NCBI RefSeq assembly: GCF_009469615.1
Contig: NZ_SSXX01000002.1
Coordinates: 485,001-549,000 of the forward strand
DNA from: Dechloromonas sp. H13
Lineage (GTDB): Bacteria > Pseudomonadota > Gammaproteobacteria > Burkholderiales > Rhodocyclaceae
Length of the DNA: 64,000 bases
Direction of reading: 5' to 3'
Shown here: piece after piece, positions 1-64,000 of the stretch
Layout: each line of letters opens with the position of its first letter
How positions within the stretch are numbered: position 1 is the first letter of the stretch
The notes under the pieces: generated by a model
What the model was told of the DNA's origin: nothing
What the model saw: only the letters and a program-made list of their open reading frames with translations
Databases searched by the model: none
Position numbers and translations under genes: made by a program

Positions 1-504
1 GCTGCGGTTCAGCGGCCCACTTTGCTTCCCAAAAGCGAGCCGGTGGCTGCAGCGACGGTTGCCGAGTCAGTCGCCAACCCAGGGAAGGCCGCACTGCCGC
101 CCACGTCGCGGGGTGCCGCCGTGGAGAACGGGCCGTGGTATGAAATGGTCGCCGCGCTCCAGTTGAACGGCCTGGCGCGGGAACTCGCGCAGCATTGCGA
201 ACTGCGCGAACTCAGCGACGGGGATTGCGTACTTCGCCTGGCGCCTGCGCACGGCCATCTGCAGATGAAACCGGCGCCCGATAAATTGCGCCAGGCGTTG
301 AGCGATTATCTGGGGCGGCCGATCGCGTTGCGCTTCGAATTGGCGCAGACCGAGGCCGATACCCCGGCGGCAACCGTCGGGCGCGAGCGCCGAGAACGCC
401 AGGACCAGGCGATTGCCTCGATCGAACAGGATTCCTTCGTCCGCGATGTCATCGAAAGTTGCGATGCCTCGCTGGTCGAATCGTCAATCAAACCCATCGA
501 ATAG
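1..504 (+). CDS. dnaX: DNA polymerase III tau/gamma subunit, C-terminal part (5' truncated)
   Basis: The reading frame is open from the first base of the window, so the gene starts upstream. The visible 167 residues begin with an Ala/Pro-rich linker and continue into a compact domain ([19 protein letters not shown], then [10 protein letters not shown] and [15 protein letters not shown]). This resembles the C-terminal domain of proteobacterial tau, which contacts the polymerase alpha subunit. The ATPase part of the clamp loader is not in the window. The call rests on this domain and on the following ybaB and recR, the usual dnaX-ybaB-recR order. The stop is 13 bases before ybaB, so co-transcription is likely. 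Confidence 0.85.
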
Positions 505-517
505 CGGAGATACATAC

Positions 518-841
518 ATGATGAAGGGTGGTTTGGCTGGTCTGATGAAACAGGCCCAGATGATGCAGGACAACATGAAGAAGGTGCAGGAGCAGCTGGC
601 TCAGACCGAAGTCGAAGGGCAGTCCGGCGCCGGCATGGTCAAGGTCGTGATGACCTGCGCTCACGATGTCCGCCGGGTCAGTATCGATCCTTCGGTTCTC
701 GATGACAGGGAAATGCTCGAGGATCTGGTTGCGGCAGCCGTCAATGACGCCGTTCGTCGTGGCGAGGAACTGAGCAAGGAAAAGATGGCCGGCTTCACGG
801 CCGGCATGAACCTGCCCCCGGGCTTCAAGCTGCCGTTCTGA
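518..841 (+). CDS. ybaB: YbaB/EbfC family nucleoid-associated DNA-binding protein
   Basis: A 107-residue protein beginning [20 protein letters not shown], the typical amphipathic first helix of YbaB/EbfC proteins, and ending in the family's Pro/Gly-rich tail ([10 protein letters not shown]). These proteins form tweezer-like dimers that bind DNA with little sequence specificity. The ATG at 518 is chosen because a GGAG ribosome site lies 8 bases upstream and the family starts here; the frame stays open further upstream inside dnaX. It sits between dnaX and recR, its usual place, and is probably co-transcribed with both. Confidence 0.93.
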
Positions 842-845
842 GCCT

Positions 846-1445
846 GTGAATCCATCGGGCCTCGAAGCGCTGATCGAGGCGTTGCGCTGCCTGCCCGGCG
901 TCGGGCCAAAATCGGCACAGCGCATGGCCTACCACCTGTTGCAGCACGACCGGAAGGGCGCGCAGCGTCTCGGTGACGCCATCGCGCATGCCGTGGCATT
1001 GATCCGCCATTGCCAGCGCTGCAACACATTTACCGAGAGCGAGATTTGCGAGCGTTGCGCGTCGCCGCGCCGCGACGCATCGTTGCTTTGCGTCGTCGAA
1101 ACGCCGGTCGACATGAACATGATGGAGCAAACGCAGGCCTATTCAGGGCTCTACTACGTCCTGATGGGGCGCATTTCTCCACTCGACGGCGTTGGCGCGC
1201 GCGAACTCGGGCTTGAAAGACTGTTGTCCCGGATTCTCGACGGCGCGGTGCGCGAGGTGATCCTCGCCACCAACTACACCAACGAGGGGGAGGCGACGGC
1301 CCACTACATCATGTCGATGCTGAAGCCGAAGGGCATCACGGTGACGCGAATCGCCCGCGGCGTACCGGTCGGCGGTGAACTCGAGTACGTCGATAGCGGA
1401 ACTCTGGCGCAGGCATTGCGCGAGCGCAGGACTTGCGCAGATTGA
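846..1445 (+). CDS. recR: Recombination protein RecR
   Basis: A 199-residue protein of normal RecR length, starting at a GTG four bases after the ybaB stop. In order it shows a helix-hairpin-helix ([17 protein letters not shown], residues 16-32), a C4 zinc finger (C56, C59, C68, C71) and a Toprim domain ([10 protein letters not shown], then [10 protein letters not shown]-like [14 protein letters not shown]). RecR works with RecF and RecO to load RecA on gapped DNA. The alternative start (an ATG further in) would remove the helix-hairpin-helix, so GTG is preferred. Confidence 0.95.
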
Positions 1446-1475
1446 CAATGGCTTTTATCGCGAGTTCCGTTGTCG

Positions 1476-1481
1476 TATAAT
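1476..1481 (+). promoter_or_regulatory. Candidate -10 element for the petABC operon
   Basis: A perfect TATAAT lies 48 bases before the petA start codon in the 83-base gap after recR. The region 17 bases upstream (TTTTAT) is a poor -35 match. A better TTGACA at 1442-1447 is 28 bases away, too far for normal sigma70 spacing. An inferred promoter from sequence only. Confidence 0.45.
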
Positions 1482-1528
1482 TTAGCGTTTATTTTTAATC
1501 CCATCCAATTCCTTTAGGGGTCAGCGTT

Positions 1529-2125
1529 ATGAGCAATCAAGGAAAAATGGACTGCGGCAGGCGGCGTCTGATCGTCGCTACCGCGGCCGTCGGCGGGGTA
1601 GGTGCGGTTGCCGCACTTGTGCCGTTCGTCTCCAGCTTGCTTCCGTCCGAGCGTGCCAAGGCTGCAGGCGCTCCGGTAGAAGTCGATATCGGCAAGCTTG
1701 ATGCCGGCCAGATGATGACCGTCGAATGGCGAGGCAAGCCGGTCTGGGTCATCAACCGCACCAAGGCCATGCTCGAAACCCTGCCCAAGCTCGACGACCA
1801 GGTCGCCGATCCGAAATCCGAGAAGCCGCAGCAACCCCAGTACGCGCAGAACGAGCATCGCTCCATCAAGCCGGAATACATGATCGTCGTCGGAATCTGC
1901 ACCCACCTCGGTTGTTCGCCGTCTTCCAAGTTCAAGGCCGGTGCCGAAGAAGGGATGCCGGCCAACTGGCTGGGCGGCTTCCTGTGCCCCTGCCATGGTT
2001 CGACTTTCGACTTCGCCGGCCGCGTCTTCAAGGCGAAGCCTGCCCCGACCAACCTCGAAGTGCCGCCGCACGTGTATCTTTCCGATACGCGGGTTCTGAT
2101 CGGCGAAGACAAAAAGGGAGCGTAA
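1529..2125 (+). CDS. petA: Ubiquinol-cytochrome c reductase, Rieske iron-sulfur subunit
   Basis: A 198-residue Rieske protein of the cytochrome bc1 complex (complex III), which passes electrons from ubiquinol to cytochrome c1. The N-terminus carries a twin-arginine-type segment (CGRRRLIVATAA) followed by a single membrane anchor at about residues 14-38. The [2Fe-2S] ligands are in CTHLGC (124-129) and CPCHGS (153-158), both intact. Length is normal for the family. It is the first gene of petABC; petB starts 3 bases after its stop. Confidence 0.97.
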   Translation: MSNQGKMDCGRRRLIVATAAVGGVGAVAALVPFVSSLLPSERAKAAGAPVEVDIGKLDAGQMMTVEWRGKPVWVINRTKAMLETLPKLDDQVADPKSEKPQQPQYAQNEHRSIKPEYMIVVGICTHLGCSPSSKFKAGAEEGMPANWLGGFLCPCHGSTFDFAGRVFKAKPAPTNLEVPPHVYLSDTRVLIGEDKKGA

Positions 2126-2128
2126 GAA

Positions 2129-3430
2129 ATGGCTGCTGGCAATTTCGAAAAGTACAAGTCCGACGGCTCCATCGGGGGCAACGTGCTGGAGTGGGTCGAC
2201 GCCCGCTTCCCGGCAACCTCGATGTACAAGGGACACCTCTCCGAATACTACGCGCCGAAGAATTTCAACTTCTGGTACTTCTTCGGTTCGCTGGCCCTGC
2301 TGGTCCTGGTCATCCAGATCGTCACCGGCATCTTCCTGGTCATGCACTACAAGCCGGATGCCGCGCTGAACGCCAACGGCGTGCCCATCGCCTTCGCGTC
2401 CGTCGAGTACATCATGCGCGACGTCCCGGGGGGCTGGATCATCCGCTACATGCACTCCACCGGTGCTTCGGCCTTCTTCATCGTGGTCTACCTCCACATG
2501 TTCCGCGGCCTGCTCTACGGTTCCTACCGCAAGCCGCGCGAGCTGACCTGGCTGTTCGGGGTCGGCATCTTCCTGGTGCTGATGGGCGAGGCTTTCTTCG
2601 GTTACCTGCTGCCGTGGGGGCAGATGTCCTTCTGGGGCGCGCAGGTGATCGTGAACCTGTTCTCGGCCATCCCGGTCATCGGCCCCGACCTCTCGATCAT
2701 CATTCGCGGTGACTATGTCGTCGGCGATGCCACGCTGAACCGCTTCTTCTCCTTCCATGTCATCGCCTTCCCGCTGATCCTGCTCGGCCTTGTCGCGGCG
2801 CACCTGCTGGCACTGCACGAAACCGGCTCGAACAACCCGGATGGCATCGACATCAAGGAAAACAAGGACGAAAACGGCATTCCGCGCGACGGCATCCCGT
2901 TCCATCCCTATTACACCGTGAAGGACATCGTCGGTGTCGTGGTCTTCCTGATGGTCTTCTCGGCCGTGCTCTTCTTCGCGCCGGAAGGCGGCGGTTATTT
3001 CCTGGAAACGCCGAACTTTTACCCGGCCGACCCGCTGAAGACGCCGCCGCACATCGCGCCGGTCTGGTACTTCACGCCGTTCTACTCGATCCTGCGTGCC
3101 ATGGTCTGGAACTTCTTCGGCCTCGACGCCAAGTTCTGGGGCGTGGTGGCGATGGGTGCCTCGGTCGTGATCTTCGCCTTCCTGCCGTGGCTGGATCGCA
3201 GCCCGGTGCGTTCGATCCGCTATCGCGGTCCGATCTACAAGACGATGCTGACCATCTTCGTGATCTGTTTCTTCATCCTCGGCTATCTGGGTACGCTGTC
3301 GCCGTCGCCGATGGGCGAACTGGTTTCCCAGGTCTGCACGGTGTTCTACTTCGGATTCTTCCTCGGCATGCCGTGGTGGTCCCGCATGGACAAGTTCAAG
3401 CCGGTCCCCGAACGTGTGACGATGAAGTGA
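2129..3430 (+). CDS. petB: Ubiquinol-cytochrome c reductase, cytochrome b
   Basis: A 433-residue polytopic membrane protein, full-length cytochrome b of the bc1 complex. Four heme-ligand histidines are expected in the pairs near HSTGASAFFIVVYLHM and FHVIAFPLILLGLVAAH, and both segments are present. The Qo-site PEWY region is represented by PVWYFTPFYSILRA. It catalyses quinol oxidation and Q-cycle electron bifurcation in the inner membrane. It lies between petA and petC with gaps of 3 and 4 bases. Confidence 0.97.
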   Translation: MAAGNFEKYKSDGSIGGNVLEWVDARFPATSMYKGHLSEYYAPKNFNFWYFFGSLALLVLVIQIVTGIFLVMHYKPDAALNANGVPIAFASVEYIMRDVPGGWIIRYMHSTGASAFFIVVYLHMFRGLLYGSYRKPRELTWLFGVGIFLVLMGEAFFGYLLPWGQMSFWGAQVIVNLFSAIPVIGPDLSIIIRGDYVVGDATLNRFFSFHVIAFPLILLGLVAAHLLALHETGSNNPDGIDIKENKDENGIPRDGIPFHPYYTVKDIVGVVVFLMVFSAVLFFAPEGGGYFLETPNFYPADPLKTPPHIAPVWYFTPFYSILRAMVWNFFGLDAKFWGVVAMGASVVIFAFLPWLDRSPVRSIRYRGPIYKTMLTIFVICFFILGYLGTLSPSPMGELVSQVCTVFYFGFFLGMPWWSRMDKFKPVPERVTMK

Positions 3431-3443
3431 GAGGATGCATAAA

Positions 3444-4163
3444 ATGAAAAAATTCCTGATCACATTGCTCTTCGCGCCGATCATGGCCTTTGCCAGCGGC
3501 GGCAATGTCCATCTCGACAAGTGGCCGGGTTCGGTGAGCGACAAGGCGGCCCTGCAGAACGGTGCCAAGCTGTTCGTCAATTACTGCCTGAACTGCCACG
3601 GCGCTTCCTACATGCGCTACAAGACGCTGACGGAACTGGGCCTGACCGAGCAGCAGGTTAGGGACAACCTGATGTTCACGTCCGACAAGATCGGCGGGCT
3701 GATGGCTGTCGCAGCGCGTTCCGACGAGCAGAAGCTGTGGTTCGGCGCGACGCCGCCGGACCTCACCATCGTTGCCCGTGCCCGCGGCGAAGCCGGCAAT
3801 GCCGGCGCCGGCGCCGACTGGCTCTACACTTACCTGCGTTCCTTCTATCGTGACCCGAACCGTCCGACCGGCTGGAACAACGTCGTGTTCGAAAATGTCG
3901 GCATGCCCAACCCGTTGTGGCAGCTGCAGGGCCAGCAGGTGCGGGATCATGAGTCGCACAAGCTGGAAATGGCGGTGCCCGGTCAGCTTTCCCCGGCTGA
4001 ATTCGACAAGGCGGTTTCCGACCTCGTCGGCTTCATGGTCTGGATGGGCGAGCCGCAGCAGGAATTCCGCCGTACCCTGGGCTGGTTCGTTCTTGCCTTC
4101 TTGGCACTGCTCTTCGTGGTTTCCTACGCTTTGAAGAAGGAATACTGGAAAGACATTCACTGA
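3444..4163 (+). CDS. petC: Ubiquinol-cytochrome c reductase, cytochrome c1
   Basis: Counting from ATG 3444 the protein has 239 residues: a signal peptide (MKKFLITLLFAPIMAFA), the heme c site CLNCH (48-52) and one C-terminal membrane anchor (GWFVLAFLALLFVVSYAL). ATG 3444 is chosen because GAGAGG (3429-3434) lies 9 bases upstream and the signal peptide begins there. An in-frame ATG at 3435 would add MHK and overlaps the ribosome site. It is the last gene of petABC; an inverted repeat TGATCC/GGATCA (4161-4177) follows, without a T-run. Confidence 0.96.
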   Translation: MKKFLITLLFAPIMAFASGGNVHLDKWPGSVSDKAALQNGAKLFVNYCLNCHGASYMRYKTLTELGLTEQQVRDNLMFTSDKIGGLMAVAARSDEQKLWFGATPPDLTIVARARGEAGNAGAGADWLYTYLRSFYRDPNRPTGWNNVVFENVGMPNPLWQLQGQQVRDHESHKLEMAVPGQLSPAEFDKAVSDLVGFMVWMGEPQQEFRRTLGWFVLAFLALLFVVSYALKKEYWKDIH

Positions 4164-4245
4164 TCCAACACGGATCAGCTGACGGCATCGCGGGTTTGGC
4201 TTCGGCCGGCCCCCGGTGCCGAATCTCATTTTGAGGGTAACACCA

Positions 4246-4842
4246 ATGATGAACCTCTACTCGGGCACCACCTGCCCATTCAGCCATCGCTGCCGCATCG
4301 TCCTTTACGAAAAAGGCATGGATTTCCAGGTCATCGATGTCGACATGTTCAACAAGCCGGAAGATCTGGCTGTCATCAACCCGCACAACCGCGTGCCGGT
4401 TCTGGTCGAGCGCGATCTCGTGCTGTTCGAGCCAAACATCATCAACGAATACATCGACGAGCGTTTTCCGCATCCGCAGCTGATGCCTGCTGACCCGATC
4501 ATGCGGGCCCGCGCCCGCCAGCTGCTGGTCGGCATGGAGCGCGAGATCTTCTCGTTCATGGAAGTGCTCGAGAAGAACGGCAAGACCGCCGACAAGGCGC
4601 GCCAGGAAATCCGTGCCCGCCTGACCGAGATCATCCCGATCTTCAACAAGCAGAAATTCATGCTGGGCGACGAATTTTCCATGCTCGACGTGGCGATCGC
4701 GCCGCTGCTGTGGCGCCTCGACCATTACGGCATCGACCTCGGCAAGGCCGCGGCGCCGCTGATGAAATACGCCGAGCGCATCTTCAGCCGCCAGGGTTTC
4801 ATCGACGCCCTGACGCCGTCCGAAAAAGCGATGCGCAAGTAA
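4246..4842 (+). CDS. sspA: Stringent starvation protein A (glutathione S-transferase fold)
   Basis: A protein of 198 residues (or 197 from the adjacent ATG 4249) with a GST-like N-terminal thioredoxin domain (MNLYSGTTCPFSHRCRIVLYEKGM) and an all-helical C-terminal domain. SspA binds RNA polymerase and acts as a stress and starvation transcription factor rather than as a transferase. A GAGGG site at 4233-4237 supports this start. Downstream of petABC and 3 bases before sspB is the standard betaproteobacterial arrangement. Confidence 0.93.
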   Translation: MMNLYSGTTCPFSHRCRIVLYEKGMDFQVIDVDMFNKPEDLAVINPHNRVPVLVERDLVLFEPNIINEYIDERFPHPQLMPADPIMRARARQLLVGMEREIFSFMEVLEKNGKTADKARQEIRARLTEIIPIFNKQKFMLGDEFSMLDVAIAPLLWRLDHYGIDLGKAAAPLMKYAERIFSRQGFIDALTPSEKAMRK

Positions 4843-4845
4843 GGC

Positions 4846-5274
4846 ATGGAACTGCCCTCGACCAAGCCCTATCTTGTCCGGGCCATCTGGGAATGGTGCT
4901 GCGACAACGGCTTCACGCCATACATCGCGGTCCAGGTCGATGCGCGTACCAACGTACCGCGCGAGTTCATCCGTGATGGCCAGATCGTGCTCAACCTTGG
5001 CCCCGATGCGACCAACAAGTTGCAGATTGGTAACGATCTGATCGAATTCCAGGCCCGCTTCGGTGGCGTCGCACGCCAGCTGTCGGTGCCGGTCGACCGG
5101 GTGTCGGCGATCTATGCGCGGGAGAACGGCGCCGGGATGGCTTTCGAGGTCGGTGACGAAGGCGGCCAGGCGGCCGAGGAGGCCGCAGAGCCGTTGCCTG
5201 AAGACGCCGCCGATGAAAATCCGGAGCCGCCACGCCCTGAAGGAGGGCGTCCCAAGCTGCAGCGCATCAAATAG
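4846..5274 (+). CDS. sspB: ClpXP protease specificity-enhancing factor SspB
   Basis: A 142-residue protein with the SspB fold (TKPYLVRAIWEWCCDNGFTPYI, then IVLNLGPDATNKLQIGNDLIEF) and a long acidic Pro/Glu tail ending in GGRPKLQRIK. SspB tethers ssrA-tagged and other substrates to ClpX; the flexible tail carries the ClpX-docking peptide. It is translationally close to sspA and is followed by a strong terminator at 5306-5336. Confidence 0.93.
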   Translation: MELPSTKPYLVRAIWEWCCDNGFTPYIAVQVDARTNVPREFIRDGQIVLNLGPDATNKLQIGNDLIEFQARFGGVARQLSVPVDRVSAIYARENGAGMAFEVGDEGGQAAEEAAEPLPEDAADENPEPPRPEGGRPKLQRIK

Positions 5275-5305
5275 GGACATTAGTTGCGGTCTACGCACCA
5301 AAACA

Positions 5306-5336
5306 GGGAGATTTCCGCAAGGAGTCTCCCTTTTTT
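5306..5336 (+). terminator. Rho-independent terminator after sspAB
   Basis: GGGAGA (5306-5311) pairs perfectly with TCTCCC (5325-5330) and is followed directly by six T. The preceding TTGCGGTCTACG (5284-5295) resembles the core of the dispersed TGCGGTCGACC repeat found elsewhere in the window. It insulates sspAB from the sigma54 promoter of nasA. Confidence 0.88.
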
Positions 5337-5361
5337 ATGCCCAATCCCGTGATTTTCTATA

Positions 5362-5377
5362 TGGCACGCCTGTTGCT
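5362..5377 (+). promoter_or_regulatory. Sigma54 (-24/-12) promoter of nasA
   Basis: TGGCACG-N4-TTGCT matches the sigma54 consensus with correct GG-to-GC spacing. Transcription would start near 5388, leaving only about 14 untranslated bases before the nasA ATG at 5402. Unlike nirB, narK and nrtA, there is therefore no room for an RNA leader. No clear NtrC site lies in the short gap; a degenerate relative of the shared upstream motif is at 5254-5268 inside sspB. Confidence 0.85.
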
Positions 5378-5401
5378 CTAAGGCAGGCCGGAAGGAAAAT
5401 C

Positions 5402-8125
5402 ATGAAAACGGAAGTCAAATCCACCTGTTGTTACTGCGGCGTCGGCTGCGGTGTGCTGATCGAAACCGAGGAGGGCAGGATTGCCGGCGTTCGCGGCGAC
5501 CCTGAACACCCGGCCAATCGCGGGCGCCTATGTACCAAGGGTGCGACCCTGCACCTGACCGCCGACCCGACCTATCGCCTGCAGTATCCTGAGCGCCGCG
5601 CGACGCGCGGCGGCGAACGCCAGCGCGTCAGTTGGGATGCTGCCCTCGACGAAGCCGCCGAGCGCTTCGCCGCGACCATCCGCGCCCACGGCCCGGATTC
5701 GGTCGCGTTCTACATCTCGGGCCAGTTGATGACCGAGGACTACTATGTCTTCAACAAGTTGGCCAAGGGGCTGATCGGCACCAACAACGTCGATACCAAT
5801 TCGCGGCTCTGTATGTCGTCGGCCGTCGCCGGCTACAAGCAGACGCTGGGTGCCGATGCGCCGCCGTGCAGCTACGCGGACATTCTGCAGGCCGGGCTTA
5901 TCTTCATCGCCGGCGCCAACCCGGCGGTCGCGCATCCGATCGTCTTCCGCTACATCGAGGATGCGCGGGCGGCCAATCCCGACCTGAAGATCATCGTCGC
6001 CGACCCCCGCCGTTCCGAAAGTGCCGAGATCGCCGACCTCCACCTGCCGATCAAGCCGGGCACCGACATCGCCCTGTTTAACGGCATGCTGAACATCCTG
6101 ATCAACGAAGGCCTGGTCGATCCCGATTACATCGCCGCGCATACCACCGGCTTCGAGGCGCTGGCCGACATCGTCAAAAATTACCCGCCTGCAATCGCCG
6201 CCGATATCTGCGGCATTCCGACCGCCGACCTGCTGCAGGCGGCGCGCTGGTTCGCCGCCAGCGGCGCATCGCTGTCGCTGTACTGCCAGGGGCTTAACCA
6301 GTCGGCGCACGGCACGCACAACAACGCCGCCCTCATCCACCTGCACCTGGCGACCGGGCAGATCGGCCGGCCGGGCGCCGGCCCGTTCTCGCTGACCGGC
6401 CAGCCCAACGCCATGGGCGGGCGCGAAGTCGGCGGCCTCGCCAACCTCCTGTCGGCACACCGTGATCTCGGCAATCCGGCGCATCGCGCCGAGATGGCGC
6501 GCTTCTGGGGCGTGCCCTTCGTTCCCGCGCGGCCCGGCAAGTCTGCGGTCGACCTGTTCAAAAGCCTGAAAACCGGCGAGATCAAGGCGGTCTGGATCGC
6601 CTGCACCAACCCGGCGCAATCGCTGCCCAACCAAGCGGCCGTGCGCGAGGCGCTGCAGGCCGCCGAGTTCGTCGTGCTGCAGGAAGCCTACGGCAACACC
6701 GACACCGCCGACTACGCCGACCTCCTGCTGCCCGCCAGCGGCTGGGGCGAAAAGCACGGCACCGTGACCAATTCGGAGCGCTGCATCAGCCGCGTCCGGC
6801 CGGCGGTGGCGGCGCCCGGCGAAGCACGCCACGACTGGGAGATCGTCGTCGATTTCGCCCGCCGCCTCGGCCGGAAGCTGGATCACGCCGGCGTCGACCG
6901 GCTGTTCCCCTACGACGATGCCGAAGCCATCTTCAACGAGCACCGCGAGACTACGCGCGGCCGCGACCTCGACATTACCGGCCTGAGCTACGCGCTGCTC
7001 GAAGCCGACGGGCCGCAGCAATGGCCGTACCCGGAAGGTGCCAGCGCCGGCAAGGTCCGCCTCTACGAGGACGGGCGTTTCCCGACCGCCGACGGCCGGG
7101 CTCGCTTCGTCGCCGTCGAGCACCGGCCGACCGCCGACGTGCCGGCCGAGGAAGCGCCGATCAGCCTGCTCTCCGGTCGCATGCGCGACCACTGGCACGG
7201 CATGAGCCGCACCGGCACGGTGCCGCGCCTGTTCAATCTCGAGGATGAGCCGCTGCTCGCCATGCATCCCTGCGACATGCGCCATCGCAACCTGGAAAGC
7301 GGCGATCTCGTGCGCGTCACCAACGCCCGCGGCGCAATGACCGTCCGCGTCGCCGAGCGTCCTGGCCTGCAACGCGGCCGCGCCTGGATGCCGATGCACT
7401 GGGGCAGCCAGTTCATGAACTCACCCGGCGCCAACGCGCTGGCCTGCGACGCCGTCGACCCCTATTCCATGCAGCCGGAACTGAAGCATGCGGCGGTGCA
7501 GATCGCCCGCGTCGACTTGCCTTACCCGCTGGCCATCGTCCGTCGCTGCGCCAGTCGCAGCGACGCGCTGGTCCTGATGCAGGAAGCCAGATCAAAGATT
7601 GCCGCGTTTCCCTATGCGACGATAGCGCTGTACGGACGTAGCAGCCCGCTGGTGGTTTTCCGGGCAGCGGCGGCCGCTGCCGTCGATGACGCGCTGATCG
7701 CCGAACTGGACCGCCTGTTCGGCATGGATACCGACGACGGGGCCATCGTTTACGTGGATGCCCGGCGCAGCATCGCCAAGAAGGCGATCGCCCGTGAGGG
7801 CAGGCTGCTGGGCGTGCGGCTGGCCGGCGAGACGCTGGCGCAGGGCTGGTTGAAGCAGGCGATGGCGGAGGACGAACTCGACGCCAGCCTGATTCGCCTG
7901 GCGCTGGCGCCGAGTGCCAAGCCGCCGGTGACGGTGGCGCCGCGCAACATCGTCTGCAAGTGCGCCGACGTCAGCGACGTCCAGATTCAGAAGGCACTGG
8001 CCCAGGGCGCCGACCTGGCCGGCCTGCAGGAAAAGCTGAAATGCGGCACTTTTTGCGGGTCCTGCGTGCCCGATGTCAAGCGCATAGTGGCACAATATGG
8101 GACACAAGAAGCTGCGGCAGCCTGA
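5402..8125 (+). CDS. nasA: Assimilatory nitrate reductase catalytic subunit with C-terminal BFD-type [2Fe-2S] domain
   Basis: A 907-residue cytoplasmic molybdopterin enzyme that reduces nitrate to nitrite. The N-terminus binds a [4Fe-4S] cluster through C9, C12, C16 and C44, followed by the Mo-bisMGD domains (QSAHGTHNNAALIHLHLATG, and the C-terminal dinucleotide-binding part near MPMHWGSQFMNSPGANAL). The last 60 residues form a BFD-like [2Fe-2S] domain (CKCADVSD and CGTFCGSC), as in Klebsiella-type NasA. ATG 5402 follows GGAAGG; the frame is open further upstream but the Cys motif fixes the start here. The gene follows the sigma54 promoter at 5362. Confidence 0.95.
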   Translation: MKTEVKSTCCYCGVGCGVLIETEEGRIAGVRGDPEHPANRGRLCTKGATLHLTADPTYRLQYPERRATRGGERQRVSWDAALDEAAERFAATIRAHGPDSVAFYISGQLMTEDYYVFNKLAKGLIGTNNVDTNSRLCMSSAVAGYKQTLGADAPPCSYADILQAGLIFIAGANPAVAHPIVFRYIEDARAANPDLKIIVADPRRSESAEIADLHLPIKPGTDIALFNGMLNILINEGLVDPDYIAAHTTGFEALADIVKNYPPAIAADICGIPTADLLQAARWFAASGASLSLYCQGLNQSAHGTHNNAALIHLHLATGQIGRPGAGPFSLTGQPNAMGGREVGGLANLLSAHRDLGNPAHRAEMARFWGVPFVPARPGKSAVDLFKSLKTGEIKAVWIACTNPAQSLPNQAAVREALQAAEFVVLQEAYGNTDTADYADLLLPASGWGEKHGTVTNSERCISRVRPAVAAPGEARHDWEIVVDFARRLGRKLDHAGVDRLFPYDDAEAIFNEHRETTRGRDLDITGLSYALLEADGPQQWPYPEGASAGKVRLYEDGRFPTADGRARFVAVEHRPTADVPAEEAPISLLSGRMRDHWHGMSRTGTVPRLFNLEDEPLLAMHPCDMRHRNLESGDLVRVTNARGAMTVRVAERPGLQRGRAWMPMHWGSQFMNSPGANALACDAVDPYSMQPELKHAAVQIARVDLPYPLAIVRRCASRSDALVLMQEARSKIAAFPYATIALYGRSSPLVVFRAAAAAAVDDALIAELDRLFGMDTDDGAIVYVDARRSIAKKAIAREGRLLGVRLAGETLAQGWLKQAMAEDELDASLIRLALAPSAKPPVTVAPRNIVCKCADVSDVQIQKALAQGADLAGLQEKLKCGTFCGSCVPDVKRIVAQYGTQEAAAA

Positions 8126-8143
8126 CCGCGGCTGGAGGAGACG

Positions 8144-9133
8144 ATGAGTTACGCCCAGTACATCAAGGAAATCGGTCGCGGCGCCGAGGGCGCGCGCGAC
8201 CTTTCCGCCGAGGATGCCCAACGCCTGTACGCGGCCATGCTCGATGGCGGTGTGCCTGACCTCGAGCTCGGGGCGATCATCCTCGGCCTGCGCGTCAAGG
8301 GCGAATCGCTCGACGAGATGCTCGGTTTTCTCGCGGCCACCGAGGAGCGCACCGAAATCATGCTGCGGCCGCACGGACGCGTGCGCCCGATTGTCCTGCC
8401 GACCTACAACGGCGCCCGCAAGGAAGCCAACCTGACCCCGTTGCTGGCGCTGATGCTGCAGCGCTTCGGCGTTCCCGTGCTGGTCCATGGCCTGCTCGAA
8501 GGCTATGGCCGGATCACCAGCGGCCACGTGTTTCGCGAACTCGGCATCATGCCGGCGGTTTCGGTGACCCAGGCGCAGGCGACGCTCGAGCAGAAGGGGC
8601 TGGCCTTCGTGCCGCTCAGCGCCATGGCGCCCGGCATCCACAACCTGCTCGCCCTGCGCGCCCGCCTCGGCGTGCGCAACAGCGCGCACAGCCTGGTCAA
8701 GATGCTCGACCCCTTCCGCGGCGAGGGCGTGCTGGTGGCGGCGGCGACCCACCCGGATTTCATCGAACTGATGCGCGACATGCTGCTGGCGCTCGATCGT
8801 CCCGGCCTCCTGCTGCGCGGCACCGAAGGCGAGCCGTTCGCCAATCCCAAGCGCCGGCCGCGCCTCGAATACGTGCATGACGGTTGTGCCGACATCCTGT
8901 TCGAAGCCGAGCACGACAGCCTGCGTGCCTTGCCCAACCTGCCCGAGGGCACCGATGCGGTGACCACCGCCGCCTGGATCCGCCGCGTCCTCGATCATCA
9001 GCTGCCGCTGCCCAAGCCGATCGCCAACCAGCTGGCATGCTGCCTGTTCGCTTCCGGCTACGCCGAGGACTTCAACCAGGCCAAGGCCATCGTCGCCGTC
9101 GAAGCCAGCAGTCTGGCCGCCAACGGCGGCTAG
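8144..9133 (+). CDS. ybiB: TrpD2/YbiB family protein (anthranilate phosphoribosyltransferase-like, nucleic-acid binding)
   Basis: A 329-residue protein with the anthranilate phosphoribosyltransferase fold: N-terminal helical domain (DLSAEDAQRLYAAMLDGGVPDLELGAIILGLRVKGE is the family's opening region) and a PRPP-type domain. The substrate motifs of TrpD are altered as in YbiB, for which DNA binding has been reported. It starts 18 bases after nasA and is probably co-transcribed from the nasA promoter. Its task in nitrate assimilation is unknown; similar linkages are seen in other proteobacteria. It is unlikely to be the tryptophan-pathway TrpD. Confidence 0.85.
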   Translation: MSYAQYIKEIGRGAEGARDLSAEDAQRLYAAMLDGGVPDLELGAIILGLRVKGESLDEMLGFLAATEERTEIMLRPHGRVRPIVLPTYNGARKEANLTPLLALMLQRFGVPVLVHGLLEGYGRITSGHVFRELGIMPAVSVTQAQATLEQKGLAFVPLSAMAPGIHNLLALRARLGVRNSAHSLVKMLDPFRGEGVLVAAATHPDFIELMRDMLLALDRPGLLLRGTEGEPFANPKRRPRLEYVHDGCADILFEAEHDSLRALPNLPEGTDAVTTAAWIRRVLDHQLPLPKPIANQLACCLFASGYAEDFNQAKAIVAVEASSLAANGG

Positions 9134-9145
9134 AAATTCCCCGTT

Positions 9146-9160
9146 TTGTTGCACCGCAAC
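9146..9160 (+). promoter_or_regulatory. Shared upstream motif TTGYTGCACYGCAAY, nirB copy
   Basis: TTGTTGCACCGCAAC fits the 15-base motif also found upstream of narK (15061) and nrtA (21388). It lies 94 bases before the nirB -24 element and contains the TGCACC half of an NtrC site. A second candidate NtrC site, GCCC-N7-GTGC, is at 9171-9185. Activator identity is inferred. Confidence 0.55.
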
Positions 9161-9190
9161 GGGCTGTGGCGCCCGTGTTTGGTGCAGGTC

Positions 9191-9228
9191 TGCTGCGGTC
9201 GACCATGTTGAAATGTAAAAAATCAACG
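9191..9228 (+). repeat. Dispersed TGCGGTCGACC-hairpin repeat, copy upstream of nirB
   Basis: TGCTGCGGTCGACC (9191-9204) is followed by a hairpin GTTGA (9207-9211) / TCAAC (9223-9227) with an A-rich 11-base loop. It lies between the NtrC-like sites and the sigma54 promoter of nirB. Confidence 0.6.
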
Positions 9229-9239
9229 GCTTAGATTGC

Positions 9240-9255
9240 TGGCACGGTGATTGCG
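9240..9255 (+). promoter_or_regulatory. Sigma54 (-24/-12) promoter of nirB
   Basis: TGGCACG-N4-TTGCG is a near-perfect sigma54 promoter. The expected start near 9266 gives a leader of about 120 bases before nirB. Confidence 0.9.
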
Positions 9256-9280
9256 AGCATCTGGCCAGGACAGCGATAGC

Positions 9281-9365
9281 CCGCCAACGAAGGCGGCTTC
9301 GGCCTAACGGCCAACCCTGTGGCAACGACGTCATGCGCTGATATGAATTTTGCACCCCCGGGTGC
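9281..9365 (+). promoter_or_regulatory. nirB leader RNA with ANTAR-type hexaloop hairpin
   Basis: CCGCC (9281-9285) pairs with GGCGG (9292-9296) around the loop AACGAA, a hexanucleotide with A1 and G4 as in targets of ANTAR antiterminators. Further 3' are GGCC/GGCC (9301-9312) and a strong hairpin GCACCC/GGGTGC (9352-9365) close to the ribosome site, without a T-run. Only one good hexaloop hairpin is visible, so the dual-hairpin rule is not fully met. Confidence 0.5.
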
Positions 9366-9385
9366 GCGCAACGTTGGAGCCAAAC

Positions 9386-11830
9386 ATGAGCAAACCCCGT
9401 CTCGTCCTGATCGGCAATGGCATGGCCGGTGTCCGCACCGTCGAAGAACTGTTGAAGATCAAGCCGGATCATTACGACATCACCATCTTCGGTGCCGAAC
9501 CGCACCCAAACTACAACCGCATCCTGCTTTCCCCGGTGCTGGCCGGCGAAATGACCATCCAGGAAATCGTCCTCAACGAACTGGACTGGTACAAGGAAAA
9601 CAACATCACGCTGCACACCGGCAAGCAGATCGCCAAGATCGACCGCGTGAACCGCAAGGTCGTCGCCGATGACGGCACCGAGGAGCACTACGACCGCCTG
9701 CTGATCGCCACCGGCTCGACGCCCTTCATGCTGCCGGTCCCCGGCAATGACCTGCCTGGCGTCATCGGCTACCGCGACATCAAGGACACCGACGAGATGA
9801 TCGACGCCGCGACCCGCCACAAGCACGCGGTCGTCATCGGCGGCGGCCTGCTCGGCCTGGAAGCGGCCAACGGTCTGAAGCTGCGCGGCATGGACGTCAC
9901 CGTCGTCCATCTCGGCCCGTGGCTGCTCGAGCGCCAGCTCGACGAAGTCGCCGGCCGCATGCTGCAGAAGTCGCTCGAAGACAAGGGCCTCAAGTTCCTG
10001 CTCGAAACCCAGACCGAGGCGCTGATCCAGGGCGAATCCGGTCGCGTCGCGGCGATCCGCTTCAAGGGCGGCATGCAGATCCCGGCCGACCTCGTCGTGA
10101 TGGCCGCCGGCATCCGCCCCAACTACGGTTTGGCCGAAAAGTCCGGCATCTACTGCAACCGCGGCATCGTCGTGAACGACACGATGCAGACCTACGATCC
10201 GAAGATCTATGCGGTCGGCGAATGCGTCAGCCACCGCGGTATCGCCTACGGCCTGGTCGCCCCGCTGTTCGAGCAGGCCAAGGTCGCCGCCAACCATCTG
10301 GCCGGCTACGGCATCGGCCGCTACACCGGCTCGGTGACCTCGACCAAACTCAAGGTGACCGGCATCGACCTGTTCTCGGCCGGCGATTTCATGGGTGGCA
10401 AGGACACCGAGGAAATCGTCCTCAACGACCCGCACGGCGGCGTGTACAAGAAGCTGGTGATCAAGGACAACAAGTTGGTCGGCGGCGTCATGTACGGCGA
10501 CACCGCCGACGGCCCGTGGTATTTCCAGCTGTTGAAGGACGGCCGCGACATCCACGACATCCGCGATTCGCTGATCTTCGGCCAGAACCTGGTCGGCGAC
10601 GTCGGCCACGCCGGCAAGAGCAAGGCCGCCGAAATGGCCGATTCGGCCGAGGTCTGCGGCTGCAACGGCGTGACCAAGGGCGTCATCGTGCAGGCGATCA
10701 AGGCCAAGGGCCTGTTCACGCTGGACGAGGTCAAGAAGCACACCAAGGCCGCCTCGTCCTGCGGCTCCTGCGCCGGTCTCGTCGAGCAGATCCTGGCGTC
10801 GACCATCGGCGGTGCCTACACCCCGGCGGCGCTCGATACCAAGCCGATGTGCGCCTGCACCGACCATTCGCACAAGGCGGTGCGCGAGGCCATCGTCGCC
10901 CAGCACCTGACGACCAAGGAAGCGATCTTCAAGGCGCTCGAATGGAAGACGCCGAACGGCTGCGACAAGTGCCGCCCGGCGGTGAACTACTACCTGATCT
11001 CGACCTTCCCGCACGAAGCCAAGGACGATCCGCAGTCGCGCTTCATCAATGAACGCGCCCACGCCAACATCCAGAAGGACGGCACCTACTCGGTCGTGCC
11101 GCGCATGTGGGGCGGCCTGACGACGCCGGCCGAACTGCGCGCCATCGCCGACGCCGCCGAGAAATACAACGTCCCGACGGTCAAGGTCACCGGCGGCCAG
11201 CGCATCGACCTGCTCGGCGTCAAGAAGGAAGACCTGCCGAAAATGTGGGCCGACCTCAACGCCGCCGGCATGGTCTCCGGCCACGCCTACGGCAAGTCGA
11301 TCCGCACCGTGAAGACCTGCGTCGGCGCCGAGCACTGCCGCTTCGGCACGCAGAAGTCGATGACCATGGGCATCAAGCTCGAGAAGATGCTGTTCGACAT
11401 GTACTCGCCGCACAAGGTCAAGCTGGCAGTTTCCGGCTGCCCGCGCAACTGCGCCGAAGCCGGCATCAAGGACGTCGGCGTGATCGGCGTTGATTCCGGC
11501 TACGAGCTGTACATCGGCGGCAACGGCGGCATCAAGACCGAAGTCGCGCAGTTCCTGTGCAAGGTCAGGACCGACGAGGAAGTCATGGAATATTCCGGCG
11601 CTTTCCTCCAGCTCTACCGCGAGGAGGGGTGGTACCTGGAGCGCACCTGCCACTACATGGAGCGCGTCGGCCTCGACTACATCAAGAGCAAGATCCTGGA
11701 AGACGAGGAAGGGCGCAAGGCGTACTACTTCCGCCTCCTCGACTCGCTGAAGGACGCCAAGGATCCATGGCAGACCTCACGCGAGGAACAGCCGATCAAG
11801 CAATTCATCCCGATCAAGCTCGAAGCCTGA
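9386..11830 (+). CDS. nirB: Nitrite reductase [NAD(P)H], large subunit
   Basis: An 814-residue siroheme nitrite reductase that makes ammonium from nitrite in the cytoplasm. It has an N-terminal FAD/NAD-binding module (LVLIGNGMAGVRTVEEL and AVVIGGGLLGLEAA), then two BFD-type [2Fe-2S] segments (VCGCNGVTK ... SSCGSCAG, and MCACTDHSHK ... NGCDKCRP). The C-terminal sulfite/nitrite reductase domain carries the siroheme-[4Fe-4S] cysteines (KTCVGAEHCRFG and SGCPRNCAEAG). ATG 9386 follows GGAG at 9376. nirD starts 22 bases after its stop. Confidence 0.97.
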   Translation: MSKPRLVLIGNGMAGVRTVEELLKIKPDHYDITIFGAEPHPNYNRILLSPVLAGEMTIQEIVLNELDWYKENNITLHTGKQIAKIDRVNRKVVADDGTEEHYDRLLIATGSTPFMLPVPGNDLPGVIGYRDIKDTDEMIDAATRHKHAVVIGGGLLGLEAANGLKLRGMDVTVVHLGPWLLERQLDEVAGRMLQKSLEDKGLKFLLETQTEALIQGESGRVAAIRFKGGMQIPADLVVMAAGIRPNYGLAEKSGIYCNRGIVVNDTMQTYDPKIYAVGECVSHRGIAYGLVAPLFEQAKVAANHLAGYGIGRYTGSVTSTKLKVTGIDLFSAGDFMGGKDTEEIVLNDPHGGVYKKLVIKDNKLVGGVMYGDTADGPWYFQLLKDGRDIHDIRDSLIFGQNLVGDVGHAGKSKAAEMADSAEVCGCNGVTKGVIVQAIKAKGLFTLDEVKKHTKAASSCGSCAGLVEQILASTIGGAYTPAALDTKPMCACTDHSHKAVREAIVAQHLTTKEAIFKALEWKTPNGCDKCRPAVNYYLISTFPHEAKDDPQSRFINERAHANIQKDGTYSVVPRMWGGLTTPAELRAIADAAEKYNVPTVKVTGGQRIDLLGVKKEDLPKMWADLNAAGMVSGHAYGKSIRTVKTCVGAEHCRFGTQKSMTMGIKLEKMLFDMYSPHKVKLAVSGCPRNCAEAGIKDVGVIGVDSGYELYIGGNGGIKTEVAQFLCKVRTDEEVMEYSGAFLQLYREEGWYLERTCHYMERVGLDYIKSKILEDEEGRKAYYFRLLDSLKDAKDPWQTSREEQPIKQFIPIKLEA

Positions 11831-11852
11831 TCACCGGAAAGGACACAAGAAC

Positions 11853-12164
11853 ATGAGCAACTGGAAACTGATCTGCAAGCTGGACGACATCCCGCAACTC
11901 GGCTCGCGGGTCGTGCAGCGCGCTACCGGCGGCGACATCGCCATCTTCCGCAATGCCGAGGACGAGGTCTTCGCGCTGCACGACAAGTGCCCGCACAAGG
12001 CCGGCCCGCTGTCGCAGGGCATCGTCCATGGCCGGCGGGTGACCTGCCCGCTGCACGGCTGGAACATCGGCCTCAATGATGGTCAGGCCGTGGCGCCCGA
12101 CGTCGGTTCGTGCTCGACCTTCCAGGTCAAGGTCGAGAACGGCGAGGTCTATCTGGCCCTCTGA
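11853..12164 (+). CDS. nirD: Nitrite reductase [NAD(P)H], small subunit
   Basis: A 103-residue Rieske-type protein with cluster ligands in CPHK (about residues 49-52) and CPLHGW (about 66-71). NirD partners NirB in assimilatory nitrite reduction. Length and motif spacing fit NirD, not a ring-hydroxylating ferredoxin, and it directly follows nirB behind a GGAAAGGA-type ribosome site. Confidence 0.95.
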   Translation: MSNWKLICKLDDIPQLGSRVVQRATGGDIAIFRNAEDEVFALHDKCPHKAGPLSQGIVHGRRVTCPLHGWNIGLNDGQAVAPDVGSCSTFQVKVENGEVYLAL

Positions 12165-12182
12165 GCGGCTTAAGCACTACGA

Positions 12183-12226
12183 GGGCCGGCAGTGCCGTCG
12201 GCCCGCTCGGTCCCAATGGTGGGATC
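12183..12226 (+). promoter_or_regulatory. ANTAR-target double hairpin upstream of the FNT channel gene
   Basis: Hairpin 1: GGGCCGGC (12183-12190) / GTCGGCCC (12197-12204), loop AGTGCC. Hairpin 2: GGTCCC (12209-12214) / GGGATC (12221-12226), loop AATGGT. Both loops are hexanucleotides with A1 and G4, and the linker is 4 bases. This is the published architecture bound by ANTAR-domain antiterminators such as NasT, which is encoded at 20782. Each stem includes one G-T pair. Confidence 0.72.
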
Positions 12227-12229
12227 CAG

Positions 12230-12260
12230 CTTCCCCGGCCTTGAGAGCAGGCCCGGGAGG
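12230..12260 (+). terminator. Candidate attenuator hairpin in the nirD-FNT gap
   Basis: The segments 12230-12241 and 12249-12260 form an 11-bp stem with one C-C mismatch, just after the double hairpin and before the FNT gene. The following bases (TTCCAAAACA) are not a T-run, so it may be a weak or factor-assisted attenuator or simply an mRNA-stabilising stem. GGGA of hairpin 2 could alternatively pair with TCCC at 12232-12235. Confidence 0.4.
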
Positions 12261-12295
12261 TTCCAAAACAAACCAAATCCGAAAAGGAAACCACC

Positions 12296-13108
12296 ATGGC
12301 CTATCTGGCACCCACCGAATTCGTCACGAAGATGATCGACGCAGGCGAATCGAAAATCTTCATGTCCACCCGCGACACCCTGATCCGCGCCTACATGGCC
12401 GGCGCCATCCTGTCGCTGGCTGCGGCCTTCGCAGTGACCGTCACCGTCCAGACCGGCCAGCCGCTGGTCGGCGCCATGCTTTTTCCGGTCGGCTTCATCC
12501 TGCTCTACCTGCTCGGTTTCGACCTGCTGACCGGGGTGTTCACGTTGTGCCCGCTGGCCCTGATCGACAAGCGCCCCGGCGTCACCACGAACGGCGTCCT
12601 GCGCAACTGGGGGCTGGTGTTTGTCGGCAACTTTGCCGGTGCGCTGACGGTGGCGGTGATGATGGCCATCATCTGGACCTATGGTTTCACCGAGGCGCCC
12701 AACGCTGTCGCCCAGAAGATCGGCACCATCGGTGAGGGCCGTACGGTGGGCTATTCGGCCCACGGCGCCGCCGGCATGCTGACGCTGTTCATCCGCGGGG
12801 TGCTGTGCAACTGGATGGTGTCCACCGGCGTCGTGTGCGCCATGATCTGCACCAACGTTTCGGGCAAGATCATGGCCATGTGGATGCCGATCATGGTCTT
12901 CTTCTACATGGGCTTCGAGCACTCCATCGTCAACATGTTCCTATTCCCGTCCGGCCTGATGCTCGGCGGTAACTTTACGATCATGGATTACCTGATCTGG
13001 AATGAAATTCCGACCGTTGTCGGCAACCTCGTCGGCGGTCTGGCCTTTGTCGGTCTGACGCTATATTCGACGCACGTCCGCACGGCACCGAAGCGCAAGG
13101 CCATCTGA
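12296..13108 (+). CDS. nirC: Formate/nitrite transporter (FNT) family channel, probable nitrite transporter
   Basis: A 270-residue integral membrane protein with six predicted helices and the FNT hallmarks: GNFAG (111-115), the GVLCNW segment (168-173) and the central-pore histidine H209 in FEHSIVNM. FNT channels move nitrite or formate across the inner membrane; directly behind nirBD, nitrite is the likely substrate. The leader carries its own ANTAR-type double hairpin (12183-12226), so expression may be set separately from nirBD. A terminator follows at 13130. The symbol is given by context and could equally be focA-like. Confidence 0.85.
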   Translation: MAYLAPTEFVTKMIDAGESKIFMSTRDTLIRAYMAGAILSLAAAFAVTVTVQTGQPLVGAMLFPVGFILLYLLGFDLLTGVFTLCPLALIDKRPGVTTNGVLRNWGLVFVGNFAGALTVAVMMAIIWTYGFTEAPNAVAQKIGTIGEGRTVGYSAHGAAGMLTLFIRGVLCNWMVSTGVVCAMICTNVSGKIMAMWMPIMVFFYMGFEHSIVNMFLFPSGLMLGGNFTIMDYLIWNEIPTVVGNLVGGLAFVGLTLYSTHVRTAPKRKAI

Positions 13109-13129
13109 TCCGTCCCGGTGCATGAAAGA

Positions 13130-13156
13130 GCCTCCGCCGCCTGGTTGGGGGCTTTT
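13130..13156 (+). terminator. Terminator after the FNT gene
   Basis: GCCTCC (13130-13135) pairs with GGGGGC (13147-13152, one G-T pair) and is followed by TTTT. It closes the nirBD-FNT transcription unit before the kinase gene. Confidence 0.7.
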
Positions 13157-13193
13157 CCAATTTTGGGCAGAATTTCGCGGTCGACCGCAGCAG
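13157..13193 (-). repeat. Dispersed TGCGGTCGACC-hairpin repeat, copy before the first kinase gene
   Basis: Read on the minus strand: CTGCTGCGGTCGACCGC (13193-13177) followed by the perfect CCAA/TTGG inverted repeat at 13157-13166. It lies directly between the FNT terminator and the start of the PP2C-kinase gene at 13207. Confidence 0.55.
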
Positions 13194-13206
13194 AGGCAGA
13201 ATTCCC

Positions 13207-14943
13207 ATGAGCCGTCATCTCAAAGTCGCTGTCGGGCAGTATTCCGACAAGGGGCGCAAGAACCTGAATCAGGATTTCCACGGGGTTTGCCTGCCCAGGG
13301 AGCCGCAGCTTTCCGCCAAGGGCGTCGCCGTGGCGCTGGCCGACGGGATCAGCAGCAGCCAGGTCAGCCAGGAGGCGGCGCAGTCGGCGGTCACCGGCTT
13401 TCTTGAGGATTACTATTGCACCTCGGACGCCTGGTCGGTGAAGAAATCCGGCGAGCATGTGCTGACGGCGACCAATTCCTGGCTGCATTCGCAAACCCAG
13501 CAGAGCCAGCACCGCTACGACCGCGAGCGCGGATACGTTTGCACCTTCAGCGGCCTGGTCATCAAGTCCACGACGGCGCACCTCTTCCACGTGGGCGATG
13601 CGCGCATCTACCGGCTGCGGGGGGGCGAGTTGATCCAACTCACCGAAGACCACCGTGTCTGGATGAATTCGCAGCAAAGCTACCTCGCCCGCGCCCTGGG
13701 TATGGATCGCAAGGTGGAGATCGACTATTTGCCGGTGCACCTGGCCGTCGGCGACCTCATGATCCTCTCTACCGACGGCGTTTACGAGCACACCGACCTC
13801 GGCGCCGTCCAGAGCGCCCTCGCCGCCGGTCCCGACCTCGATGCCGCCGCCCGGGCGATTGTCGAGGGCGCCCTGGAACGCGGCAGCGGCGACAACCTGA
13901 CCATCCAGTTGATTCGTATCGACGAATTGCCCGATCCGGAAGCCAACGAAGTCTTCCGGCAGATTTCCGACTTGCCGTGCCCGCCGCAACTCGAAGCGCG
14001 CAATGTTTTCGAGGGCTACCAGATCGTTCGCGTCATCAAGCGTAGCGCGCGCAGCCACATCTATCTGGCGGTCGATAGCGACACCGGCGAGCGGGTGGTG
14101 ATCAAGACACCCTCGGTCGACATGCAGGTCAACCCGGCGGCACTCGAACGCTTCCTGCTCGAAGAATGGATCGCCCGCCGCATCAATAGCACACATGTCC
14201 TGAAGCCGTGCTCGCAGACAAGGCAGCGCCAGAGCATCTACGTCGTTACCGAATACATCGAGGGCCAGACCCTGACGCAATGGATGATCGACAACCCCAA
14301 GCCCGATCTGGCAACGGTGCGCGCCATTCTGGAACAGGTCTCCAAGGGCCTGCAGGCCTTCCACAGGCTGGAGATGATCCATCAGGACCTGAAACCCGAC
14401 AACATCATGATCGACGGCACCGGTACCGTGAAAATCATTGATTTCGGCGCCACCCGCGTTGCCGGGCTCGAAGAAGTGGAAACGCCCATCGAGCAGATCA
14501 ACCTGCTCGGCGCGGCACTCTACGCGGCGCCGGAATATTTCCTTGGCGAACAGGGTGGCCAGCGCGCCGACCTTTACTCGCTTGGCGTCATTGCCTACCA
14601 GATGCTCTCCAGCGGCTTTCCCTACGGCACGCAGGTGCCCAAGTCACGCACCAAAGCGGCGCAGAAAAAACTCGTCTACAAGAGCGTGCTCAGCGAAGAG
14701 CGCGAGATTCCCGCCTGGGTCGACGACGCCATCCGCAAGGCTGTGCACCCCGACCCGCTGGAGCGCTACGACGAAATCTCGGAATTCATCTACGACCTGC
14801 ACCACCCGAACAAGGATTTCCTCAACAAGACCCGCCCGCCACTCATCGAGCGCAACCCAGTGATTTTCTGGAAGGGGGTTTCATTCGTGCTTGCGGTATT
14901 GCTCGTCGTTTCGCTGGTGGCACGGGCGCACAGCATCGGCTGA
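13207..14943 (+). CDS. Bifunctional PP2C-type phosphatase / Ser-Thr protein kinase, membrane anchored (first copy)
   Basis: A 578-residue fusion. Residues 1-240 are a PP2C phosphatase with metal ligands D23, D46-G47, D190-G191 and D229-N230. Residues 265-535 are a Hanks-type kinase with lysine K300, catalytic loop HQDLKPDN (392-399, HRD changed to HQD), DFG (412-414), APE (441-443) and D455. The glycine loop is degenerate. A single C-terminal membrane helix (about 554-574) would place both domains in the cytoplasm. Substrates are unknown. From general knowledge, Pseudomonas has one such gene in its nas cluster; a second paralogue lies at 17369. Confidence 0.9.
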   Translation: MSRHLKVAVGQYSDKGRKNLNQDFHGVCLPREPQLSAKGVAVALADGISSSQVSQEAAQSAVTGFLEDYYCTSDAWSVKKSGEHVLTATNSWLHSQTQQSQHRYDRERGYVCTFSGLVIKSTTAHLFHVGDARIYRLRGGELIQLTEDHRVWMNSQQSYLARALGMDRKVEIDYLPVHLAVGDLMILSTDGVYEHTDLGAVQSALAAGPDLDAAARAIVEGALERGSGDNLTIQLIRIDELPDPEANEVFRQISDLPCPPQLEARNVFEGYQIVRVIKRSARSHIYLAVDSDTGERVVIKTPSVDMQVNPAALERFLLEEWIARRINSTHVLKPCSQTRQRQSIYVVTEYIEGQTLTQWMIDNPKPDLATVRAILEQVSKGLQAFHRLEMIHQDLKPDNIMIDGTGTVKIIDFGATRVAGLEEVETPIEQINLLGAALYAAPEYFLGEQGGQRADLYSLGVIAYQMLSSGFPYGTQVPKSRTKAAQKKLVYKSVLSEEREIPAWVDDAIRKAVHPDPLERYDEISEFIYDLHHPNKDFLNKTRPPLIERNPVIFWKGVSFVLAVLLVVSLVARAHSIG

Positions 14944-14977
14944 CGCGGTCAACCGGGAGTCTTGGCCAAAAATGGCT
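14942..14977 (+). repeat. Dispersed repeat, divergent copy at the 3' end of the first kinase gene
   Basis: ACGCGGTCAACCG overlaps the kinase stop codon and is followed by the hairpin GCCA (14965-14968) AAAA TGGC (14973-14976). The core has GTCAACC instead of GTCGACC. Confidence 0.45.
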
Positions 14978-15060
14978 GGCGGGCACGCCATTGGCCGAGG
15001 CGGATCCGGTGGAGGGCAAGACGGGTCATACGGAGCGCTTTGGTATCGGCGCGAAAACAA

Positions 15061-15101
15061 TTGCTGCACCGCAATGAAGAACGGTGCATTGAATTGGTGC
15101 G
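15061..15101 (+). promoter_or_regulatory. NtrC-like upstream activating region of narK
   Basis: This is the informative part of the 345-base gap 14944-15288. TTGCTGCACCGCAAT (15061-15075) is the narK copy of the motif shared with nirB and nrtA, 93 bases before the -24 element. TGCATT-N5-GGTGCG (15085-15101) matches the NtrC consensus TGCACC-N5-GGTGCA at 9 of 12 positions. The stretch 14986-15060 shows nothing I can name. Confidence 0.6.
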
Positions 15102-15153
15102 GTTTGACCGGGAAGGCTGAAGCGAAAAGCCCGATTTTGGCGCGAAACGGACT

Positions 15154-15169
15154 TGGCACGGTAATCGCT
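15154..15169 (+). promoter_or_regulatory. Sigma54 (-24/-12) promoter of narK
   Basis: TGGCACG-N4-TCGCT: the -24 half is perfect and the -12 half has TCGC in place of TTGC. Expected start near 15180, giving a leader of about 109 bases. Confidence 0.78.
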
Positions 15170-15190
15170 TACTCAAAAATAACGCCGTAG

Positions 15191-15270
15191 CACCTACCAA
15201 TGGAGGTAGGTGGATGACAACGATGTCCACGTTGATCTAATCCTTTCAAACTAGGGGTCGTCTTCGACCC
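15191..15270 (+). promoter_or_regulatory. narK leader RNA with ANTAR-type hexaloop hairpin
   Basis: CACCTACC (15191-15198) pairs perfectly over 8 bp with GGTAGGTG (15205-15212) around loop AATGGA (A1, G4). A second hairpin CAACG/CGTTG (15218-15234) has a 7-base loop, so it departs from the hexaloop rule. A third, GGGTCG/CGACCC (15255-15270), lacks a T-run. The first hairpin begins about 11 bases after the expected transcript start. Confidence 0.6.
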
Positions 15271-15288
15271 TGCTACGAGAGCACGCAC

Positions 15289-16503
15289 ATGGACAAAAAA
15301 TCATTCCTGCAGGCCGGCCATACGCCGACCCTGCTCGCCGCCTTCCTCTACTTCGACCTCGCCTTCATGGTCTGGGTCATCCTCGGCCCGCTCGGCGTCG
15401 GCATCGCCAAGGATCTCGGACTGAGCCACGCCGAAAAGGGCCTGATGGTCGCCACCCCGGTGCTGGCCGGCGCGCTGCTGCGCATCGTCATGGGCATTCT
15501 GGTCGATCGCCTGTCGCCCAAGAAGGCGGCGATCATCGGCCAGGTCGTCGTCATCGGCGCCATGCTCTATGCCTGGTTGGTCGGCGTCCATTCCTACGGC
15601 GAAGTGCTGGTCCTCGGCCTCTTCCTCGGCGTCGCCGGCGCCTCCTTCGCCGCCGCGCTGCCGCTCGCCTCGCGCTGGTATCCGGCCGAGCACCAGGGCA
15701 CGGCGATGGGCATCGCCGGCGCCGGTAACTCCGGCACCGCCCTCGCCGCGCTGTTCGCGCCCGGCCTGGCCGCTGCCTTTGGCTGGACCAACGTCTTCGG
15801 CATCGTGCTGATTCCGTTGGTCATCGTGCTGATCGCCTTCGTCTTCATGGCCAAGGACGCGCCGGACGCGCCGCCGCCCAAGACCTTGGCCGAGTACCTG
15901 AAGGTCCTCAAGGACAAGGACGCCTGGTGGTTCATGTTCTTCTACTCGGTCACCTTCGGCGGCTTTGTCGGCCTCGCCTCGTCGCTGGTCATCTACTTCA
16001 ACACCCAGTACGGCCTCGACCCCAAGATGGCGGGCTTCTTCACCGCCGGCTGCGTCTTCGCCGGCTCGCTGGTGCGCCCGATCGGCGGCAACGTCGCCGA
16101 CCGCGTCGGCGGTGTCAAATCGCTGACCGTGATGTACATCTTCGCCGCCATCTTCCTGGCCATTGTCAGCTTCGGCCTGCCGGAAGCCTGGATGGCGCTG
16201 GTCGTCTTCGTATGCGCCATGCTCTCGCTCGGCATGGGCAACGGCGCCGTGTTCCAGCTGGTGCCGCAGCGCTTCAAGAAGGAAATCGGCGTCATGACCG
16301 GTCTCGTCGGCATGGCCGGCGGCGTCGGCGGCTTCTACCTGGCGTCCAGCCTCGGCTACTCGAAGCAGATGACCGGCAGCTACCAGATGGGCTTCCTGAT
16401 CTTCGCCGCGCTGGCCGTGCTCGCCCTGGTCGGCCTGACCGGCGTCAAGACCCGCTGGCGCACGACCTGGGGCGCCAGCCACCTGACGACGGCCAAGATC
16501 TGA
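15289..16503 (+). CDS. narK: NarK/NasA-family nitrate (nitrate/nitrite) transporter, MFS
   Basis: A 404-residue major facilitator with 12 predicted helices. It carries the family's nitrate-signature glycine-rich segments (GIAGAGNSGTALAALFAP in the N-half and GLVGMAGGVGGFYLA in the C-half) and the arginine-containing helix (GALLRIVMGILVDR). It imports nitrate for the cytoplasmic NasA. It is preceded by a sigma54 promoter and an ANTAR-type leader, and followed 28 bases later by the P-box protein gene, which is probably co-transcribed. Confidence 0.93.
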   Translation: MDKKSFLQAGHTPTLLAAFLYFDLAFMVWVILGPLGVGIAKDLGLSHAEKGLMVATPVLAGALLRIVMGILVDRLSPKKAAIIGQVVVIGAMLYAWLVGVHSYGEVLVLGLFLGVAGASFAAALPLASRWYPAEHQGTAMGIAGAGNSGTALAALFAPGLAAAFGWTNVFGIVLIPLVIVLIAFVFMAKDAPDAPPPKTLAEYLKVLKDKDAWWFMFFYSVTFGGFVGLASSLVIYFNTQYGLDPKMAGFFTAGCVFAGSLVRPIGGNVADRVGGVKSLTVMYIFAAIFLAIVSFGLPEAWMALVVFVCAMLSLGMGNGAVFQLVPQRFKKEIGVMTGLVGMAGGVGGFYLASSLGYSKQMTGSYQMGFLIFAALAVLALVGLTGVKTRWRTTWGASHLTTAKI

Positions 16504-16531
16504 TCACGCAACCCCGACAGAGAGAAGAACA

Positions 16532-17323
16532 ATGAAAAGAAGGCAATTTCTGGCGTCGACCGCAGCGCTGCTGTTCGCCCCGACGGTTTTCGCCGCCGAA
16601 GCGGGCAAGGGCAGCCTGACCGTGGGCGCGGCGATCAACAAGGCCGGCCGCCAGCGCATGCTGTCGCAGCGCATGGCCAAGGCCTACGCCATGCAGGTGG
16701 CCGGCGTCATGCCGGACAAGGCGGGCAGCCTGCTCGAACAGTCGCGCCGCCTGTTCGAGGCGCAGCTCGCCGAGCTGAAGACGCTGGCGCCGACCGAGGC
16801 GATCCAGGCTGCGCTCGCCGATCTCGACAAGGCCTGGGCGGCCTACCGCGACGTGCTCGGCCGCCCGCGCACGCCGGAAAACGGCCGCCTGGTGCTGGTC
16901 GAGTCCGAGAAGACCCTGCGCGCCGCGCACGCGCTGACCGGGCTCTACGAAAAGCAGGCGGCGAACGGCGCCGGCCATCTGGTCAACATTTCCGGCCGCC
17001 AGCGCATGCTGTCGCAGCGCATGGCCAAGTGTTTCCTGTTCGAGCAGTCGGGGGTCGGTTCCGACCAGCTGAAGAGCGAGCTGGAGGCGGCGCGCCGCGA
17101 TTTCGTCGCCGCCCTGGCCGAACTCAACGCGGCGCCGCAGAACACGCCGGAGATCCGCACCGAACTGGGGCTCGCCAACACGCAGTGGCTGTTCTTCGAG
17201 CAGGCGCTCAACGGCAAGGAAAGCCGCGACATCGCCGCGCGCAACGTGGCGACGACCAGCGAGCGCATCCTCGAGGTGATGGACGGCCTGACCGGCCAGT
17301 ACGAAAAGCTGGTGCGCGCGTGA
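16532..17323 (+). CDS. Exported protein with two PilJ/NarX-type nitrate-box domains
   Basis: A 263-residue protein with an N-terminal export signal (MKRRQFLASTAALLFAPTVFA, with RR that may suit Tat) and no later membrane helix, so it should be periplasmic. Two tandem halves each carry GRQRMLSQRMAK (about residues 39-50 and 155-166), preceded by INKA or NIS. This is the PilJ N-terminal domain motif and resembles the nitrate-binding P-box of NarX. Placed directly after narK, it could be a soluble nitrate-binding or sensing protein. No catalytic domain is present, and the function is inferred from motif and context only. Confidence 0.85.
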   Translation: MKRRQFLASTAALLFAPTVFAAEAGKGSLTVGAAINKAGRQRMLSQRMAKAYAMQVAGVMPDKAGSLLEQSRRLFEAQLAELKTLAPTEAIQAALADLDKAWAAYRDVLGRPRTPENGRLVLVESEKTLRAAHALTGLYEKQAANGAGHLVNISGRQRMLSQRMAKCFLFEQSGVGSDQLKSELEAARRDFVAALAELNAAPQNTPEIRTELGLANTQWLFFEQALNGKESRDIAARNVATTSERILEVMDGLTGQYEKLVRA

Positions 17324-17368
17324 TGGTGCGGCGGGGCGGTGGCGCGCGGGCAGGGTAGTATCCGCTCC

Positions 17369-19075
17369 ATGGGAACCCAGCAGAACAACCGCCTCCGCCT
17401 CGCCGTCGGCCATTCCTCGCTGACCGGCCCGCGCGAGCGCAACGAGGACTATTGCGGCGTCGTCACGCCGGAAGGCCAGGAGCTCGCCAACAAGGGCGTC
17501 ATTGCCGCCGTCGCCGACGGCATCGGCGGCCACAAGGGCGGGCGCGAGGCGGCCGAGTACACGGTGCGCGGCCTGCTCTCCGACTATTTCGCGACGCCCG
17601 ACACCTGGGGCGTCCCGCGCGCCATCGAGACGGTGACGACGGCGCTCAACCGCTGGGTGATCGCCGAGGGCAGCCGCAACGCCGAGCTGGCCGGCATGGC
17701 GACGACGCTGTCGGTCCTCGTCCTGCGCGGTCGACGCTACTACACGGCCCATATCGGCGACAGCCGCATCTATCGCCTGCAGGATGGGCGCTTGCTGCCG
17801 CTGACCGTCGACCACACCTGGGAACACCCGGAACTCAACAACGTGCTGTCGCGCGCCATCGGCCTCGACCCGCGCGTGCTAATGGATTTTACCGACGGCG
17901 ACCTGGCGGTCGACGATCGTTTCCTGCTCGTTTCTGACGGCATCTGGGGCGTCCTGCCCGATGCGCTGATCGCCGAGGTGCTGCTCGATCACCCCGAGCC
18001 GCAGGCCGCCGCCGCCGCGCTGACCAGCCTGGCGCTGGCCCAGGGCGGCCACGACAATGCGACCGCCGTCGTCGTCGACGTCCTCGCCCTGCCGGCGAAC
18101 AGCCTGCGCGACAGCCTGGAGAGTGCCGCCAGCCTGCCGTTGCCGCATCGCCTCAAGGTCGGCCACGAGCTGGACGGGCTGATCGTCGAGGAAATCCTCC
18201 ACGATGCACGGGAAACGCTGCTCTACCGCGTGCGCAATCCGCGCAGCGGCCAGCAGCTGGTGCTCAAGACCCTGCAGCCGACTATGACCGGTGACGCCGA
18301 CGCGAGCGCTGCGCTGCTGATGGAGGAGTGGCGGGCCCGGCGCGTCGTTTCGCCCTTCTTCCCGCAGGTCGTGCCGGCCGAGGACAAGAGCTGCCTCTAC
18401 TACCTGATGACCTGGCACGCCGGCGCGACGCTGCAGGCGCGGCTCGACGCCGACCAGCATTTTCCGGCCGGCGAGGTGGTGCGGCTCGGCATCGCGCTGC
18501 TCAAGGGCATCGCCACGCTGCACCGGCTCGACATCGTGCATCGCGACATCAAGACCGACAACCTCCACCTCGGCCAGGACGGCGTGCTGCGCATCCTCGA
18601 CCTCGGCGTCGCCCTCAGCCTCGGCGAGCGCAAGCCGGACGATCCCGTGGGCCAGGCCGGCACGCCGTCGTACATGGCGCCGGAGCTGTTCGAGGGGGCG
18701 CCGCCGGCGCCGGGCTTCGATCTTTATGCCGCCGGTGTTACGCTGTATCACCTGCTGACCCGCAAATATCCCTATGGCGAGATCGAGCCCTTCCAGAAGC
18801 CGAAATTCGGCGAGCCCGCCCGCCCGACCCGCTGGCGGCCGGAGATTCCCGGCTGGCTGGAGAACCTCCTGCTCAAGGCCGTGGCGCGCGAGGCGAAGGA
18901 CCGCTTCGAAACTGCCGAGGAGTTCCTGCTGGCGCTCGAACGCGGGGCCGCGCGGCCGGTCGCCGCGCCCGGCCGGCAGCCGCTGGTGCAGCGCAACCCG
19001 CTCATGCTGTGGAAGCTCGTCGCCGCGGCATCGCTCGCGGTCAACCTCGTTTTATTGCTCAAATTGCTGCGCTAG
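17369..19075 (+). CDS. Bifunctional PP2C-type phosphatase / Ser-Thr protein kinase, membrane anchored (second copy)
   Basis: A 568-residue paralogue of the 13207 gene with the same layout. The PP2C part has E26-D27, D50-G51, D190-G191 and D229-N230. The kinase part has K300, HRDIKTDN (391-398), DLG in place of DFG (411-413), APE (437-439) and D451. A C-terminal helix lies at about 546-566. The catalytic loop is canonical here, whereas the first copy has HQD; the first copy has DFG, whereas this one has DLG. ATG 17369 is chosen over an in-frame GTG at 17339 because the family starts here; no strong ribosome site is visible. It follows the P-box gene by 45 bases. Confidence 0.88.
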   Translation: MGTQQNNRLRLAVGHSSLTGPRERNEDYCGVVTPEGQELANKGVIAAVADGIGGHKGGREAAEYTVRGLLSDYFATPDTWGVPRAIETVTTALNRWVIAEGSRNAELAGMATTLSVLVLRGRRYYTAHIGDSRIYRLQDGRLLPLTVDHTWEHPELNNVLSRAIGLDPRVLMDFTDGDLAVDDRFLLVSDGIWGVLPDALIAEVLLDHPEPQAAAAALTSLALAQGGHDNATAVVVDVLALPANSLRDSLESAASLPLPHRLKVGHELDGLIVEEILHDARETLLYRVRNPRSGQQLVLKTLQPTMTGDADASAALLMEEWRARRVVSPFFPQVVPAEDKSCLYYLMTWHAGATLQARLDADQHFPAGEVVRLGIALLKGIATLHRLDIVHRDIKTDNLHLGQDGVLRILDLGVALSLGERKPDDPVGQAGTPSYMAPELFEGAPPAPGFDLYAAGVTLYHLLTRKYPYGEIEPFQKPKFGEPARPTRWRPEIPGWLENLLLKAVAREAKDRFETAEEFLLALERGAARPVAAPGRQPLVQRNPLMLWKLVAAASLAVNLVLLLKLLR

Positions 19076-19093
19076 CCGCGGCGGGGCGACGGC

Positions 19094-20293
19094 ATGAGCC
19101 GGGCGCCGATCGCCGGTGACCAGCGGATGCCGGCCGGCGTCTGGGTGCTCGGCTTCGTCAGCCTGCTGATGGACGTTTCGTCGGAGATGATCCACAGCCT
19201 GCTGCCACTGTTCATGGTTACCACGCTCGGGGCCAGCGCGCTGGTCGTCGGGCTGATCGAGGGGCTGGCCGAGGCGACGGCGCTGATCGTCAAAGTGTTT
19301 TCCGGTGCGCTCAGCGATTACCTGGGCCGGCGCAAGGGGCTGGCGGTCTTCGGCTATGCGCTGGGGGCGCTGACCAAGCCGGTGTTCGCGCTCGCCTCGG
19401 GCGCCGGCATCGTCCTCGCCGCCCGCCTGCTCGACCGCATCGGCAAGGGCGTGCGCGGCGCTCCGCGCGATGCCCTGATCGCCGACCTCGCGCCGCCGGC
19501 GATCCGTGGCGCCGCCTTCGGGCTGCGCCAGTCGCTCGATACGGTCGGCGCCTTCGTCGGCCCGCTGCTCGCCACCGGGCTGATGCTGCTTTGGGCCGAC
19601 GACTTCCGGGCAGTCTTCTGGGTTGCCGTGATTCCCGGCCTGCTCGCCGTCGCCCTGCTGTGGGCCGGCGTCCGCGAGCCGCACCGGGCGCAGCCGGAAA
19701 GGCGCGGCAACCCGATCTCGCGCGCCAGCCTGCGGCGGCTGGGGGGCGCCTACTGGTGGGTGGTCGGTGTCGGCGGGCTGTTCACGCTGGCCCGCTTCAG
19801 CGAGGCCTTTCTCGTTCTGCGCGCGCAACAGTCGGGCATCGCGCTGGCGCTGGTGCCGCTGGTCATGGTCGCCATGAATCTCGTCTATGCGCTGGCCGCC
19901 TACCCGTTTGGCCGCCTGTCCGACCGCGTCAGCCATGCCGGTTTGCTGGCCGGCGGCCTGCTGGTGCTGGTCGCCGCCGACCTGGTGCTGGCGGCCAGCG
20001 TCCACTGGGGCGCGCTACTGGCCGGGGTGGCGCTGTGGGGCATCCATCTCGGCATCACCCAGGGGCTGCTGGCGACGATGGTCGCCGCTACGGCGCCAGC
20101 CGACCTGCGCGGCACGGCGTTCGGCTTCTTCAACCTGGTCAGCGGCGTCGCCATGCTGCTCGCCAGCCTGTGCGCGGGGCTGCTGTGGGATCGCTTCGGG
20201 GCCGAATTCGCTTTTTACGCCGGCGCGGCGTTCAGCCTGGTCGCCCTCCTGGCGCTTGCCGGACGGCCACGCGGAACGCCGTCGCGCGGGTGA
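19094..20293 (+). CDS. Major facilitator superfamily transporter, substrate unknown
   Basis: A 399-residue MFS protein with about 11-12 helices and a recognisable loop motif ([18 protein letters not shown]) and RIGKGVRGAPRDALIAD, a segment typical of a widespread group of uncharacterised proteobacterial MFS proteins. It starts 18 bases after the second kinase gene, so it is probably in the narK transcription unit. It is not a NarK relative: the nitrate signatures are absent. Substrate cannot be told from the sequence. Confidence 0.85.
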   Translation: MSRAPIAGDQRMPAGVWVLGFVSLLMDVSSEMIHSLLPLFMVTTLGASALVVGLIEGLAEATALIVKVFSGALSDYLGRRKGLAVFGYALGALTKPVFALASGAGIVLAARLLDRIGKGVRGAPRDALIADLAPPAIRGAAFGLRQSLDTVGAFVGPLLATGLMLLWADDFRAVFWVAVIPGLLAVALLWAGVREPHRAQPERRGNPISRASLRRLGGAYWWVVGVGGLFTLARFSEAFLVLRAQQSGIALALVPLVMVAMNLVYALAAYPFGRLSDRVSHAGLLAGGLLVLVAADLVLAASVHWGALLAGVALWGIHLGITQGLLATMVAATAPADLRGTAFGFFNLVSGVAMLLASLCAGLLWDRFGAEFAFYAGAAFSLVALLALAGRPRGTPSRG

Positions 20294-20392
20294 TTTCCGT
20301 TCGCCGCAGGCGGGCGCATACTGTACGTGTCTGCACCGCTGGCCTTCCGGCCGTCCGGGCGGCATAATCCGCCACCTTTCAGGAGTTGACCC

Positions 20393-20773
20393 ATGACCAC
20401 GGCCCTCATCCTTTTCGCCCACGGCGCCCGCGATCCGGAATGGGCCAATCCGCTGCGCCGCGTCCAGGCGGCGATCCGCCAGCGGGCCGGCGACAAGGCG
20501 GTCGAGCTCGCCTTCCTCGAATTCATGGCGCCGACGCTGGCCGACTGCGCGGCGGGGCTGGTCGCCGGCGGCGCGTCGGAGATTGTCGTGATTCCGATGT
20601 TCATCGCCCAGGGTGGCCATCTCAAGCGCGACGTGCCGGAAATGCTGGACCGCTTGCGGTCGACCCATCCGGCAGTGCGATTTTCATTGGCGGGGGCGAT
20701 CGGCGAGCACGAAACCGTCGTCCAGGCCATGGCGGCGGCGGCGTTGCAAGCGGCTGGTTCGGAGTTTGCTTAA
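20393..20773 (+). CDS. cbiX: CbiX/SirB-type sirohydrochlorin chelatase (single domain)
   Basis: A 126-residue protein of the small CbiX class with the metal-binding histidine in LILFAHGARDPEW (H10) and the second conserved segment IPMFIAQGGHLKRDVPEM (His at about 83). Members insert Fe or Co into sirohydrochlorin. Siroheme is the cofactor of NirB, so an iron chelatase role in siroheme supply for nitrite reduction is likely. It lies 8 bases upstream of nasT. Confidence 0.85.
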   Translation: MTTALILFAHGARDPEWANPLRRVQAAIRQRAGDKAVELAFLEFMAPTLADCAAGLVAGGASEIVVIPMFIAQGGHLKRDVPEMLDRLRSTHPAVRFSLAGAIGEHETVVQAMAAAALQAAGSEFA

Positions 20774-20781
20774 CCCCCCGC

Positions 20782-21357
20782 ATGCTTACCGTACTCGTCA
20801 TCGATGAATCCCGTTCGCGGGCTGGAGAAATCTGCGCCGGGCTGGCGCTCGCCGGCTATCAGGTGGCCGCCATCCTGGCCGGCTCGGAAAACCTGACGGC
20901 AGAGGTGGAGAAACTCCAGCCCGACGTCATCCTGATCGACACCGACAGCCCGAGCCGCGACACGCTGGAAAATCTGGCGGCGATGCACAAGGACATGCCA
21001 CGGCCGGTCGTCATCTTCACCCAGGAAGACGGCCAGGCGACCATCCGCGACGCCGTCAGGGCGGGCGTTTCGGCCTACGTGGTGGATGGCCTCGATCCCA
21101 GGCGCATCAAGCCCATCGTCGAGGTGGCGCGCGCCCGTTTCGAGGATACGCAGGCACTGCGCCGCGAGCTCGACGAGATTTCGCAGAAGCTTTCCGAGCG
21201 CAAGCTGGTCGACAAGGCCAAGGGCGTGCTGATGAAGGCGCGCGGGCTCGACGAGGACGCGGCCTACCACGCCATGCGCAAGCTGGCGATGGAGCGCGGC
21301 CAGACGATGGCCAAGGTGGCGCGCGACGTCATCGACATGGCGCGCGTCCTACTCTGA
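20782..21357 (+). CDS. nasT: NasT-type response regulator with ANTAR RNA-binding domain
   Basis: A 191-residue protein. Residues 1-120 form a receiver domain with D8-E9, D53 and T80 but without the usual C-terminal lysine, as in NasT. Residues 130-190 are an ANTAR domain (RKLVDKAKGVLMKARGLDED, then AYHAMRKLAMERGQTMAKVA). NasT binds leader RNA hairpins with hexaloops and prevents transcription termination when nitrate is present. Targets are predicted in this window upstream of nirB, the FNT gene, narK and nrtA. In other bacteria NasT is held back by the nitrate sensor NasS; no cytoplasmic NasS-like protein lies here. Confidence 0.93.
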   Translation: MLTVLVIDESRSRAGEICAGLALAGYQVAAILAGSENLTAEVEKLQPDVILIDTDSPSRDTLENLAAMHKDMPRPVVIFTQEDGQATIRDAVRAGVSAYVVDGLDPRRIKPIVEVARARFEDTQALRRELDEISQKLSERKLVDKAKGVLMKARGLDEDAAYHAMRKLAMERGQTMAKVARDVIDMARVLL

Positions 21358-21387
21358 CATTCCCCGTTGTTGTGCAGGGGAAGTCGC

Positions 21388-21408
21388 TTGCTGCACTGCA
21401 ACAGTGCA
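21388..21408 (+). promoter_or_regulatory. NtrC-type upstream site of nrtA
   Basis: TTGCTGCACTGCAAC (21388-21402) is the nrtA copy of the shared upstream motif, 110 bases before the -24 element. It overlaps a perfect dyad TGCACT-N5-AGTGCA (21392-21408), which contains GCAC-N7-GTGC, the core NtrC consensus. This and the next entries describe the 315-base gap 21358-21672. Confidence 0.68.
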
Positions 21409-21456
21409 TGGCCTGGCGGCAGGCGCCGGGCGAATCCGGCAAAAAAACTCCATTAG

Positions 21457-21494
21457 AATCATATAGTTCCAAGTAACTAGTTACAAATAACTAG
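21457..21494 (+). promoter_or_regulatory. AT-rich direct repeats and possible IHF site between the NtrC site and the nrtA promoter
   Basis: Two 14-base direct repeats, TAGTTCCAAGTAAC (21464-21477) and TAGTTACAAATAAC (21478-21491), differ at two positions and end 7 bases before the sigma54 promoter. AATCATATAGTTC (21457-21469) matches the IHF consensus with two mismatches. DNA bending here would fit sigma54 activation; this is inference. Confidence 0.4.
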
Positions 21495-21497
21495 TCC

Positions 21498-21513
21498 TGG
21501 CACGACCATTGCG
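21498..21513 (+). promoter_or_regulatory. Sigma54 (-24/-12) promoter of nrtA
   Basis: TGGCACG-N4-TTGCG, a near-perfect sigma54 promoter. Expected start near 21524. GACCAT/ATGGTC forms an inverted repeat across the -12 element (21505-21519 region). Confidence 0.9.
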
Positions 21514-21530
21514 ATGGTCCTCGTGAAACG

Positions 21531-21595
21531 CACGGTCAATGGCGGCCGGGCAGGAATCCGATCGGTTCGGTCGGATTCCGGGGACAAGGGCGTCC
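21531..21595 (+). promoter_or_regulatory. nrtA leader RNA with two ANTAR-type hexaloop hairpins
   Basis: Hairpin 1: CGGTC (21533-21537) / GGCCG (21544-21548), loop AATGGC. Hairpin 2: GGAC (21582-21585) / GTCC (21592-21595), loop AAGGGC. Both loops have A1 and G4. A separate 9-bp hairpin GGAATCCGA/TCGGATTCC (21553-21579) lies between them, so spacing is longer than the usual short linker. GGGCG (21588-21592) and CACC (21595-21598) could instead pair with CGCCC and GGTG inside the downstream terminator. Confidence 0.6.
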
Positions 21596-21620
21596 ACCTG
21601 TGCTGCCGGGATTTTGCGGC

Positions 21621-21646
21621 ATGGGTGTGGCGCCCATTTTGTTTTT
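21621..21646 (+). terminator. Intrinsic terminator (attenuator) in the nrtA leader
   Basis: ATGGGT (21621-21626) pairs with GCCCAT (21632-21637, one T-G pair) around a 5-base loop and is followed by TTTGTTTTT. It lies about 100 bases into the predicted transcript and 27 bases before the nrtA start, the position expected for a terminator controlled by NasT antitermination. Confidence 0.68.
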
Positions 21647-21672
21647 CGATTCAAGCAATCAAGGAGCAAGCA

Positions 21673-22938
21673 ATGGAAGACAACACTCTGGCGCCTAAGT
21701 CCAAGTCGTCCTTTTCTCGTCGTGACTTTGTTTCAGCCGCTTTGGGAGCATCGCTAATGTCCATGGTACCCCCCGGCGTCCGCAGCGGTGCCTGGGCCGC
21801 CGGTTCGGATGCCCCCGAAAAGAAGGAAGTCAAGATCGGCTTCATTCCCCTCACCGACTGCGCCTCCGTCGTCATGGCGGCGGTCAACAAGTTCGATGAG
21901 AAATACGGCATCAAGATCATCCCGACCAAGGAAGCCTCGTGGGCTTCGGTGCGCGACAAGCTGGTCAATGGCGAGCTTGACGCCGCCCACGTGCTGTACG
22001 GCCTGATCTACGGCGTGCAGTTGGGCATCGGCGGTCCCAAGAAGGACATGGCGTCCCTGATGACCCTGAACAACAACGGTCAGGCGATCACGCTTTCGAA
22101 CCAGATGCGCGACAAGGGCGCGACCGACGGCGCCAGCCTGGCTGCCCTGATCGCCAAGAAGGAAAAGGAATACACCTTCGCCCAGACCTTCCCGACCGGC
22201 ACCCACGCCATGTGGCTGTACTACTGGCTGGCGGCCAACGGCGTCAATCCGCTGAAGGACGTCAAGACGATCACCGTGCCGCCGCCGCAGATGGTGGCCA
22301 ACATGCGCGTCGGCAACATGGACGGTTTCTGCGTCGGCGAGCCGTGGAACAACCGCGCGATCATGGACAACATCGGCTTCACCGCGGTGACGACGCAGGA
22401 CATCTGGGTCGACCACCCGGAAAAGGTGCTCGGCACCACCGCCGAATGGGTGCAGAAGAACCCGAATACGGCGCGTGCCATGGTCGCCGCCATTCTCGAT
22501 GCCGGCAAGTGGATCGACGCCTCGCTGCCGAACAAGCAGAAGACGGCCGAAACCATCGCCCAGAAGGCCTACGTCAATACCGACACCGAAGTCATCGTCG
22601 CCCGCATGCTCGGCCGCTACCAGAACGGCCTCGGCAAGAGCTGGGACGACAAGAACCACATGAAGTTCTTCAACGATGGGGCGGTGAATTACCCTTACCT
22701 GTCCGACGGCATGTGGTTCATGACCCAGCACAAGCGCTGGGGGCTGCTCAAGAGCCATCCCGATTACCTGGCGATCGCCAAGCAGGTCAACCGCATCGAC
22801 GTCTACAAGCAGGGTGCCGCCGCCGCCGGCGTCGCGCTGCCCAAGAGCGACATGCGCAGCAGCAAGCTGATCGACGGCGTCGTCTGGGATGGCAAGGATC
22901 CGGCGAAGTACGCCGACGGATTCAAGGTCAAGGCCTGA
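21673..22938 (+). CDS. nrtA: Nitrate ABC transporter, substrate-binding protein
   Basis: A 421-residue protein of the NrtA/CmpA family. The N-terminus has a Tat signal (SRRDFVSAALGASLMS, residues 15-30; likely cleavage after AWA near 42), so it works in the periplasm. The mature part matches nitrate-binding proteins (KIGFIPLTDCASVVMAAV, FPTGTHAMWLYYWLAANG, NMRVGNMDGFCVGEPWNNRA). ATG 21673 follows AAGGAG. It heads the nrtABD unit behind a sigma54 promoter and attenuated leader. The exported signal argues against it being the cytoplasmic sensor NasS, its close relative. Confidence 0.93.
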   Translation: MEDNTLAPKSKSSFSRRDFVSAALGASLMSMVPPGVRSGAWAAGSDAPEKKEVKIGFIPLTDCASVVMAAVNKFDEKYGIKIIPTKEASWASVRDKLVNGELDAAHVLYGLIYGVQLGIGGPKKDMASLMTLNNNGQAITLSNQMRDKGATDGASLAALIAKKEKEYTFAQTFPTGTHAMWLYYWLAANGVNPLKDVKTITVPPPQMVANMRVGNMDGFCVGEPWNNRAIMDNIGFTAVTTQDIWVDHPEKVLGTTAEWVQKNPNTARAMVAAILDAGKWIDASLPNKQKTAETIAQKAYVNTDTEVIVARMLGRYQNGLGKSWDDKNHMKFFNDGAVNYPYLSDGMWFMTQHKRWGLLKSHPDYLAIAKQVNRIDVYKQGAAAAGVALPKSDMRSSKLIDGVVWDGKDPAKYADGFKVKA

Positions 22939-22955
22939 GGGCCAGGGAGAGAATC

Positions 22956-23894
22956 ATGAGCGCAATGACGATGAGCGGTGATTTTGGCCTTGAAAAGCCG
23001 GTCGACCGCAGCACAAGCAGCCAGCCGGTCGCGGAAGTCGCCGCCGAACCGGCCAAGGAAAAGAAAATGGAAAAAGCAGCAACCCTGGCGGTCGCCGAAA
23101 CCGGCACGCCGATCGGCGAAAAACTGGGCGCCTTCGGCCGCGCCATCCTGCCGCCGGTACTCGGTCTGGTGGTACTGATCGGTCTCTGGTATGTCGCCAC
23201 CCACAAGGGCGGCAGCATTCCCGGGCCGGTCCAGACCTGGGACGCAGCGGTGGCGCTGTTCTCCGACCCGTTCTACCGCAACGGGCCGAACGACCAGGGC
23301 ATCGGCTGGAACGTGCTGTCCTCGCTGCAGCGCGTCGGCATCGGCTTCGGCTTCGCGGCGCTGGTCGGCATTCCGCTCGGCTTCATCCTCGGTCGCTCGG
23401 CCTTCCTGTCGGCCATGGTCAACCCGATCATCAGCCTGCTGCGTCCAGTGTCGCCGCTGGCCTGGCTGCCGATCGGCCTGCTGGTGTTCAAGAAGGCCGA
23501 CCCGGCGGCGACCTACACCATCTTCATCTGCTCGATCTGGCCGATGATCATGAATACCGCCCAGGGCGTCCAGCGCGTGCCGCAGGATTACCTCAACGTC
23601 GCCCGCGTGCTGGCGCTGTCCGAGTGGAAGGTCGTCACCAAGATCCTCTTCCCGGCCGTGCTGCCCTACATGCTGACCGGCATCCGCCTGTCCATCGGTA
23701 CCGCCTGGCTGGTCATCGTCGCCGCCGAAATGCTCACCGGTGGCGTCGGCATCGGCTTCTGGGTGTGGGACGAGTGGAACAACCTGAAGGTCGAGCACAT
23801 CATCATCGCCATCTTCGTCATCGGCATCGTCGGCCTGATCCTCGAACAGAGCCTGATCCTGCTGGCCAAGAAGCTGACCAAAGAATCGTCGTAA
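22956..23894 (+). CDS. nrtB: Nitrate ABC transporter, permease
   Basis: A 312-residue permease with an unusually long hydrophilic N-terminus (about 60 residues) before the first helix (ILPPVLGLVVLIGLWYVAT). The ABC-permease EAA region is ALSEWKVVTKILFPAVLPYMLTGI. It forms the inner-membrane channel for NrtA-delivered nitrate. Residues about 9-21 of the N-terminal extension are encoded by a copy of the dispersed TGCGGTCGACC repeat (22986-23014). The start at 22956 follows GGGAGAG, 17 bases after nrtA; an internal ATG at 23067 (MEKAATLAV) is possible but has a weaker site. Confidence 0.92.
   Translation: MSAMTMSGDFGLEKPVDRSTSSQPVAEVAAEPAKEKKMEKAATLAVAETGTPIGEKLGAFGRAILPPVLGLVVLIGLWYVATHKGGSIPGPVQTWDAAVALFSDPFYRNGPNDQGIGWNVLSSLQRVGIGFGFAALVGIPLGFILGRSAFLSAMVNPIISLLRPVSPLAWLPIGLLVFKKADPAATYTIFICSIWPMIMNTAQGVQRVPQDYLNVARVLALSEWKVVTKILFPAVLPYMLTGIRLSIGTAWLVIVAAEMLTGGVGIGFWVWDEWNNLKVEHIIIAIFVIGIVGLILEQSLILLAKKLTKESS
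22986..23014 (-). repeat. Dispersed TGCGGTCGACC-hairpin repeat inside the nrtB coding sequence
   Basis: On the minus strand: GTGCTGCGGTCGACC (23014-23000) followed by GGC TTTTCAAG GCC (22999-22986). It matches closely the intergenic copy at 43701, including the TTTTCA loop, and is read in frame as part of the nrtB N-terminal extension. Confidence 0.55.
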
Positions 23895-23906
23895 GGAGCG
23901 CACATC

Positions 23907-24707
23907 ATGGAAAAATTCGTACAGATCGAAGCGGTGGGCCAGACTTTCGACACCAAGAAGGGCAAGTTCGTCGCCCTGCGCGATATCGACCTGACCATCA
24001 AACAGGGCGAATTCATCGCGCTGATCGGCCACTCCGGCTGCGGCAAATCGACCCTGCTCAACCTGATCGCCGGCCTGACCCGGCCGACCACCGGCGTGCT
24101 GCTCTGCGACGGCCGCGAGATCGGCGGCCCGGGACCCGAGCGCGCGGTGGTCTTCCAGAACCACAGCCTGCTGCCCTGGCTGACCTGCTTCGAGAACGTC
24201 TACCTGGCCGTCGAGCGCGTGTTCGGCGCCAAGGAGGGCAAGGCCAAGCTCAAGGAGCGTACTGCCGCTGCGATCAGCCTGGTCGGCCTCGACCACGCCA
24301 GCAGCAAGTACCCGCATGAAATCTCCGGCGGCATGAAGCAGCGCGTCGGCATCGCCCGTGCGTTGTCGATGGAACCCAAGGTGTTGCTGATGGACGAGCC
24401 CTTCGGCGCCCTCGACGCGCTGACCCGCGCCAAGCTGCAGGACGAGCTGATGAAGATCTGCGAGGCCACCCGGGCGACCACCGTCATGGTCACCCACGAT
24501 GTCGACGAGGCCGTGCTGCTCTCCGATCGCATCGTCATGATGACCAACGGCCCGGCGGCGACCATCGGCGAAATCCTCGAGGTCAAGCTGCCGCGCCCGC
24601 GCGAGCGCCTGACCCTGGCGCACGACCCGGCCTACATCGACTACCGCGCCGCGGTGCTCGAATTCCTCTACGAAAAGCAGGCGCACGTCGAAAAGATGGC
24701 TGCCTGA
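23907..24707 (+). CDS. nrtD: Nitrate ABC transporter, ATP-binding protein
   Basis: A 266-residue ABC ATPase with Walker A GHSGCGKST (about residues 41-49), Q-loop FQNHSLLPWLT, signature ISGGMKQR, Walker B VLLMDEPFGALD and switch histidine in VTHDVDEA. It is of the NrtD/SsuB/TauB class without the C-terminal NrtA-like domain of NrtC. It energises nitrate uptake with NrtA and NrtB. It is the last gene of the operon, followed by a terminator at 24761. Confidence 0.93.
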   Translation: MEKFVQIEAVGQTFDTKKGKFVALRDIDLTIKQGEFIALIGHSGCGKSTLLNLIAGLTRPTTGVLLCDGREIGGPGPERAVVFQNHSLLPWLTCFENVYLAVERVFGAKEGKAKLKERTAAAISLVGLDHASSKYPHEISGGMKQRVGIARALSMEPKVLLMDEPFGALDALTRAKLQDELMKICEATRATTVMVTHDVDEAVLLSDRIVMMTNGPAATIGEILEVKLPRPRERLTLAHDPAYIDYRAAVLEFLYEKQAHVEKMAA

Positions 24708-24760
24708 TCCGTGTACCGCCTCCATCGTCGCTAAGCTCTCTCTCTCCACTAGCGACCTTT

Positions 24761-24792
24761 GCCCATCGGCTCCCGCCGGTGGGCTTTTTTTT
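24761..24792 (+). terminator. Terminator after nrtABD
   Basis: GCCCATCGGC (24761-24770) pairs with GCCGGTGGGC (24775-24784, one T-G pair) around TCCC and is followed by eight T. Confidence 0.92.
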
Positions 24793-24867
24793 GTCCTTTG
24801 ATTCATCTGCTTGCATTTTCGGCAAGCGGCGGGCTAAGGTGCCGGGCATCGCACAAACGAGGCATCG

Positions 24868-26802
24868 ATGTTTGCTTTTCCCGGCAAGCTGTCCCGCAAG
24901 ATCGTTGGGACGCTGTTCGTCTTCTTCCTGGTGGCCCTGTCGGCCATCGGCATGACGCTCTACCTTTCCTGGCAACTGGAAGGCGTGGCGGCGGCGATCA
25001 ACGATGCCGGCAGCCAGCGCATGCGCACCTACCGGATCGGCCACCTGATGGCGCGCAGCCTGGAACACCATGATGTCGCCGTCGACCGCAGCGTGCAAAG
25101 CGAAGTGGAGCGTTTCGACCGGGTCCTCCTCGATCTGCGCCAGGGCGATCCGGCGCGGCCGATGGCGCCGCCGCGCGATGTCGACGTCCAGGCCCGCCTG
25201 CTGGCCGTCGAGACGGCCTGGCGCCAGACGATGCGCCCGCAGGTCGTAGCCTTTCTCGGTCACCCGCCGGCGCAGCGCGCTGCCGCGCTCGACGGCTTCG
25301 ACGACGAACTGGAAGGCTTCGTCGGCGGCATCAACGACCTGGTGCTGGCGATGGAGCACAGCTATGCCGCCAACACCAACCTGCTGCGCACGGTGCAGGC
25401 GGCGCTGATCGTCCTCGCCACGATCGGCACGGCGGTCCTGATCCGCTTCTTCATGCAGCTGGTGATCCGCCCGGTCGGCGAACTGCAGGCCGGCATCCGG
25501 CGCATGGCCAACGACGATCTGGCGGTACGCCTGCCGGTCACCCGGGATGACGAGCTGGGCAGTTTGGCGAGCGGCTTCAACCAGATGGCCGAGCATTTGC
25601 AGCGGGTTTACAACACACTGGAAGAACGGGTCGCGGCGGAAACCCGCAGCCTGGCGGAGCGCAACCGGGAACTCGGCATCCTCTACGGGATTACCGCCTT
25701 TCTCAGCGAACCGGCGCCGCTCGAAGCCGTCTGCCAGGGGTTTCTCGGGCGCATCCGCAACGCCCTCGGCGCCGATGCCGGGGCCGTGCGCCTGTACACC
25801 GCCGATACCGAGAAGCTCTACCTGATGACGCACGAAGGCCTGTCGGAGGAGTTCGTCTTCCGCGAAAGCGAAATGAACTGCAGCGACTGCCTGTGCGGCG
25901 ATGTCATCCAGACCGGCAAGCCGGTCGCCTTCGCTACGCTCAACCCGCCGCCGGGCATGAAATTGCGGACCTGCGTCCGCGAACGCTTCGCCACGGCGAC
26001 CGCCTTCAACATCCTCTACAACAAGCAGCGGATCGGCGTCTTCAACCTCTACTTTCGCGAACAGCGCGAAGTTTCCGAGCAGGAGTTCAATCTGCTCGAA
26101 ACCCTCGGCCAGCACCTCGGCGTGGCCGTCGAGAACCAGCGCCTGCGGTCGCGCGAGAAGGAACTGGCGGTGTCCGAGGAGCGCAACCTGCTGGCCCAGG
26201 AACTGCACGATTCGATCGCCCAGGGGCTGGCCTTCCTCAACATCCAGGTCCAATTGCTGCAGGATTCGCTACGCAAGGGGCGCGCCGACGAGGCCATGCA
26301 GACCGCCGGGCAACTGCGCGAAGGGGTGCAGGAGAGCTACGACGACGTGCGCGAGCTGCTGGTTCACTTCCGCACCCGCATGCACCAGTCCGACCTCGAT
26401 TCGGCCATCGTCGCCGCTCTCGAAAAATTCGAGGGGCAGACCGGCATCGCCACCGGCTTCGAGCGCCAGGGCAGCGGGGCGCCGCTGGAGCCGACCGACG
26501 AGATCCAGATCATGCACATCGTCCAGGAGTCTCTGTCCAACATCCGCAAGCATGCGCGGGCCGGCCGGGTGGCGGTGACGGTGCGCCGCACGCGGCGCGA
26601 AATCGAGGTCGTCGTCGAGGACGATGGCGGCGGCTTCGACCCGGTCAACGAACCCAACGTCCTTTCCGAGCGCCACGTCGGTCTGCGCATCATGCGCGAG
26701 CGGGCGCACCGGATCGGGGGAGAATGTCAGATTACGTCGGCGCCGGGCAAAGGCACGCGGGTGCGCTTCGTCCTGCCGAAAAAACAAGCAGAGGTTGCCT
26801 GA
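24868..26802 (+). CDS. narX: NarX-type nitrate/nitrite sensor histidine kinase
   Basis: A 644-residue membrane kinase. Helix 1 (13-33) is followed by a periplasmic domain with the P-box INDAGSQRMRTYRIGHL (44-60), then helix 2 (about 178-200), a HAMP region, a GAF-like cysteine-containing central module (C338, C341, C343, C369) and a HisKA_3 kinase core with H447 in QELHDSIAQGLAFL. The ATPase N-box is QESLSNIRKHA and the G-box is DDGGGFD. Cysteine positions and P-box match NarX/NarQ. narL follows after 1 base. No respiratory nar genes are in the window. Confidence 0.92.
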   Translation: MFAFPGKLSRKIVGTLFVFFLVALSAIGMTLYLSWQLEGVAAAINDAGSQRMRTYRIGHLMARSLEHHDVAVDRSVQSEVERFDRVLLDLRQGDPARPMAPPRDVDVQARLLAVETAWRQTMRPQVVAFLGHPPAQRAAALDGFDDELEGFVGGINDLVLAMEHSYAANTNLLRTVQAALIVLATIGTAVLIRFFMQLVIRPVGELQAGIRRMANDDLAVRLPVTRDDELGSLASGFNQMAEHLQRVYNTLEERVAAETRSLAERNRELGILYGITAFLSEPAPLEAVCQGFLGRIRNALGADAGAVRLYTADTEKLYLMTHEGLSEEFVFRESEMNCSDCLCGDVIQTGKPVAFATLNPPPGMKLRTCVRERFATATAFNILYNKQRIGVFNLYFREQREVSEQEFNLLETLGQHLGVAVENQRLRSREKELAVSEERNLLAQELHDSIAQGLAFLNIQVQLLQDSLRKGRADEAMQTAGQLREGVQESYDDVRELLVHFRTRMHQSDLDSAIVAALEKFEGQTGIATGFERQGSGAPLEPTDEIQIMHIVQESLSNIRKHARAGRVAVTVRRTRREIEVVVEDDGGGFDPVNEPNVLSERHVGLRIMRERAHRIGGECQITSAPGKGTRVRFVLPKKQAEVA

Positions 26803-26803
26803 A

Positions 26804-27472
26804 ATGACTGAAAAAATTCGCGTATTGCTGGTCGACGACCATGTCCTGTTCCGCAGCGGGGTCAAGGCGCTGCTGCAGCGCCACGACGACTTCGAGGTGC
26901 TCGACGAGGCCGGCGACGGCCTTGAAGGCATCAAGCGGGCGCGTTCGCTGCAGCCGGACGTGATCCTCCTCGACCTGCACATGCCGGGCATCAGCGGCCT
27001 CGAGGCGGTCAAGGTGATCACCGAGGAAATCCCCGGCGCCCGGGTGCTGATGCTGACCGTTTCGGAGGATGCGCAGGACCTGATGGAGGCTCTGCGCGCC
27101 GGCGCCAGCGGCTACCTGCTCAAGAACATCGAGATGGACGCGCTGCTCGACGCCATCCGGCGGGCGGCCGAGGGCGACTCGGTGGTGTCGCCGCAGATGA
27201 CCGCCAAGCTGATCCAGGGGGTGCGCGAACAGCCGGGCGCGGCGAGCCAGGTGGTCGAGCGCGACAAGTTTTCACCGCGCGAGCGCGACATCCTGAACTG
27301 CCTGGCGCAGGGCGAAAGCAACAAGGAAATCGCCCGCGCCCTCGATCTGGCGGAAAGCACGGTCAAGATCCATGTCCAGAACATCTTCAAGAAGCTGAAC
27401 ATGACGAGCCGCGTGCAGGTTGCCCTCTACGCGGTCGAGCACGGCTTCGGGCCGCAGTCGCGCCACGTCTAG
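26804..27472 (+). CDS. narL: NarL/FixJ-type response regulator
   Basis: A 222-residue regulator with a receiver domain (D11-D12, phosphorylation site D57, T85, K107) and a LuxR-type helix-turn-helix at about 155-213 (FSPRERDILNCLAQGESNKE then STVKIHVQNIFKKL). It is the cognate partner of the NarX-like kinase directly upstream. ATG 26804 is chosen from the adjacent narX stop and the family length; the frame is open upstream inside narX. Target promoters cannot be named from this window. Confidence 0.92.
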   Translation: MTEKIRVLLVDDHVLFRSGVKALLQRHDDFEVLDEAGDGLEGIKRARSLQPDVILLDLHMPGISGLEAVKVITEEIPGARVLMLTVSEDAQDLMEALRAGASGYLLKNIEMDALLDAIRRAAEGDSVVSPQMTAKLIQGVREQPGAASQVVERDKFSPRERDILNCLAQGESNKEIARALDLAESTVKIHVQNIFKKLNMTSRVQVALYAVEHGFGPQSRHV

Positions 27473-27485
27473 GCGGGGCGGTTGC

Positions 27486-27755
27486 TTAGTCGACGAGCGG
27501 CTGCGGGCAGCGCTGCCGGAAATTTTCGTAGGTGGTGCGATGTTTGGCGGCGACTTCCGGTTCGCCGCGGTCGACCGCCTTTTCGGCACGGTTTCTGAGG
27601 ATTTCGCCGAGATAGGCCAGGCCGTTTTCGGAGCGCAGGAGATTGCTGCCGATCAGCACGGCGACGATGGGCGGCAGGTTTTCCTCTTCGGCGATGGCGA
27701 CGACCTCGTCTTCGGTCAGGCCGCACATGTCGATGCAATCCTTCAGTGCAAGCAT
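27486..27755 (-). CDS. Small conserved acidic protein, paralogue of the neighbouring gene; function unknown
   Basis: An 89-residue, mostly helical protein beginning MLALKDCIDMCGLTEDEVVA. It aligns end to end with the protein at 27921-28184 (MLSIQDVLDYCDLDRGEIEA), sharing the opening segment, a cysteine near residue 11 and the central helix with LP..VA...G..LL. AAGGAAA lies upstream of the start. The coding sequence contains a copy of the dispersed repeat core (27564-27590), giving AEKAVDRGE. It converges on narL with 13 bases between stops. I do not recognise the family. Confidence 0.7.
   Translation of the reverse strand: MLALKDCIDMCGLTEDEVVAIAEEENLPPIVAVLIGSNLLRSENGLAYLGEILRNRAEKAVDRGEPEVAAKHRTTYENFRQRCPQPLVD
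27564..27590 (+). repeat. Dispersed TGCGGTCGACC-hairpin repeat inside a small gene
   Basis: GCCGCGGTCGACC (27564-27576) followed by GCC TTTTC GGC (27577-27587), the same core-plus-T-loop arrangement as intergenic copies. It lies within the antisense-coded small gene 27486-27755. Confidence 0.4.
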
Positions 27756-27840
27756 GGTCTGTTTCCTTGCTCCTTGTTCCTGTTATTTCCGACTGGGGCG
27801 AACAGTCATGGTTCCGCAGACTTTGTATCCGTCTGTCGGC

Positions 27841-27870
27841 AAAAAGAACCCGGCCACTCGGGTCGGGTTC
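27841..27870 (-). terminator. Terminator between the two small paralogues
   Basis: GAACCCG (27846-27852) pairs perfectly with CGGGTTC (27864-27870). Read on the minus strand the stem is followed by five T (27845-27841). It terminates transcripts from the 27921-28184 gene. Confidence 0.85.
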
Positions 27871-27920
27871 GCGACCGGTCGGATGCCGGTCAGTCCTCGG
27901 CGGAGGAGTCTGGAAACGCT

Positions 27921-28184
27921 TCAGAGCGGCATCGGATGCGTGCGCTGCAGATGCTGGTAGGTTTCCGCGAGATCTCTCGCATGCTCGACGTGGCCGCATT
28001 CTAGGGCATGTTCCATGTTCTCGACAATCATCGAGTGCAGTTTGAAAACACCCTCCGGCGAACTCAGCAGGGTTTCACCCAGTTCGGCGGCAACGGCCAT
28101 CGGGAGATGCTCGTGTTCCGCGACGGCTTCGATTTCGCCGCGGTCGAGATCGCAATAATCAAGGACGTCCTGAATGGAAAGCAT
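27921..28184 (-). CDS. Small conserved acidic protein, second paralogue; function unknown
   Basis: An 87-residue helical protein starting MLSIQDVLDYCDLDRGEIEAVAEHEHLP. GAGGAGG lies 8 bases upstream of ATG 28184, which decides the start over an in-frame ATG 18 bases further out. It is a paralogue of 27486-27755, with its own terminator between the two. Context after narXL hints at a link to nitrogen metabolism but gives no function. Confidence 0.7.
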   Translation of the reverse strand: MLSIQDVLDYCDLDRGEIEAVAEHEHLPMAVAAELGETLLSSPEGVFKLHSMIVENMEHALECGHVEHARDLAETYQHLQRTHPMPL

Positions 28185-28289
28185 GTATTCCTCCTCGGGC
28201 ATGGCAAAGATAACGGGGGAGTGGCATTGAATTGCCGGTTATCGTTGTTGTGTCCGCCTTGTCGTATTTATGGGTGGAGGATCATTATA

Positions 28290-28313
28290 TTTTTAGGTGG
28301 AAAAACCTAAAAA
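28290..28313. terminator. AT-rich inverted repeat, probable bidirectional terminator
   Basis: TTTTTAGGT (28290-28298) and ACCTAAAAA (28305-28313) form a perfect 9-bp inverted repeat with a 6-base loop. It lies 25 bases beyond the stop of the minus-strand methyltransferase-like gene. Its 3' part overlaps the hairpin of the repeat copy at 28304-28332. Confidence 0.6.
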
Positions 28314-28332
28314 AACAAGGTTGACCGCAGCA
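28304..28332 (-). repeat. Dispersed repeat, copy at the end of the spermidine-synthase-like gene
   Basis: Minus strand: GCTGCTGCGGTCAACCT followed by a T-rich loop and AGGTT. The stem AACCT (28304-28308) / AGGTT (28318-28322) encloses AAAAAAACA on the plus strand. The core has GTCAACC, as in the copy at 14942. Confidence 0.5.
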
Positions 28333-28337
28333 GCCCT

Positions 28338-29147
28338 TCAGATGCGCAGCATCCCGCCGGGCAGCGGGTGGGCGAGTTGCAGGCGGGTGAGGGTGGGCAG
28401 CAGGTCGAGGCCGGTTTCCTTCTTGAGGCGCAGCGCCCGGTCGCGCAGGTCGTCCAGCGTGATGGCGACAGCTTCGCCGCCGGTGGCGAAGGCGATGGTA
28501 TTGCCGCTGTCGCACGACGGAAGTACGGCGATGCGTCCGTCGAAGGCGGCCGCCAGGCGTTCGACGCTGCCGGCGAAGCCCTTGTTGCGTCCAAGGAGGT
28601 TGACGCAGAGCAGCCCCGCGTCGGTGAGCCGGGTGCGGCAGGCCTGATAGAAGGGCAGGGTGTCGAGCGCACCGGCGCGGGCGTCGGCGTCGAAGCCATC
28701 GACCAGGATGTAGTCGAAGCGGCGCTCGCCGGCCAGCATGAATTCGGCGCCGTCGCCGATGACCACGGCCAGGCGGGCCGGATCGTCCGGCAGTTTGAAG
28801 AACTGGCGGGCGATGTAGTCGACCTGCGGGTTGATTTCGACGACCGTGCTGCGGCAGTCGGGCAGGTTGCGGTAGATGAACTTGGCCAGCGAGCCGGCGC
28901 CGAGCCCGACCAGCAGGGCGCTGCGCGGCCAGCTGCCGGTGCCGCCGCGCAACAGCAGGCCGGCCATCATTTCCCGCGTGTAGGCCAGTTCCAGCGACCA
29001 CGGCCGGGCGATCCGCATCGCCCCCTGCACCCATTCCGAGCCGAAATGCAGGTAGCGCACGCCGGCCTCTTCGCTGATGTCGACGGAATGCCGGGGAGGG
29101 GATTTCCTGGTTTTCACGATGGCATGGGCGGTGGTATGGCGTGCCAC
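28338..29147 (-). CDS. Spermidine/spermine synthase-like protein (Rossmann methyltransferase fold)
   Basis: A 269-residue protein with the SpeE-like core: RPWSLELAYTREMMAGLL, glycine-rich nucleotide site LLVGLGAGSLAKFI, acidic residue in TVVEINPQV, then VIGDGAEFM and YILVDGFDAD. The N-terminal beta domain of true spermidine synthases is short and the active-site HG[GE] segment is missing, so polyamine synthesis is not assured; many such proteins are uncharacterised. It stands alone, transcribed away from the DUF805 gene by 32 bases. Confidence 0.75.
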   Translation of the reverse strand: MARHTTAHAIVKTRKSPPRHSVDISEEAGVRYLHFGSEWVQGAMRIARPWSLELAYTREMMAGLLLRGGTGSWPRSALLVGLGAGSLAKFIYRNLPDCRSTVVEINPQVDYIARQFFKLPDDPARLAVVIGDGAEFMLAGERRFDYILVDGFDADARAGALDTLPFYQACRTRLTDAGLLCVNLLGRNKGFAGSVERLAAAFDGRIAVLPSCDSGNTIAFATGGEAVAITLDDLRDRALRLKKETGLDLLPTLTRLQLAHPLPGGMLRI

Positions 29148-29179
29148 TCCGGGCCTCCGGAGCCGGGCGGCGCAGCCGG

Positions 29180-29494
29180 TCAGAAGCGGTTCGGTTCCTT
29201 GCCTTCCTTGACGGCCCAGTACATCAGGACGATCCAGCCGATCAGCGGGATCAGGTACAGCAACTGGAACCAGCCGCTCTTGTCGATGTCATGAAGGCGC
29301 CGCGCGCCGACCGCCAGGTTGGGCAGTGCGAGGGCCAGGCTGGCCAGATTGGACAGCGTGTCGTTGACCATCGCGGTGCCCACCAGCACCAGGAAGGCGA
29401 ACAGTTCCCACCACCAGAATTCGGAGCGCGGGGCGCGCCCGCTAAAGTCCGCGTACTTGGCAAAACAGGTCTTGATGGCTTCACCGAATGTCAT
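29180..29494 (-). CDS. DUF805 family membrane protein
   Basis: A 104-residue inner-membrane protein with the DUF805 pattern: ADFSGRAPRSEFWWWELF, then two to three helices, the ARRLHDIDKSGWFQLL motif and a last helix (IPLIGWIVLMYWAV). Function of the family is unknown. It is in the same orientation as the neighbouring minus-strand genes, 32 bases upstream of the SpeE-like gene. Confidence 0.88.
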   Translation of the reverse strand: MTFGEAIKTCFAKYADFSGRAPRSEFWWWELFAFLVLVGTAMVNDTLSNLASLALALPNLAVGARRLHDIDKSGWFQLLYLIPLIGWIVLMYWAVKEGKEPNRF

Positions 29495-29579
29495 TTCATT
29501 GGACTCGCTTGATCGAAATGACGAAGTCTACCGGAAGTGATTCGCTCTGCATAACCGGAGGCGGGGGCGCGAACCCGGG

Positions 29580-29810
29580 TCAGTTCGCCACCTTCCGCCA
29601 ACCCCGGGATTCCATGCAGTGGTGCATGGCCCTGACCTGGGCGCTGGTGACCATGCCGTCGGCGCCCGAATAGGTTTGCAGCTTGCAGTAGCGCTGGTCG
29701 GCGCCGAGATCGCCACCCGGTTTTTCCCAGTGCCAGGAGGCGCAGCCGGCGAGGCCGACGGCGCCGGCGAGCAGCACCCGGCGCAGGCGCATGGGCCGGG
29801 TGCCAATCAT
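29580..29810 (-). CDS. Small lipoprotein, function unknown
   Basis: A 76-residue protein with a lipoprotein signal (RLRRVLLAGAVGLAGC, lipobox LAGC, lipidated C23). The mature part carries two further cysteines (YCKLQTY and HHCMESRGW) that could form a disulfide. Its ATG overlaps the TGA of the PAS gene (ATGA at 29810-29807), so the two are translationally coupled. The segment RAMHHCMESRGWRKV is seen in many small proteobacterial lipoproteins without known function. Confidence 0.72.
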   Translation of the reverse strand: MIGTRPMRLRRVLLAGAVGLAGCASWHWEKPGGDLGADQRYCKLQTYSGADGMVTSAQVRAMHHCMESRGWRKVAN

Positions 29811-30208
29811 GGCGCCGCCGCCCTTTCCCTGGCCACTCGTTCGCTCACGTCCCGGGCGACCGCCACCGAGCCGATTGCCGTGCCGGTACCATCGGCGACG
29901 ATGGCGAAGCTCATCTCGACGTAAAGCTTGCGTCCCGACTTGTGCTCGGCGCGCGTTACAGTCGGATGTCCGTGCAGCCGCGTCGCGCCGGTTTCCATGG
30001 CGGCGTCGAAGCCGCGCCAGTGGGCGGCGCGCAGGCGCTCGGGGATGATCAGGTCGAGGCTCTGCCCGAGCGCCTCGTCGAAGGAGTAGCCGAACAGCGC
30101 CGTGGCAGCGGCGTTCCAGCGTTCGATCAGCCCCTGCCGGTTGGCATAGATCACCGCATCGGCGGTCTGCTCGAGGATCAGGTCGCCCAGCGCCTGCGTT
30201 TGCGGCAT
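29807..30208 (-). CDS. Single-domain PAS protein
   Basis: A 133-residue protein made of one PAS domain (ILEQTADAVIYANRQGLIER through WNAAATALFGYSFDEALGQS) ending in DVSERVARERAAAP, a start of the usual linker helix but with no output domain. It may sense a ligand or redox state and act by protein contact. It overlaps the following lipoprotein gene by 4 bases and follows the holin-like gene by 18 bases. Confidence 0.85.
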   Translation of the reverse strand: MPQTQALGDLILEQTADAVIYANRQGLIERWNAAATALFGYSFDEALGQSLDLIIPERLRAAHWRGFDAAMETGATRLHGHPTVTRAEHKSGRKLYVEMSFAIVADGTGTAIGSVAVARDVSERVARERAAAP

Positions 30209-30226
30209 GTCGATCCTCCCCGCGAT

Positions 30227-30583
30227 TCAGGAAGCCTTGCGTTTGCCACCCTGGAGCAGGGTGGCGAACGCCCAGCTGGCCAGGCTGTAGACGATCGACC
30301 CGAACAGCGCGGCGACAAAACCGTCGACCCGGAAACCGCGCAGGATGTCGCCGGCGAACCAGAACAGCAGCGCGTTGATGACGAAAAGAAAGAGGCCCAG
30401 GGTCAACAGGGTGACCGGGAGGGTCAACAGGATGAAGATCGGCCGGATCACGGCATTCACCAGGCCGAGTATCACCACGGCGATGAGCGCGGAGAAGAAG
30501 GTCTCGATGTGGACGCCAGGGACGATGTAAGGCACCAGGAGCAAAGCGACCGCATTGAGCAGCCATACCAGAACGAGCTTCAT
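30227..30583 (-). CDS. Phage holin family 4-type (PF04020-like) membrane protein
   Basis: A 118-residue protein with four hydrophobic helices and the family motif GLVNAVIRPIFILLTLPVTLLTLGLFLFVINA (helices 2-3). Despite its name, this family is chromosomal and widespread; the role is unknown. It is the first gene of a minus-strand group with the PAS and lipoprotein genes. No other phage gene is near. Confidence 0.87.
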   Translation of the reverse strand: MKLVLVWLLNAVALLLVPYIVPGVHIETFFSALIAVVILGLVNAVIRPIFILLTLPVTLLTLGLFLFVINALLFWFAGDILRGFRVDGFVAALFGSIVYSLASWAFATLLQGGKRKAS

Positions 30584-30668
30584 CGGGTTCGTGCCTTTCT
30601 CGTGTGATTGGATTGAGACCTTGCGACTGTCGCCGCTCAGGAAATTCGGTGCATCACAAACATTTGGC

Positions 30669-30743
30669 TGGCGCCCCCAGGTGGAATCGAACCACCAATT
30701 CGCCCTTAGGAGGGGCGTGTTATATCCATTTAACTATGGAGGC
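30669..30743 (-). tRNA. tRNA-Arg (anticodon CCT)
   Basis: A 75-base cloverleaf on the minus strand. Acceptor GCCTCCA/TGGGGGC (one T-G pair), D stem GTTA/TAAC, anticodon stem CGCCC/GGGCG with loop CTCCTAA (anticodon CCT, reads AGG), T stem GGTGG/CCACC with TTCGATT, discriminator G and encoded CCA. Confidence 0.95.
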
Positions 30744-30876
30744 GGCGTGCGTGCCGGCAGGCGCGCATTGTACCGGGGGGCGACCAATTTGGGATAGATG
30801 CCCCAACCGCAAGCCGTTAGAATGTCGCATCCGAACCTGACTCGGCGCCTCGCGGGGCGCCGTTTTCCATTGCGCC

Positions 30877-32799
<1,923 letters not shown>

Positions 32800-32904
32800 G
32801 CGCAATTTCCGGCGTGCTGCTCGCAAAATGGGTGGCACTGCGAGGACGGTAGCTGGTCGGCGGCCATGCGATAATGGCGCCCATTTCGTCAATTCCGATC
32901 CGCC

Positions 32905-33546
32905 ATGCGCTACGCCATCGTTCCGGTCACGCCCTTCGAGCAGAACTGCACCATCTTCTGGTGCGAAAAGACCCGCCAGGCGGCGGTGATCGACCCCGGC
33001 GGCGATATCGACCGCATCCTCGGAGTGCTGCAGCAGGAAGGCCTGACGCTGGCCAAGATACTCGTCACCCACGGCCACATCGACCATGCCGGCGGCGTCG
33101 GCGCGCTGGCCGCGCGAACCGGCGTGACGATCGAGGGGCCGCACGAGGAGGATCGCTTCTGGATCGTCGGCATGCCGCAGCAGAGCAAGATGTTCGGTTT
33201 CCCGAACGTGACCAGCTTCGAGCCGGACCGCTGGCTCAAGGCCGGCGACAAGGTGCATTTTGGCGAGGTCGAACTCGACGTGCTGCATTGTCCCGGGCAC
33301 ACGCCGGGCCATGTCGTCTTCTACCACGCGCCGAGCAAGCTGGCGCAGCTCGGCGACGTGCTTTTCCAGGGCTCGATCGGCCGCACCGACTTCCCGCGCG
33401 GCGACTATGACACGCTGATCCGCTCGATCCACGAGCAACTTTTCCCGCTCGGTGACGACGTCGAGTTCATCCCCGGACACGGGCCGATGTCGAACTTCGG
33501 TGAAGAACGCCGCTACAACCCCTTCCTGAGCGGCAAGTACGGCTGA
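32905..33546 (+). CDS. Metallo-beta-lactamase-fold hydrolase, glyoxalase II-like (YcbL type)
   Basis: A 213-residue protein with the zinc motif THGHIDHAGG (H56, H58, D60, H61), then CPGHTPGHVVFY, LGDVLFQGSIGRTDFPRGD and FIPGHGP. Length and motifs fit the short glyoxalase II-like group (YcbL), which lacks the C-terminal substrate domain of true glyoxalase II. Substrate is uncertain. A copy of the dispersed repeat follows its stop. Confidence 0.88.
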   Translation: MRYAIVPVTPFEQNCTIFWCEKTRQAAVIDPGGDIDRILGVLQQEGLTLAKILVTHGHIDHAGGVGALAARTGVTIEGPHEEDRFWIVGMPQQSKMFGFPNVTSFEPDRWLKAGDKVHFGEVELDVLHCPGHTPGHVVFYHAPSKLAQLGDVLFQGSIGRTDFPRGDYDTLIRSIHEQLFPLGDDVEFIPGHGPMSNFGEERRYNPFLSGKYG

Positions 33547-33564
33547 TCCGGGCTTTTCACGGCC

Positions 33565-33600
33565 TGTTGCGGTCGACCACGTTTTTTGGCCGATTTTCAA
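33565..33600 (+). repeat. Dispersed TGCGGTCGACC-hairpin repeat after the YcbL-like gene
   Basis: TGTTGCGGTCGACC (33565-33578), then CCA (33577-33579) and TGG (33587-33589) around a T-rich loop, then CCGATTTTCA. The last ten bases are the same as in the copy at 43701, 10 kb away. Confidence 0.65.
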
Positions 33601-33611
33601 AAGGTGATGCG

Positions 33612-34229
33612 ATGACTCCGGATTACTGGCAACAGGCGGCGCAGGAGCTGGCGGCCGCCGACGAGCGCATGGCCGAGCTGGTCGCGCGCTACGCTGGCCT
33701 GGGTCTGGTGTCGCGCGGCGATCCGTTCGGTACACTGGCGCGCTCCATCGTCGGCCAGCAGATTTCGGTCAAGGCGGCGGATGCGGTGTGGGGGCGTTTT
33801 GTCGCGGCGGTCGGCGAGGTTTCGCCGTCAGCGGTATTGGCGGCAGGCGAGGAAGGGCTGGCGGGTTGCGGCCTGTCGCGGCGCAAAAGCGAGTACGTGC
33901 GTGACCTGGCCGCGCATTTTGCCAGCGGGCGGCTCGATCCCGCGGAGTGGGTGTCAATGGACGACGAGTCGGTGATCGTCGCGTTGACCGAGGTGCGCGG
34001 CATTGGCCGCTGGACGGCGGAAATGTTCCTGATCTTCAACCAGTTGCGCCCAGACGTTTTTCCGCTTGACGATATTGGGCTGCAGCGGGCGGTGCATGAA
34101 CGTTATTTCGGGGGCGAGAAGCAGCCGCGCAAGACGCTTGCCGCCTGCGGCGAGCGCTGGCGGCCTTGGCGTTCGGTGGCCACCTGGTATCTGTGGCGCA
34201 GCCTCGACCCGCTGCCGGTCGAGTATTGA
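33612..34229 (+). CDS. DNA-3-methyladenine glycosylase, AlkA-like (HhH-GPD)
   Basis: A 205-residue member of the HhH-GPD superfamily: SIVGQQISVKAADAVWGRF is the AlkA-type helix, LTEVRGIGRWTAEMFLIF the helix-hairpin-helix, and the catalytic aspartate lies in DVFPLDDIGLQ. It removes alkylated bases in base-excision repair. It lacks the N-terminal domain of E. coli AlkA, as in many short homologues. ATG 33612 follows AAGGTG. Confidence 0.88.
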   Translation: MTPDYWQQAAQELAAADERMAELVARYAGLGLVSRGDPFGTLARSIVGQQISVKAADAVWGRFVAAVGEVSPSAVLAAGEEGLAGCGLSRRKSEYVRDLAAHFASGRLDPAEWVSMDDESVIVALTEVRGIGRWTAEMFLIFNQLRPDVFPLDDIGLQRAVHERYFGGEKQPRKTLAACGERWRPWRSVATWYLWRSLDPLPVEY

Positions 34230-34231
34230 GA

Positions 34232-34258
34232 TTGGCATTACGGCCTTTGGGGTAAAAT
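34232..34258 (+). promoter_or_regulatory. Candidate promoter of accA
   Basis: TAAAAT (34253-34258) with possible -35 elements TTGGCA (34232-34237, 15-base spacer) or TTGAGA (34226-34231, 21-base spacer). Neither spacing is ideal. Confidence 0.35.
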
Positions 34259-34286
34259 ACGCGCCAACCAAGAAAACGGGCTGTCC

Positions 34287-35255
34287 ATGAAAACAACTTT
34301 CCTAGACTTCGAGCAGTCGATTGCCGACCTCGAATCCAAGATCGAAGAGTTGCGCTTTGTCCAGGATGATTCCGCCGTCGATATCGCCGAGGAAATCGGC
34401 CGGCTGGAAAAGAAAAGCGCACAGCTGACCAAGGACGTCTATGCCAAGCTGTCCCCGTGGCAGATTTCCCAGGTGGCGCGCCATCCGCAGCGGCCCTATA
34501 CCCTCGACTACATTTCGCTGATCTTCACCGACTTCGAGGAACTCCACGGCGACCGCGCCTTTGCCGACGATCACGCCATCGTCGGCGGCCTCGCCCGCTT
34601 CAACGGCCAGCCGGTGATGGTGATCGGCCACCAGAAGGGGCGCGACACCAAGGAAAAGATCCACCGCAATTTCGGCATGCCGCGCCCCGAAGGCTATCGC
34701 AAGGCGCTGCGCCTGATGAAGCTGGCCGAGAAGTTCGGCCTGCCGGTGATGACCTTCGTCGACACGCCGGGCGCCTATCCCGGCATCGACGCCGAGGAGC
34801 GCGGCCAGTCCGAGGCGATCGGCCGCAATCTCTACGTGATGACGGAACTCAAGGTGCCGGTGATCGTCACCATCATCGGCGAGGGCGGTTCCGGCGGCGC
34901 GCTGGCGATCGCCGTCGGCGACGTCGTTCAGATGCTGCAGTACTCGACCTATTCGGTGATCTCGCCGGAAGGCTGCGCCTCCATCCTCTGGAAAAGCGCC
35001 GAAAAGGCGCCGGAAGCCGCCGAAACGATGGGTATCACCGCCCAGCGCCTGAAGACGCTGGGCCTGGTCGACAAGATCGTCAGCGAGCCGCCCGGCGGCG
35101 CCCACCGCGACTACGCGGCCATGGCGCACAATCTCAAGAAGGCGCTGCAGGACGCCCTCAAGAACCTTTCCGCGCTGTCCACCGCCGAACTGCTGGCCAC
35201 GCGCTACGAGCGGCTGATGAGCTATGGCCGCTTCAAGGAACACGCCGCCAAGTAG
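34287..35255 (+). CDS. accA: Acetyl-CoA carboxylase, carboxyltransferase subunit alpha
   Basis: A 322-residue AccA of normal length. N-terminal coiled region ([20 protein letters not shown]) and crotonase-fold core with [38 protein letters not shown] and [16 protein letters not shown]. With AccD (59166) it transfers the carboxyl group to acetyl-CoA, the first step of fatty-acid synthesis. The 3' end overlaps the tilS start by 32 bases, suggesting translational coupling. Confidence 0.97.
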
Positions 35256-36195
35256 TCTCCCGGCCCGCGTCGCCGCCTTTCTCGCCGCCCGGAAGGCGGG
35301 CGGCGGGCGTTTGAGCGTCGGCCTTTCCGGCGGTTGCGACTCGGTCGTCCTGCTGCATCTCCTCGTCGCAGCGGGATTCGGCGACCGGCTCGACGCCGTT
35401 CATGTGCATCACGGCCTGTCGCCCAATGCCGAATCGTGGGCCGGCTTCTGCGCCGATTACTGCCGGCGCCTCGGCATCGCCTGCCATGTCGCGCAGGTCG
35501 ATGTCGACCTGCGCAGCGGCCTCGGCCTCGAAGCGGCGGCCCGCACCGCCCGCTACGAGGCCTTCGCGGCGCTCGCCGCCGATACCCTGCTGCTCGGGCA
35601 TCACCAGGGCGACCAGGCGGAAACCCTGCTGTTCAACCTGCTGCGCGGTAGCGGTGTGACGGGGGCGGCGGCGATCCCGGTTGACTGGCGACAAGGGCGG
35701 CTGCGCATCCTGCGCCCGTTGCTCGGCGTTTCGCGCGAAGAGATCGAGGCCTATGCGCAGGCGCACGGGCTCGCCTGGGTCGATGACGAGAGCAATGCCG
35801 ATACCGCGCTGACCCGCAATTTCCTGCGCCATGAGGTGCTGGCCGCAATCGCCGGCCGCTTTCCGGCCGCCGAACGGAATCTGGCCCAGGCCGCCGGCCA
35901 CTTTGCCGAGGCCGACGTCCTGCTCGGCGAACTGGCGGCCAGCGACTGGCAGGCGGCGGCCGACGGCGACGCACTGTCGCTAGCGAATCTGCGCGCCATG
36001 TCGCTGCCGCGCCTCAAGAATCTGTTGCGCCATCGCTTGCGCCTGCTGGGCTGGCGGGTGCCGGCGGCGGCGCGGCTCGATGAATTCGCCCGGCAACTGC
36101 AGTGCGCCGGGCCGGATCGTCATCCGGCGCTCGATCTCGCCGAGGGCAGCATGGTCGCCGGCCGGGGGCGCCTGCGCTGGGTCGGCCGGGGGTAA
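35224..36195 (+). CDS. tilS: tRNA(Ile)-lysidine synthase, short form
   Basis: A 323-residue enzyme that converts C34 to lysidine in tRNA-Ile(CAU). N-terminal PP-loop SGGCDS (35-40), [21 protein letters not shown] and [21 protein letters not shown], followed by the middle substrate-binding domain ([20 protein letters not shown]). It ends where E. coli TilS (about 430 residues) would enter its C-terminal domain. Only 78 bases separate it from dapA, so no frameshifted remnant fits. The ATG at 35224 lies in accA; a later start would shorten it further. Confidence 0.9.
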
Positions 36196-36207
36196 CAATC
36201 TGTTACC
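36191..36207. other. Perfect inverted repeat overlapping the tilS stop
   Basis: GGTAACA-ATC-TGTTACC, a 7-bp dyad that includes the tilS TAA. No T-run follows, so it is not a standard terminator. It could be an operator upstream of dapA, whose candidate -10 TACAAT is at 36239-36244. Confidence 0.4.
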
Positions 36208-36273
36208 AAGCGCCTTTCCGCTGCAAGGACCCTTCAGTTACAATCCCCGGATTATTTTATTGCTCAACAGGCC

Positions 36274-37152
36274 ATGATTACCGGATCCCTTGTCGCCATC
36301 GTCACGCCCATGCAGGAGGACGGCAGCCTCGATTTGAATTCCCTGCGCAACCTGGTCGATTTCCACGTGCGCGAGGGTACCGACGCCATCGTCGTCGTCG
36401 GTACCACCGGCGAGTCCCCGACCGTCGATGTCGAGGAGCATTGCGAGCTGATCCGCGTCACGGTCGACCATGCTGCCGGCCGTATTCCCATCATCGCCGG
36501 CACCGGCGCCAATTCGACGGCCGAAGCCATCGAGCTGACGAAGTTCGCCAAGAAGGCGGGCGCCGACATGGCGCTGTCCGTCGTGCCCTACTACAACAAG
36601 CCGACCCAGGAAGGCCTATATCGTCACTTCAAGTCGATTGCCGAAGCGGTCGACCTGCCGATCCTGCTCTACAACGTGCCGGGCCGCACCGTGGCCGACA
36701 TGAGCAACGACACCATCCTGCGCCTCGCCCAGGTGCCGGGTATCGTCGGCGTCAAGGACGCCACCGGCAACCTCGACCGCGCCTGCGACCTGATCGCCCG
36801 CGCGCCCAAGGACTTCGCGCTGTACACGGGCGACGACATGACTGCGGTGGCCACCATCAGCCTGGGTTTCCACGGCGACATTTCGGTAACCGCCAACGTC
36901 GCTCCGCGCCTCATGCACGAGATGTGCGTCGCCGCCCGCAACGGCGATATCGCCCGCGCGCGCGAAATCCACTTCAAACTGCTCGGCCTGCACCGCGACC
37001 TGTTCTGCGAAGCCAATCCGATTCCGGTCAAGTGGGCGGTGCAACAGATGGGCCTCATCCCGGGGGGCATCCGCCTGCCGCTGACCACCCTCTCCGAAGC
37101 CAGCCAGGCTCGAGTTCTTTCCGCCATGCGCCTGGCCGGCGTCATTGCCTGA
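36274..37152 (+). CDS. dapA: 4-hydroxy-tetrahydrodipicolinate synthase
   Basis: A 292-residue TIM-barrel aldolase: GTTGESPTV (43-51), Y133 in LYNVPGRT and Schiff-base lysine K161 in GVKDATGN. It condenses pyruvate with aspartate semialdehyde at the branch to lysine and diaminopimelate; aspartate semialdehyde dehydrogenase (asd) is also in the window at 50769. bamC follows after 14 bases, the common dapA-bamC pair. Confidence 0.97.
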
Positions 37153-37166
37153 CCGACGGAGCAAAC

Positions 37167-38306
37167 ATGAATTATCGGCTTTCCAGCCTCACGCTGGCGT
37201 TGTTGGCGGTGACCGTCGCCGCTTGCAGCAGCATCAGCGATGTCATTCCGGATTCGAAAAAGGTCGAATACAAGTCGGCCGGCAAGGTGCCGACTCTGGA
37301 GGTGCCTCCCGATCTGTCGCAGATCGCGCGCGACGACCGCTATGCGGTTCCCGACGCGGCGGGCAAGGGCAGCGCGACCTTCTCGGCCTACAGCGCCGAT
37401 CGCACGCCGGCGGCCCAAGCCCAGAATGCGACGGTTCTGCCCAAGGTGGACAAGGTGCGCGTCGAGCGTTCCGGCAACCAGCGCTGGCTGGTCGTTACGG
37501 CATCGGCCGACCAGTTGTGGGGGCCGGTCAAGGACTTCTGGCAGGAGACCGGTTTCATCATCGTCGTCGAGCGGCCGGATGCCGGCGTGATGGAAACCGA
37601 TTGGGCCGAAGACCGCGCCAAGATCGGCGGCGACATCATCCGCAACACGATCGGCAAGTTCCTCGATTCGCTCTACTCGACGGGTGAGCGCGACAAGTTC
37701 CGCACCCGCTTCGAGCCGGGCGCCGAGCCGGGAACCACCGACATCTTCATCAGCCATCGCGGCATGGAGGAGGTTTATACCTCGTCGGCCAAGGACGATA
37801 CGCGCTGGCAACCGCGCCCGCCGGATCCGGAACTCGAAGCCGAAATGCTGCGCCGCCTGATGGTCCGCCTCGGCTCGGAGAACCAGCGCGCCGCAACCAG
37901 CGTCGCCGCAGCCAAGGCCGAGCCGCGTGCCAAGCTGGCATCGAACAACGACGGCACCGGGACGCTGGAAGTCTATGAGCGTTTCGACCGTGCCTGGCGA
38001 CGGGTCGGTCTGGCGCTGGATCGGGTCGGTTTCACCGTCGAGGACAGGGATCGTTCGAAGGGACTGTATTTCGTCCGCTATGTCGACCCCGAGCGCGATA
38101 CCAAGAAGACCGACACCGGTTGGTTGAGCAAGCTGAATTTCTGGAAGAGTTCCGATCCGGTGGTCGATGCCAAGGCGCAGTATCGCATCTACGTCAGCGA
38201 GTCCGGCGCGAACAGCACGGTCCAGGTTCTCTCCAGCGAAGGCGGGACGGACAAGTCGGAAACGGCCAAGAAGATCCTTGCACTGCTCTACCAGCAGTTG
38301 CAGTGA
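37167..38306 (+). CDS. bamC: Outer-membrane assembly lipoprotein BamC (NlpB/DapX)
   Basis: A 379-residue lipoprotein: signal peptide with lipobox VAAC (C20), an extended N-terminal BamD-binding stretch (VEYKSAGKVPTLEVPPDLSQ) and two helix-grip domains (LWGPVKDFWQETGFIIVVER and AWRRVGLALDRVGFTVEDRD). BamC is part of the BAM machinery for beta-barrel insertion. ATG 37167 begins the lipoprotein signal; the frame is open upstream within dapA. Its stop overlaps the GTG start of the next gene. Confidence 0.95.
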   Translation: MNYRLSSLTLALLAVTVAACSSISDVIPDSKKVEYKSAGKVPTLEVPPDLSQIARDDRYAVPDAAGKGSATFSAYSADRTPAAQAQNATVLPKVDKVRVERSGNQRWLVVTASADQLWGPVKDFWQETGFIIVVERPDAGVMETDWAEDRAKIGGDIIRNTIGKFLDSLYSTGERDKFRTRFEPGAEPGTTDIFISHRGMEEVYTSSAKDDTRWQPRPPDPELEAEMLRRLMVRLGSENQRAATSVAAAKAEPRAKLASNNDGTGTLEVYERFDRAWRRVGLALDRVGFTVEDRDRSKGLYFVRYVDPERDTKKTDTGWLSKLNFWKSSDPVVDAKAQYRIYVSESGANSTVQVLSSEGGTDKSETAKKILALLYQQLQ

Positions 38307-39070
38307 TCCGCTTCGCGTCGCTCGGTAGCGGCAGCGCGGGCAACGCGCTGCTGGTCGAGAGCGGCGCCACCTGCCTGATGGTTGATTGCGGCTTCGGGCA
38401 GCGCGAGACGCTCCGGCGTCTCGCCCGCGTCGGACGGTCACCCGAAGATTTGTCCGGCATCCTGGTTACCCATGAACATGGTGACCATGTTGGTGGTGTT
38501 TTCCCCTTTGCCCGGCGCTACGGCCTGCCCGTCTGGTTGAGCTATGGGACGTTGATGGCTTGTGAAGCTGCCGCACGGGGTGTCGATGTGCGCATTGTCG
38601 ACAGCTGTCGGCGGTTCCATGTTGACGCGCTCGAAATACAACCCTTCCCCGTGCCGCACGATGCGCGCGAGCCGCTCCAGTTCGTCTTCTCGGACGGGCT
38701 CCGGCACCTCGGGCTGCTGACCGATGCCGGTGAGGTTACCCCGCATATCCGCGATGTTCTTTCGGGCGTCGACGCCCTGATTCTGGAATGCAACCACGAT
38801 GCGGCCCTGCTGGCGGCATCGAATTATCCGGTGTCGCTGCAGCGGCGGATCGCCGGACGTTTCGGCCATCTGGAAAACAGCGTGGCGGCCGATCTCCTGC
38901 GGGCTATCGACTGCAGCAGGTTGCAGCATCTGGTAGCGGTGCACCTGAGCGAGAGTAACAATCGTCCTGATTTGGCGCTGCGGGCGCTGGCCTCGGCGGT
39001 CGATGGCGTCGACCTGCGGGTCGCCGTGGCCTGCCAGGCGGAAGGTTTCTCCTGGCGACAGATCGATTGA
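38303..39070 (+). CDS. Metallo-beta-lactamase-fold hydrolase, YycJ/WalJ-like
   Basis: A 255-residue protein starting at GTG 38303, which overlaps the bamC TGA (GTGA). It opens with IRFASLGSGSAGNALLVESG, the start typical of YycJ-like proteins, followed by zinc motif THEHGDHVGG (H57, H59, D61, H62) and LECNHD. Relatives are putative 5'-3' exonucleases, but activity here is unproven. Common neighbour of bamC in betaproteobacteria. A terminator follows at 39081. Confidence 0.87.
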   Translation: MIRFASLGSGSAGNALLVESGATCLMVDCGFGQRETLRRLARVGRSPEDLSGILVTHEHGDHVGGVFPFARRYGLPVWLSYGTLMACEAAARGVDVRIVDSCRRFHVDALEIQPFPVPHDAREPLQFVFSDGLRHLGLLTDAGEVTPHIRDVLSGVDALILECNHDAALLAASNYPVSLQRRIAGRFGHLENSVAADLLRAIDCSRLQHLVAVHLSESNNRPDLALRALASAVDGVDLRVAVACQAEGFSWRQID

Positions 39071-39080
39071 GGGTGAACGA

Positions 39081-39106
39081 AAAAGCGGGGCCGCAGCCCC
39101 GCTTTT
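39081..39106. terminator. Bidirectional rho-independent terminator
   Basis: AAAAGCGGGGC (39081-39091) pairs perfectly with GCCCCGCTTTT (39096-39106) around CGCA, with A- and T-runs on either side. It serves the converging dapA-bamC unit and the lipoprotein gene at 39123. Confidence 0.95.
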
Positions 39107-39122
39107 GCTGAAGCCCGAAGAA

Positions 39123-39422
39123 TTACTTCTTGGCTTCCATGCCGGCCATGCCAGCTTGCGGAGCGGCAACGCCAGCCTGGCCGGCTTCGCTCTTGGCTTC
39201 CATGCCGGCCATGCCAGCTTGCGGAGCAGCCATGCCGGCCATGCCAGCCTGCTCGGCGGGCTTGGCAGCTTCCATGCCGGCCATGCCAGCTTGCGGGGCG
39301 GCCGGGGCCGGAGCGGCGGCAGCAGGGGCGGGAGTCGGAGCGGCAGCCTTCGGCTCTTCCTTCTTGCCACAGGCGGTCAGGGCAACGGCAAGCAGGGCAG
39401 CAACGAGAATGGACTTATTCAT
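39123..39422 (-). CDS. Low-complexity lipoprotein with QAGMAGM repeats
   Basis: A 99-residue protein: lipoprotein signal MNKSILVAALLAVALTAC (C18), a Lys/Glu stretch, an Ala/Pro-rich region, then four copies of QAGMAGM(E/A)A separated by KPAE or KSEAGQAGVAAP. At DNA level the repeats are near-identical blocks around CATGCCGGCCATGCCAGCTT. The regular methionines could bind metal or merely be a spacer. Repeat number may vary by slippage or recombination. Family not recognised. Confidence 0.8.
   Translation of the reverse strand: MNKSILVAALLAVALTACGKKEEPKAAAPTPAPAAAAPAPAAPQAGMAGMEAAKPAEQAGMAGMAAPQAGMAGMEAKSEAGQAGVAAPQAGMAGMEAKK
39140..39300 (-). repeat. Imperfect tandem repeats within the Met-rich lipoprotein gene
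   Basis: The block TTCCATGCCGGCCATGCCAG plus TTGCGG recurs at about 39136, 39199, 39231 (partial) and 39268, encoding (E)MGAMGAQ in reverse. Units are 30-70 bases apart with near-identical sequence. Confidence 0.75.
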
Positions 39423-39553
39423 GGGATTTCCTTATCGACAAGTAGAAAAAGTGCAGCCAGAAAAATTCGATGGCCGATAGGCCAATCACTTTTAATTATA
39501 TCAATTTTTGATTGCGACGCTCGAAATGCTGCGCCGCAAGAAGGACTCGCAGT

Positions 39554-40030
39554 TCACAAACCGAGCGTTGTCGTGCTGACCGGCGTGCCGCCTTCGGCCC
39601 ATATCTCGTCGAATCGCCGACGATAAGGCATCACTTCGTCGCTTTCGTCGAGCAGCAGTTTGCATCTCGGCTGATTGCGATCGAAGCGGATCAGTGCATG
39701 TGCATCGTCGACCAGGATCATCGAGTCGCGCAGGTGAGCCAGGTGTTCCGGCGTTTGTTGCACCGCGCTATTGTGGCTGTAGGTGGTCAGCAGTTCCTGG
39801 AGGATGGGGTGGCGTTGCTGCAACGGCATCGCGTCGCGCAAGGCGATGCGCAGGCAGTCGGCGCGCACCGTGGATAGCGCGGCCTTGAGCATGGCGATCC
39901 GTTCGGGGGTTTCGAGGTGCAGATGCCCGAGGTCCTCGTCGTAAATGCAGATTCGCTTGCGGGCGAGCGCCAGAATGCGATCTATCGCGGTCTGGTAGTC
40001 GGGCCAGGAGGTAAATAGTTCGCGGGACAT
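39554..40030 (-). CDS. Conserved hypothetical protein
   Basis: A 158-residue soluble protein (FTSWPDYQTAIDRILALARK, ICIYDEDLGHLHLETPERIA, then ILVDDAHALIRFDRNQPRCK and a C-terminal YRRRFDEIWAEG). The pattern resembles a small betaproteobacterial family often found next to rlmD; no catalytic motif is evident. It is divergent from rlmD with 51 bases between the starts. Confidence 0.75.
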   Translation of the reverse strand: MSRELFTSWPDYQTAIDRILALARKRICIYDEDLGHLHLETPERIAMLKAALSTVRADCLRIALRDAMPLQQRHPILQELLTTYSHNSAVQQTPEHLAHLRDSMILVDDAHALIRFDRNQPRCKLLLDESDEVMPYRRRFDEIWAEGGTPVSTTTLGL

Positions 40031-40081
40031 GGCCTGTAGTTTAGACCATTGTTAAAATTCGCGCTTTTTCCGGAGCAGTTC

Positions 40082-41380
40082 ATGCCGATCGGGGTTATCG
40101 AATCGCTGGATCATGAAGCCCGTGGCATCGCCCGTCTCGAAGGCAAGACGATATTCGTGGACGGCGCCTTGCCAGGCGAAACCGTCGAGTATGCGAGCTT
40201 CCGGAGAAAGTCCAGTTACGAACTGGCGCACCTGGTCAGCGTGCTCTCCGGCTCGCCGGCGCGGGTGAAGCCGCGCTGCGAACATTTCGGCATTTGCGGC
40301 GGGTGCGTCATGCAGCATCTCGACCCGATGGCCCAGGTCGCGGCAAAGCAGCGGGTACTCGAAGACAGCCTCTGGCACATCGGCCGTCTGCGCCCCGGAC
40401 AGATGCTGGCGCCGATCCATGGCGAGCCCTGGGGCTATCGTCACCGTGCCCGCCTCGGCGTGCGCAAGGTGCCGAAGAAGGGCGGGATGCTGATCGGTTT
40501 CCACGAAAGGCGCAGCAGCTACATTGCCGACATGCGCTCGTGTGCGGTGTTGCCGCCACATGTCTCGGACCTGCTGTTGCCGTTGCGCGAGCTTTTCGCT
40601 GCGCTGTCGGTAGCCGAACGCCTGCCCCAGGTAGAAGTGGCTGTTGGCGAGCAGGGTACCGCACTGGTCCTGCGCATACTCGAACCGCTGAATGCGCGCG
40701 ACGAGGATTTGTTGCGCCAGTTCGCGGACCGACATCGCATCGTCTTCTATCTCCAGCCCAAGGGGCCGGATACCGCCTATCGCTTTCATCCCTTGCCAGG
40801 GCCACGACTGTCATACACCTTGCCGGAATTCGGCCTGGAGCTCGACTTCCGGCCGACCGACTTCACCCAGGTCAACCACGCGGTCAACCGCGTCCTGGTG
40901 CGACGCGCCCTGCGGCTGCTCGATGCGCAGCCGGGGGAGCGGATCGCCGATCTCTTCTGCGGGCTTGGCAACTTTACCTTACCGATTGCCCGCTCCGGCG
41001 CCACGGTGGTCGGGGTCGAGGGGAGTCCGGCGCTGGTCGAACGCGGTCGGCAAAGCGCTGCCGCCAACGGGCTCGCCGACCGTGTCGAATTCGCCGTTGC
41101 CAACCTCTTCGAATGCACGACAGCGTCGCTGGCGGCGCTTGGGCGCTTCGACAGGATGTTGATCGACCCGCCGCGCGAGGGCGCGATCGAGGTGGTCAAG
41201 GCCCTCGGCGAGGATGGTCCGCGGCGGATCGTCTATGTCTCGTGCAATCCGGCCACGCTGGCGCGCGATGCCCAGGTGCTGGTCGCCGTCAAGGGTTATG
41301 GCTTCACGGCTGCCGGGGTGGTCAACATGTTCCCCCACACCGGGCACGTCGAATCGATCGCCGTCTTCGACAAGGCATGA
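40082..41380 (+). CDS. rlmD: 23S rRNA (uracil(1939)-C(5))-methyltransferase RlmD
   Basis: A 432-residue enzyme: N-terminal TRAM domain ([20 protein letters not shown]), [4Fe-4S] cysteines in [18 protein letters not shown]-binding [13 protein letters not shown], and catalytic region IDPPREGA with [10 protein letters not shown]. It methylates U1939 of 23S rRNA. ATG 40082 has CGGAG 6 bases upstream; an in-frame TTG at 40049 is less likely. A hairpin at 41384-41403 follows. Confidence 0.94.
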
Positions 41381-41403
41381 AAAAGGGCGGCCATAGCCGC
41401 CCT
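41381..41403 (-). terminator. Terminator for the Bax-inhibitor-like gene
   Basis: AGGGCGGC (41384-41391) and GCCGCCCT (41396-41403) form an 8-bp stem; on the minus strand it is followed by TTTT. It lies between the converging rlmD and BI-1 genes. Confidence 0.8.
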
Positions 41404-41431
41404 CTCCTGCAGTGAATCAGTGTTGTAGGGG

Positions 41432-42124
41432 TCAGTCGCGTTCGCCGGTGAAGGCCATGATCAGCTGCAGCAGGCTGACAAACACGTTGTAGATGTCGAG
41501 ATAGACCGCCAGGGTCGCCGAAATGTAATTGGTTTCGCCGCCCTGAACGATGCGGCTGATGTCATAAAGAATGTAGGCCGAAAAGAGCGCGACGACGACG
41601 GCGGCGATGGTCAGCGACAGGGCCGGAATCTGGAAGAAGATGTTGGCGACGGCGGCGAGCAGCACGACGATCATGCCGATGAACAGGAACTTGCCCATCC
41701 CCGAGAAGTCGTGCTTGCTGACGGTTGCGACAGTGGCCATGGTCAGGAAGATGGCGCCGGTGCCGCCGGCAGCCAGACCGATCATCGAACCGCCGTTGGA
41801 GAAACCGAGGGCGACCTGCAGGATGCGAGACAACATCAGGCCCATGAAGAACGTGAAGCCGAGCAGAAGGGCGACTCCCAGGCCGCTGTTCTTGTTCTTT
41901 TCAATGCCCCACATGAAGCCCCAGGCGATGCCCAGGAACAGCATGAAGGCCATGAACGGGCTGCCGGCCAGGAAGCTGAACTGCATCTGGATGCCGACCA
42001 GCGCGCCGAGCACCGTCGGGATCATCGACAGGCCGAGCAGCAGATAGGTGTTGCGCAGGACGCGGTTTTGCTGGAACGCAAGTTCCCGGGAGCCTTGGCC
42101 GGCGATATTGAAGTCAGTTTGCAT
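41432..42124 (-). CDS. Bax inhibitor-1/YccA family membrane protein
   Basis: A 230-residue protein with seven hydrophobic helices, N-terminal LAFQQNRVLRNTYLLLGLSM, and the family signature near the end (ALFSAYILYDISRIVQGGET then YLDIYNVFVSLLQL). YccA-type proteins interact with the FtsH protease in E. coli. A single-gene unit with its own terminator. Confidence 0.92.
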   Translation of the reverse strand: MQTDFNIAGQGSRELAFQQNRVLRNTYLLLGLSMIPTVLGALVGIQMQFSFLAGSPFMAFMLFLGIAWGFMWGIEKNKNSGLGVALLLGFTFFMGLMLSRILQVALGFSNGGSMIGLAAGGTGAIFLTMATVATVSKHDFSGMGKFLFIGMIVVLLAAVANIFFQIPALSLTIAAVVVALFSAYILYDISRIVQGGETNYISATLAVYLDIYNVFVSLLQLIMAFTGERD

Positions 42125-42235
42125 GCGAATTCTCGTTTTCCATTGTTGATACAGCGACTAAGACTAATCGACGGGGCACAAAGTTTCAACCGAATGTTGC
42201 CGCCATGCGGCAGGTGAGCGCGCATCGCGCTGTGC

Positions 42236-42241
42236 TAGAAT
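42236..42241 (+). promoter_or_regulatory. Extended -10 element of tRNA-Ser
   Basis: TGCTAGAAT (TG one base before TAGAAT) ends 10 bases before the tRNA-Ser gene. No good -35 is present, as is usual for extended -10 promoters. Confidence 0.5.
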
Positions 42242-42251
42242 TCGCGCCCTT

Positions 42252-42339
<88 letters not shown>

Positions 42340-42356
42340 ATTCCTTCCGGTTGCGT

Positions 42357-42812
42357 TCAGTCCGTGCCGGTCGGTCTCACCGCATCGGCCCAGCAGTTGG
42401 GGGTTTCGTACAGGCGCACGCGCTCCAGGCGCAGATGGTTGCCGTAGGTATCGCGGTAGACCTCGTTCAGGCGGTCGAACGCGATCCGCGCAAGGTTCTC
42501 GGCGGTCGGCACGCGGTCGAGAACGACCGTCTTGTGGTCCGGCAGCGAGTCGAGGAAGTCGATCACAGCGCGATCGCCGGCAAAGGCGAGGAAGGCATGG
42601 TCCCACGCGTCCACCAGGTGCGCCTTGGCCAGATCCTTGACCAGCGAAAAATCCATGACCATGCCGTTGGCGGCGTCGCCGGCCTTGTCGATGATGTTGC
42701 CCGACAGCGAGACTTCGATGACGTAGCGGTGGCCGTGCAGATGGCGGCACTGGCTGCGATGGTCGGGGATGCGGTGGCCCGCGTCGAATTCGAGGCGGCG
42801 GGTGATCAACAT
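42357..42812 (-). CDS. queD: 6-carboxytetrahydropterin synthase QueD
   Basis: A 151-residue member of the 6-pyruvoyl-tetrahydropterin synthase family: zinc histidines in [10 protein letters not shown] and CRHLHGH, the DFSLVKDL segment, WDHAFLAF and the late glutamate in [11 protein letters not shown]. It makes the 7-deazaguanine (queuosine) precursor. The start at 42812 matches the family; an in-frame ATG upstream would add 18 residues overlapping the divergent gene. Divergent from the radical SAM gene by 44 bases. Confidence 0.92.
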
Positions 42813-42856
42813 GGCGGATTCGTCCGTTAGGCGGTCGCGGATTATACAATGGACCC

Positions 42857-43693
42857 ATGCTGACAATCGAAGACCACCGGCGCGACAGCGCCGGGCTGCG
42901 CTATGTATATCCCGTGATCTCCCGCCGGGCGGGCGGTGTGTCCGTGGGCATCAACCTGAACGTCAACAATGCCTGCAACTGGGCCTGCGTCTATTGCCAG
43001 GTCGACGGCCTGACGCGGGGTGGGCCGCCGCCCATCGATCTTGACCTCCTCGAACGGGAATTGGCGGGTTTTCTGGACGATGCGCTGCATGGCGACTTCA
43101 TGGCGCGCGAAGTGCCGGCCGAGGCGCGGCGCCTGATGGACGTGGCCTTTTCCGGCAATGGCGAGCCGACGAGCGCCTTCGAGTTTCCCGATGCGGTGCG
43201 GCGCGTGCGGGGCGTTCTGGAAAACTTTGGACTGGCCGGGACGCTGCCGGTGCGCCTGATTACCAACGGCAGCCTGCTGCAACGCCCGGCGGTGCAGGAA
43301 GGCATCCGCGTGCTTGGCGAACTGGGCGGCGAGGTGTGGTTCAAGGTCGACCGGGCGACGGCGGCCGACGTCATGGCGATCAACGGTGTGCCGCTGGAGG
43401 CCGAAAAGGTGCGGCGCAACCTTGAGTCATGTGCCAGCCTGGCGACCACCTGGGTGCAGACCTGCTGGTTCGCCCTGGATGGACAGGCGCCCGACGCCGT
43501 TGCGCGGGATGCCTATTGCGGCTTGCTGAAACCGCTGGCGGAGCGTCTGGCCGGCATTCATCTCTATGGCCTGGCGCGGCCATCGCAGCAACCGGCGGCG
43601 CCCCGCCTGCAGCGCTTGGCGATCACGGCGCTGGAAGACTTCGCCGAAGAAATCCAAAAAAAAACAGGCATCCGGGTACTGGTTTCCCCGTGA
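42857..43693 (+). CDS. Radical SAM protein, function uncertain
   Basis: A 278-residue radical SAM enzyme with the cluster motif C40-x3-C44-x2-C47 (NACNWACVYCQ), the SAM GNGEPT motif in AFSGNGEPTS and LITNGSLL. It resembles the COG0731-type Fe-S oxidoreductases more than QueE, whose expected N-terminal pattern is missing. Position back-to-back with queD hints at tRNA or pterin chemistry. A copy of the dispersed repeat follows the stop. Confidence 0.82.
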   Translation: MLTIEDHRRDSAGLRYVYPVISRRAGGVSVGINLNVNNACNWACVYCQVDGLTRGGPPPIDLDLLERELAGFLDDALHGDFMAREVPAEARRLMDVAFSGNGEPTSAFEFPDAVRRVRGVLENFGLAGTLPVRLITNGSLLQRPAVQEGIRVLGELGGEVWFKVDRATAADVMAINGVPLEAEKVRRNLESCASLATTWVQTCWFALDGQAPDAVARDAYCGLLKPLAERLAGIHLYGLARPSQQPAAPRLQRLAITALEDFAEEIQKKTGIRVLVSP

Positions 43694-43696
43694 TGC

Positions 43697-43735
43697 CTGC
43701 TGCTGCGGTCGACGGCCTTTTCAGGCCGATTTTCA
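43697..43735 (+). repeat. Dispersed TGCGGTCGACC-hairpin repeat after the radical SAM gene
   Basis: TGCTGCGGTCGAC (43701-43713) overlaps the perfect hairpin CGGCC (43713-43717) TTTTCA GGCCG (43724-43728), followed by ATTTTCA. It lies between converging genes and overlaps the 3' end of the HTH gene; it may act as a terminator in both directions. Confidence 0.68.
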
Positions 43736-44041
43736 CGCGGCCTTCTTGCCCTTGCTGCGCGCCGACTTCTTGAGCGACTTGTAGAGTTCCGGTTCCTGCG
43801 CCTTTAGGTACTCGATGACATCCCAGTCCTCACGCTTGATCGCCTTGATGTCGATCTGCTCGACATGCACCAGGCGCAGCAGTTCGCGCACCGGTTTGGG
43901 CATATTGCGGCCGCTTTCATAGCGTGAACCACCGCTCTGCGTCACACCGAGGGTGGACCAGAATTGTTGCTGGTTGAGGCCGAGTTTGCGCCGGATTTCG
44001 CGGGCGTCGATTTTTTCGATGGTTTTTACAGTTGTCATCAT
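43733..44041 (-). CDS. Helix-turn-helix DNA-binding protein (XRE/NadS-like)
   Basis: A 102-residue protein with an N-terminal HTH (IRRKLGLNQQQFWSTLGVTQSGGSRYESGR, residues 17-46) and a basic Lys-rich C-terminus. It resembles small XRE regulators used as antitoxins or autoregulators, but no toxin gene is next to it. GGAGAG lies upstream of the start (44041, or 44038 from the second ATG). Two inverted repeats in its upstream region (44056-44067 and 44107-44130) are candidate operators. Confidence 0.82.
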   Translation of the reverse strand: MMTTVKTIEKIDAREIRRKLGLNQQQFWSTLGVTQSGGSRYESGRNMPKPVRELLRLVHVEQIDIKAIKREDWDVIEYLKAQEPELYKSLKKSARSKGKKAA

Positions 44042-44055
44042 CTACTCTCCATTCG

Positions 44056-44067
44056 CCAGATTTCTGG
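44056..44067. promoter_or_regulatory. Candidate operator near the HTH gene start
   Basis: CCAGA-TT-TCTGG, a perfect 12-base palindrome 15 bases upstream of the HTH start codon. Confidence 0.4.
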
Positions 44068-44106
44068 ACTTACCCAAGCATCCTAGCGATTTATGACTTA
44101 GGTAAT

Positions 44107-44130
44107 ATAACGAATTGTATAACTCGTTAT
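44107..44130. promoter_or_regulatory. Second inverted repeat upstream of the HTH gene
   Basis: ATAACGA (44107-44113) and TCGTTAT (44124-44130), a perfect 7-bp inverted repeat with a 10-base spacer in an AT-rich stretch that stands out from the GC-rich surroundings. Centre-to-centre spacing of half sites is 17 bases. Confidence 0.42.
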
Positions 44131-44308
44131 GACATAAGACAAGTGCCAATGCCATAAGTTTCTCCGGAATCGGAAGTGCGCTCCGTCAGCAGTTTCGTGC
44201 CCCGGATTTTCGCCAGGCGGACCGGATCGCAATGCCCGGCGCTTCCCCAATCGGGCCGGATGCTCTAACATCCCGAGACCAATAATCGACACCATCCGGA
44301 GAGGCATC

Positions 44309-44755
44309 ATGAAGGTCAGGGAGATCATCCAACTCAAGGGCGGCACGTTGTACACCACGACGCCGCAGCAGCTCCTCGCGAAGGCCATCGATACCATGGC
44401 GGAACTCGACGTCGGCTCGCTGGTGGTCATGGAGTCCGGCAGAATGGCCGGCATGCTGACCTTCCGCGAGGTGCTGCAGGCGATGCGGCAGCACGACGCC
44501 TGTCCGGTCGGCGTGACGGTGGGCGACGTGATGGTCAGGAACCCGGTGACGGCATTCCCGGAAATGGAAGCCAACGACCTGCGTCGCCTGATGATCGAAA
44601 AGCATTCGCGCTACCTGCCGGTGATCGATGGTGACACGCTGCTCGGCGTGATTTCCTTTCTCGACGTCGCCAAGGCCGTTCTCGAAGAACAGAGCTTCGA
44701 GAACAAGATGCTCAAGAACTACATCAAGAACTGGCCTGACGAGCCGCAGGCCTGA
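44309..44755 (+). CDS. Tandem CBS-domain protein
   Basis: A 148-residue protein consisting of a pair of CBS domains (MKVREIIQLKGGTLYTTTPQ through GMLTFREVLQAM, then TVGDVMVRNPVTAFPEMEAN through LLGVISFLDVAKAV). Such pairs bind adenine nucleotides and sense energy state. No enzyme domain is fused. A stem AAGGGCGGC/GCCGCCCTT follows at 44772-44793. Confidence 0.9.
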   Translation: MKVREIIQLKGGTLYTTTPQQLLAKAIDTMAELDVGSLVVMESGRMAGMLTFREVLQAMRQHDACPVGVTVGDVMVRNPVTAFPEMEANDLRRLMIEKHSRYLPVIDGDTLLGVISFLDVAKAVLEEQSFENKMLKNYIKNWPDEPQA

Positions 44756-44771
44756 CCGGGTTCAGGCGGGA

Positions 44772-44793
44772 AAGGGCGGCTGCGGCCGCCCTT
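44772..44793 (+). terminator. Probable terminator after the CBS gene
   Basis: AAGGGCGGC (44772-44780) pairs perfectly with GCCGCCCTT (44785-44793) around TGCG. The T-tract is poor (GTGCTTT). Confidence 0.6.
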
Positions 44794-44830
44794 GTGCTTT
44801 ATGGCGGGCGTCGTCCCGATGGTCGTGGCC

Positions 44831-44870
44831 GGTTGCGGTCGACCGCCCGGATGAGGGCTTTTTGCCCGCC
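44831..44870 (+). repeat. Dispersed TGCGGTCGACC-hairpin repeat upstream of aroC
   Basis: GGTTGCGGTCGACCGCC (44831-44847), then GGGC (44855-44858) TTTTT GCCC (44864-44867), a T-loop hairpin. It ends 40 bases before aroC. Confidence 0.6.
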
Positions 44871-44909
44871 ATGATAAACTTCCGCATTAACTTTTGACTG
44901 TCATTCCCC

Positions 44910-46010
44910 ATGTCCGGCAATACTTTTGGCACCCTGTTTACCGTCACTTCATTCGGCGAATCCCACGGTCCGGCAATCGGCTGTGTCGTCGATGGCTGCC
45001 CGCCCGGACTGGCCCTTTGCGAAGCCGATATCCAGTCCGAACTGGATCGCCGCAAGCCGGGCACCTCGCGCCACGTGACGCAGCGCCGCGAGCCGGATGC
45101 CGTCGAGATCCTCTCCGGTGTTTTCGAGGGCAAGACCACGGGAACGCCGATCGCGTTGCTGATCCGCAACCAGGATCAGCGCAGCAAGGATTACGGCAAT
45201 ATCGCCGAGACCTTCCGGCCCGGCCATGCCGACTATACCTACACCCAGAAATACGGATTCCGCGACTACCGCGGCGGCGGCCGCTCCTCGGCGCGCGAGA
45301 CGGCGGTGCGCGTGGCGGCCGGGGCGATCGCCCGCAAGTGGCTGAACGAACGTTACGGCGTCAGCATCCGCGGCTGGATGAGCGCGCTCGGACCGATCGA
45401 GATTCCCTTCGTTGCGGCCGACGACATCGACGGCAACGCTTTTTTCGCGCCGAACGCCGGGCTGGTGCCTGAACTGGAAAACTACATGGACAGCCTGCGC
45501 AAGTCGCTCGATTCCGTCGGCGCCCGGATCACCGTCATCGCGACCGGCGTTCCACCGGGCTGGGGCGAGCCGGTGTACGACCGTCTGGATGCCGAAATCG
45601 CCTACGCGATGATGGGCATCAACGCGGTCAAGGGGGTCGAGGTCGGCGCCGGTTTCGCGTCCGTCGCGCAGAAGGGTAGCGAACACGGCGACGAGATGAC
45701 GCCGCAGGGGTTCGTCAGCAACCACGCCGGCGGCATCCTCGGCGGGATTTCCACCGGCCAGGACATCGTCGTCAACATGGCGATCAAGCCGACGTCGTCG
45801 ATCGCCCAGCCCCGCCGCTCTGTCGACATCCAGGGCAATCCCATCGAGGTGGCGACCCAGGGCCGGCACGACCCGTGCGTCGGCATCCGCGCCACGCCCA
45901 TCGCCGAAGCCATGCTGGCGCTGGTGCTGATGGACCATGCGCTGCGCCACCGGGCGCAATGCGGCGATGTCGTCTGCCGGACGCCGCGCATCCCGGGAAA
46001 AATCGCGTAA
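44910..46010 (+). CDS. aroC: Chorismate synthase
   Basis: A 366-residue enzyme, last step to chorismate. Conserved segments: [56 protein letters not shown] and [21 protein letters not shown]-dependent and cytoplasmic. It supplies chorismate for the tryptophan genes present at 56551-59169, though not in one operon with them. Confidence 0.97.
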
Positions 46011-46065
46011 AATCTGGAGCTTTTTGCCGCTCGTCGAGCGAAAATGTCGTCACAGGGAGAGTTTC

Positions 46066-46332
46066 ATGCAAGTCGATCACCACGATCTCCATCACGATTT
46101 TCCGGAATTTGCCGACGCGATTCACGCGCTGAAAGCCGGTAACGCCCACTTCGCCAGGCTTTATGGCAGCTACCATCGCCTGACCGGCAAGGTCGAGGAC
46201 CTTGAGGAAAACGACATGCCGGTGGCCGATTTCACCATCGAAGACATGAAGAAACAGCGCGTCAAGCTCAAGGACGAGCTCTATCACATGCTGCTGGCCT
46301 TCCGCGCCGGCCAGCAGGCCGCACGCGCCTGA
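46066..46332 (+). CDS. DUF465 (YdcH-like) small protein
   Basis: An 88-residue helical protein with the YdcH/DUF465 pattern (HDFPEFADAIHALKAGNAHF, AHLYGSYHRLTGKVEDLEEN-like ARLYGSYHRLTGKVEDLEEN, then MKKQRVKLKDELYHMLL). Function unknown. ATG 46066 follows CAGGGAGAG; the frame is open further upstream in aroC. Confidence 0.88.
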   Translation: MQVDHHDLHHDFPEFADAIHALKAGNAHFARLYGSYHRLTGKVEDLEENDMPVADFTIEDMKKQRVKLKDELYHMLLAFRAGQQAARA

Positions 46333-46373
46333 CCGGCGTCCCGGCCCGACGGTGCATCCGGTAAAATCGCCGG

Positions 46374-47561
46374 ATGCACGTTCTGCCTTACTGGCGCCTC
46401 TCGGGCTATTACTTTTTCTATTTCGCCTTCATTGGCGCCTTCTCGCCCTATTTCGGGCTCTATCTTCAATCCCTGAATTTTTCCGCCTGGGACATCGGCC
46501 TCCTGATGTCGCAGATGCAGTTGATGCGCCTCTTCGGCCCCAACCTGTGGGGCTGGCTGGCCGATCGCTTCGGGCGGCGCATGGCCATCGTCCGCCTGGC
46601 GGCCGTCGCCGGACTGGCCGGCTTCACCGCGTTTTTCTGGCTCGACCGGTTGGGCGGCATGCTGATCGCGATGGCGGTCATCGCCTTTTTCTGGAGCGCG
46701 GCACTGCCGCTGGTCGAGACCCTGACCTTCGATCACCTGCGCGAGGAGCGCGGGCGCTACAGCCGCATCCGTCTGTGGGGATCGATCGGCTTCATCGTCG
46801 CCGTGCTCGGTACTGGCGCCGTGCTCGACGTGCTGCCGCTCAACGGCGTGCTCTGGGTGTGCTGGGGCATCCTGGCCGGCATCCTGGCGCTGGCCGTCGT
46901 CCTGCCCGACACGCCGGCGGTGACGCATGCCCATGACAGCCTGCCGGTCACCGCGATACTGCGCCAGCCGCATGTCCGGGCGCTGCTGGCCGCCTGCTTC
47001 GCCATGTCGGCCGCCCACGGCGCGCTCTACGTCTTCTATTCGATCCACCTTGCCGACTACGGCTATGGCACGGCCGAAGTCGGCGGCCTGTGGTCGCTCG
47101 GCGTGCTGGCGGAAATCGTCGTCTTCATGCTGATGGCGCGGCTGACGCGGCGCTATTCGCTGCGCCGCCTGCTGCTGGCGAGCTTCGCCGCTGCCGTGCT
47201 GCGCTTCCTGCTGATCGGCTGGGGCGTCGAGTCGCTGCCGGCCGTGGTGCTGGCGCAACTGATGCACGGGCTCACCTTCGGGGCCTATCACGCCGCGGCC
47301 ATCGCCGCCGTCAATCTCTGGTTTCCCGGGCGGGCGCAGGGGCGGGGGCAGGCGCTCTATTCGAGCATCTCGTTCGGCGCCGGCGGTCTGCTCGGCGGGT
47401 TGATCAGCGGCTGGACGTGGGACGCCATCGGCGCCGGCTGGACCTTCACCCTCGCCTCGGCCTTCGCCTTGGCCGGCTTTTTCCTGGTCTGGCGCTGGGT
47501 GCGCGAGGCGGTTGCGGTCGACGCGTCCGACGGGGCAAAAACCGCCGATCCTGTGCCATAA
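46374..47561 (+). CDS. MFS transporter of the HcaT/phenylpropionate-permease group
   Basis: A 395-residue MFS protein with 12 helices. It begins [20 protein letters not shown] and contains [20 protein letters not shown] and [14 protein letters not shown], all typical of HcaT-like proteins. Substrate unknown. The last 20 codons include a copy of the dispersed repeat (47511-47547, encoding [15 protein letters not shown]). The ATG is 41 bases after the DUF465 stop. Confidence 0.87.
47511..47547 (+). repeat. Dispersed repeat inside the 3' end of the HcaT-like gene
   Basis: GTTGCGGTCGACG (47511-47523) followed by CGG (47531-47533) and CCG (47542-47544) around an A-rich loop. It encodes part of the non-conserved C-terminal tail of the MFS protein. 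Confidence 0.42.
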
Positions 47562-47593
47562 TTTATTGCTTTACGGCCCATTCGAAGCGTTCA

Positions 47594-49000
47594 ATGCCGA
47601 AGACACTTTACGACAAACTCTGGGAGAACCACGTCGTCCATCAGGAAGCTGATGGCACGGCGCTTCTCTATATCGACCGTCACCTGGTGCACGAAGTGAC
47701 CAGCCCGCAGGCCTTCGAGGGCCTCAAGCTGGCCGGCCGCAAGGCGTGGCGCATTTCGTCCATCGTCGCCACGGCCGACCACAACACGCCGACCGACCAC
47801 TGGGACGAAGGCATCAAGGATCCGGTTTCCCGCCAGCAGGTCGAGACGCTCGACGCCAACATTCGCGAAGTCGGTGCCTTGGCCTATTTCCCGTTCAAGG
47901 ATCCGAAGCAGGGCATCGTCCATGTCGTCGGTCCGGAAAACGGCGCGACCCTGCCGGGGATGACCGTCGTCTGCGGCGACTCGCACACCTCGACGCACGG
48001 CGCCTTCGCCTGTCTGGCGCATGGAATTGGCACCTCGGAGGTCGAGCATGTGCTGGCCACCCAGTGCCTGCTGCAGAAGAAGTCGAAGACCATGCTGATC
48101 TCGGTCGATGGCAAGCTCGGCAAGGGCGTCACCGCAAAGGACGTCGCGCTGGCCATCATCGGCACCATCGGCACGGCCGGCGGCACCGGCTACGCCATTG
48201 AGTTCGGCGGCAGTGCGATTCGCGGCCTGTCCATGGAAGGCCGCATGACCCTGTGTAACATGGCCATCGAAGGCGGTGCACGCATGGGCTTCGTTGCGGT
48301 CGACGACACCACGATCAATTATTTGCAGGGCCGTCCGTTCTCGCCGAAGGGCGAAATCTGGGACAAGGCCGTCGCCTACTGGCGGACGCTGCATTCCGAT
48401 GCCGGTGCGCAGTTCGACCGCGTCGTCACGCTCAAGGCCGAGGATATCCGGCCGCAGGTGACCTGGGGCACGTCGCCGGAAATGGTCGTTGCCATCGACG
48501 CCGTCGTGCCCGACCCGGCTCGGCAGGCCGATCCGGTCAAGCGCGAGGGCATGGAGCGCGCCCTGCAGTACATGGGCCTGAACCCGAATACGCCGATCAA
48601 GCAGATCGCCATCGACAAGGTATTCATCGGATCGTGCACCAACTCGCGCATCGAGGATTTGCGCGAAGCGGCTGCGGTGCTCAAGGGCCGCCATGTCGCG
48701 TCCAACGTCAAGCTGGCGCTCGCCGTGCCGGGTTCGGGTCTGGTCAAGCGCCAGGCCGAGGCGGAAGGACTGGACAAGGTGTTCGTCGCCGCCGGATTCG
48801 AATGGCGCGAACCGGGTTGTTCGATGTGTCTGGCGATGAACGCCGACCGCCTGGAGCCGGGCGAGCGTTGCGCCTCGACCTCGAACCGCAATTTCGAGGG
48901 GCGCCAGGGACCGGGTGGAAGGACGCATCTGGTCAGTCCGGCGATGGCGGCGGCGGCGGCGATCGCCGGGCGCTTCGCCGATGTGCGTGACGTTCTCTGA
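47594..49000 (+). CDS. leuC: 3-isopropylmalate dehydratase, large subunit
   Basis: A 468-residue aconitase-family protein with [4Fe-4S] cysteines in [14 protein letters not shown] and [11 protein letters not shown], plus [14 protein letters not shown]. With LeuD it isomerises isopropylmalate in leucine synthesis. ATG 47594 starts the conserved [13 protein letters not shown]; the frame is open far upstream inside the MFS gene. leuD follows after 10 bases. Confidence 0.97.
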
Positions 49001-49010
49001 GGATCGGGAC

Positions 49011-49639
49011 ATGGATAAATTCATTCGCCTTGAGGGCCTGGTGGCCCCGCTCGATCGCAGCAACGTCGATACCGACGCGATCATTCCCAAGCAGTTCCTG
49101 AAGTCCATCAAGCGTTCCGGCTTCGGCCCGAACGCCTTCGACGAATGGCGCTACATGGATGTCGGCCAGCCCGGGCAGGACAGTTCAAATCGTCCGAAGA
49201 ACCCGAATTTCGTGCTGAATCAACCGCGCTATCAGGGCGCCGAGGTGCTACTGACGCGCGCCAACTTCGGTTGCGGCAGTTCGCGCGAACACGCCCCGTG
49301 GGCACTGCTGGATTTCGGTTTCAGGGCCATCATCGCCGAGTCGTTCGCCGATATCTTCTTCAACAACTGCTTCAAGAACGGCATCCTGCCGATCGTGCTG
49401 CCGGCTGCCGAGGTCGAGGCGCTGTTCCAGCAGGTCGAGGCGACGCCCGGCTACAAACTGGTCGTCGATCTGCCGGCACAGGCCGTCGTGCGTCCGGACG
49501 GCCACGGCATCCCGTTCCAGATCGACGCCTTCCGCAAGGAATGCCTGCTGAACGGCTGGGACGACATCGGCCTGACCCTGCGCCATGCCGAAAAGATCAA
49601 GGAATTCGAAGAAAGACGCCGCATCGACCAGCCCTGGCT
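49011..49639 (+). CDS. leuD: 3-isopropylmalate dehydratase, small subunit
   Basis: The frame runs to the TAA at 49647-49649, giving 212 residues. It has [23 protein letters not shown], the swivelling-domain loop [15 protein letters not shown] and the C-terminal [20 protein letters not shown]. Partner of LeuC, with normal length. GAGGATCGGGAC precedes ATG 49011. leuB starts 12 bases after its stop. Confidence 0.96.
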
Positions 49640-49649
49640 GTTCGCGTAA

Positions 49650-50717
<1,068 letters not shown>

Positions 50718-50768
50718 ACCGAACGGCGGTTTCGGGCGTTATTCAAAGATTAATTCGGAGAGAGAGTC

Positions 50769-51902
50769 ATGAAAAAGGTTGGTCTGGTCGGTTGGCGTGG
50801 CATGGTCGGTTCCGTGCTGATGCAGCGCATGGTCGAGGAGGGCGATTTCGCCCATATCGATCCGGTGTATTTTTCCACCTCGGCAGCTGGCGGCAAGGCG
50901 CCGGCGTTCGGCGGCAAGGAAGCCTCGCTGCCGCTGCAGAACGCCTCGGATATCGAGGCGCTGAAGGCCTGTGAAATCGTCATCACCTGCCAGGGTGGCG
51001 ACTACACCAAGGAAGTCTTCCCCAAGCTGCGCGCCGCCGGTTGGAACGGCCACTGGATCGACGCCGCCTCGGCGCTGCGCATGGCCGACAACGCCGTGAT
51101 CATCCTCGACCCGGTCAACATGAACGTGATCAAGGATGCGCTGGCCAAGGGCGGCAAGAACTGGATCGGCGGCAACTGCACGGTCTCGCTGATGCTGATG
51201 GGCCTCGGTGGCCTGTTCCAGAACGACCTGATCGAATGGGCCACGTCGATGACTTATCAGGCCGCTTCCGGCGCCGGCGCGCAGAACATGCGCGAGCTGA
51301 TTTCCCAGATGGGCGCCATCCATTCGTCGGTGGCCGACCTGCTGGCGGACCCGGCTTCGGCGATCCTCGACATCGACCGCAAGGTCGCCGAGACGATCCG
51401 TTCCGATGCCTTCCCGAAGAAGAACTTCCGCAACACCCCGCTCGCCGGTTCGCTGATTCCATGGATCGATGTGCCGGTCGAGAATGGCCAGTCCAAGGAG
51501 GAATGGAAGGGCGGTGCCGAATGCAACAAGATCCTCGGTCGTCCGGCCTTCCGCGCGCCGGGTTCGATCCCGATCGACGGCCTGTGCGTGCGCATCGGCG
51601 CCATGCGCTGCCACAGCCAGGCGCTGACCATTAAGCTGAAGAAGGACGTGCCTCTCGACGAGATCAGCGACATGCTGGCCAAGGCCAACCAATGGGCCAA
51701 GGTCGTGCCCAATGACCGCGAGATCTCGGAGCGCGAACTGACCCCGGCCGCCGTCACCGGTACGCTGACCGTGCCGGTCGGCCGTCTACACAAGATGGCC
51801 ATGGGGCCGGAGTATCTGGCCGCCTTTACCTGCGGCGATCAGTTGCTGTGGGGCGCGGCCGAGCCGCTGCGCCGCATGCTGCGCATCCTGCTCGACGCGT
51901 GA
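50769..51902 (+). CDS. asd: Aspartate-semialdehyde dehydrogenase
   Basis: A 377-residue enzyme of the proteobacterial class: NADP motif [14 protein letters not shown] (9-22), active-site C137 in [10 protein letters not shown], and [16 protein letters not shown]. It makes aspartate semialdehyde for lysine, methionine and threonine and so feeds dapA (36274). GGAGAGAG lies before the ATG. A strong terminator follows. Confidence 0.97.
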
Positions 51903-51920
51903 TCGTCGAAATTGCCCGAT

Positions 51921-51951
51921 AAAAATCCGGGGCTGCGGCCCCGGATTTTTT
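51921..51951. terminator. Rho-independent terminator after asd
   Basis: AAATCCGGGGC (51923-51933) pairs perfectly with GCCCCGGATTT (51938-51948) around TGCG, with T-run downstream and A-run upstream, so it can work in both directions. Confidence 0.95.
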
Positions 51952-52071
51952 ATGTTGGAAATATGCCAAAAGTTGCTGTTTAGAACCCGGATTAGCTTGC
52001 ATTGCTAAGTGCATGATGTTAATTTGAAAGTCCCGAATTCGACGCTCAGGATGGGTGGCGCCGTGACAGAT

Positions 52072-55000
52072 ATGACCAAAACAAACTTCAAGAAACGCGC
52101 AGGGGCTTTGGCCGTTGCTTCCTGCCTCTCGTTTGCCCCCTGGCTGGCCGAGGCCGCCGGACTGGGCAAGATTACCGTGCTCTCGGGGCTCGGCCAGCCA
52201 TTGCGCGCCGAAATCGAGATCAATGCTTCGAAGGCCGAATTGGCTGCGATGTCGGCGCGACTCGCGCCGCAATCCGCGTTCCGCGAGGCCGGTATCGACT
52301 ATGCGTCGGCGCTCTATGATCTGCGCTTCGCCATCGACAAGCGGAGCAATGGCACCCCCGTGCTGAAGATCACTTCCGGCAAGCCGGTGAACGATCCCTT
52401 CATGGATATACTCGTCGAACTGAACTGGCCGGCTGGCCCTGTCATTCGCGAATACACCTTCCTGCTCGATCCGCCGGAAGTGGCCGCCAGGGCGGCGGGG
52501 CGTCCGGTTTCCACGGCGGAAGCCCGGGTCGTCGAAACTGTCCGTGGCGGTGGTGCGGCAGCGGCGGCGACGCCTGCCGCAAGGTCCGATGCGCCGAAGT
52601 CGGCAGCGCCGATGCCGAGAACGATTGCGGAACCGAAGAAATCCTCCGAAGCGGGAACGCATGTCGTCCAGCCGGGCGAAACCTTGCGCAAGATCGCGGG
52701 GGAAACCAAGTACGACGGCGTCTCGCTGGAGCAGATGCTGATCGGCCTGTTCCAGAAGAATCCCGACGCCTTCATCGGCGACAACATCAATCGTCTCAAG
52801 GCTGGCGCCATCCTCAACGTTCCCGACAAGGCGACCGTGGCCGCGGTGCCGCCAGCCGAGGCCAAGAAGGTCTACGTTGCGCAGGCCGCCGACTGGAACG
52901 CCTACCGTCAGAAACTGGCCGTAGCAGCCGGCAAGGGCCAGGCGAAGCAGGACGAGGCGGCCCAGGCTGCTTCGGGCAAGATAACTGCGCGCGTCGAAGA
53001 CAAGGCTGCGCCGGCGGAGCAGGCCAAGGATCAGGTCAAGGTTTCCCGTGCCGACCTGCAGGCCAAGGGGGCGGCTGGTGGCAAGGCGGCGGCGGTTGAG
53101 GAGGAACTGATCGCCAAGGACCGTGCCCTGAAGGAAGCGCAGGATCGCCTGGCGATCCTGGAAAAGAATGTCGTCGAGCTGCAGAAGCTGGTCGACATGA
53201 AGACTCAGCGTCTCGCCGAACTGCAGCAGCAGGCAGCTGCCAACAAAGAGGCAGTCAAGCCGGCGACGCCAGCCGAGCCGCCGAAACCGGCAGCGCCGGT
53301 CGAGCCGCCGAAGGCAGCTGAAGCGGCGCCGGTCGTCGAGGCGCCGAAGGCAGTAGAGCCCGCTAAGCCTGTCGAGCCGCCGAAGGCGGCGGAAGAGCCC
53401 AAGCCGGTCGAAGCATCCAAGCCGGCCGAGGCGCCCAAGGCACCGGAGGTGGCGAAGAAGGCGGCACCGGCACCCGAACCCGAGTCGGGCTTCGACCCCT
53501 TGCCGTTGCTTGCTGGTGGTGGTCTGGTTGCCCTTCTGGCGGGTTATTTCTTCGCCCGCCGGCGGCGTAACGAACCTGAGCCGGCGCTCACCGCCGCCGA
53601 GCCCGGACCGTCGAGTCTGGGGCCGAATTCGGTGTTCAGGATGACTGGTGGCCAGAGCGTGGACACCGGTAACGTACCGTTGCAGACCGGCGAATTCAGC
53701 CAGACGGGCCCGGGCACGATCGACACCGACGAAGTCGACCCGGTTGCCGAGGCCGACGTCTACATGGCGTACGGCCGGGATGCCCAGGCCGAGGAAATCC
53801 TGATCGAGGCCTTGCGCAAGGATCCGCATCGCACGGCGATTCACGCCAAACTGCTTGAAATCTATTCCAATCGGAAGAGCGTCAAGCAATTCGATACGCT
53901 GGCCAGCGAACTCTATGCGCAGACCGGCGGCGTTGGCCCCGAATGGGAAAAGGTCGCAGCCATGGGGGCTGCGCTCGATCCCGAAAATCCCCTTTATTCC
54001 GGCGCACGTCCGGCCGCGACGCCCGAAGGCGAAGCGCCTCAGGTGGCCGCGCCGGTCGAGGCCGGCCGGGCGACGATGGTCCTGCCCGGTACGCTTGGCG
54101 TGATGGCGGCAGCTGCGGTCGAGGAGCCACTCGTCGTGCCCCAGCTGCCGATGGAGGAGGTGGCTCAGGCACCGGCAGTCGCGCAGGAAGCCGATTTTTC
54201 GGAAACGATGATCAGTGGCGACGTCAAGGCGCTGGATTTCGATCTGGGCATCGAGCAGCAAACGGCGCCGCAGCCGGAACCGACCCAGGTGCAGGCGCCG
54301 GAGATGGTTGCCGCGCTGCCGGAAATCGAGGCGCTCGATTTCGATCTCGGCGCGCCGCCGGCGGAGCCATTTGCCGCGACCGAAGTGAATCCGCAGTTGG
54401 CGGCCAGCGATACGCTGATTGTGGGCAATGCCGATGTCGCCAACGATTTTTCGCAATCCTTCATCGGTCTCGAGGCGACCACGGTTCAGCCGGGCGCTCT
54501 GGCGCAGCCGGAGGCCGGCCAGATCGATTTCGAACTGGATACCGCTGCCCAGGCAGTCGAAACCGTGGTCAATCCGGTGGCGATGCAGGGAACTATGAGC
54601 GGCGAGTATGGCAGCGACACCATCGTCAATCCGCAGATCCAGGGTACCTTGCCCGGGGACCAACTGGCGGAAACCATGGTCAATCCGACCCTGGTCAACG
54701 AGCAGCCGGGCGGCGAGCTGACGGTGACCGACGGCATGGCCGGGATGGCTGTCGGTTTCGATGCGCCCAGCGAAGAGGATTTCGACGTCAAGCTCAGCGA
54801 ATCGGTCTTCATCGGGCAGCCGATGCCGGTTCCCGAATTCGACATGACCTCGATCAATCTGGATCTCGCCAGCGATACGCCGGAGCCGACCCAGGTCGTC
54901 AGCCTGTCCGGCGGCGACGGCCAGGGTGGCGGGCAGTTCAGCGAGGAAGTCGGCACCAAGCTGGCGCTGGCCAAGGCCTACGAGGAAATGGGCGACCATG

Positions 55001-55095
55001 CCCAGGCGCGCGAACTGCTGGAAGAAGTGATTGCCGAAGGCAGTGGCGACGTGGTCGACCAGGCGAGGGAGATCATCGGTCGCCTGCGCGGTTAA
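52072..55095 (+). CDS. fimV: FimV-type polar hub protein
   Basis: About 1007 residues. Signal peptide (KKRAGALAVASCLSFAPWLAEA), FimV N-terminal domain (AGLGKITVLSGLGQPLRAEI), LysM at about 193-250 (HVVQPGETLRKIAGETKYDG), coiled coil, an Ala/Pro/Glu-rich stretch, one membrane helix at about 476-499, a TPR-like part near 553-620, an acidic region and the FimV C-terminal motif (about 956-1005). FimV organises type IV pili and polar complexes. Three D/ExxVNP motifs recur in the acidic region. The start is uncertain: ATG 52051 or 52009 would add 7 or 21 residues. Confidence 0.9.
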   Translation: MTKTNFKKRAGALAVASCLSFAPWLAEAAGLGKITVLSGLGQPLRAEIEINASKAELAAMSARLAPQSAFREAGIDYASALYDLRFAIDKRSNGTPVLKITSGKPVNDPFMDILVELNWPAGPVIREYTFLLDPPEVAARAAGRPVSTAEARVVETVRGGGAAAAATPAARSDAPKSAAPMPRTIAEPKKSSEAGTHVVQPGETLRKIAGETKYDGVSLEQMLIGLFQKNPDAFIGDNINRLKAGAILNVPDKATVAAVPPAEAKKVYVAQAADWNAYRQKLAVAAGKGQAKQDEAAQAASGKITARVEDKAAPAEQAKDQVKVSRADLQAKGAAGGKAAAVEEELIAKDRALKEAQDRLAILEKNVVELQKLVDMKTQRLAELQQQAAANKEAVKPATPAEPPKPAAPVEPPKAAEAAPVVEAPKAVEPAKPVEPPKAAEEPKPVEASKPAEAPKAPEVAKKAAPAPEPESGFDPLPLLAGGGLVALLAGYFFARRRRNEPEPALTAAEPGPSSLGPNSVFRMTGGQSVDTGNVPLQTGEFSQTGPGTIDTDEVDPVAEADVYMAYGRDAQAEEILIEALRKDPHRTAIHAKLLEIYSNRKSVKQFDTLASELYAQTGGVGPEWEKVAAMGAALDPENPLYSGARPAATPEGEAPQVAAPVEAGRATMVLPGTLGVMAAAAVEEPLVVPQLPMEEVAQAPAVAQEADFSETMISGDVKALDFDLGIEQQTAPQPEPTQVQAPEMVAALPEIEALDFDLGAPPAEPFAATEVNPQLAASDTLIVGNADVANDFSQSFIGLEATTVQPGALAQPEAGQIDFELDTAAQAVETVVNPVAMQGTMSGEYGSDTIVNPQIQGTLPGDQLAETMVNPTLVNEQPGGELTVTDGMAGMAVGFDAPSEEDFDVKLSESVFIGQPMPVPEFDMTSINLDLASDTPEPTQVVSLSGGDGQGGGQFSEEVGTKLALAKAYEEMGDHAQARELLEEVIAEGSGDVVDQAREIIGRLRG

Positions 55096-55118
55096 AATTC
55101 GCTTTTAACGCTTGGCAC

Positions 55119-55757
55119 ATGGCCCCCGCGTGGGGTCATGTGCATTTCTGGGGCCGGCTTTTGCATCCATCTTCGGCATTGCTGATTTGCCTGACGGCGA
55201 TCGTCGTCATCCAGTTTCTCGGTTATGGCGGGCTGGGGCTGGTATTTCTCCTGCTGCTGACCGGCATTCGCGCCCTACTGCCCGGTTGGTGGAAATTGCT
55301 GCGCCGCCTGCGCTGGTTGCTGGCCAGCGTCTGGCTGATCCTGGCCTACGGGACGCCCGGCGACGCGCTCCTCGACGCGGCGTGGCTGCCGACCCATGAA
55401 GGGGTGGCCGAAGCGACGCTGCATGTGGCGCGTCTGACGCTGATGCTGGGTTGCCTGGCCTGGCTGTTGGGGTCGCTCGGGCAGCGCGGGCTGCTGGTCG
55501 CGCTGGTCTCCCTGCTGCGCCCGCTGGCGCGTTGCGGTGTCGCCACCGACCGGCTGGTCGTCCGTCTGTCGCTGGTGATGGAAAATCTGCAGGTCGAATT
55601 GCCCAAGGGCGCCTGGCGCGACATGCTGGACGGCAATCCAGGCGGCGGCGACGGTCCGGCGAGCTTGCAGGTCGAGGTGCCGGCCTGGCGCTCGCTCGAT
55701 TACCTCGTCTGCCTGGGCGCGGTGGTATTTTCGCTATGTGCAGTCGCATTGGGGTGA
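55119..55757 (+). CDS. Membrane protein between fimV and truA, function unknown
   Basis: A 212-residue protein with hydrophobic segments near the N-terminus (LLICLTAIVVIQFLGYGG, LVFLLLLTGIRALL), RWLLASVWLILAYG, LTLMLGCLAWLLGSL and a C-terminal helix (YLVCLGAVVFSLCAVALG). The pattern with paired basic helices resembles EcfT/CbiQ-type permease components, but no family motif is certain. It begins 23 bases after fimV and ends 2 bases before truA, so it is co-transcribed. Confidence 0.78.
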   Translation: MAPAWGHVHFWGRLLHPSSALLICLTAIVVIQFLGYGGLGLVFLLLLTGIRALLPGWWKLLRRLRWLLASVWLILAYGTPGDALLDAAWLPTHEGVAEATLHVARLTLMLGCLAWLLGSLGQRGLLVALVSLLRPLARCGVATDRLVVRLSLVMENLQVELPKGAWRDMLDGNPGGGDGPASLQVEVPAWRSLDYLVCLGAVVFSLCAVALG

Positions 55758-55759
55758 GC

Positions 55760-56554
55760 ATGACGTCGAGAATTGCCCTCGGAGTGGAATATTGCGGAAC
55801 AGCGTTTCGCGGCTGGCAGAGCCAGGCGCACGGCACCACGGTGCAGGATGCGCTGGAATCCGCCGTGCGCGAGATCGCCGGGCAGCCGGTCGGGGTCACC
55901 TGTGCCGGGCGCACCGACGCCGGCGTCCATGCCAGCCAGCAGGTCGTGCATTTCGATGCGCCGGCCGCGCGCCCGCTGACGGCCTGGGTGCGCGGCGTCA
56001 ATTCGCATCTGCCCGATGGCGTCGCGGTGCGCTGGGCGCAGCCGGTCGGCGACGAATTTCACGCCCGCTTCAGCGCCCGCGGCCGGCGCTACCGCTACCT
56101 GCTGCTCAACCGGCCGCAGCGCCCCGGGTTGTGGCAGGGGCGGGTCGGCTGGTTCCATGGGCCGCTCGATCTGGCAGCGATGCAGGACGCCTGCGGTCGA
56201 CTGCTCGGCGAGCACGATTTTTCCGCCTTTCGGGCAGCCGAGTGCCAAGCCAAATCGCCGGTCAAGACGATGACCGACGCCGCAGTCCGTCAGTGCGGGG
56301 TGATGTTCATCTTCGATTTCGCGGCCTCTGCCTTCCTGCATCACATGGTGCGCAACCTGGTCGGTACCCTGGTCCAGATCGGCAAGGGGGCGCAGCCGCC
56401 CGCCTGGGTCGACGAACTGTTGCAGATGCGGGACCGCAGGCTGGCGGCACCGACCTTTTCGCCCGACGGGCTGTATTTCCGCGGCCCGGTGTATGAGCCG
56501 CACTGGGGCCTGCCCGATCCGGCCGACGATTTTCTGGATGGAATGCTGACATGA
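55760..56554 (+). CDS. truA: tRNA pseudouridine synthase A
   Basis: A 264-residue enzyme that makes pseudouridine 38-40 in tRNA anticodon arms. Catalytic D53 lies in CAGRTDAGVHA; other family segments are ARFSARGRRYRYLLLN and FLHHMVRNLVGTLVQIGKG. Its TGA overlaps the trpF ATG (ATGA at 56551). The fimV-truA-trpF order is conserved in beta- and gammaproteobacteria. Confidence 0.96.
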   Translation: MTSRIALGVEYCGTAFRGWQSQAHGTTVQDALESAVREIAGQPVGVTCAGRTDAGVHASQQVVHFDAPAARPLTAWVRGVNSHLPDGVAVRWAQPVGDEFHARFSARGRRYRYLLLNRPQRPGLWQGRVGWFHGPLDLAAMQDACGRLLGEHDFSAFRAAECQAKSPVKTMTDAAVRQCGVMFIFDFAASAFLHHMVRNLVGTLVQIGKGAQPPAWVDELLQMRDRRLAAPTFSPDGLYFRGPVYEPHWGLPDPADDFLDGMLT

Positions 56555-57163
56555 GCACGCGCATCAAGATCTGCGGACTGACCCGCGAAGAAGACGTCGA
56601 TGCCGCCGTAGCGGCCGGTGCCGACGCTGTCGGTTTCGTCCTCTATCCGCCCAGCCCACGCTACGTGACACCGCAGCGGGCGGCCGAACTGGCGCGGCGC
56701 GTGCCGCCCTTCGTCGACGTCGTCGGCCTGTTCGTCAACGAGGCGCCGGATACCGTGCGCGCGGTGTGCGACGTCGTGCCGGTCAGCCTCCTGCAGTTCC
56801 ACGGCGACGAGACGGCCGCCTATTGCCGCCAGTTTTCAAGACCCTGGCTGCGGGCGGCACGGGTGAGGCCGGGCCTCGATCTGGTAGAATTCGCCCGCGC
56901 GTTTCCCGATGCCCGCGGGCTGTTGCTGGACGCCTTCGTCGAGGGGTATGGCGGCGGCGGCCATGTCTTCGACTGGACGCTGATTCCGCCGGGGCTCCCG
57001 GCGTTTTTGGTGCTTTCCGGCGGGTTGACCGCAGCCAACGTGGGCGATGCCATCCGGCACGTGCGGCCGGTTGCGGTCGACGTCTCCTCGGGGGTGGAAA
57101 TGGGCAAGGGCATCAAGGATCACCAAAAAATCGCCGCCTTCGTGGCGGCAGTACGGAAAGTCG

Positions 57164-57177
<14 letters not shown>
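56551..57177 (+). CDS. trpF: Phosphoribosylanthranilate isomerase
   Basis: A 208-residue TIM-barrel enzyme of tryptophan synthesis: [20 protein letters not shown] with the catalytic cysteine, [26 protein letters not shown] with the general-acid aspartate, and [15 protein letters not shown]. Start overlaps truA by 4 bases; its end overlaps trpB by 14 bases. Confidence 0.97.
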
Positions 57178-58362
<1,185 letters not shown>

Positions 58363-58363
<1 letters not shown>

Positions 58364-59169
58364 TGTCGCGTATCAAATCCGCTTTTGAACGCCTCAATGG
58401 CGAGGGCCGCAAGGCGCTGATTCCCTTCATCACCGCCGGCGATCCCGATGCCGCGCTGACCCTGCCGCTGTTGCAGGCGCTGGTCGCTGCCGGCGCCGAC
58501 GTCATTGAGCTCGGCGTGCCGTTTTCGGACCCGATGGCCGACGGCCCGACCATCCAGCGCGCCTCCGAACGTGCCCTGGCCAGGGGCATGAACCTGCGCA
58601 AGGTGCTGGCGCTGGTCGCCGAATTTCGCAAGACCGACGGCACGACGCCGATTGTTCTGATGGGCTACGCCAACCCGATCGAGGCGATGGGCCTCGACAG
58701 GTTCGCCCGCGCGGCGGCCGACGCCGGTGTCGACGGGGTGCTGGTCGTCGACTACCCGCCGGAGGAGGCAGAGTCCTTCGGCGCGGCGATGAAGGCCAAC
58801 GGCATGGATCCGATTTTCCTGATCGCCCCGACGTCGACCGCGGAACGAATCGCCCAGGTGGCCCGCATTGCCAGCGGTTACGTCTATTACGTGTCGCTGG
58901 CCGGGGTGACCGGCTCCGGCGCCTTGAATGTCCAGGCGGTGGCCGAGCGCCTGCCGCTGATCCGCCAACAGACCGGCCTGCCGGTCGGCGTCGGCTTCGG
59001 CATCCGCGACGCGGCGACCGCCGCCCGCATCGCCGCCTTCGCCGATGCCGTCGTCGTCGGCAGCCGCATTATCGAAGAAATTGAACAATCGACGGCCGCA
59101 ACGGCCTGCGCCAACGTCAAGGCGCTGGTGGCGGATATCCGTCGTGGTGTGGATGAGGTGAAACAATGA
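58363..59169 (+). CDS. trpA: Tryptophan synthase alpha chain
   Basis: A 268-residue TIM barrel that splits indole-glycerol phosphate: catalytic Glu in [31 protein letters not shown] and the phosphate site [14 protein letters not shown]. It overlaps trpB by 1 base and accD by 4 bases, showing tight translational coupling. Confidence 0.97.
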
Positions 59170-60035
59170 GCTGGCTGACCAAACTGCTGCCCCCCAAGAT
59201 CAAGCGCGAACCGGGGCCGCAACGGCGCGGTGCGCTGCCCGAAGGCCTGTGGAGCAAATGCCCGTCCTGCGAGGCGGTGCTCTATGCCACCGATCTCGAG
59301 AACAACCTGCAGGTCTGCCCCAAGTGCGGCCACCACAATCGCCTCGACGCCCGCCAGCGCCTCGACCTGCTGCTCGATGCCGAAGGCCGTTTCGAGATCG
59401 GCAGCGAGGTCGTTCCGGTCGACAGCCTGAAATTCAAGGATTCCAAGTCCTACCCCGAGCGCCTGATGGAGGCCAACCAGGGAACCGGCGAGAGCGATTC
59501 GCTGGTCGTTCTGCAGGGCGCCATCAAGACCATGCCGGTGGTCGCCGCCGCCTTCGAGTTCGACTTCATGGGCGGTTCGATGGGCTCGGTGCTCGGCGAG
59601 CGTTTCGTGCGCGGCGTGCAGGTCGCGGTCGAGCAGAAGATGCCCTTCATCTGCATCACCGCCTCGGGCGGCGCCCGCATGCAGGAAGGGCTGTTCTCGC
59701 TGATGCAGATGGCCAAGACGACCGCCGCGCTGACCAAGCTGTCGGAGGCCGGCCTGCCCTTCATCTCGATCCTGACCGACCCGACCATGGGTGGCGTCTC
59801 CGCTTCCTTCGCCTTCGTCGGTGACGTCGTGATCGCCGAGCCGAAGGCGCTGATCGGTTTCGCCGGCCCGCGCGTCATCGAGCAGACGGTGCGCGAGACG
59901 CTGCCGGAAGGCTTCCAGCGTTCCGAATTCATCCTCGAGAAGGGCGCGATCGACATGATCGTCGACCGCCGCGAACTGCGCGACCAGGTCGCCCGCGTGC
60001 TGGCACTTTTGCAGAAACTGCCGGCCGCCGCTTGA
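59166..60035 (+). CDS. accD: Acetyl-CoA carboxylase, carboxyltransferase subunit beta
   Basis: A 289-residue AccD with the zinc ribbon C32, C35, C51, C54 and the carboxyltransferase core ([58 protein letters not shown]). Partner of AccA encoded at 34287. Starts within the trpA stop (ATGA) and its own TGA overlaps the folC TTG start. Confidence 0.97.
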
Positions 60036-61339
60036 AGACGCTCGAAGACTGGCTGCGCCACCTCGAAGGCCTGCATCCGAAAGGGCAGGCCGGGATCGAA
60101 CTGGGGCTGGAGCGCATCCGGCGCGTCAAGGCGGCGCTCGGGCAGACGCAGCACTGCCCGGTGGTCATCGTCGGCGGCACCAACGGCAAGGGCTCGACCT
60201 GCGCCTACCTCGAAAACATCATCGATCGCGCCGGCTACCGGGTCGGCTGCTACACCTCGCCGCACCTGCTGGCCTACAACGAAAGGGTGCGCCTGAACGG
60301 CCGGCCGGTCGACGACGAAACGCTGTGCGCGGCCTTCGCCCGCGTCGAGGCGGCCCGGCAGCAAACCGGCGTCGCGCTGACCTATTTCGAGTTCGGCACC
60401 CTGGCCGCCTGGGAGGTGTTCGCGGCGGCCGGCGTCGAGGCCGCGATTCTCGAAGTTGGCCTCGGCGGGCGGCTCGATGCGGTCAACGCCTACGAACCGG
60501 ACGTTTCCATCGTCACGACCGTCGATCTCGACCACACCGACTGGCTGGGCACGGACCGCGAGTCGATCGGTTTCGAGAAGGCCGGCATCTACCGCCCGGG
60601 AAAGCCCGCCCTGTGCGCCGACCCGCAGCCGCCGCAAAGCCTGCTCGACCACGCGGCGGCGATCGGTGCCGACCTGCGCCTGATCGGCCGCGATTTCGGC
60701 TTCGAACGGCCGCGTGCCGAAGGCAATGAAAACCGGCTGCAGTGGCGCTGGTGGTGTCGTTCCGGCGAGCAGGTCGTCAAGCGCGCGCTGGCCTACCCCG
60801 GCCTGCGCGGCCCAACCCAGCTCTACAACGCGGCGGTCGCCCTGGCGGCGCTCGATGCGCTGGGCGGCCGACTGCCGGTGACCATGCAGGCGATCCGGCC
60901 CGGCCTGATCGAGACCGAGTTGCCCGGCCGCTTCCAGGTCGTTCCCGGCAAGCCGGCTATCGTCCTCGACGTCGGCCACAACCCGCAGGCGATCCGAGTG
61001 CTGGCCGACAACCTGTCGGGCATGGGCTTCTTCGACCGCACCCATGCCGTGCTCGGTATGCTGCGCGACAAGGACATCGTCGGTGCGCTGCAGCCGCTGA
61101 AGGACCGGGTCGATTTCTGGCACGTGGCGACGTTGAGCGGACCGCGCGGCACCGCTGCCGAGGAACTGGCGGCCATCATCGCCGATACCCGCCTCGGCGG
61201 CGAGGTCGTTTGCCACCCCTCGCCGCAGGCCGCGATGCAGGCGGCCAAGGGGCAGGCCGCTGAAAGTGATAGAATTCTGGCCTTTGGATCCTTCTACACG
61301 GTGGCCGGAGCGCTGCAGGCGCTGCGGGGCAAGCCCTAG
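60032..61339 (+). CDS. folC: Folylpolyglutamate synthase / dihydrofolate synthase
   Basis: A 435-residue Mur-ligase-family enzyme with P-loop GGTNGKGS (48-55), [13 protein letters not shown] and [20 protein letters not shown], and the C-terminal domain LDVGHNPQA. It adds glutamate to folates. The start is a TTG at 60032 overlapping the accD stop (TTGA); no ATG is available that keeps the conserved [13 protein letters not shown] region, so TTG is preferred. Confidence 0.95.
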
Positions 61340-61341
61340 TC

Positions 61342-62115
61342 ATGGAAGACAACGACGCCCAGACCCAACTCAAGAAACGCGCACGTCGCCGCCTGGTCGG
61401 CGCCGTGGCCTTTGCCTCGGTGGTCGCCGTGGTCCTGCCGATGGTGATGGACCATGAGCCGCGGCAGACGGTACAGGATGTCGAGATTCGCATTCCGGGC
61501 CAGGACGAGAAGCCGTTGACGCCGAAGGTGGTCATGGCGCCGGCCGAAAAACCGGCGTCGAAGACGCCCGAGCCGACGGCCGCCGACAGCAAGCCGCCGG
61601 TGGCGGCGGAAGCGGCACCGGCCGCCAGGCCGACGGCGCGGGTGATGGAAGTGACCAAGGACAAGCCGGCCGAGAAGCCTGCTGAAAAACCGGCCGAAAA
61701 GACCGCGGAAAAGTCACCCGAGAAGGCACCGCCGAAAGCCGCCGAAAAGCCGGCGCCCAAGCCGGAGAAGGCACCCGAGAAGGCCGTCGAGAAGCCCGCG
61801 ACCAAGGAATCCGCGGCCGACGCCAAGCGCGCGGCGGCGATTCTTGCCGGGCAGGGCGCCGCGCCGGAAGCCGCGCCCGCCAAGTCCGGCGAATTCGTGA
61901 TCCTGATCGGCGCCTTCGCCAACGAGGACAACGTTCGCAACTTGCGGGCCAAGCTGGCCGAAAGCAACATCAGGACGTTCAGCGAACCCTTGCAGACGCC
62001 GGGCGGCACCAAGACCCGGGTACGGGCGGGCCCCTTCGCGAGCCGCGAGGCAGCCGAGAAGGCGCTCGAGAAGATGAAGCAGGCCGGCGTGTCCGGCGTG
62101 ATTTCCGGCAAGTGA
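61342..62115 (+). CDS. dedD: SPOR-domain cell-division protein, DedD-like
   Basis: A 257-residue protein with a short cytoplasmic N-terminus, one membrane helix (LVGAVAFASVVAVVLPMVM), a long periplasmic Ala/Pro/Lys/Glu linker with repeated KPAE and KAPEKA units, and a C-terminal SPOR domain (FVILIGAFANEDNVRNLRAK through VRAGPFASREAAEKAL) that binds denuded septal peptidoglycan. It starts 2 bases after folC, and its TGA overlaps the cvpA ATG. Confidence 0.92.
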   Translation: MEDNDAQTQLKKRARRRLVGAVAFASVVAVVLPMVMDHEPRQTVQDVEIRIPGQDEKPLTPKVVMAPAEKPASKTPEPTAADSKPPVAAEAAPAARPTARVMEVTKDKPAEKPAEKPAEKTAEKSPEKAPPKAAEKPAPKPEKAPEKAVEKPATKESAADAKRAAAILAGQGAAPEAAPAKSGEFVILIGAFANEDNVRNLRAKLAESNIRTFSEPLQTPGGTKTRVRAGPFASREAAEKALEKMKQAGVSGVISGK

Positions 62116-62606
62116 TGGCGACCTTCGACTATGTCGTCCTCGGCATCGTCGCCATCTCCCTGGTGATTGGCTTGTGGCGGGGCGTGGTGAGCGAACTGAT
62201 CGCGCTGGCCGCCTGGGTGCTGGCCTTCATGGCGGCGCTCGAGTTCGGCGCCGCCAGCGGTCAGGCAGTGTTCGCCGGGATCGTCGATCCGGCGCTGCGT
62301 GCGCTGGCCGGCTGCGTGCTGGTCTTCGTCGGCGTGCTGGTCGCCATGTCGCTGGTGCGGCTGGCCGTGCGCAGCATGGTCAAGGCGCTCGGGCTGAGCC
62401 TTTCGGATCGTCTGCTCGGCATGTTCTTCGGCCTGGCGCGCGGCATCCTGCTGGTGATGCTGCTGGTCGCCGCCGGCGGCATGACCTCGGCGCCGCAGCA
62501 GCCGTGGTGGAAGGATGCGACGCTGGCCCCCCCCCTGGAAACGGCCGTTCTGGTAGCCAAACCCTGGCTGCCGGACGATCTGGCAAAAAAGATTCGATTC
62601 AGTTAG
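62115..62606 (+). CDS. cvpA: Colicin V production protein homologue CvpA
   Basis: A 163-residue membrane protein with four predicted helices: [20 protein letters not shown], then [18 protein letters not shown], and the [20 protein letters not shown] segment typical of CvpA. Linked to envelope homeostasis and often in one operon with purF. ATG 62115 overlaps the dedD stop (TGATG). Confidence 0.93.
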
Positions 62607-62619
62607 GCAGGAAGAAACT

Positions 62620-64000
62620 ATGTGCGGGATTCTCGGTGTGATGGCGACGACGCCGGTCAACCAGTTGCTATACGACGGACTGATGGTGCTCCAGCACCGC
62701 GGCCAGGACGCGGCGGGCATCGCCACGGCGGAAGGCAACACCTTCCATCTGCACAAGGGGCCGGGGCTGGTGCGCGACGTCTTCCGCACGCGCAACATGC
62801 GGGCGCTGCCCGGCAACTGGGGGATCGGCCACGTCCGCTACCCGACCGCCGGCTCGGCCTACAACTTCGCCGAAGCCCAGCCGTTCTACGTCAATTCGCC
62901 GTTCGGCATCGTCCTCGGGCACAACGGCAACCTGACCAACGCCGAACAGCTGAAAGGCGAGATGTTCCGGCTCGATCGCCGGCACATCAACACCAATTCC
63001 GATTCCGAAGTCCTGCTCAACGTGCTGGCGCACGAACTGCAATCCGCCGCACACGGCTATGAGCTCGATGTCGACAGTATCTTCCAGGCGGTCGCCGGCG
63101 TGCATCGCCGCTGCCGTGGCGCCTATGCCGTGGTGGCGCTGATCGCCGGCTACGGCCTGCTCGCCTTCCGCGATCCCTACGGCATCCGCCCGCTGGTCTA
63201 TGGCCAGAACGAGACCGAGGCGGGGACCGAATATCTGGTCGCCTCCGAATCGGTGGCGCTCGACACCCTGGGCTTCAAGATGGTGCGCGACATCGAGCCG
63301 GGCGAGGCGGTGTTCATCGACCTCAACCACCAGTTCCACAGCCGCCAGTGCGCGCAACAGCCGACCTACGCACCGTGCATCTTCGAATACGTCTATCTGG
63401 CGCGGCCGGATTCGGTGATTGACGGAGTCTCGGTCTACGAAGCGCGCCTGGCGATGGGCGAGCTGCTGGCCGAGAAGGTGCGCAAGAACATCCCGGTCGA
63501 CGAGATCGACGTCGTCATCCCGATTCCCGATTCGAGCCGGCCGTCGGCCATGCAGCTGGCGCAGACGCTGGGCATTCCGTTCCGCGAAGGCTTCGTCAAG
63601 AACCGCTACGTCGGCCGCACCTTCATCATGCCCGGCCAATCGATGCGCCGGAAATCGGTGCGCCAGAAGCTCAATACCGTCGGCCAGGAGTTCCGGGGCA
63701 AGCGCGTGCTGCTGGTCGACGATTCCATCGTGCGCGGCACGACCAGCCGGGAAATCGTCGAGATGGCGCGGGCCGCCGGCGCAATCAAGGTCTACTTCGC
63801 CTCGGCGGCGCCACCGGTGCGCTTCCCCAACGTGTATGGCATCGACATGCCGACGCGCGCCGAACTGATCGCCACCGGGCGGACGGATGCCGGCATCGCC
63901 GCCGAGATCGGCGCCGATGCGCTGGTCTATCAGGATATCGACGCCCTCAAGCAGTCGGTGACGACGATCCGTTCCGACCTGACCGTCTTCGAAGCCTCAT
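62620..64000 (+). CDS. purF: Amidophosphoribosyltransferase (3' end beyond the window)
   Basis: 460 residues are visible before the window ends. Class II glutamine amidotransferase domain with nucleophile C2 ([11 protein letters not shown]) and [14 protein letters not shown], then a phosphoribosyltransferase domain with PRPP motif [20 protein letters not shown] and [20 protein letters not shown]. It performs the first committed step of purine synthesis. It starts 13 bases after cvpA behind AGGAAGAAA. About 40-50 residues should be missing. Confidence 0.96.

Follow-up and report, generated by a model that had tools for sequence, protein, structure and literature searches.

The window analysed here is a 64,000-nucleotide stretch of the Dechloromonas sp. 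H13 genome (contig NZ_SSXX01000002.1, positions 485,001 to 549,000 of the forward strand), in which nirB and nirD are followed by a gene encoding a formate/nitrite transporter (FNT), while a NasT-like protein is encoded further downstream. The nirD and FNT genes are separated by a gap of 131 bases (12165-12295), which harbors two short hairpins, P1 and P2, followed by a GC-rich hairpin. The principal features are listed below, with all positions being those of the window.

9386..11830, + strand: nirB (TIGR02374, above cut-off)
11853..12164, + strand: nirD (TIGR02378, above cut-off)
12183..12204, + strand: P1 hairpin, GGGCCGGC / AGTGCC / GTCGGCCC, 8 bp including one G-U
12191-12196, + strand: loop L1 of P1, AGTGCC (from the sequence)
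12205..12208, + strand: linker GCTC between P1 and P2 (from the sequence)
12209..12226, + strand: P2 hairpin, GGTCCC / AATGGT / GGGATC, 6 bp including one G-U
12215-12220, + strand: loop L2 of P2, AATGGT (from the sequence)
12233..12257, + strand: GC-rich hairpin without a U-tract
12296..13108, + strand: FNT gene (Pfam PF01226, 1.1e-63; NCBIfam TIGR00790, below its cut-off)
20782..21357, + strand: NasT-like protein, receiver plus ANTAR domain

Two PP2C-phosphatase/protein-kinase fusions (13207-14943 and 17339-19075) are encoded beside the nitrite channel and a NarK-type transporter gene, with a PilJ-domain protein (16532-17323) encoded between them.

The P1/P2 element spans 12183-12226, and its 3′ end is located approximately 70 bases before the FNT start. 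The form described in the earlier note, namely stems of 8 and 6 bp with A1/G4 hexaloops and a 4-base linker within the 131-base gap, is confirmed from the sequence, and sequence, folding and comparison agree on two stems of at least 3 bp, as in ANTAR targets. The linker measures 4 nt where P2 is counted as 6 bp, and 5-6 nt where P2 is counted as 4-5 bp; in the available text of PMC3369931, the native linkers of the Enterococcus faecalis eut RNAs are 5-12 nt long, while those of 3 and 14 nt are impaired. When the window was scanned for stem pairs bearing A1/G4 hexaloops, the element ranked first of two matches (score 37 vs 27). A best score of 37 was also attained in 1/30 simulated windows matched in dinucleotide composition, and as such the score is unusual but not decisive by itself. 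The 44-nt element folds at -26.5 kcal/mol (z -3.56), a value equalled by 0/200 shuffles. The hexaloop reading of P2 carries the caveat that A1 of L2 is able to pair with U6, for which reason RNAfold draws P2 with a tetraloop. The exact P1 pattern (GGGCCGGC-N6-GYCGGCCC) occurs only once in the genome, which rules out a repetitive element, while Rfam at its gathering thresholds returned two tRNAs and no other match in the window.

Copies of the element were spotted by eye in the FNT loci of five of the first 60 genomes (the H13 genome itself, G034, G005, G016 and G027). A model built from these five copies (R1) was run on 76 Azonexus/Dechloromonas genomes, with matches below E 1e-6 considered strong. 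Matches at E 0.1 or better were found in 18/76 genomes, and the strong copies number 13, in 12/76 genomes, all 13 being located within the nirD-FNT gap. Across 297 genomes of the family, strong R1 matches were limited to G000 and G034, with none in another genus. Among the weaker matches, that of G370 represents a degenerate copy, likewise located in the nirD-FNT gap, where the P2 stem is intact but L2 reads GTCGTC and the start reads AATCCATGG, while the remaining weaker matches resemble different hairpins.

Both A1 and G4 are kept in L1 and L2 of 13/13 copies. They are the sole invariant positions of L1, which occurs in seven versions, whereas L2 is AATGGT in twelve copies and AATGGC in one, as would be expected if L2 had a second partner. 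The linker is GGCC in 11/13 copies (AGCC in G034), and in the former state it can also pair with the UGGCC of AUG GCC. P1 has a pairing probability of 1.00 in 13/13 copies and, being nearly invariant, is uninformative on covariation. In P2, pair 29-42 is C-G in seven copies and U-A in six, while pair 27-44 is A-U in six, G-C in one, G-U in one and unpaired in five. Standard pairs make up 96.7% of the pair cells (as high in 12/500 shuffles), and seven cells are changed on both sides (reached by 1/500 shuffles), while the number of pairs with such a change, two, both in P2, was reached by 152/500 shuffles. The compensatory changes looked for in the relatives are thus present, but the covariation appears modest, involving two P2 pairs and mainly one of them (29-42). 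Taken together, the copies across the genus, the conserved A1/G4 positions and the covariation appear decisive for the reality of the element. Its assignment to the ANTAR-target RNAs, as advanced in the earlier note, is well supported by its form, the conserved loop positions, the compensatory changes and the single NasT-like ANTAR protein that the genome encodes, the binding of which is predicted.

The NasT-like protein is the only ANTAR protein of the genome. Its top solved-structure matches are 6wsh (a response regulator), 1s8n (a putative antiterminator), 4akk (a nitrate regulatory protein, which we take to be NasR) and 1qo0 (AmiR). An ANTAR domain is present in 65/76 genus genomes, including 10/12 of those bearing the element. 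No ANTAR protein was found in the other two, G378 and G380, which are draft assemblies combining the FNT element with strong leader matches to a second model (R2), built from eight nirB and narK leaders. By hand count, R2 matches at E 1e-4 or better occur in 60/65 ANTAR-bearing genomes and in 2/11 without an ANTAR protein, namely G378 and G380. In G011, which is 99% complete and in which no ANTAR protein was found, the nirD-FNT gap is without the element and the nirB leader has diverged. The 58-base gap of this genome (L010) contains a GC hairpin with a run of eight T seven bases on, which constitutes a terminator-like site.

The usual nitrate sensor and partner of NasT is NasS, which presumably belongs under Pfam NMT1_2. 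The sole NMT1_2 match of the H13 genome is the gene after nasT (21514-22938; likely true start about 21673). A Tat-type signal is present in its product, and nearby lies a gene for an ABC ATPase (23907-24707); because of these two features the protein looks NrtA-like, and it was not taken as NasS. With this as its one NMT1_2 match, no NasS was found in the genome, and NasT here seems to be without its usual partner. A response to nitrate is for this reason an assumption in H13, and the tuning of nitrite transport to nitrate that the earlier note had envisaged is unproven. Some relatives, such as G034, harbor two NMT1_2-type genes by nasT, while in G025 (L031/L300) the NrtA-like gene beside nasT is interrupted by an in-frame stop within the signal region.

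A potential second partner of L2 is found at the FNT start, where the following features can be observed.

12216..12222, + strand: AUGGUGG, proposed anti-start strand, shared by L2 and the 3′ arm of P2
12284..12288, + strand: AAGGA, Shine-Dalgarno-like, of the FNT gene (from the sequence)
12291..12298, + strand: CCACCATG, FNT start region and proposed anti-start partner

The AUGGUGG strand is exactly complementary to CCACCAU (12291-12297) at the FNT start codon, and CCACCATG and ATGGTGGG each occur once in the window, both strands counted. The duplex between P2 and the start, at -18.1 kcal/mol, is the best among 31 start regions selected heuristically, the next best having -14.0, and its strength was reached by 1/2000 shuffles of the upstream 25 bases. 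Furthermore, CCACCATG is present at 11/13 FNT starts with the element vs 0/25 without it, the latter comprising 15 nirD-adjacent genes and 10 located elsewhere and including G038 and G059 of other families (38 rows in all). The two copies without the exact CCACCAT are G380b and G378. Outside the 38-row set, G017, where the FNT gene is cut by the contig end, has a short gap without the element and AACCATG, with no CCACCATG.

In most copies the computed folds compete. With 30 coding bases included, the start helix has a probability above 0.5 in 9/13 copies, with 0.99 for the H13 copy, and of 0.18 or less in four (G027, G034, G356 and G378). With the same 30 coding bases, the start region was unpaired at a mean of 0.76 once P1 and P2 were enforced, as opposed to 0.39 before, at a cost of 0 to 3.5 kcal/mol, a result to be read with the caveat that enforcing P2 releases the partner of AUGGUGG by construction; in the same four copies the start opened by 0.14 or less. 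Native starts pair with the P2 region at a mean of 0.44, compared with 0.07 for foreign starts (24 per element, G360 left out), although individual foreign starts pair up to 0.83 with the P2 of the window. With 12 coding bases, pairing to the P2 region is 0.17 or less in 5/13 copies, the fifth being G380b, and when the H13 copy is folded from further upstream with its 3′ end at codon 2, it is P2 and not the start helix that appears in the minimum-energy fold.

On an FNT tree that left out G380a, G359 and G360, the association between element and start was not significant (median p 0.5; table 10, 2, 0, 23; 35 rows), in a test that is weak because only two contrasts fall on well-supported branches, and the element and its start context could be exchanged as one block. 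The closely related FNT genes L107 (G171) and L108 (G356) have different gaps, with the ANTAR element and CCACCATG in G356, and a different hairpin and CAGCCATG in G171, which suggests a gap exchange.

The nirB gene is likewise preceded by an ANTAR leader, in which the following parts can be distinguished.

9240..9254, + strand: sigma-54-type promoter match before nirB, exact TGGCACN5TTGC
9271..9340, + strand: nirB ANTAR leader, with P0, P1, an extra hairpin and P2
9271-9275/9336-9340, + strand: P0 closing stem
9281-9296, + strand: P1, loop AACGAA
9301-9312, + strand: extra hairpin between P1 and P2
9319-9334, + strand: P2, loop AACGAC
9366..9382, + strand: right arm of an alternative helix over the Shine-Dalgarno-like GGAG of nirB (9376-9379)

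The leader of the window folds with a z of -1.98, and the extra hairpin is also found in G016, G017 and G035. In the minimum-energy fold, an arm of P2 is paired with the Shine-Dalgarno segment in 9/9 nirB leaders folded, that of the window included. A larger set comprised 30 leaders with distinct P2-to-start sequences, from 31 found; L134, which belongs to another genus and is not an ANTAR leader, was dropped, while L232 and L236, for which an upstream ATG had been taken as the start, were retained. At the core of the alternative helix, eleven pairs (out1-3, mid1-5, in1-3) are conserved in 30/30 leaders, mostly because the sequence hardly varies. A single both-sides change occurs, in G035, the outer and some of the inner pairs are not always kept, and P1 shows four cells changed on both sides. 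Enforcing P1 and P2 on nine leaders cost 2.0 to 7.7 kcal/mol and increased access to the Shine-Dalgarno by at least 0.19 in seven of them (not L058 and L060), while access to the start region was lower in 7/9, such that the computed gain lends mixed support to a switch at nirB. Of two nirB-like leaders of other genera, that of G090 has a minimum-energy fold joining the P2 arm to the Shine-Dalgarno segment, while the minimum-energy fold of G071 forms P2. A pairing of GGCAAAG with CUUUGCC noted by eye in the nirB leader of G206 was not counted, its minimum-energy fold pairing AGGGG with CCCCU.

A third ANTAR-like leader precedes the gene for the NarK-type transporter.

15191..15227, + strand: ANTAR-like leader before the NarK-type transporter gene, with loops AATGGA (P1) and AACGAT (P2), P2 of only 3 bp

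This leader is not among the R2 matches in the H13 genome and, by eye only, has no clear pairing between loop and start, while a comparison of leaders revealed narK-type ANTAR-like leaders in relatives as well. The narK leader of G206 folds as the nirB leaders do, with GAC opposite GUC, and the alternative helix is absent from three narK rows folded with the nirB set and from L265 and L268.

Exact TGGCAC-N5-TTGC matches are located in the window at 5362, 9240 and 21498, with a one-mismatch match at 15154, and each of these is only suggestive since, with one mismatch allowed, ten matches were found against 5.65 expected. Two consensus scans found the nirD-FNT gap to be free of sigma-70- and sigma-54-type matches, and with the exact match at 9240 before nirB the element is probably carried inside the nirB transcript, in keeping with its placement within the nirBD transcription unit in the earlier note. 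By the mechanism described for the EutV, NasR and NasT leaders in the available text of the reports cited below, a terminator overlapping or following P2 would halt transcription before FNT, and NasT holding P1-P2 would permit read-through. The GC hairpin six bases after P2 could be viewed as such a terminator, and a factor-dependent or non-canonical terminator could also serve. The gaps of 13/13 copies, however, hold no U-tract, which by that criterion leaves them without an intrinsic terminator. Their longest T-run between P2 and the ATG is 2 to 4, and although a hairpin of at least 5 bp lies in this interval in 11/13 copies, the best one is followed by three T or fewer in the next ten bases. 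A scan of the + strand from 8900 to 15400 found no terminator-like site, and the GC hairpin is also present in relatives without P1/P2 (G001, G018 and G335), such that it occurs independently of the element. Antitermination of the intrinsic type, as implied in the earlier note, is not borne out by these copies, and we consider classical ANTAR antitermination at this gap to be rather unlikely.

The gap could alternatively contain an ordinary cluster of intercistronic hairpins that stabilise or process the nirBD/FNT mRNA, with its ANTAR appearance being a coincidence or a relic. Consistent with this, element-free relatives can hold other hairpins in the gap (by eye; G171, G350 and G366 among others), an equal scan score arose in one of the random windows, and the element is restricted to 12/76 genomes, in two of which no ANTAR protein was found. 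Set against this are the restriction of L1 invariance to A1 and G4, the compensatory nature of the P2 changes and the ANTAR protein in 10/12 element genomes, the two exceptions having strong R2 leader matches, and a mere hairpin cluster appears improbable to us. ANTAR binding has also been reported to repress translation in actinobacteria, including mycobacterial RNAs that overlap the ribosome-binding site (PMC8164766, in the text available), and NasT bound to the element might by analogy block the ribosome. Here, however, P1-P2 ends some 70 bases before the start, leaving the ribosome site outside, and holding P1-P2 is computed to open the start region, which renders repression very improbable.

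The mechanism best supported by these data, to which we would give an even chance, is that the element, read by NasT, turns on translation of the FNT channel. The P1/P2 element would represent an ANTAR-target RNA within the nirBD-FNT transcript. In the absence of NasT, the AUGGUGG of the P2 loop and 3′ arm would pair with CCACCAU, such that the AUG of FNT is hidden and the GC hairpin between the paired strands is looped out. NasT gripping P1-P2 would hold P2 in place, leaving the start region free and FNT translated. We infer the binding of NasT, the switch itself, its direction and its input signal from the conserved hairpins, the complementarity to the start and the computed folds. The nirB leader may follow a similar plan, with an arm of its P2 alternating with the helix covering the Shine-Dalgarno. 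The earlier note had the channel controlled separately from nirBD; since nirB possesses an ANTAR leader of its own, a wholly separate control is not supported, and the element would add no more than a further checkpoint answering to that same regulator. More tentatively, and somewhat short of an even chance, NasT may across the genus be chiefly a translational activator, with P2 alternating at nirB and FNT (in G206 also at narK) with a helix concealing the Shine-Dalgarno or start, the sequestering helix taking the place of a terminator and some genomes, such as that of H13, doing without NasS.

Such a translational switch, in which a helix hiding the start or Shine-Dalgarno competes with P2, would provide a concrete and testable route by which an ANTAR protein activates translation. 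The internal copy at FNT would gate nitrite entry a second time, after transcription of the operon, and the genus offers a natural contrast in that the same channel gene occurs with and without the element. Among the matches listed in our literature search, which covered few subscription papers, no NasT/ANTAR element activating translation by release of a start site was recognised.

The double hairpin was defined by Ramesh et al. 2012 (PMC3369931), who reported matches close to genes for nitrite reductase and nitrate/nitrite transporters and, for matches lacking a terminator, suggested translational control as needing testing, as far as the available text goes. The target RNAs of EutV, NasR and AmiR described there share with our element the two short hairpins, A1/G4 hexaloops and short linker. 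Those characterised RNAs, however, employ an intrinsic terminator, while in the element none is seen and the competing partner is a start codon. For the NasT leaders of Bradyrhizobium, Paracoccus and Pseudomonas, the accessible portions of the reports describe antitermination (PMC6759348, PMC5424462, PMC12830290). These systems resemble ours in having a NasT-type regulator and nitrate/nitrite assimilation genes, but differ in that a translational switch is proposed here. In the Bradyrhizobium report, as available, NasT hairpins are predicted at narK and bjgb, which are placed in one operon (PMC6759348), and an operon-internal site such as that before FNT thus has a precedent, while the part of the Paracoccus report consulted proposes an effect of nitrate on the translation of Nas proteins, with no RNA mechanism given there (PMC5424462). 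The actinobacterial ANTAR RNAs, in the text at hand (PMC8164766), share with the element a tie to translation initiation. In those RNAs the double hairpin itself contains the ribosome-binding site or AUG, and binding is repressive, whereas in the Dechloromonas element the start is located downstream and activation is proposed.
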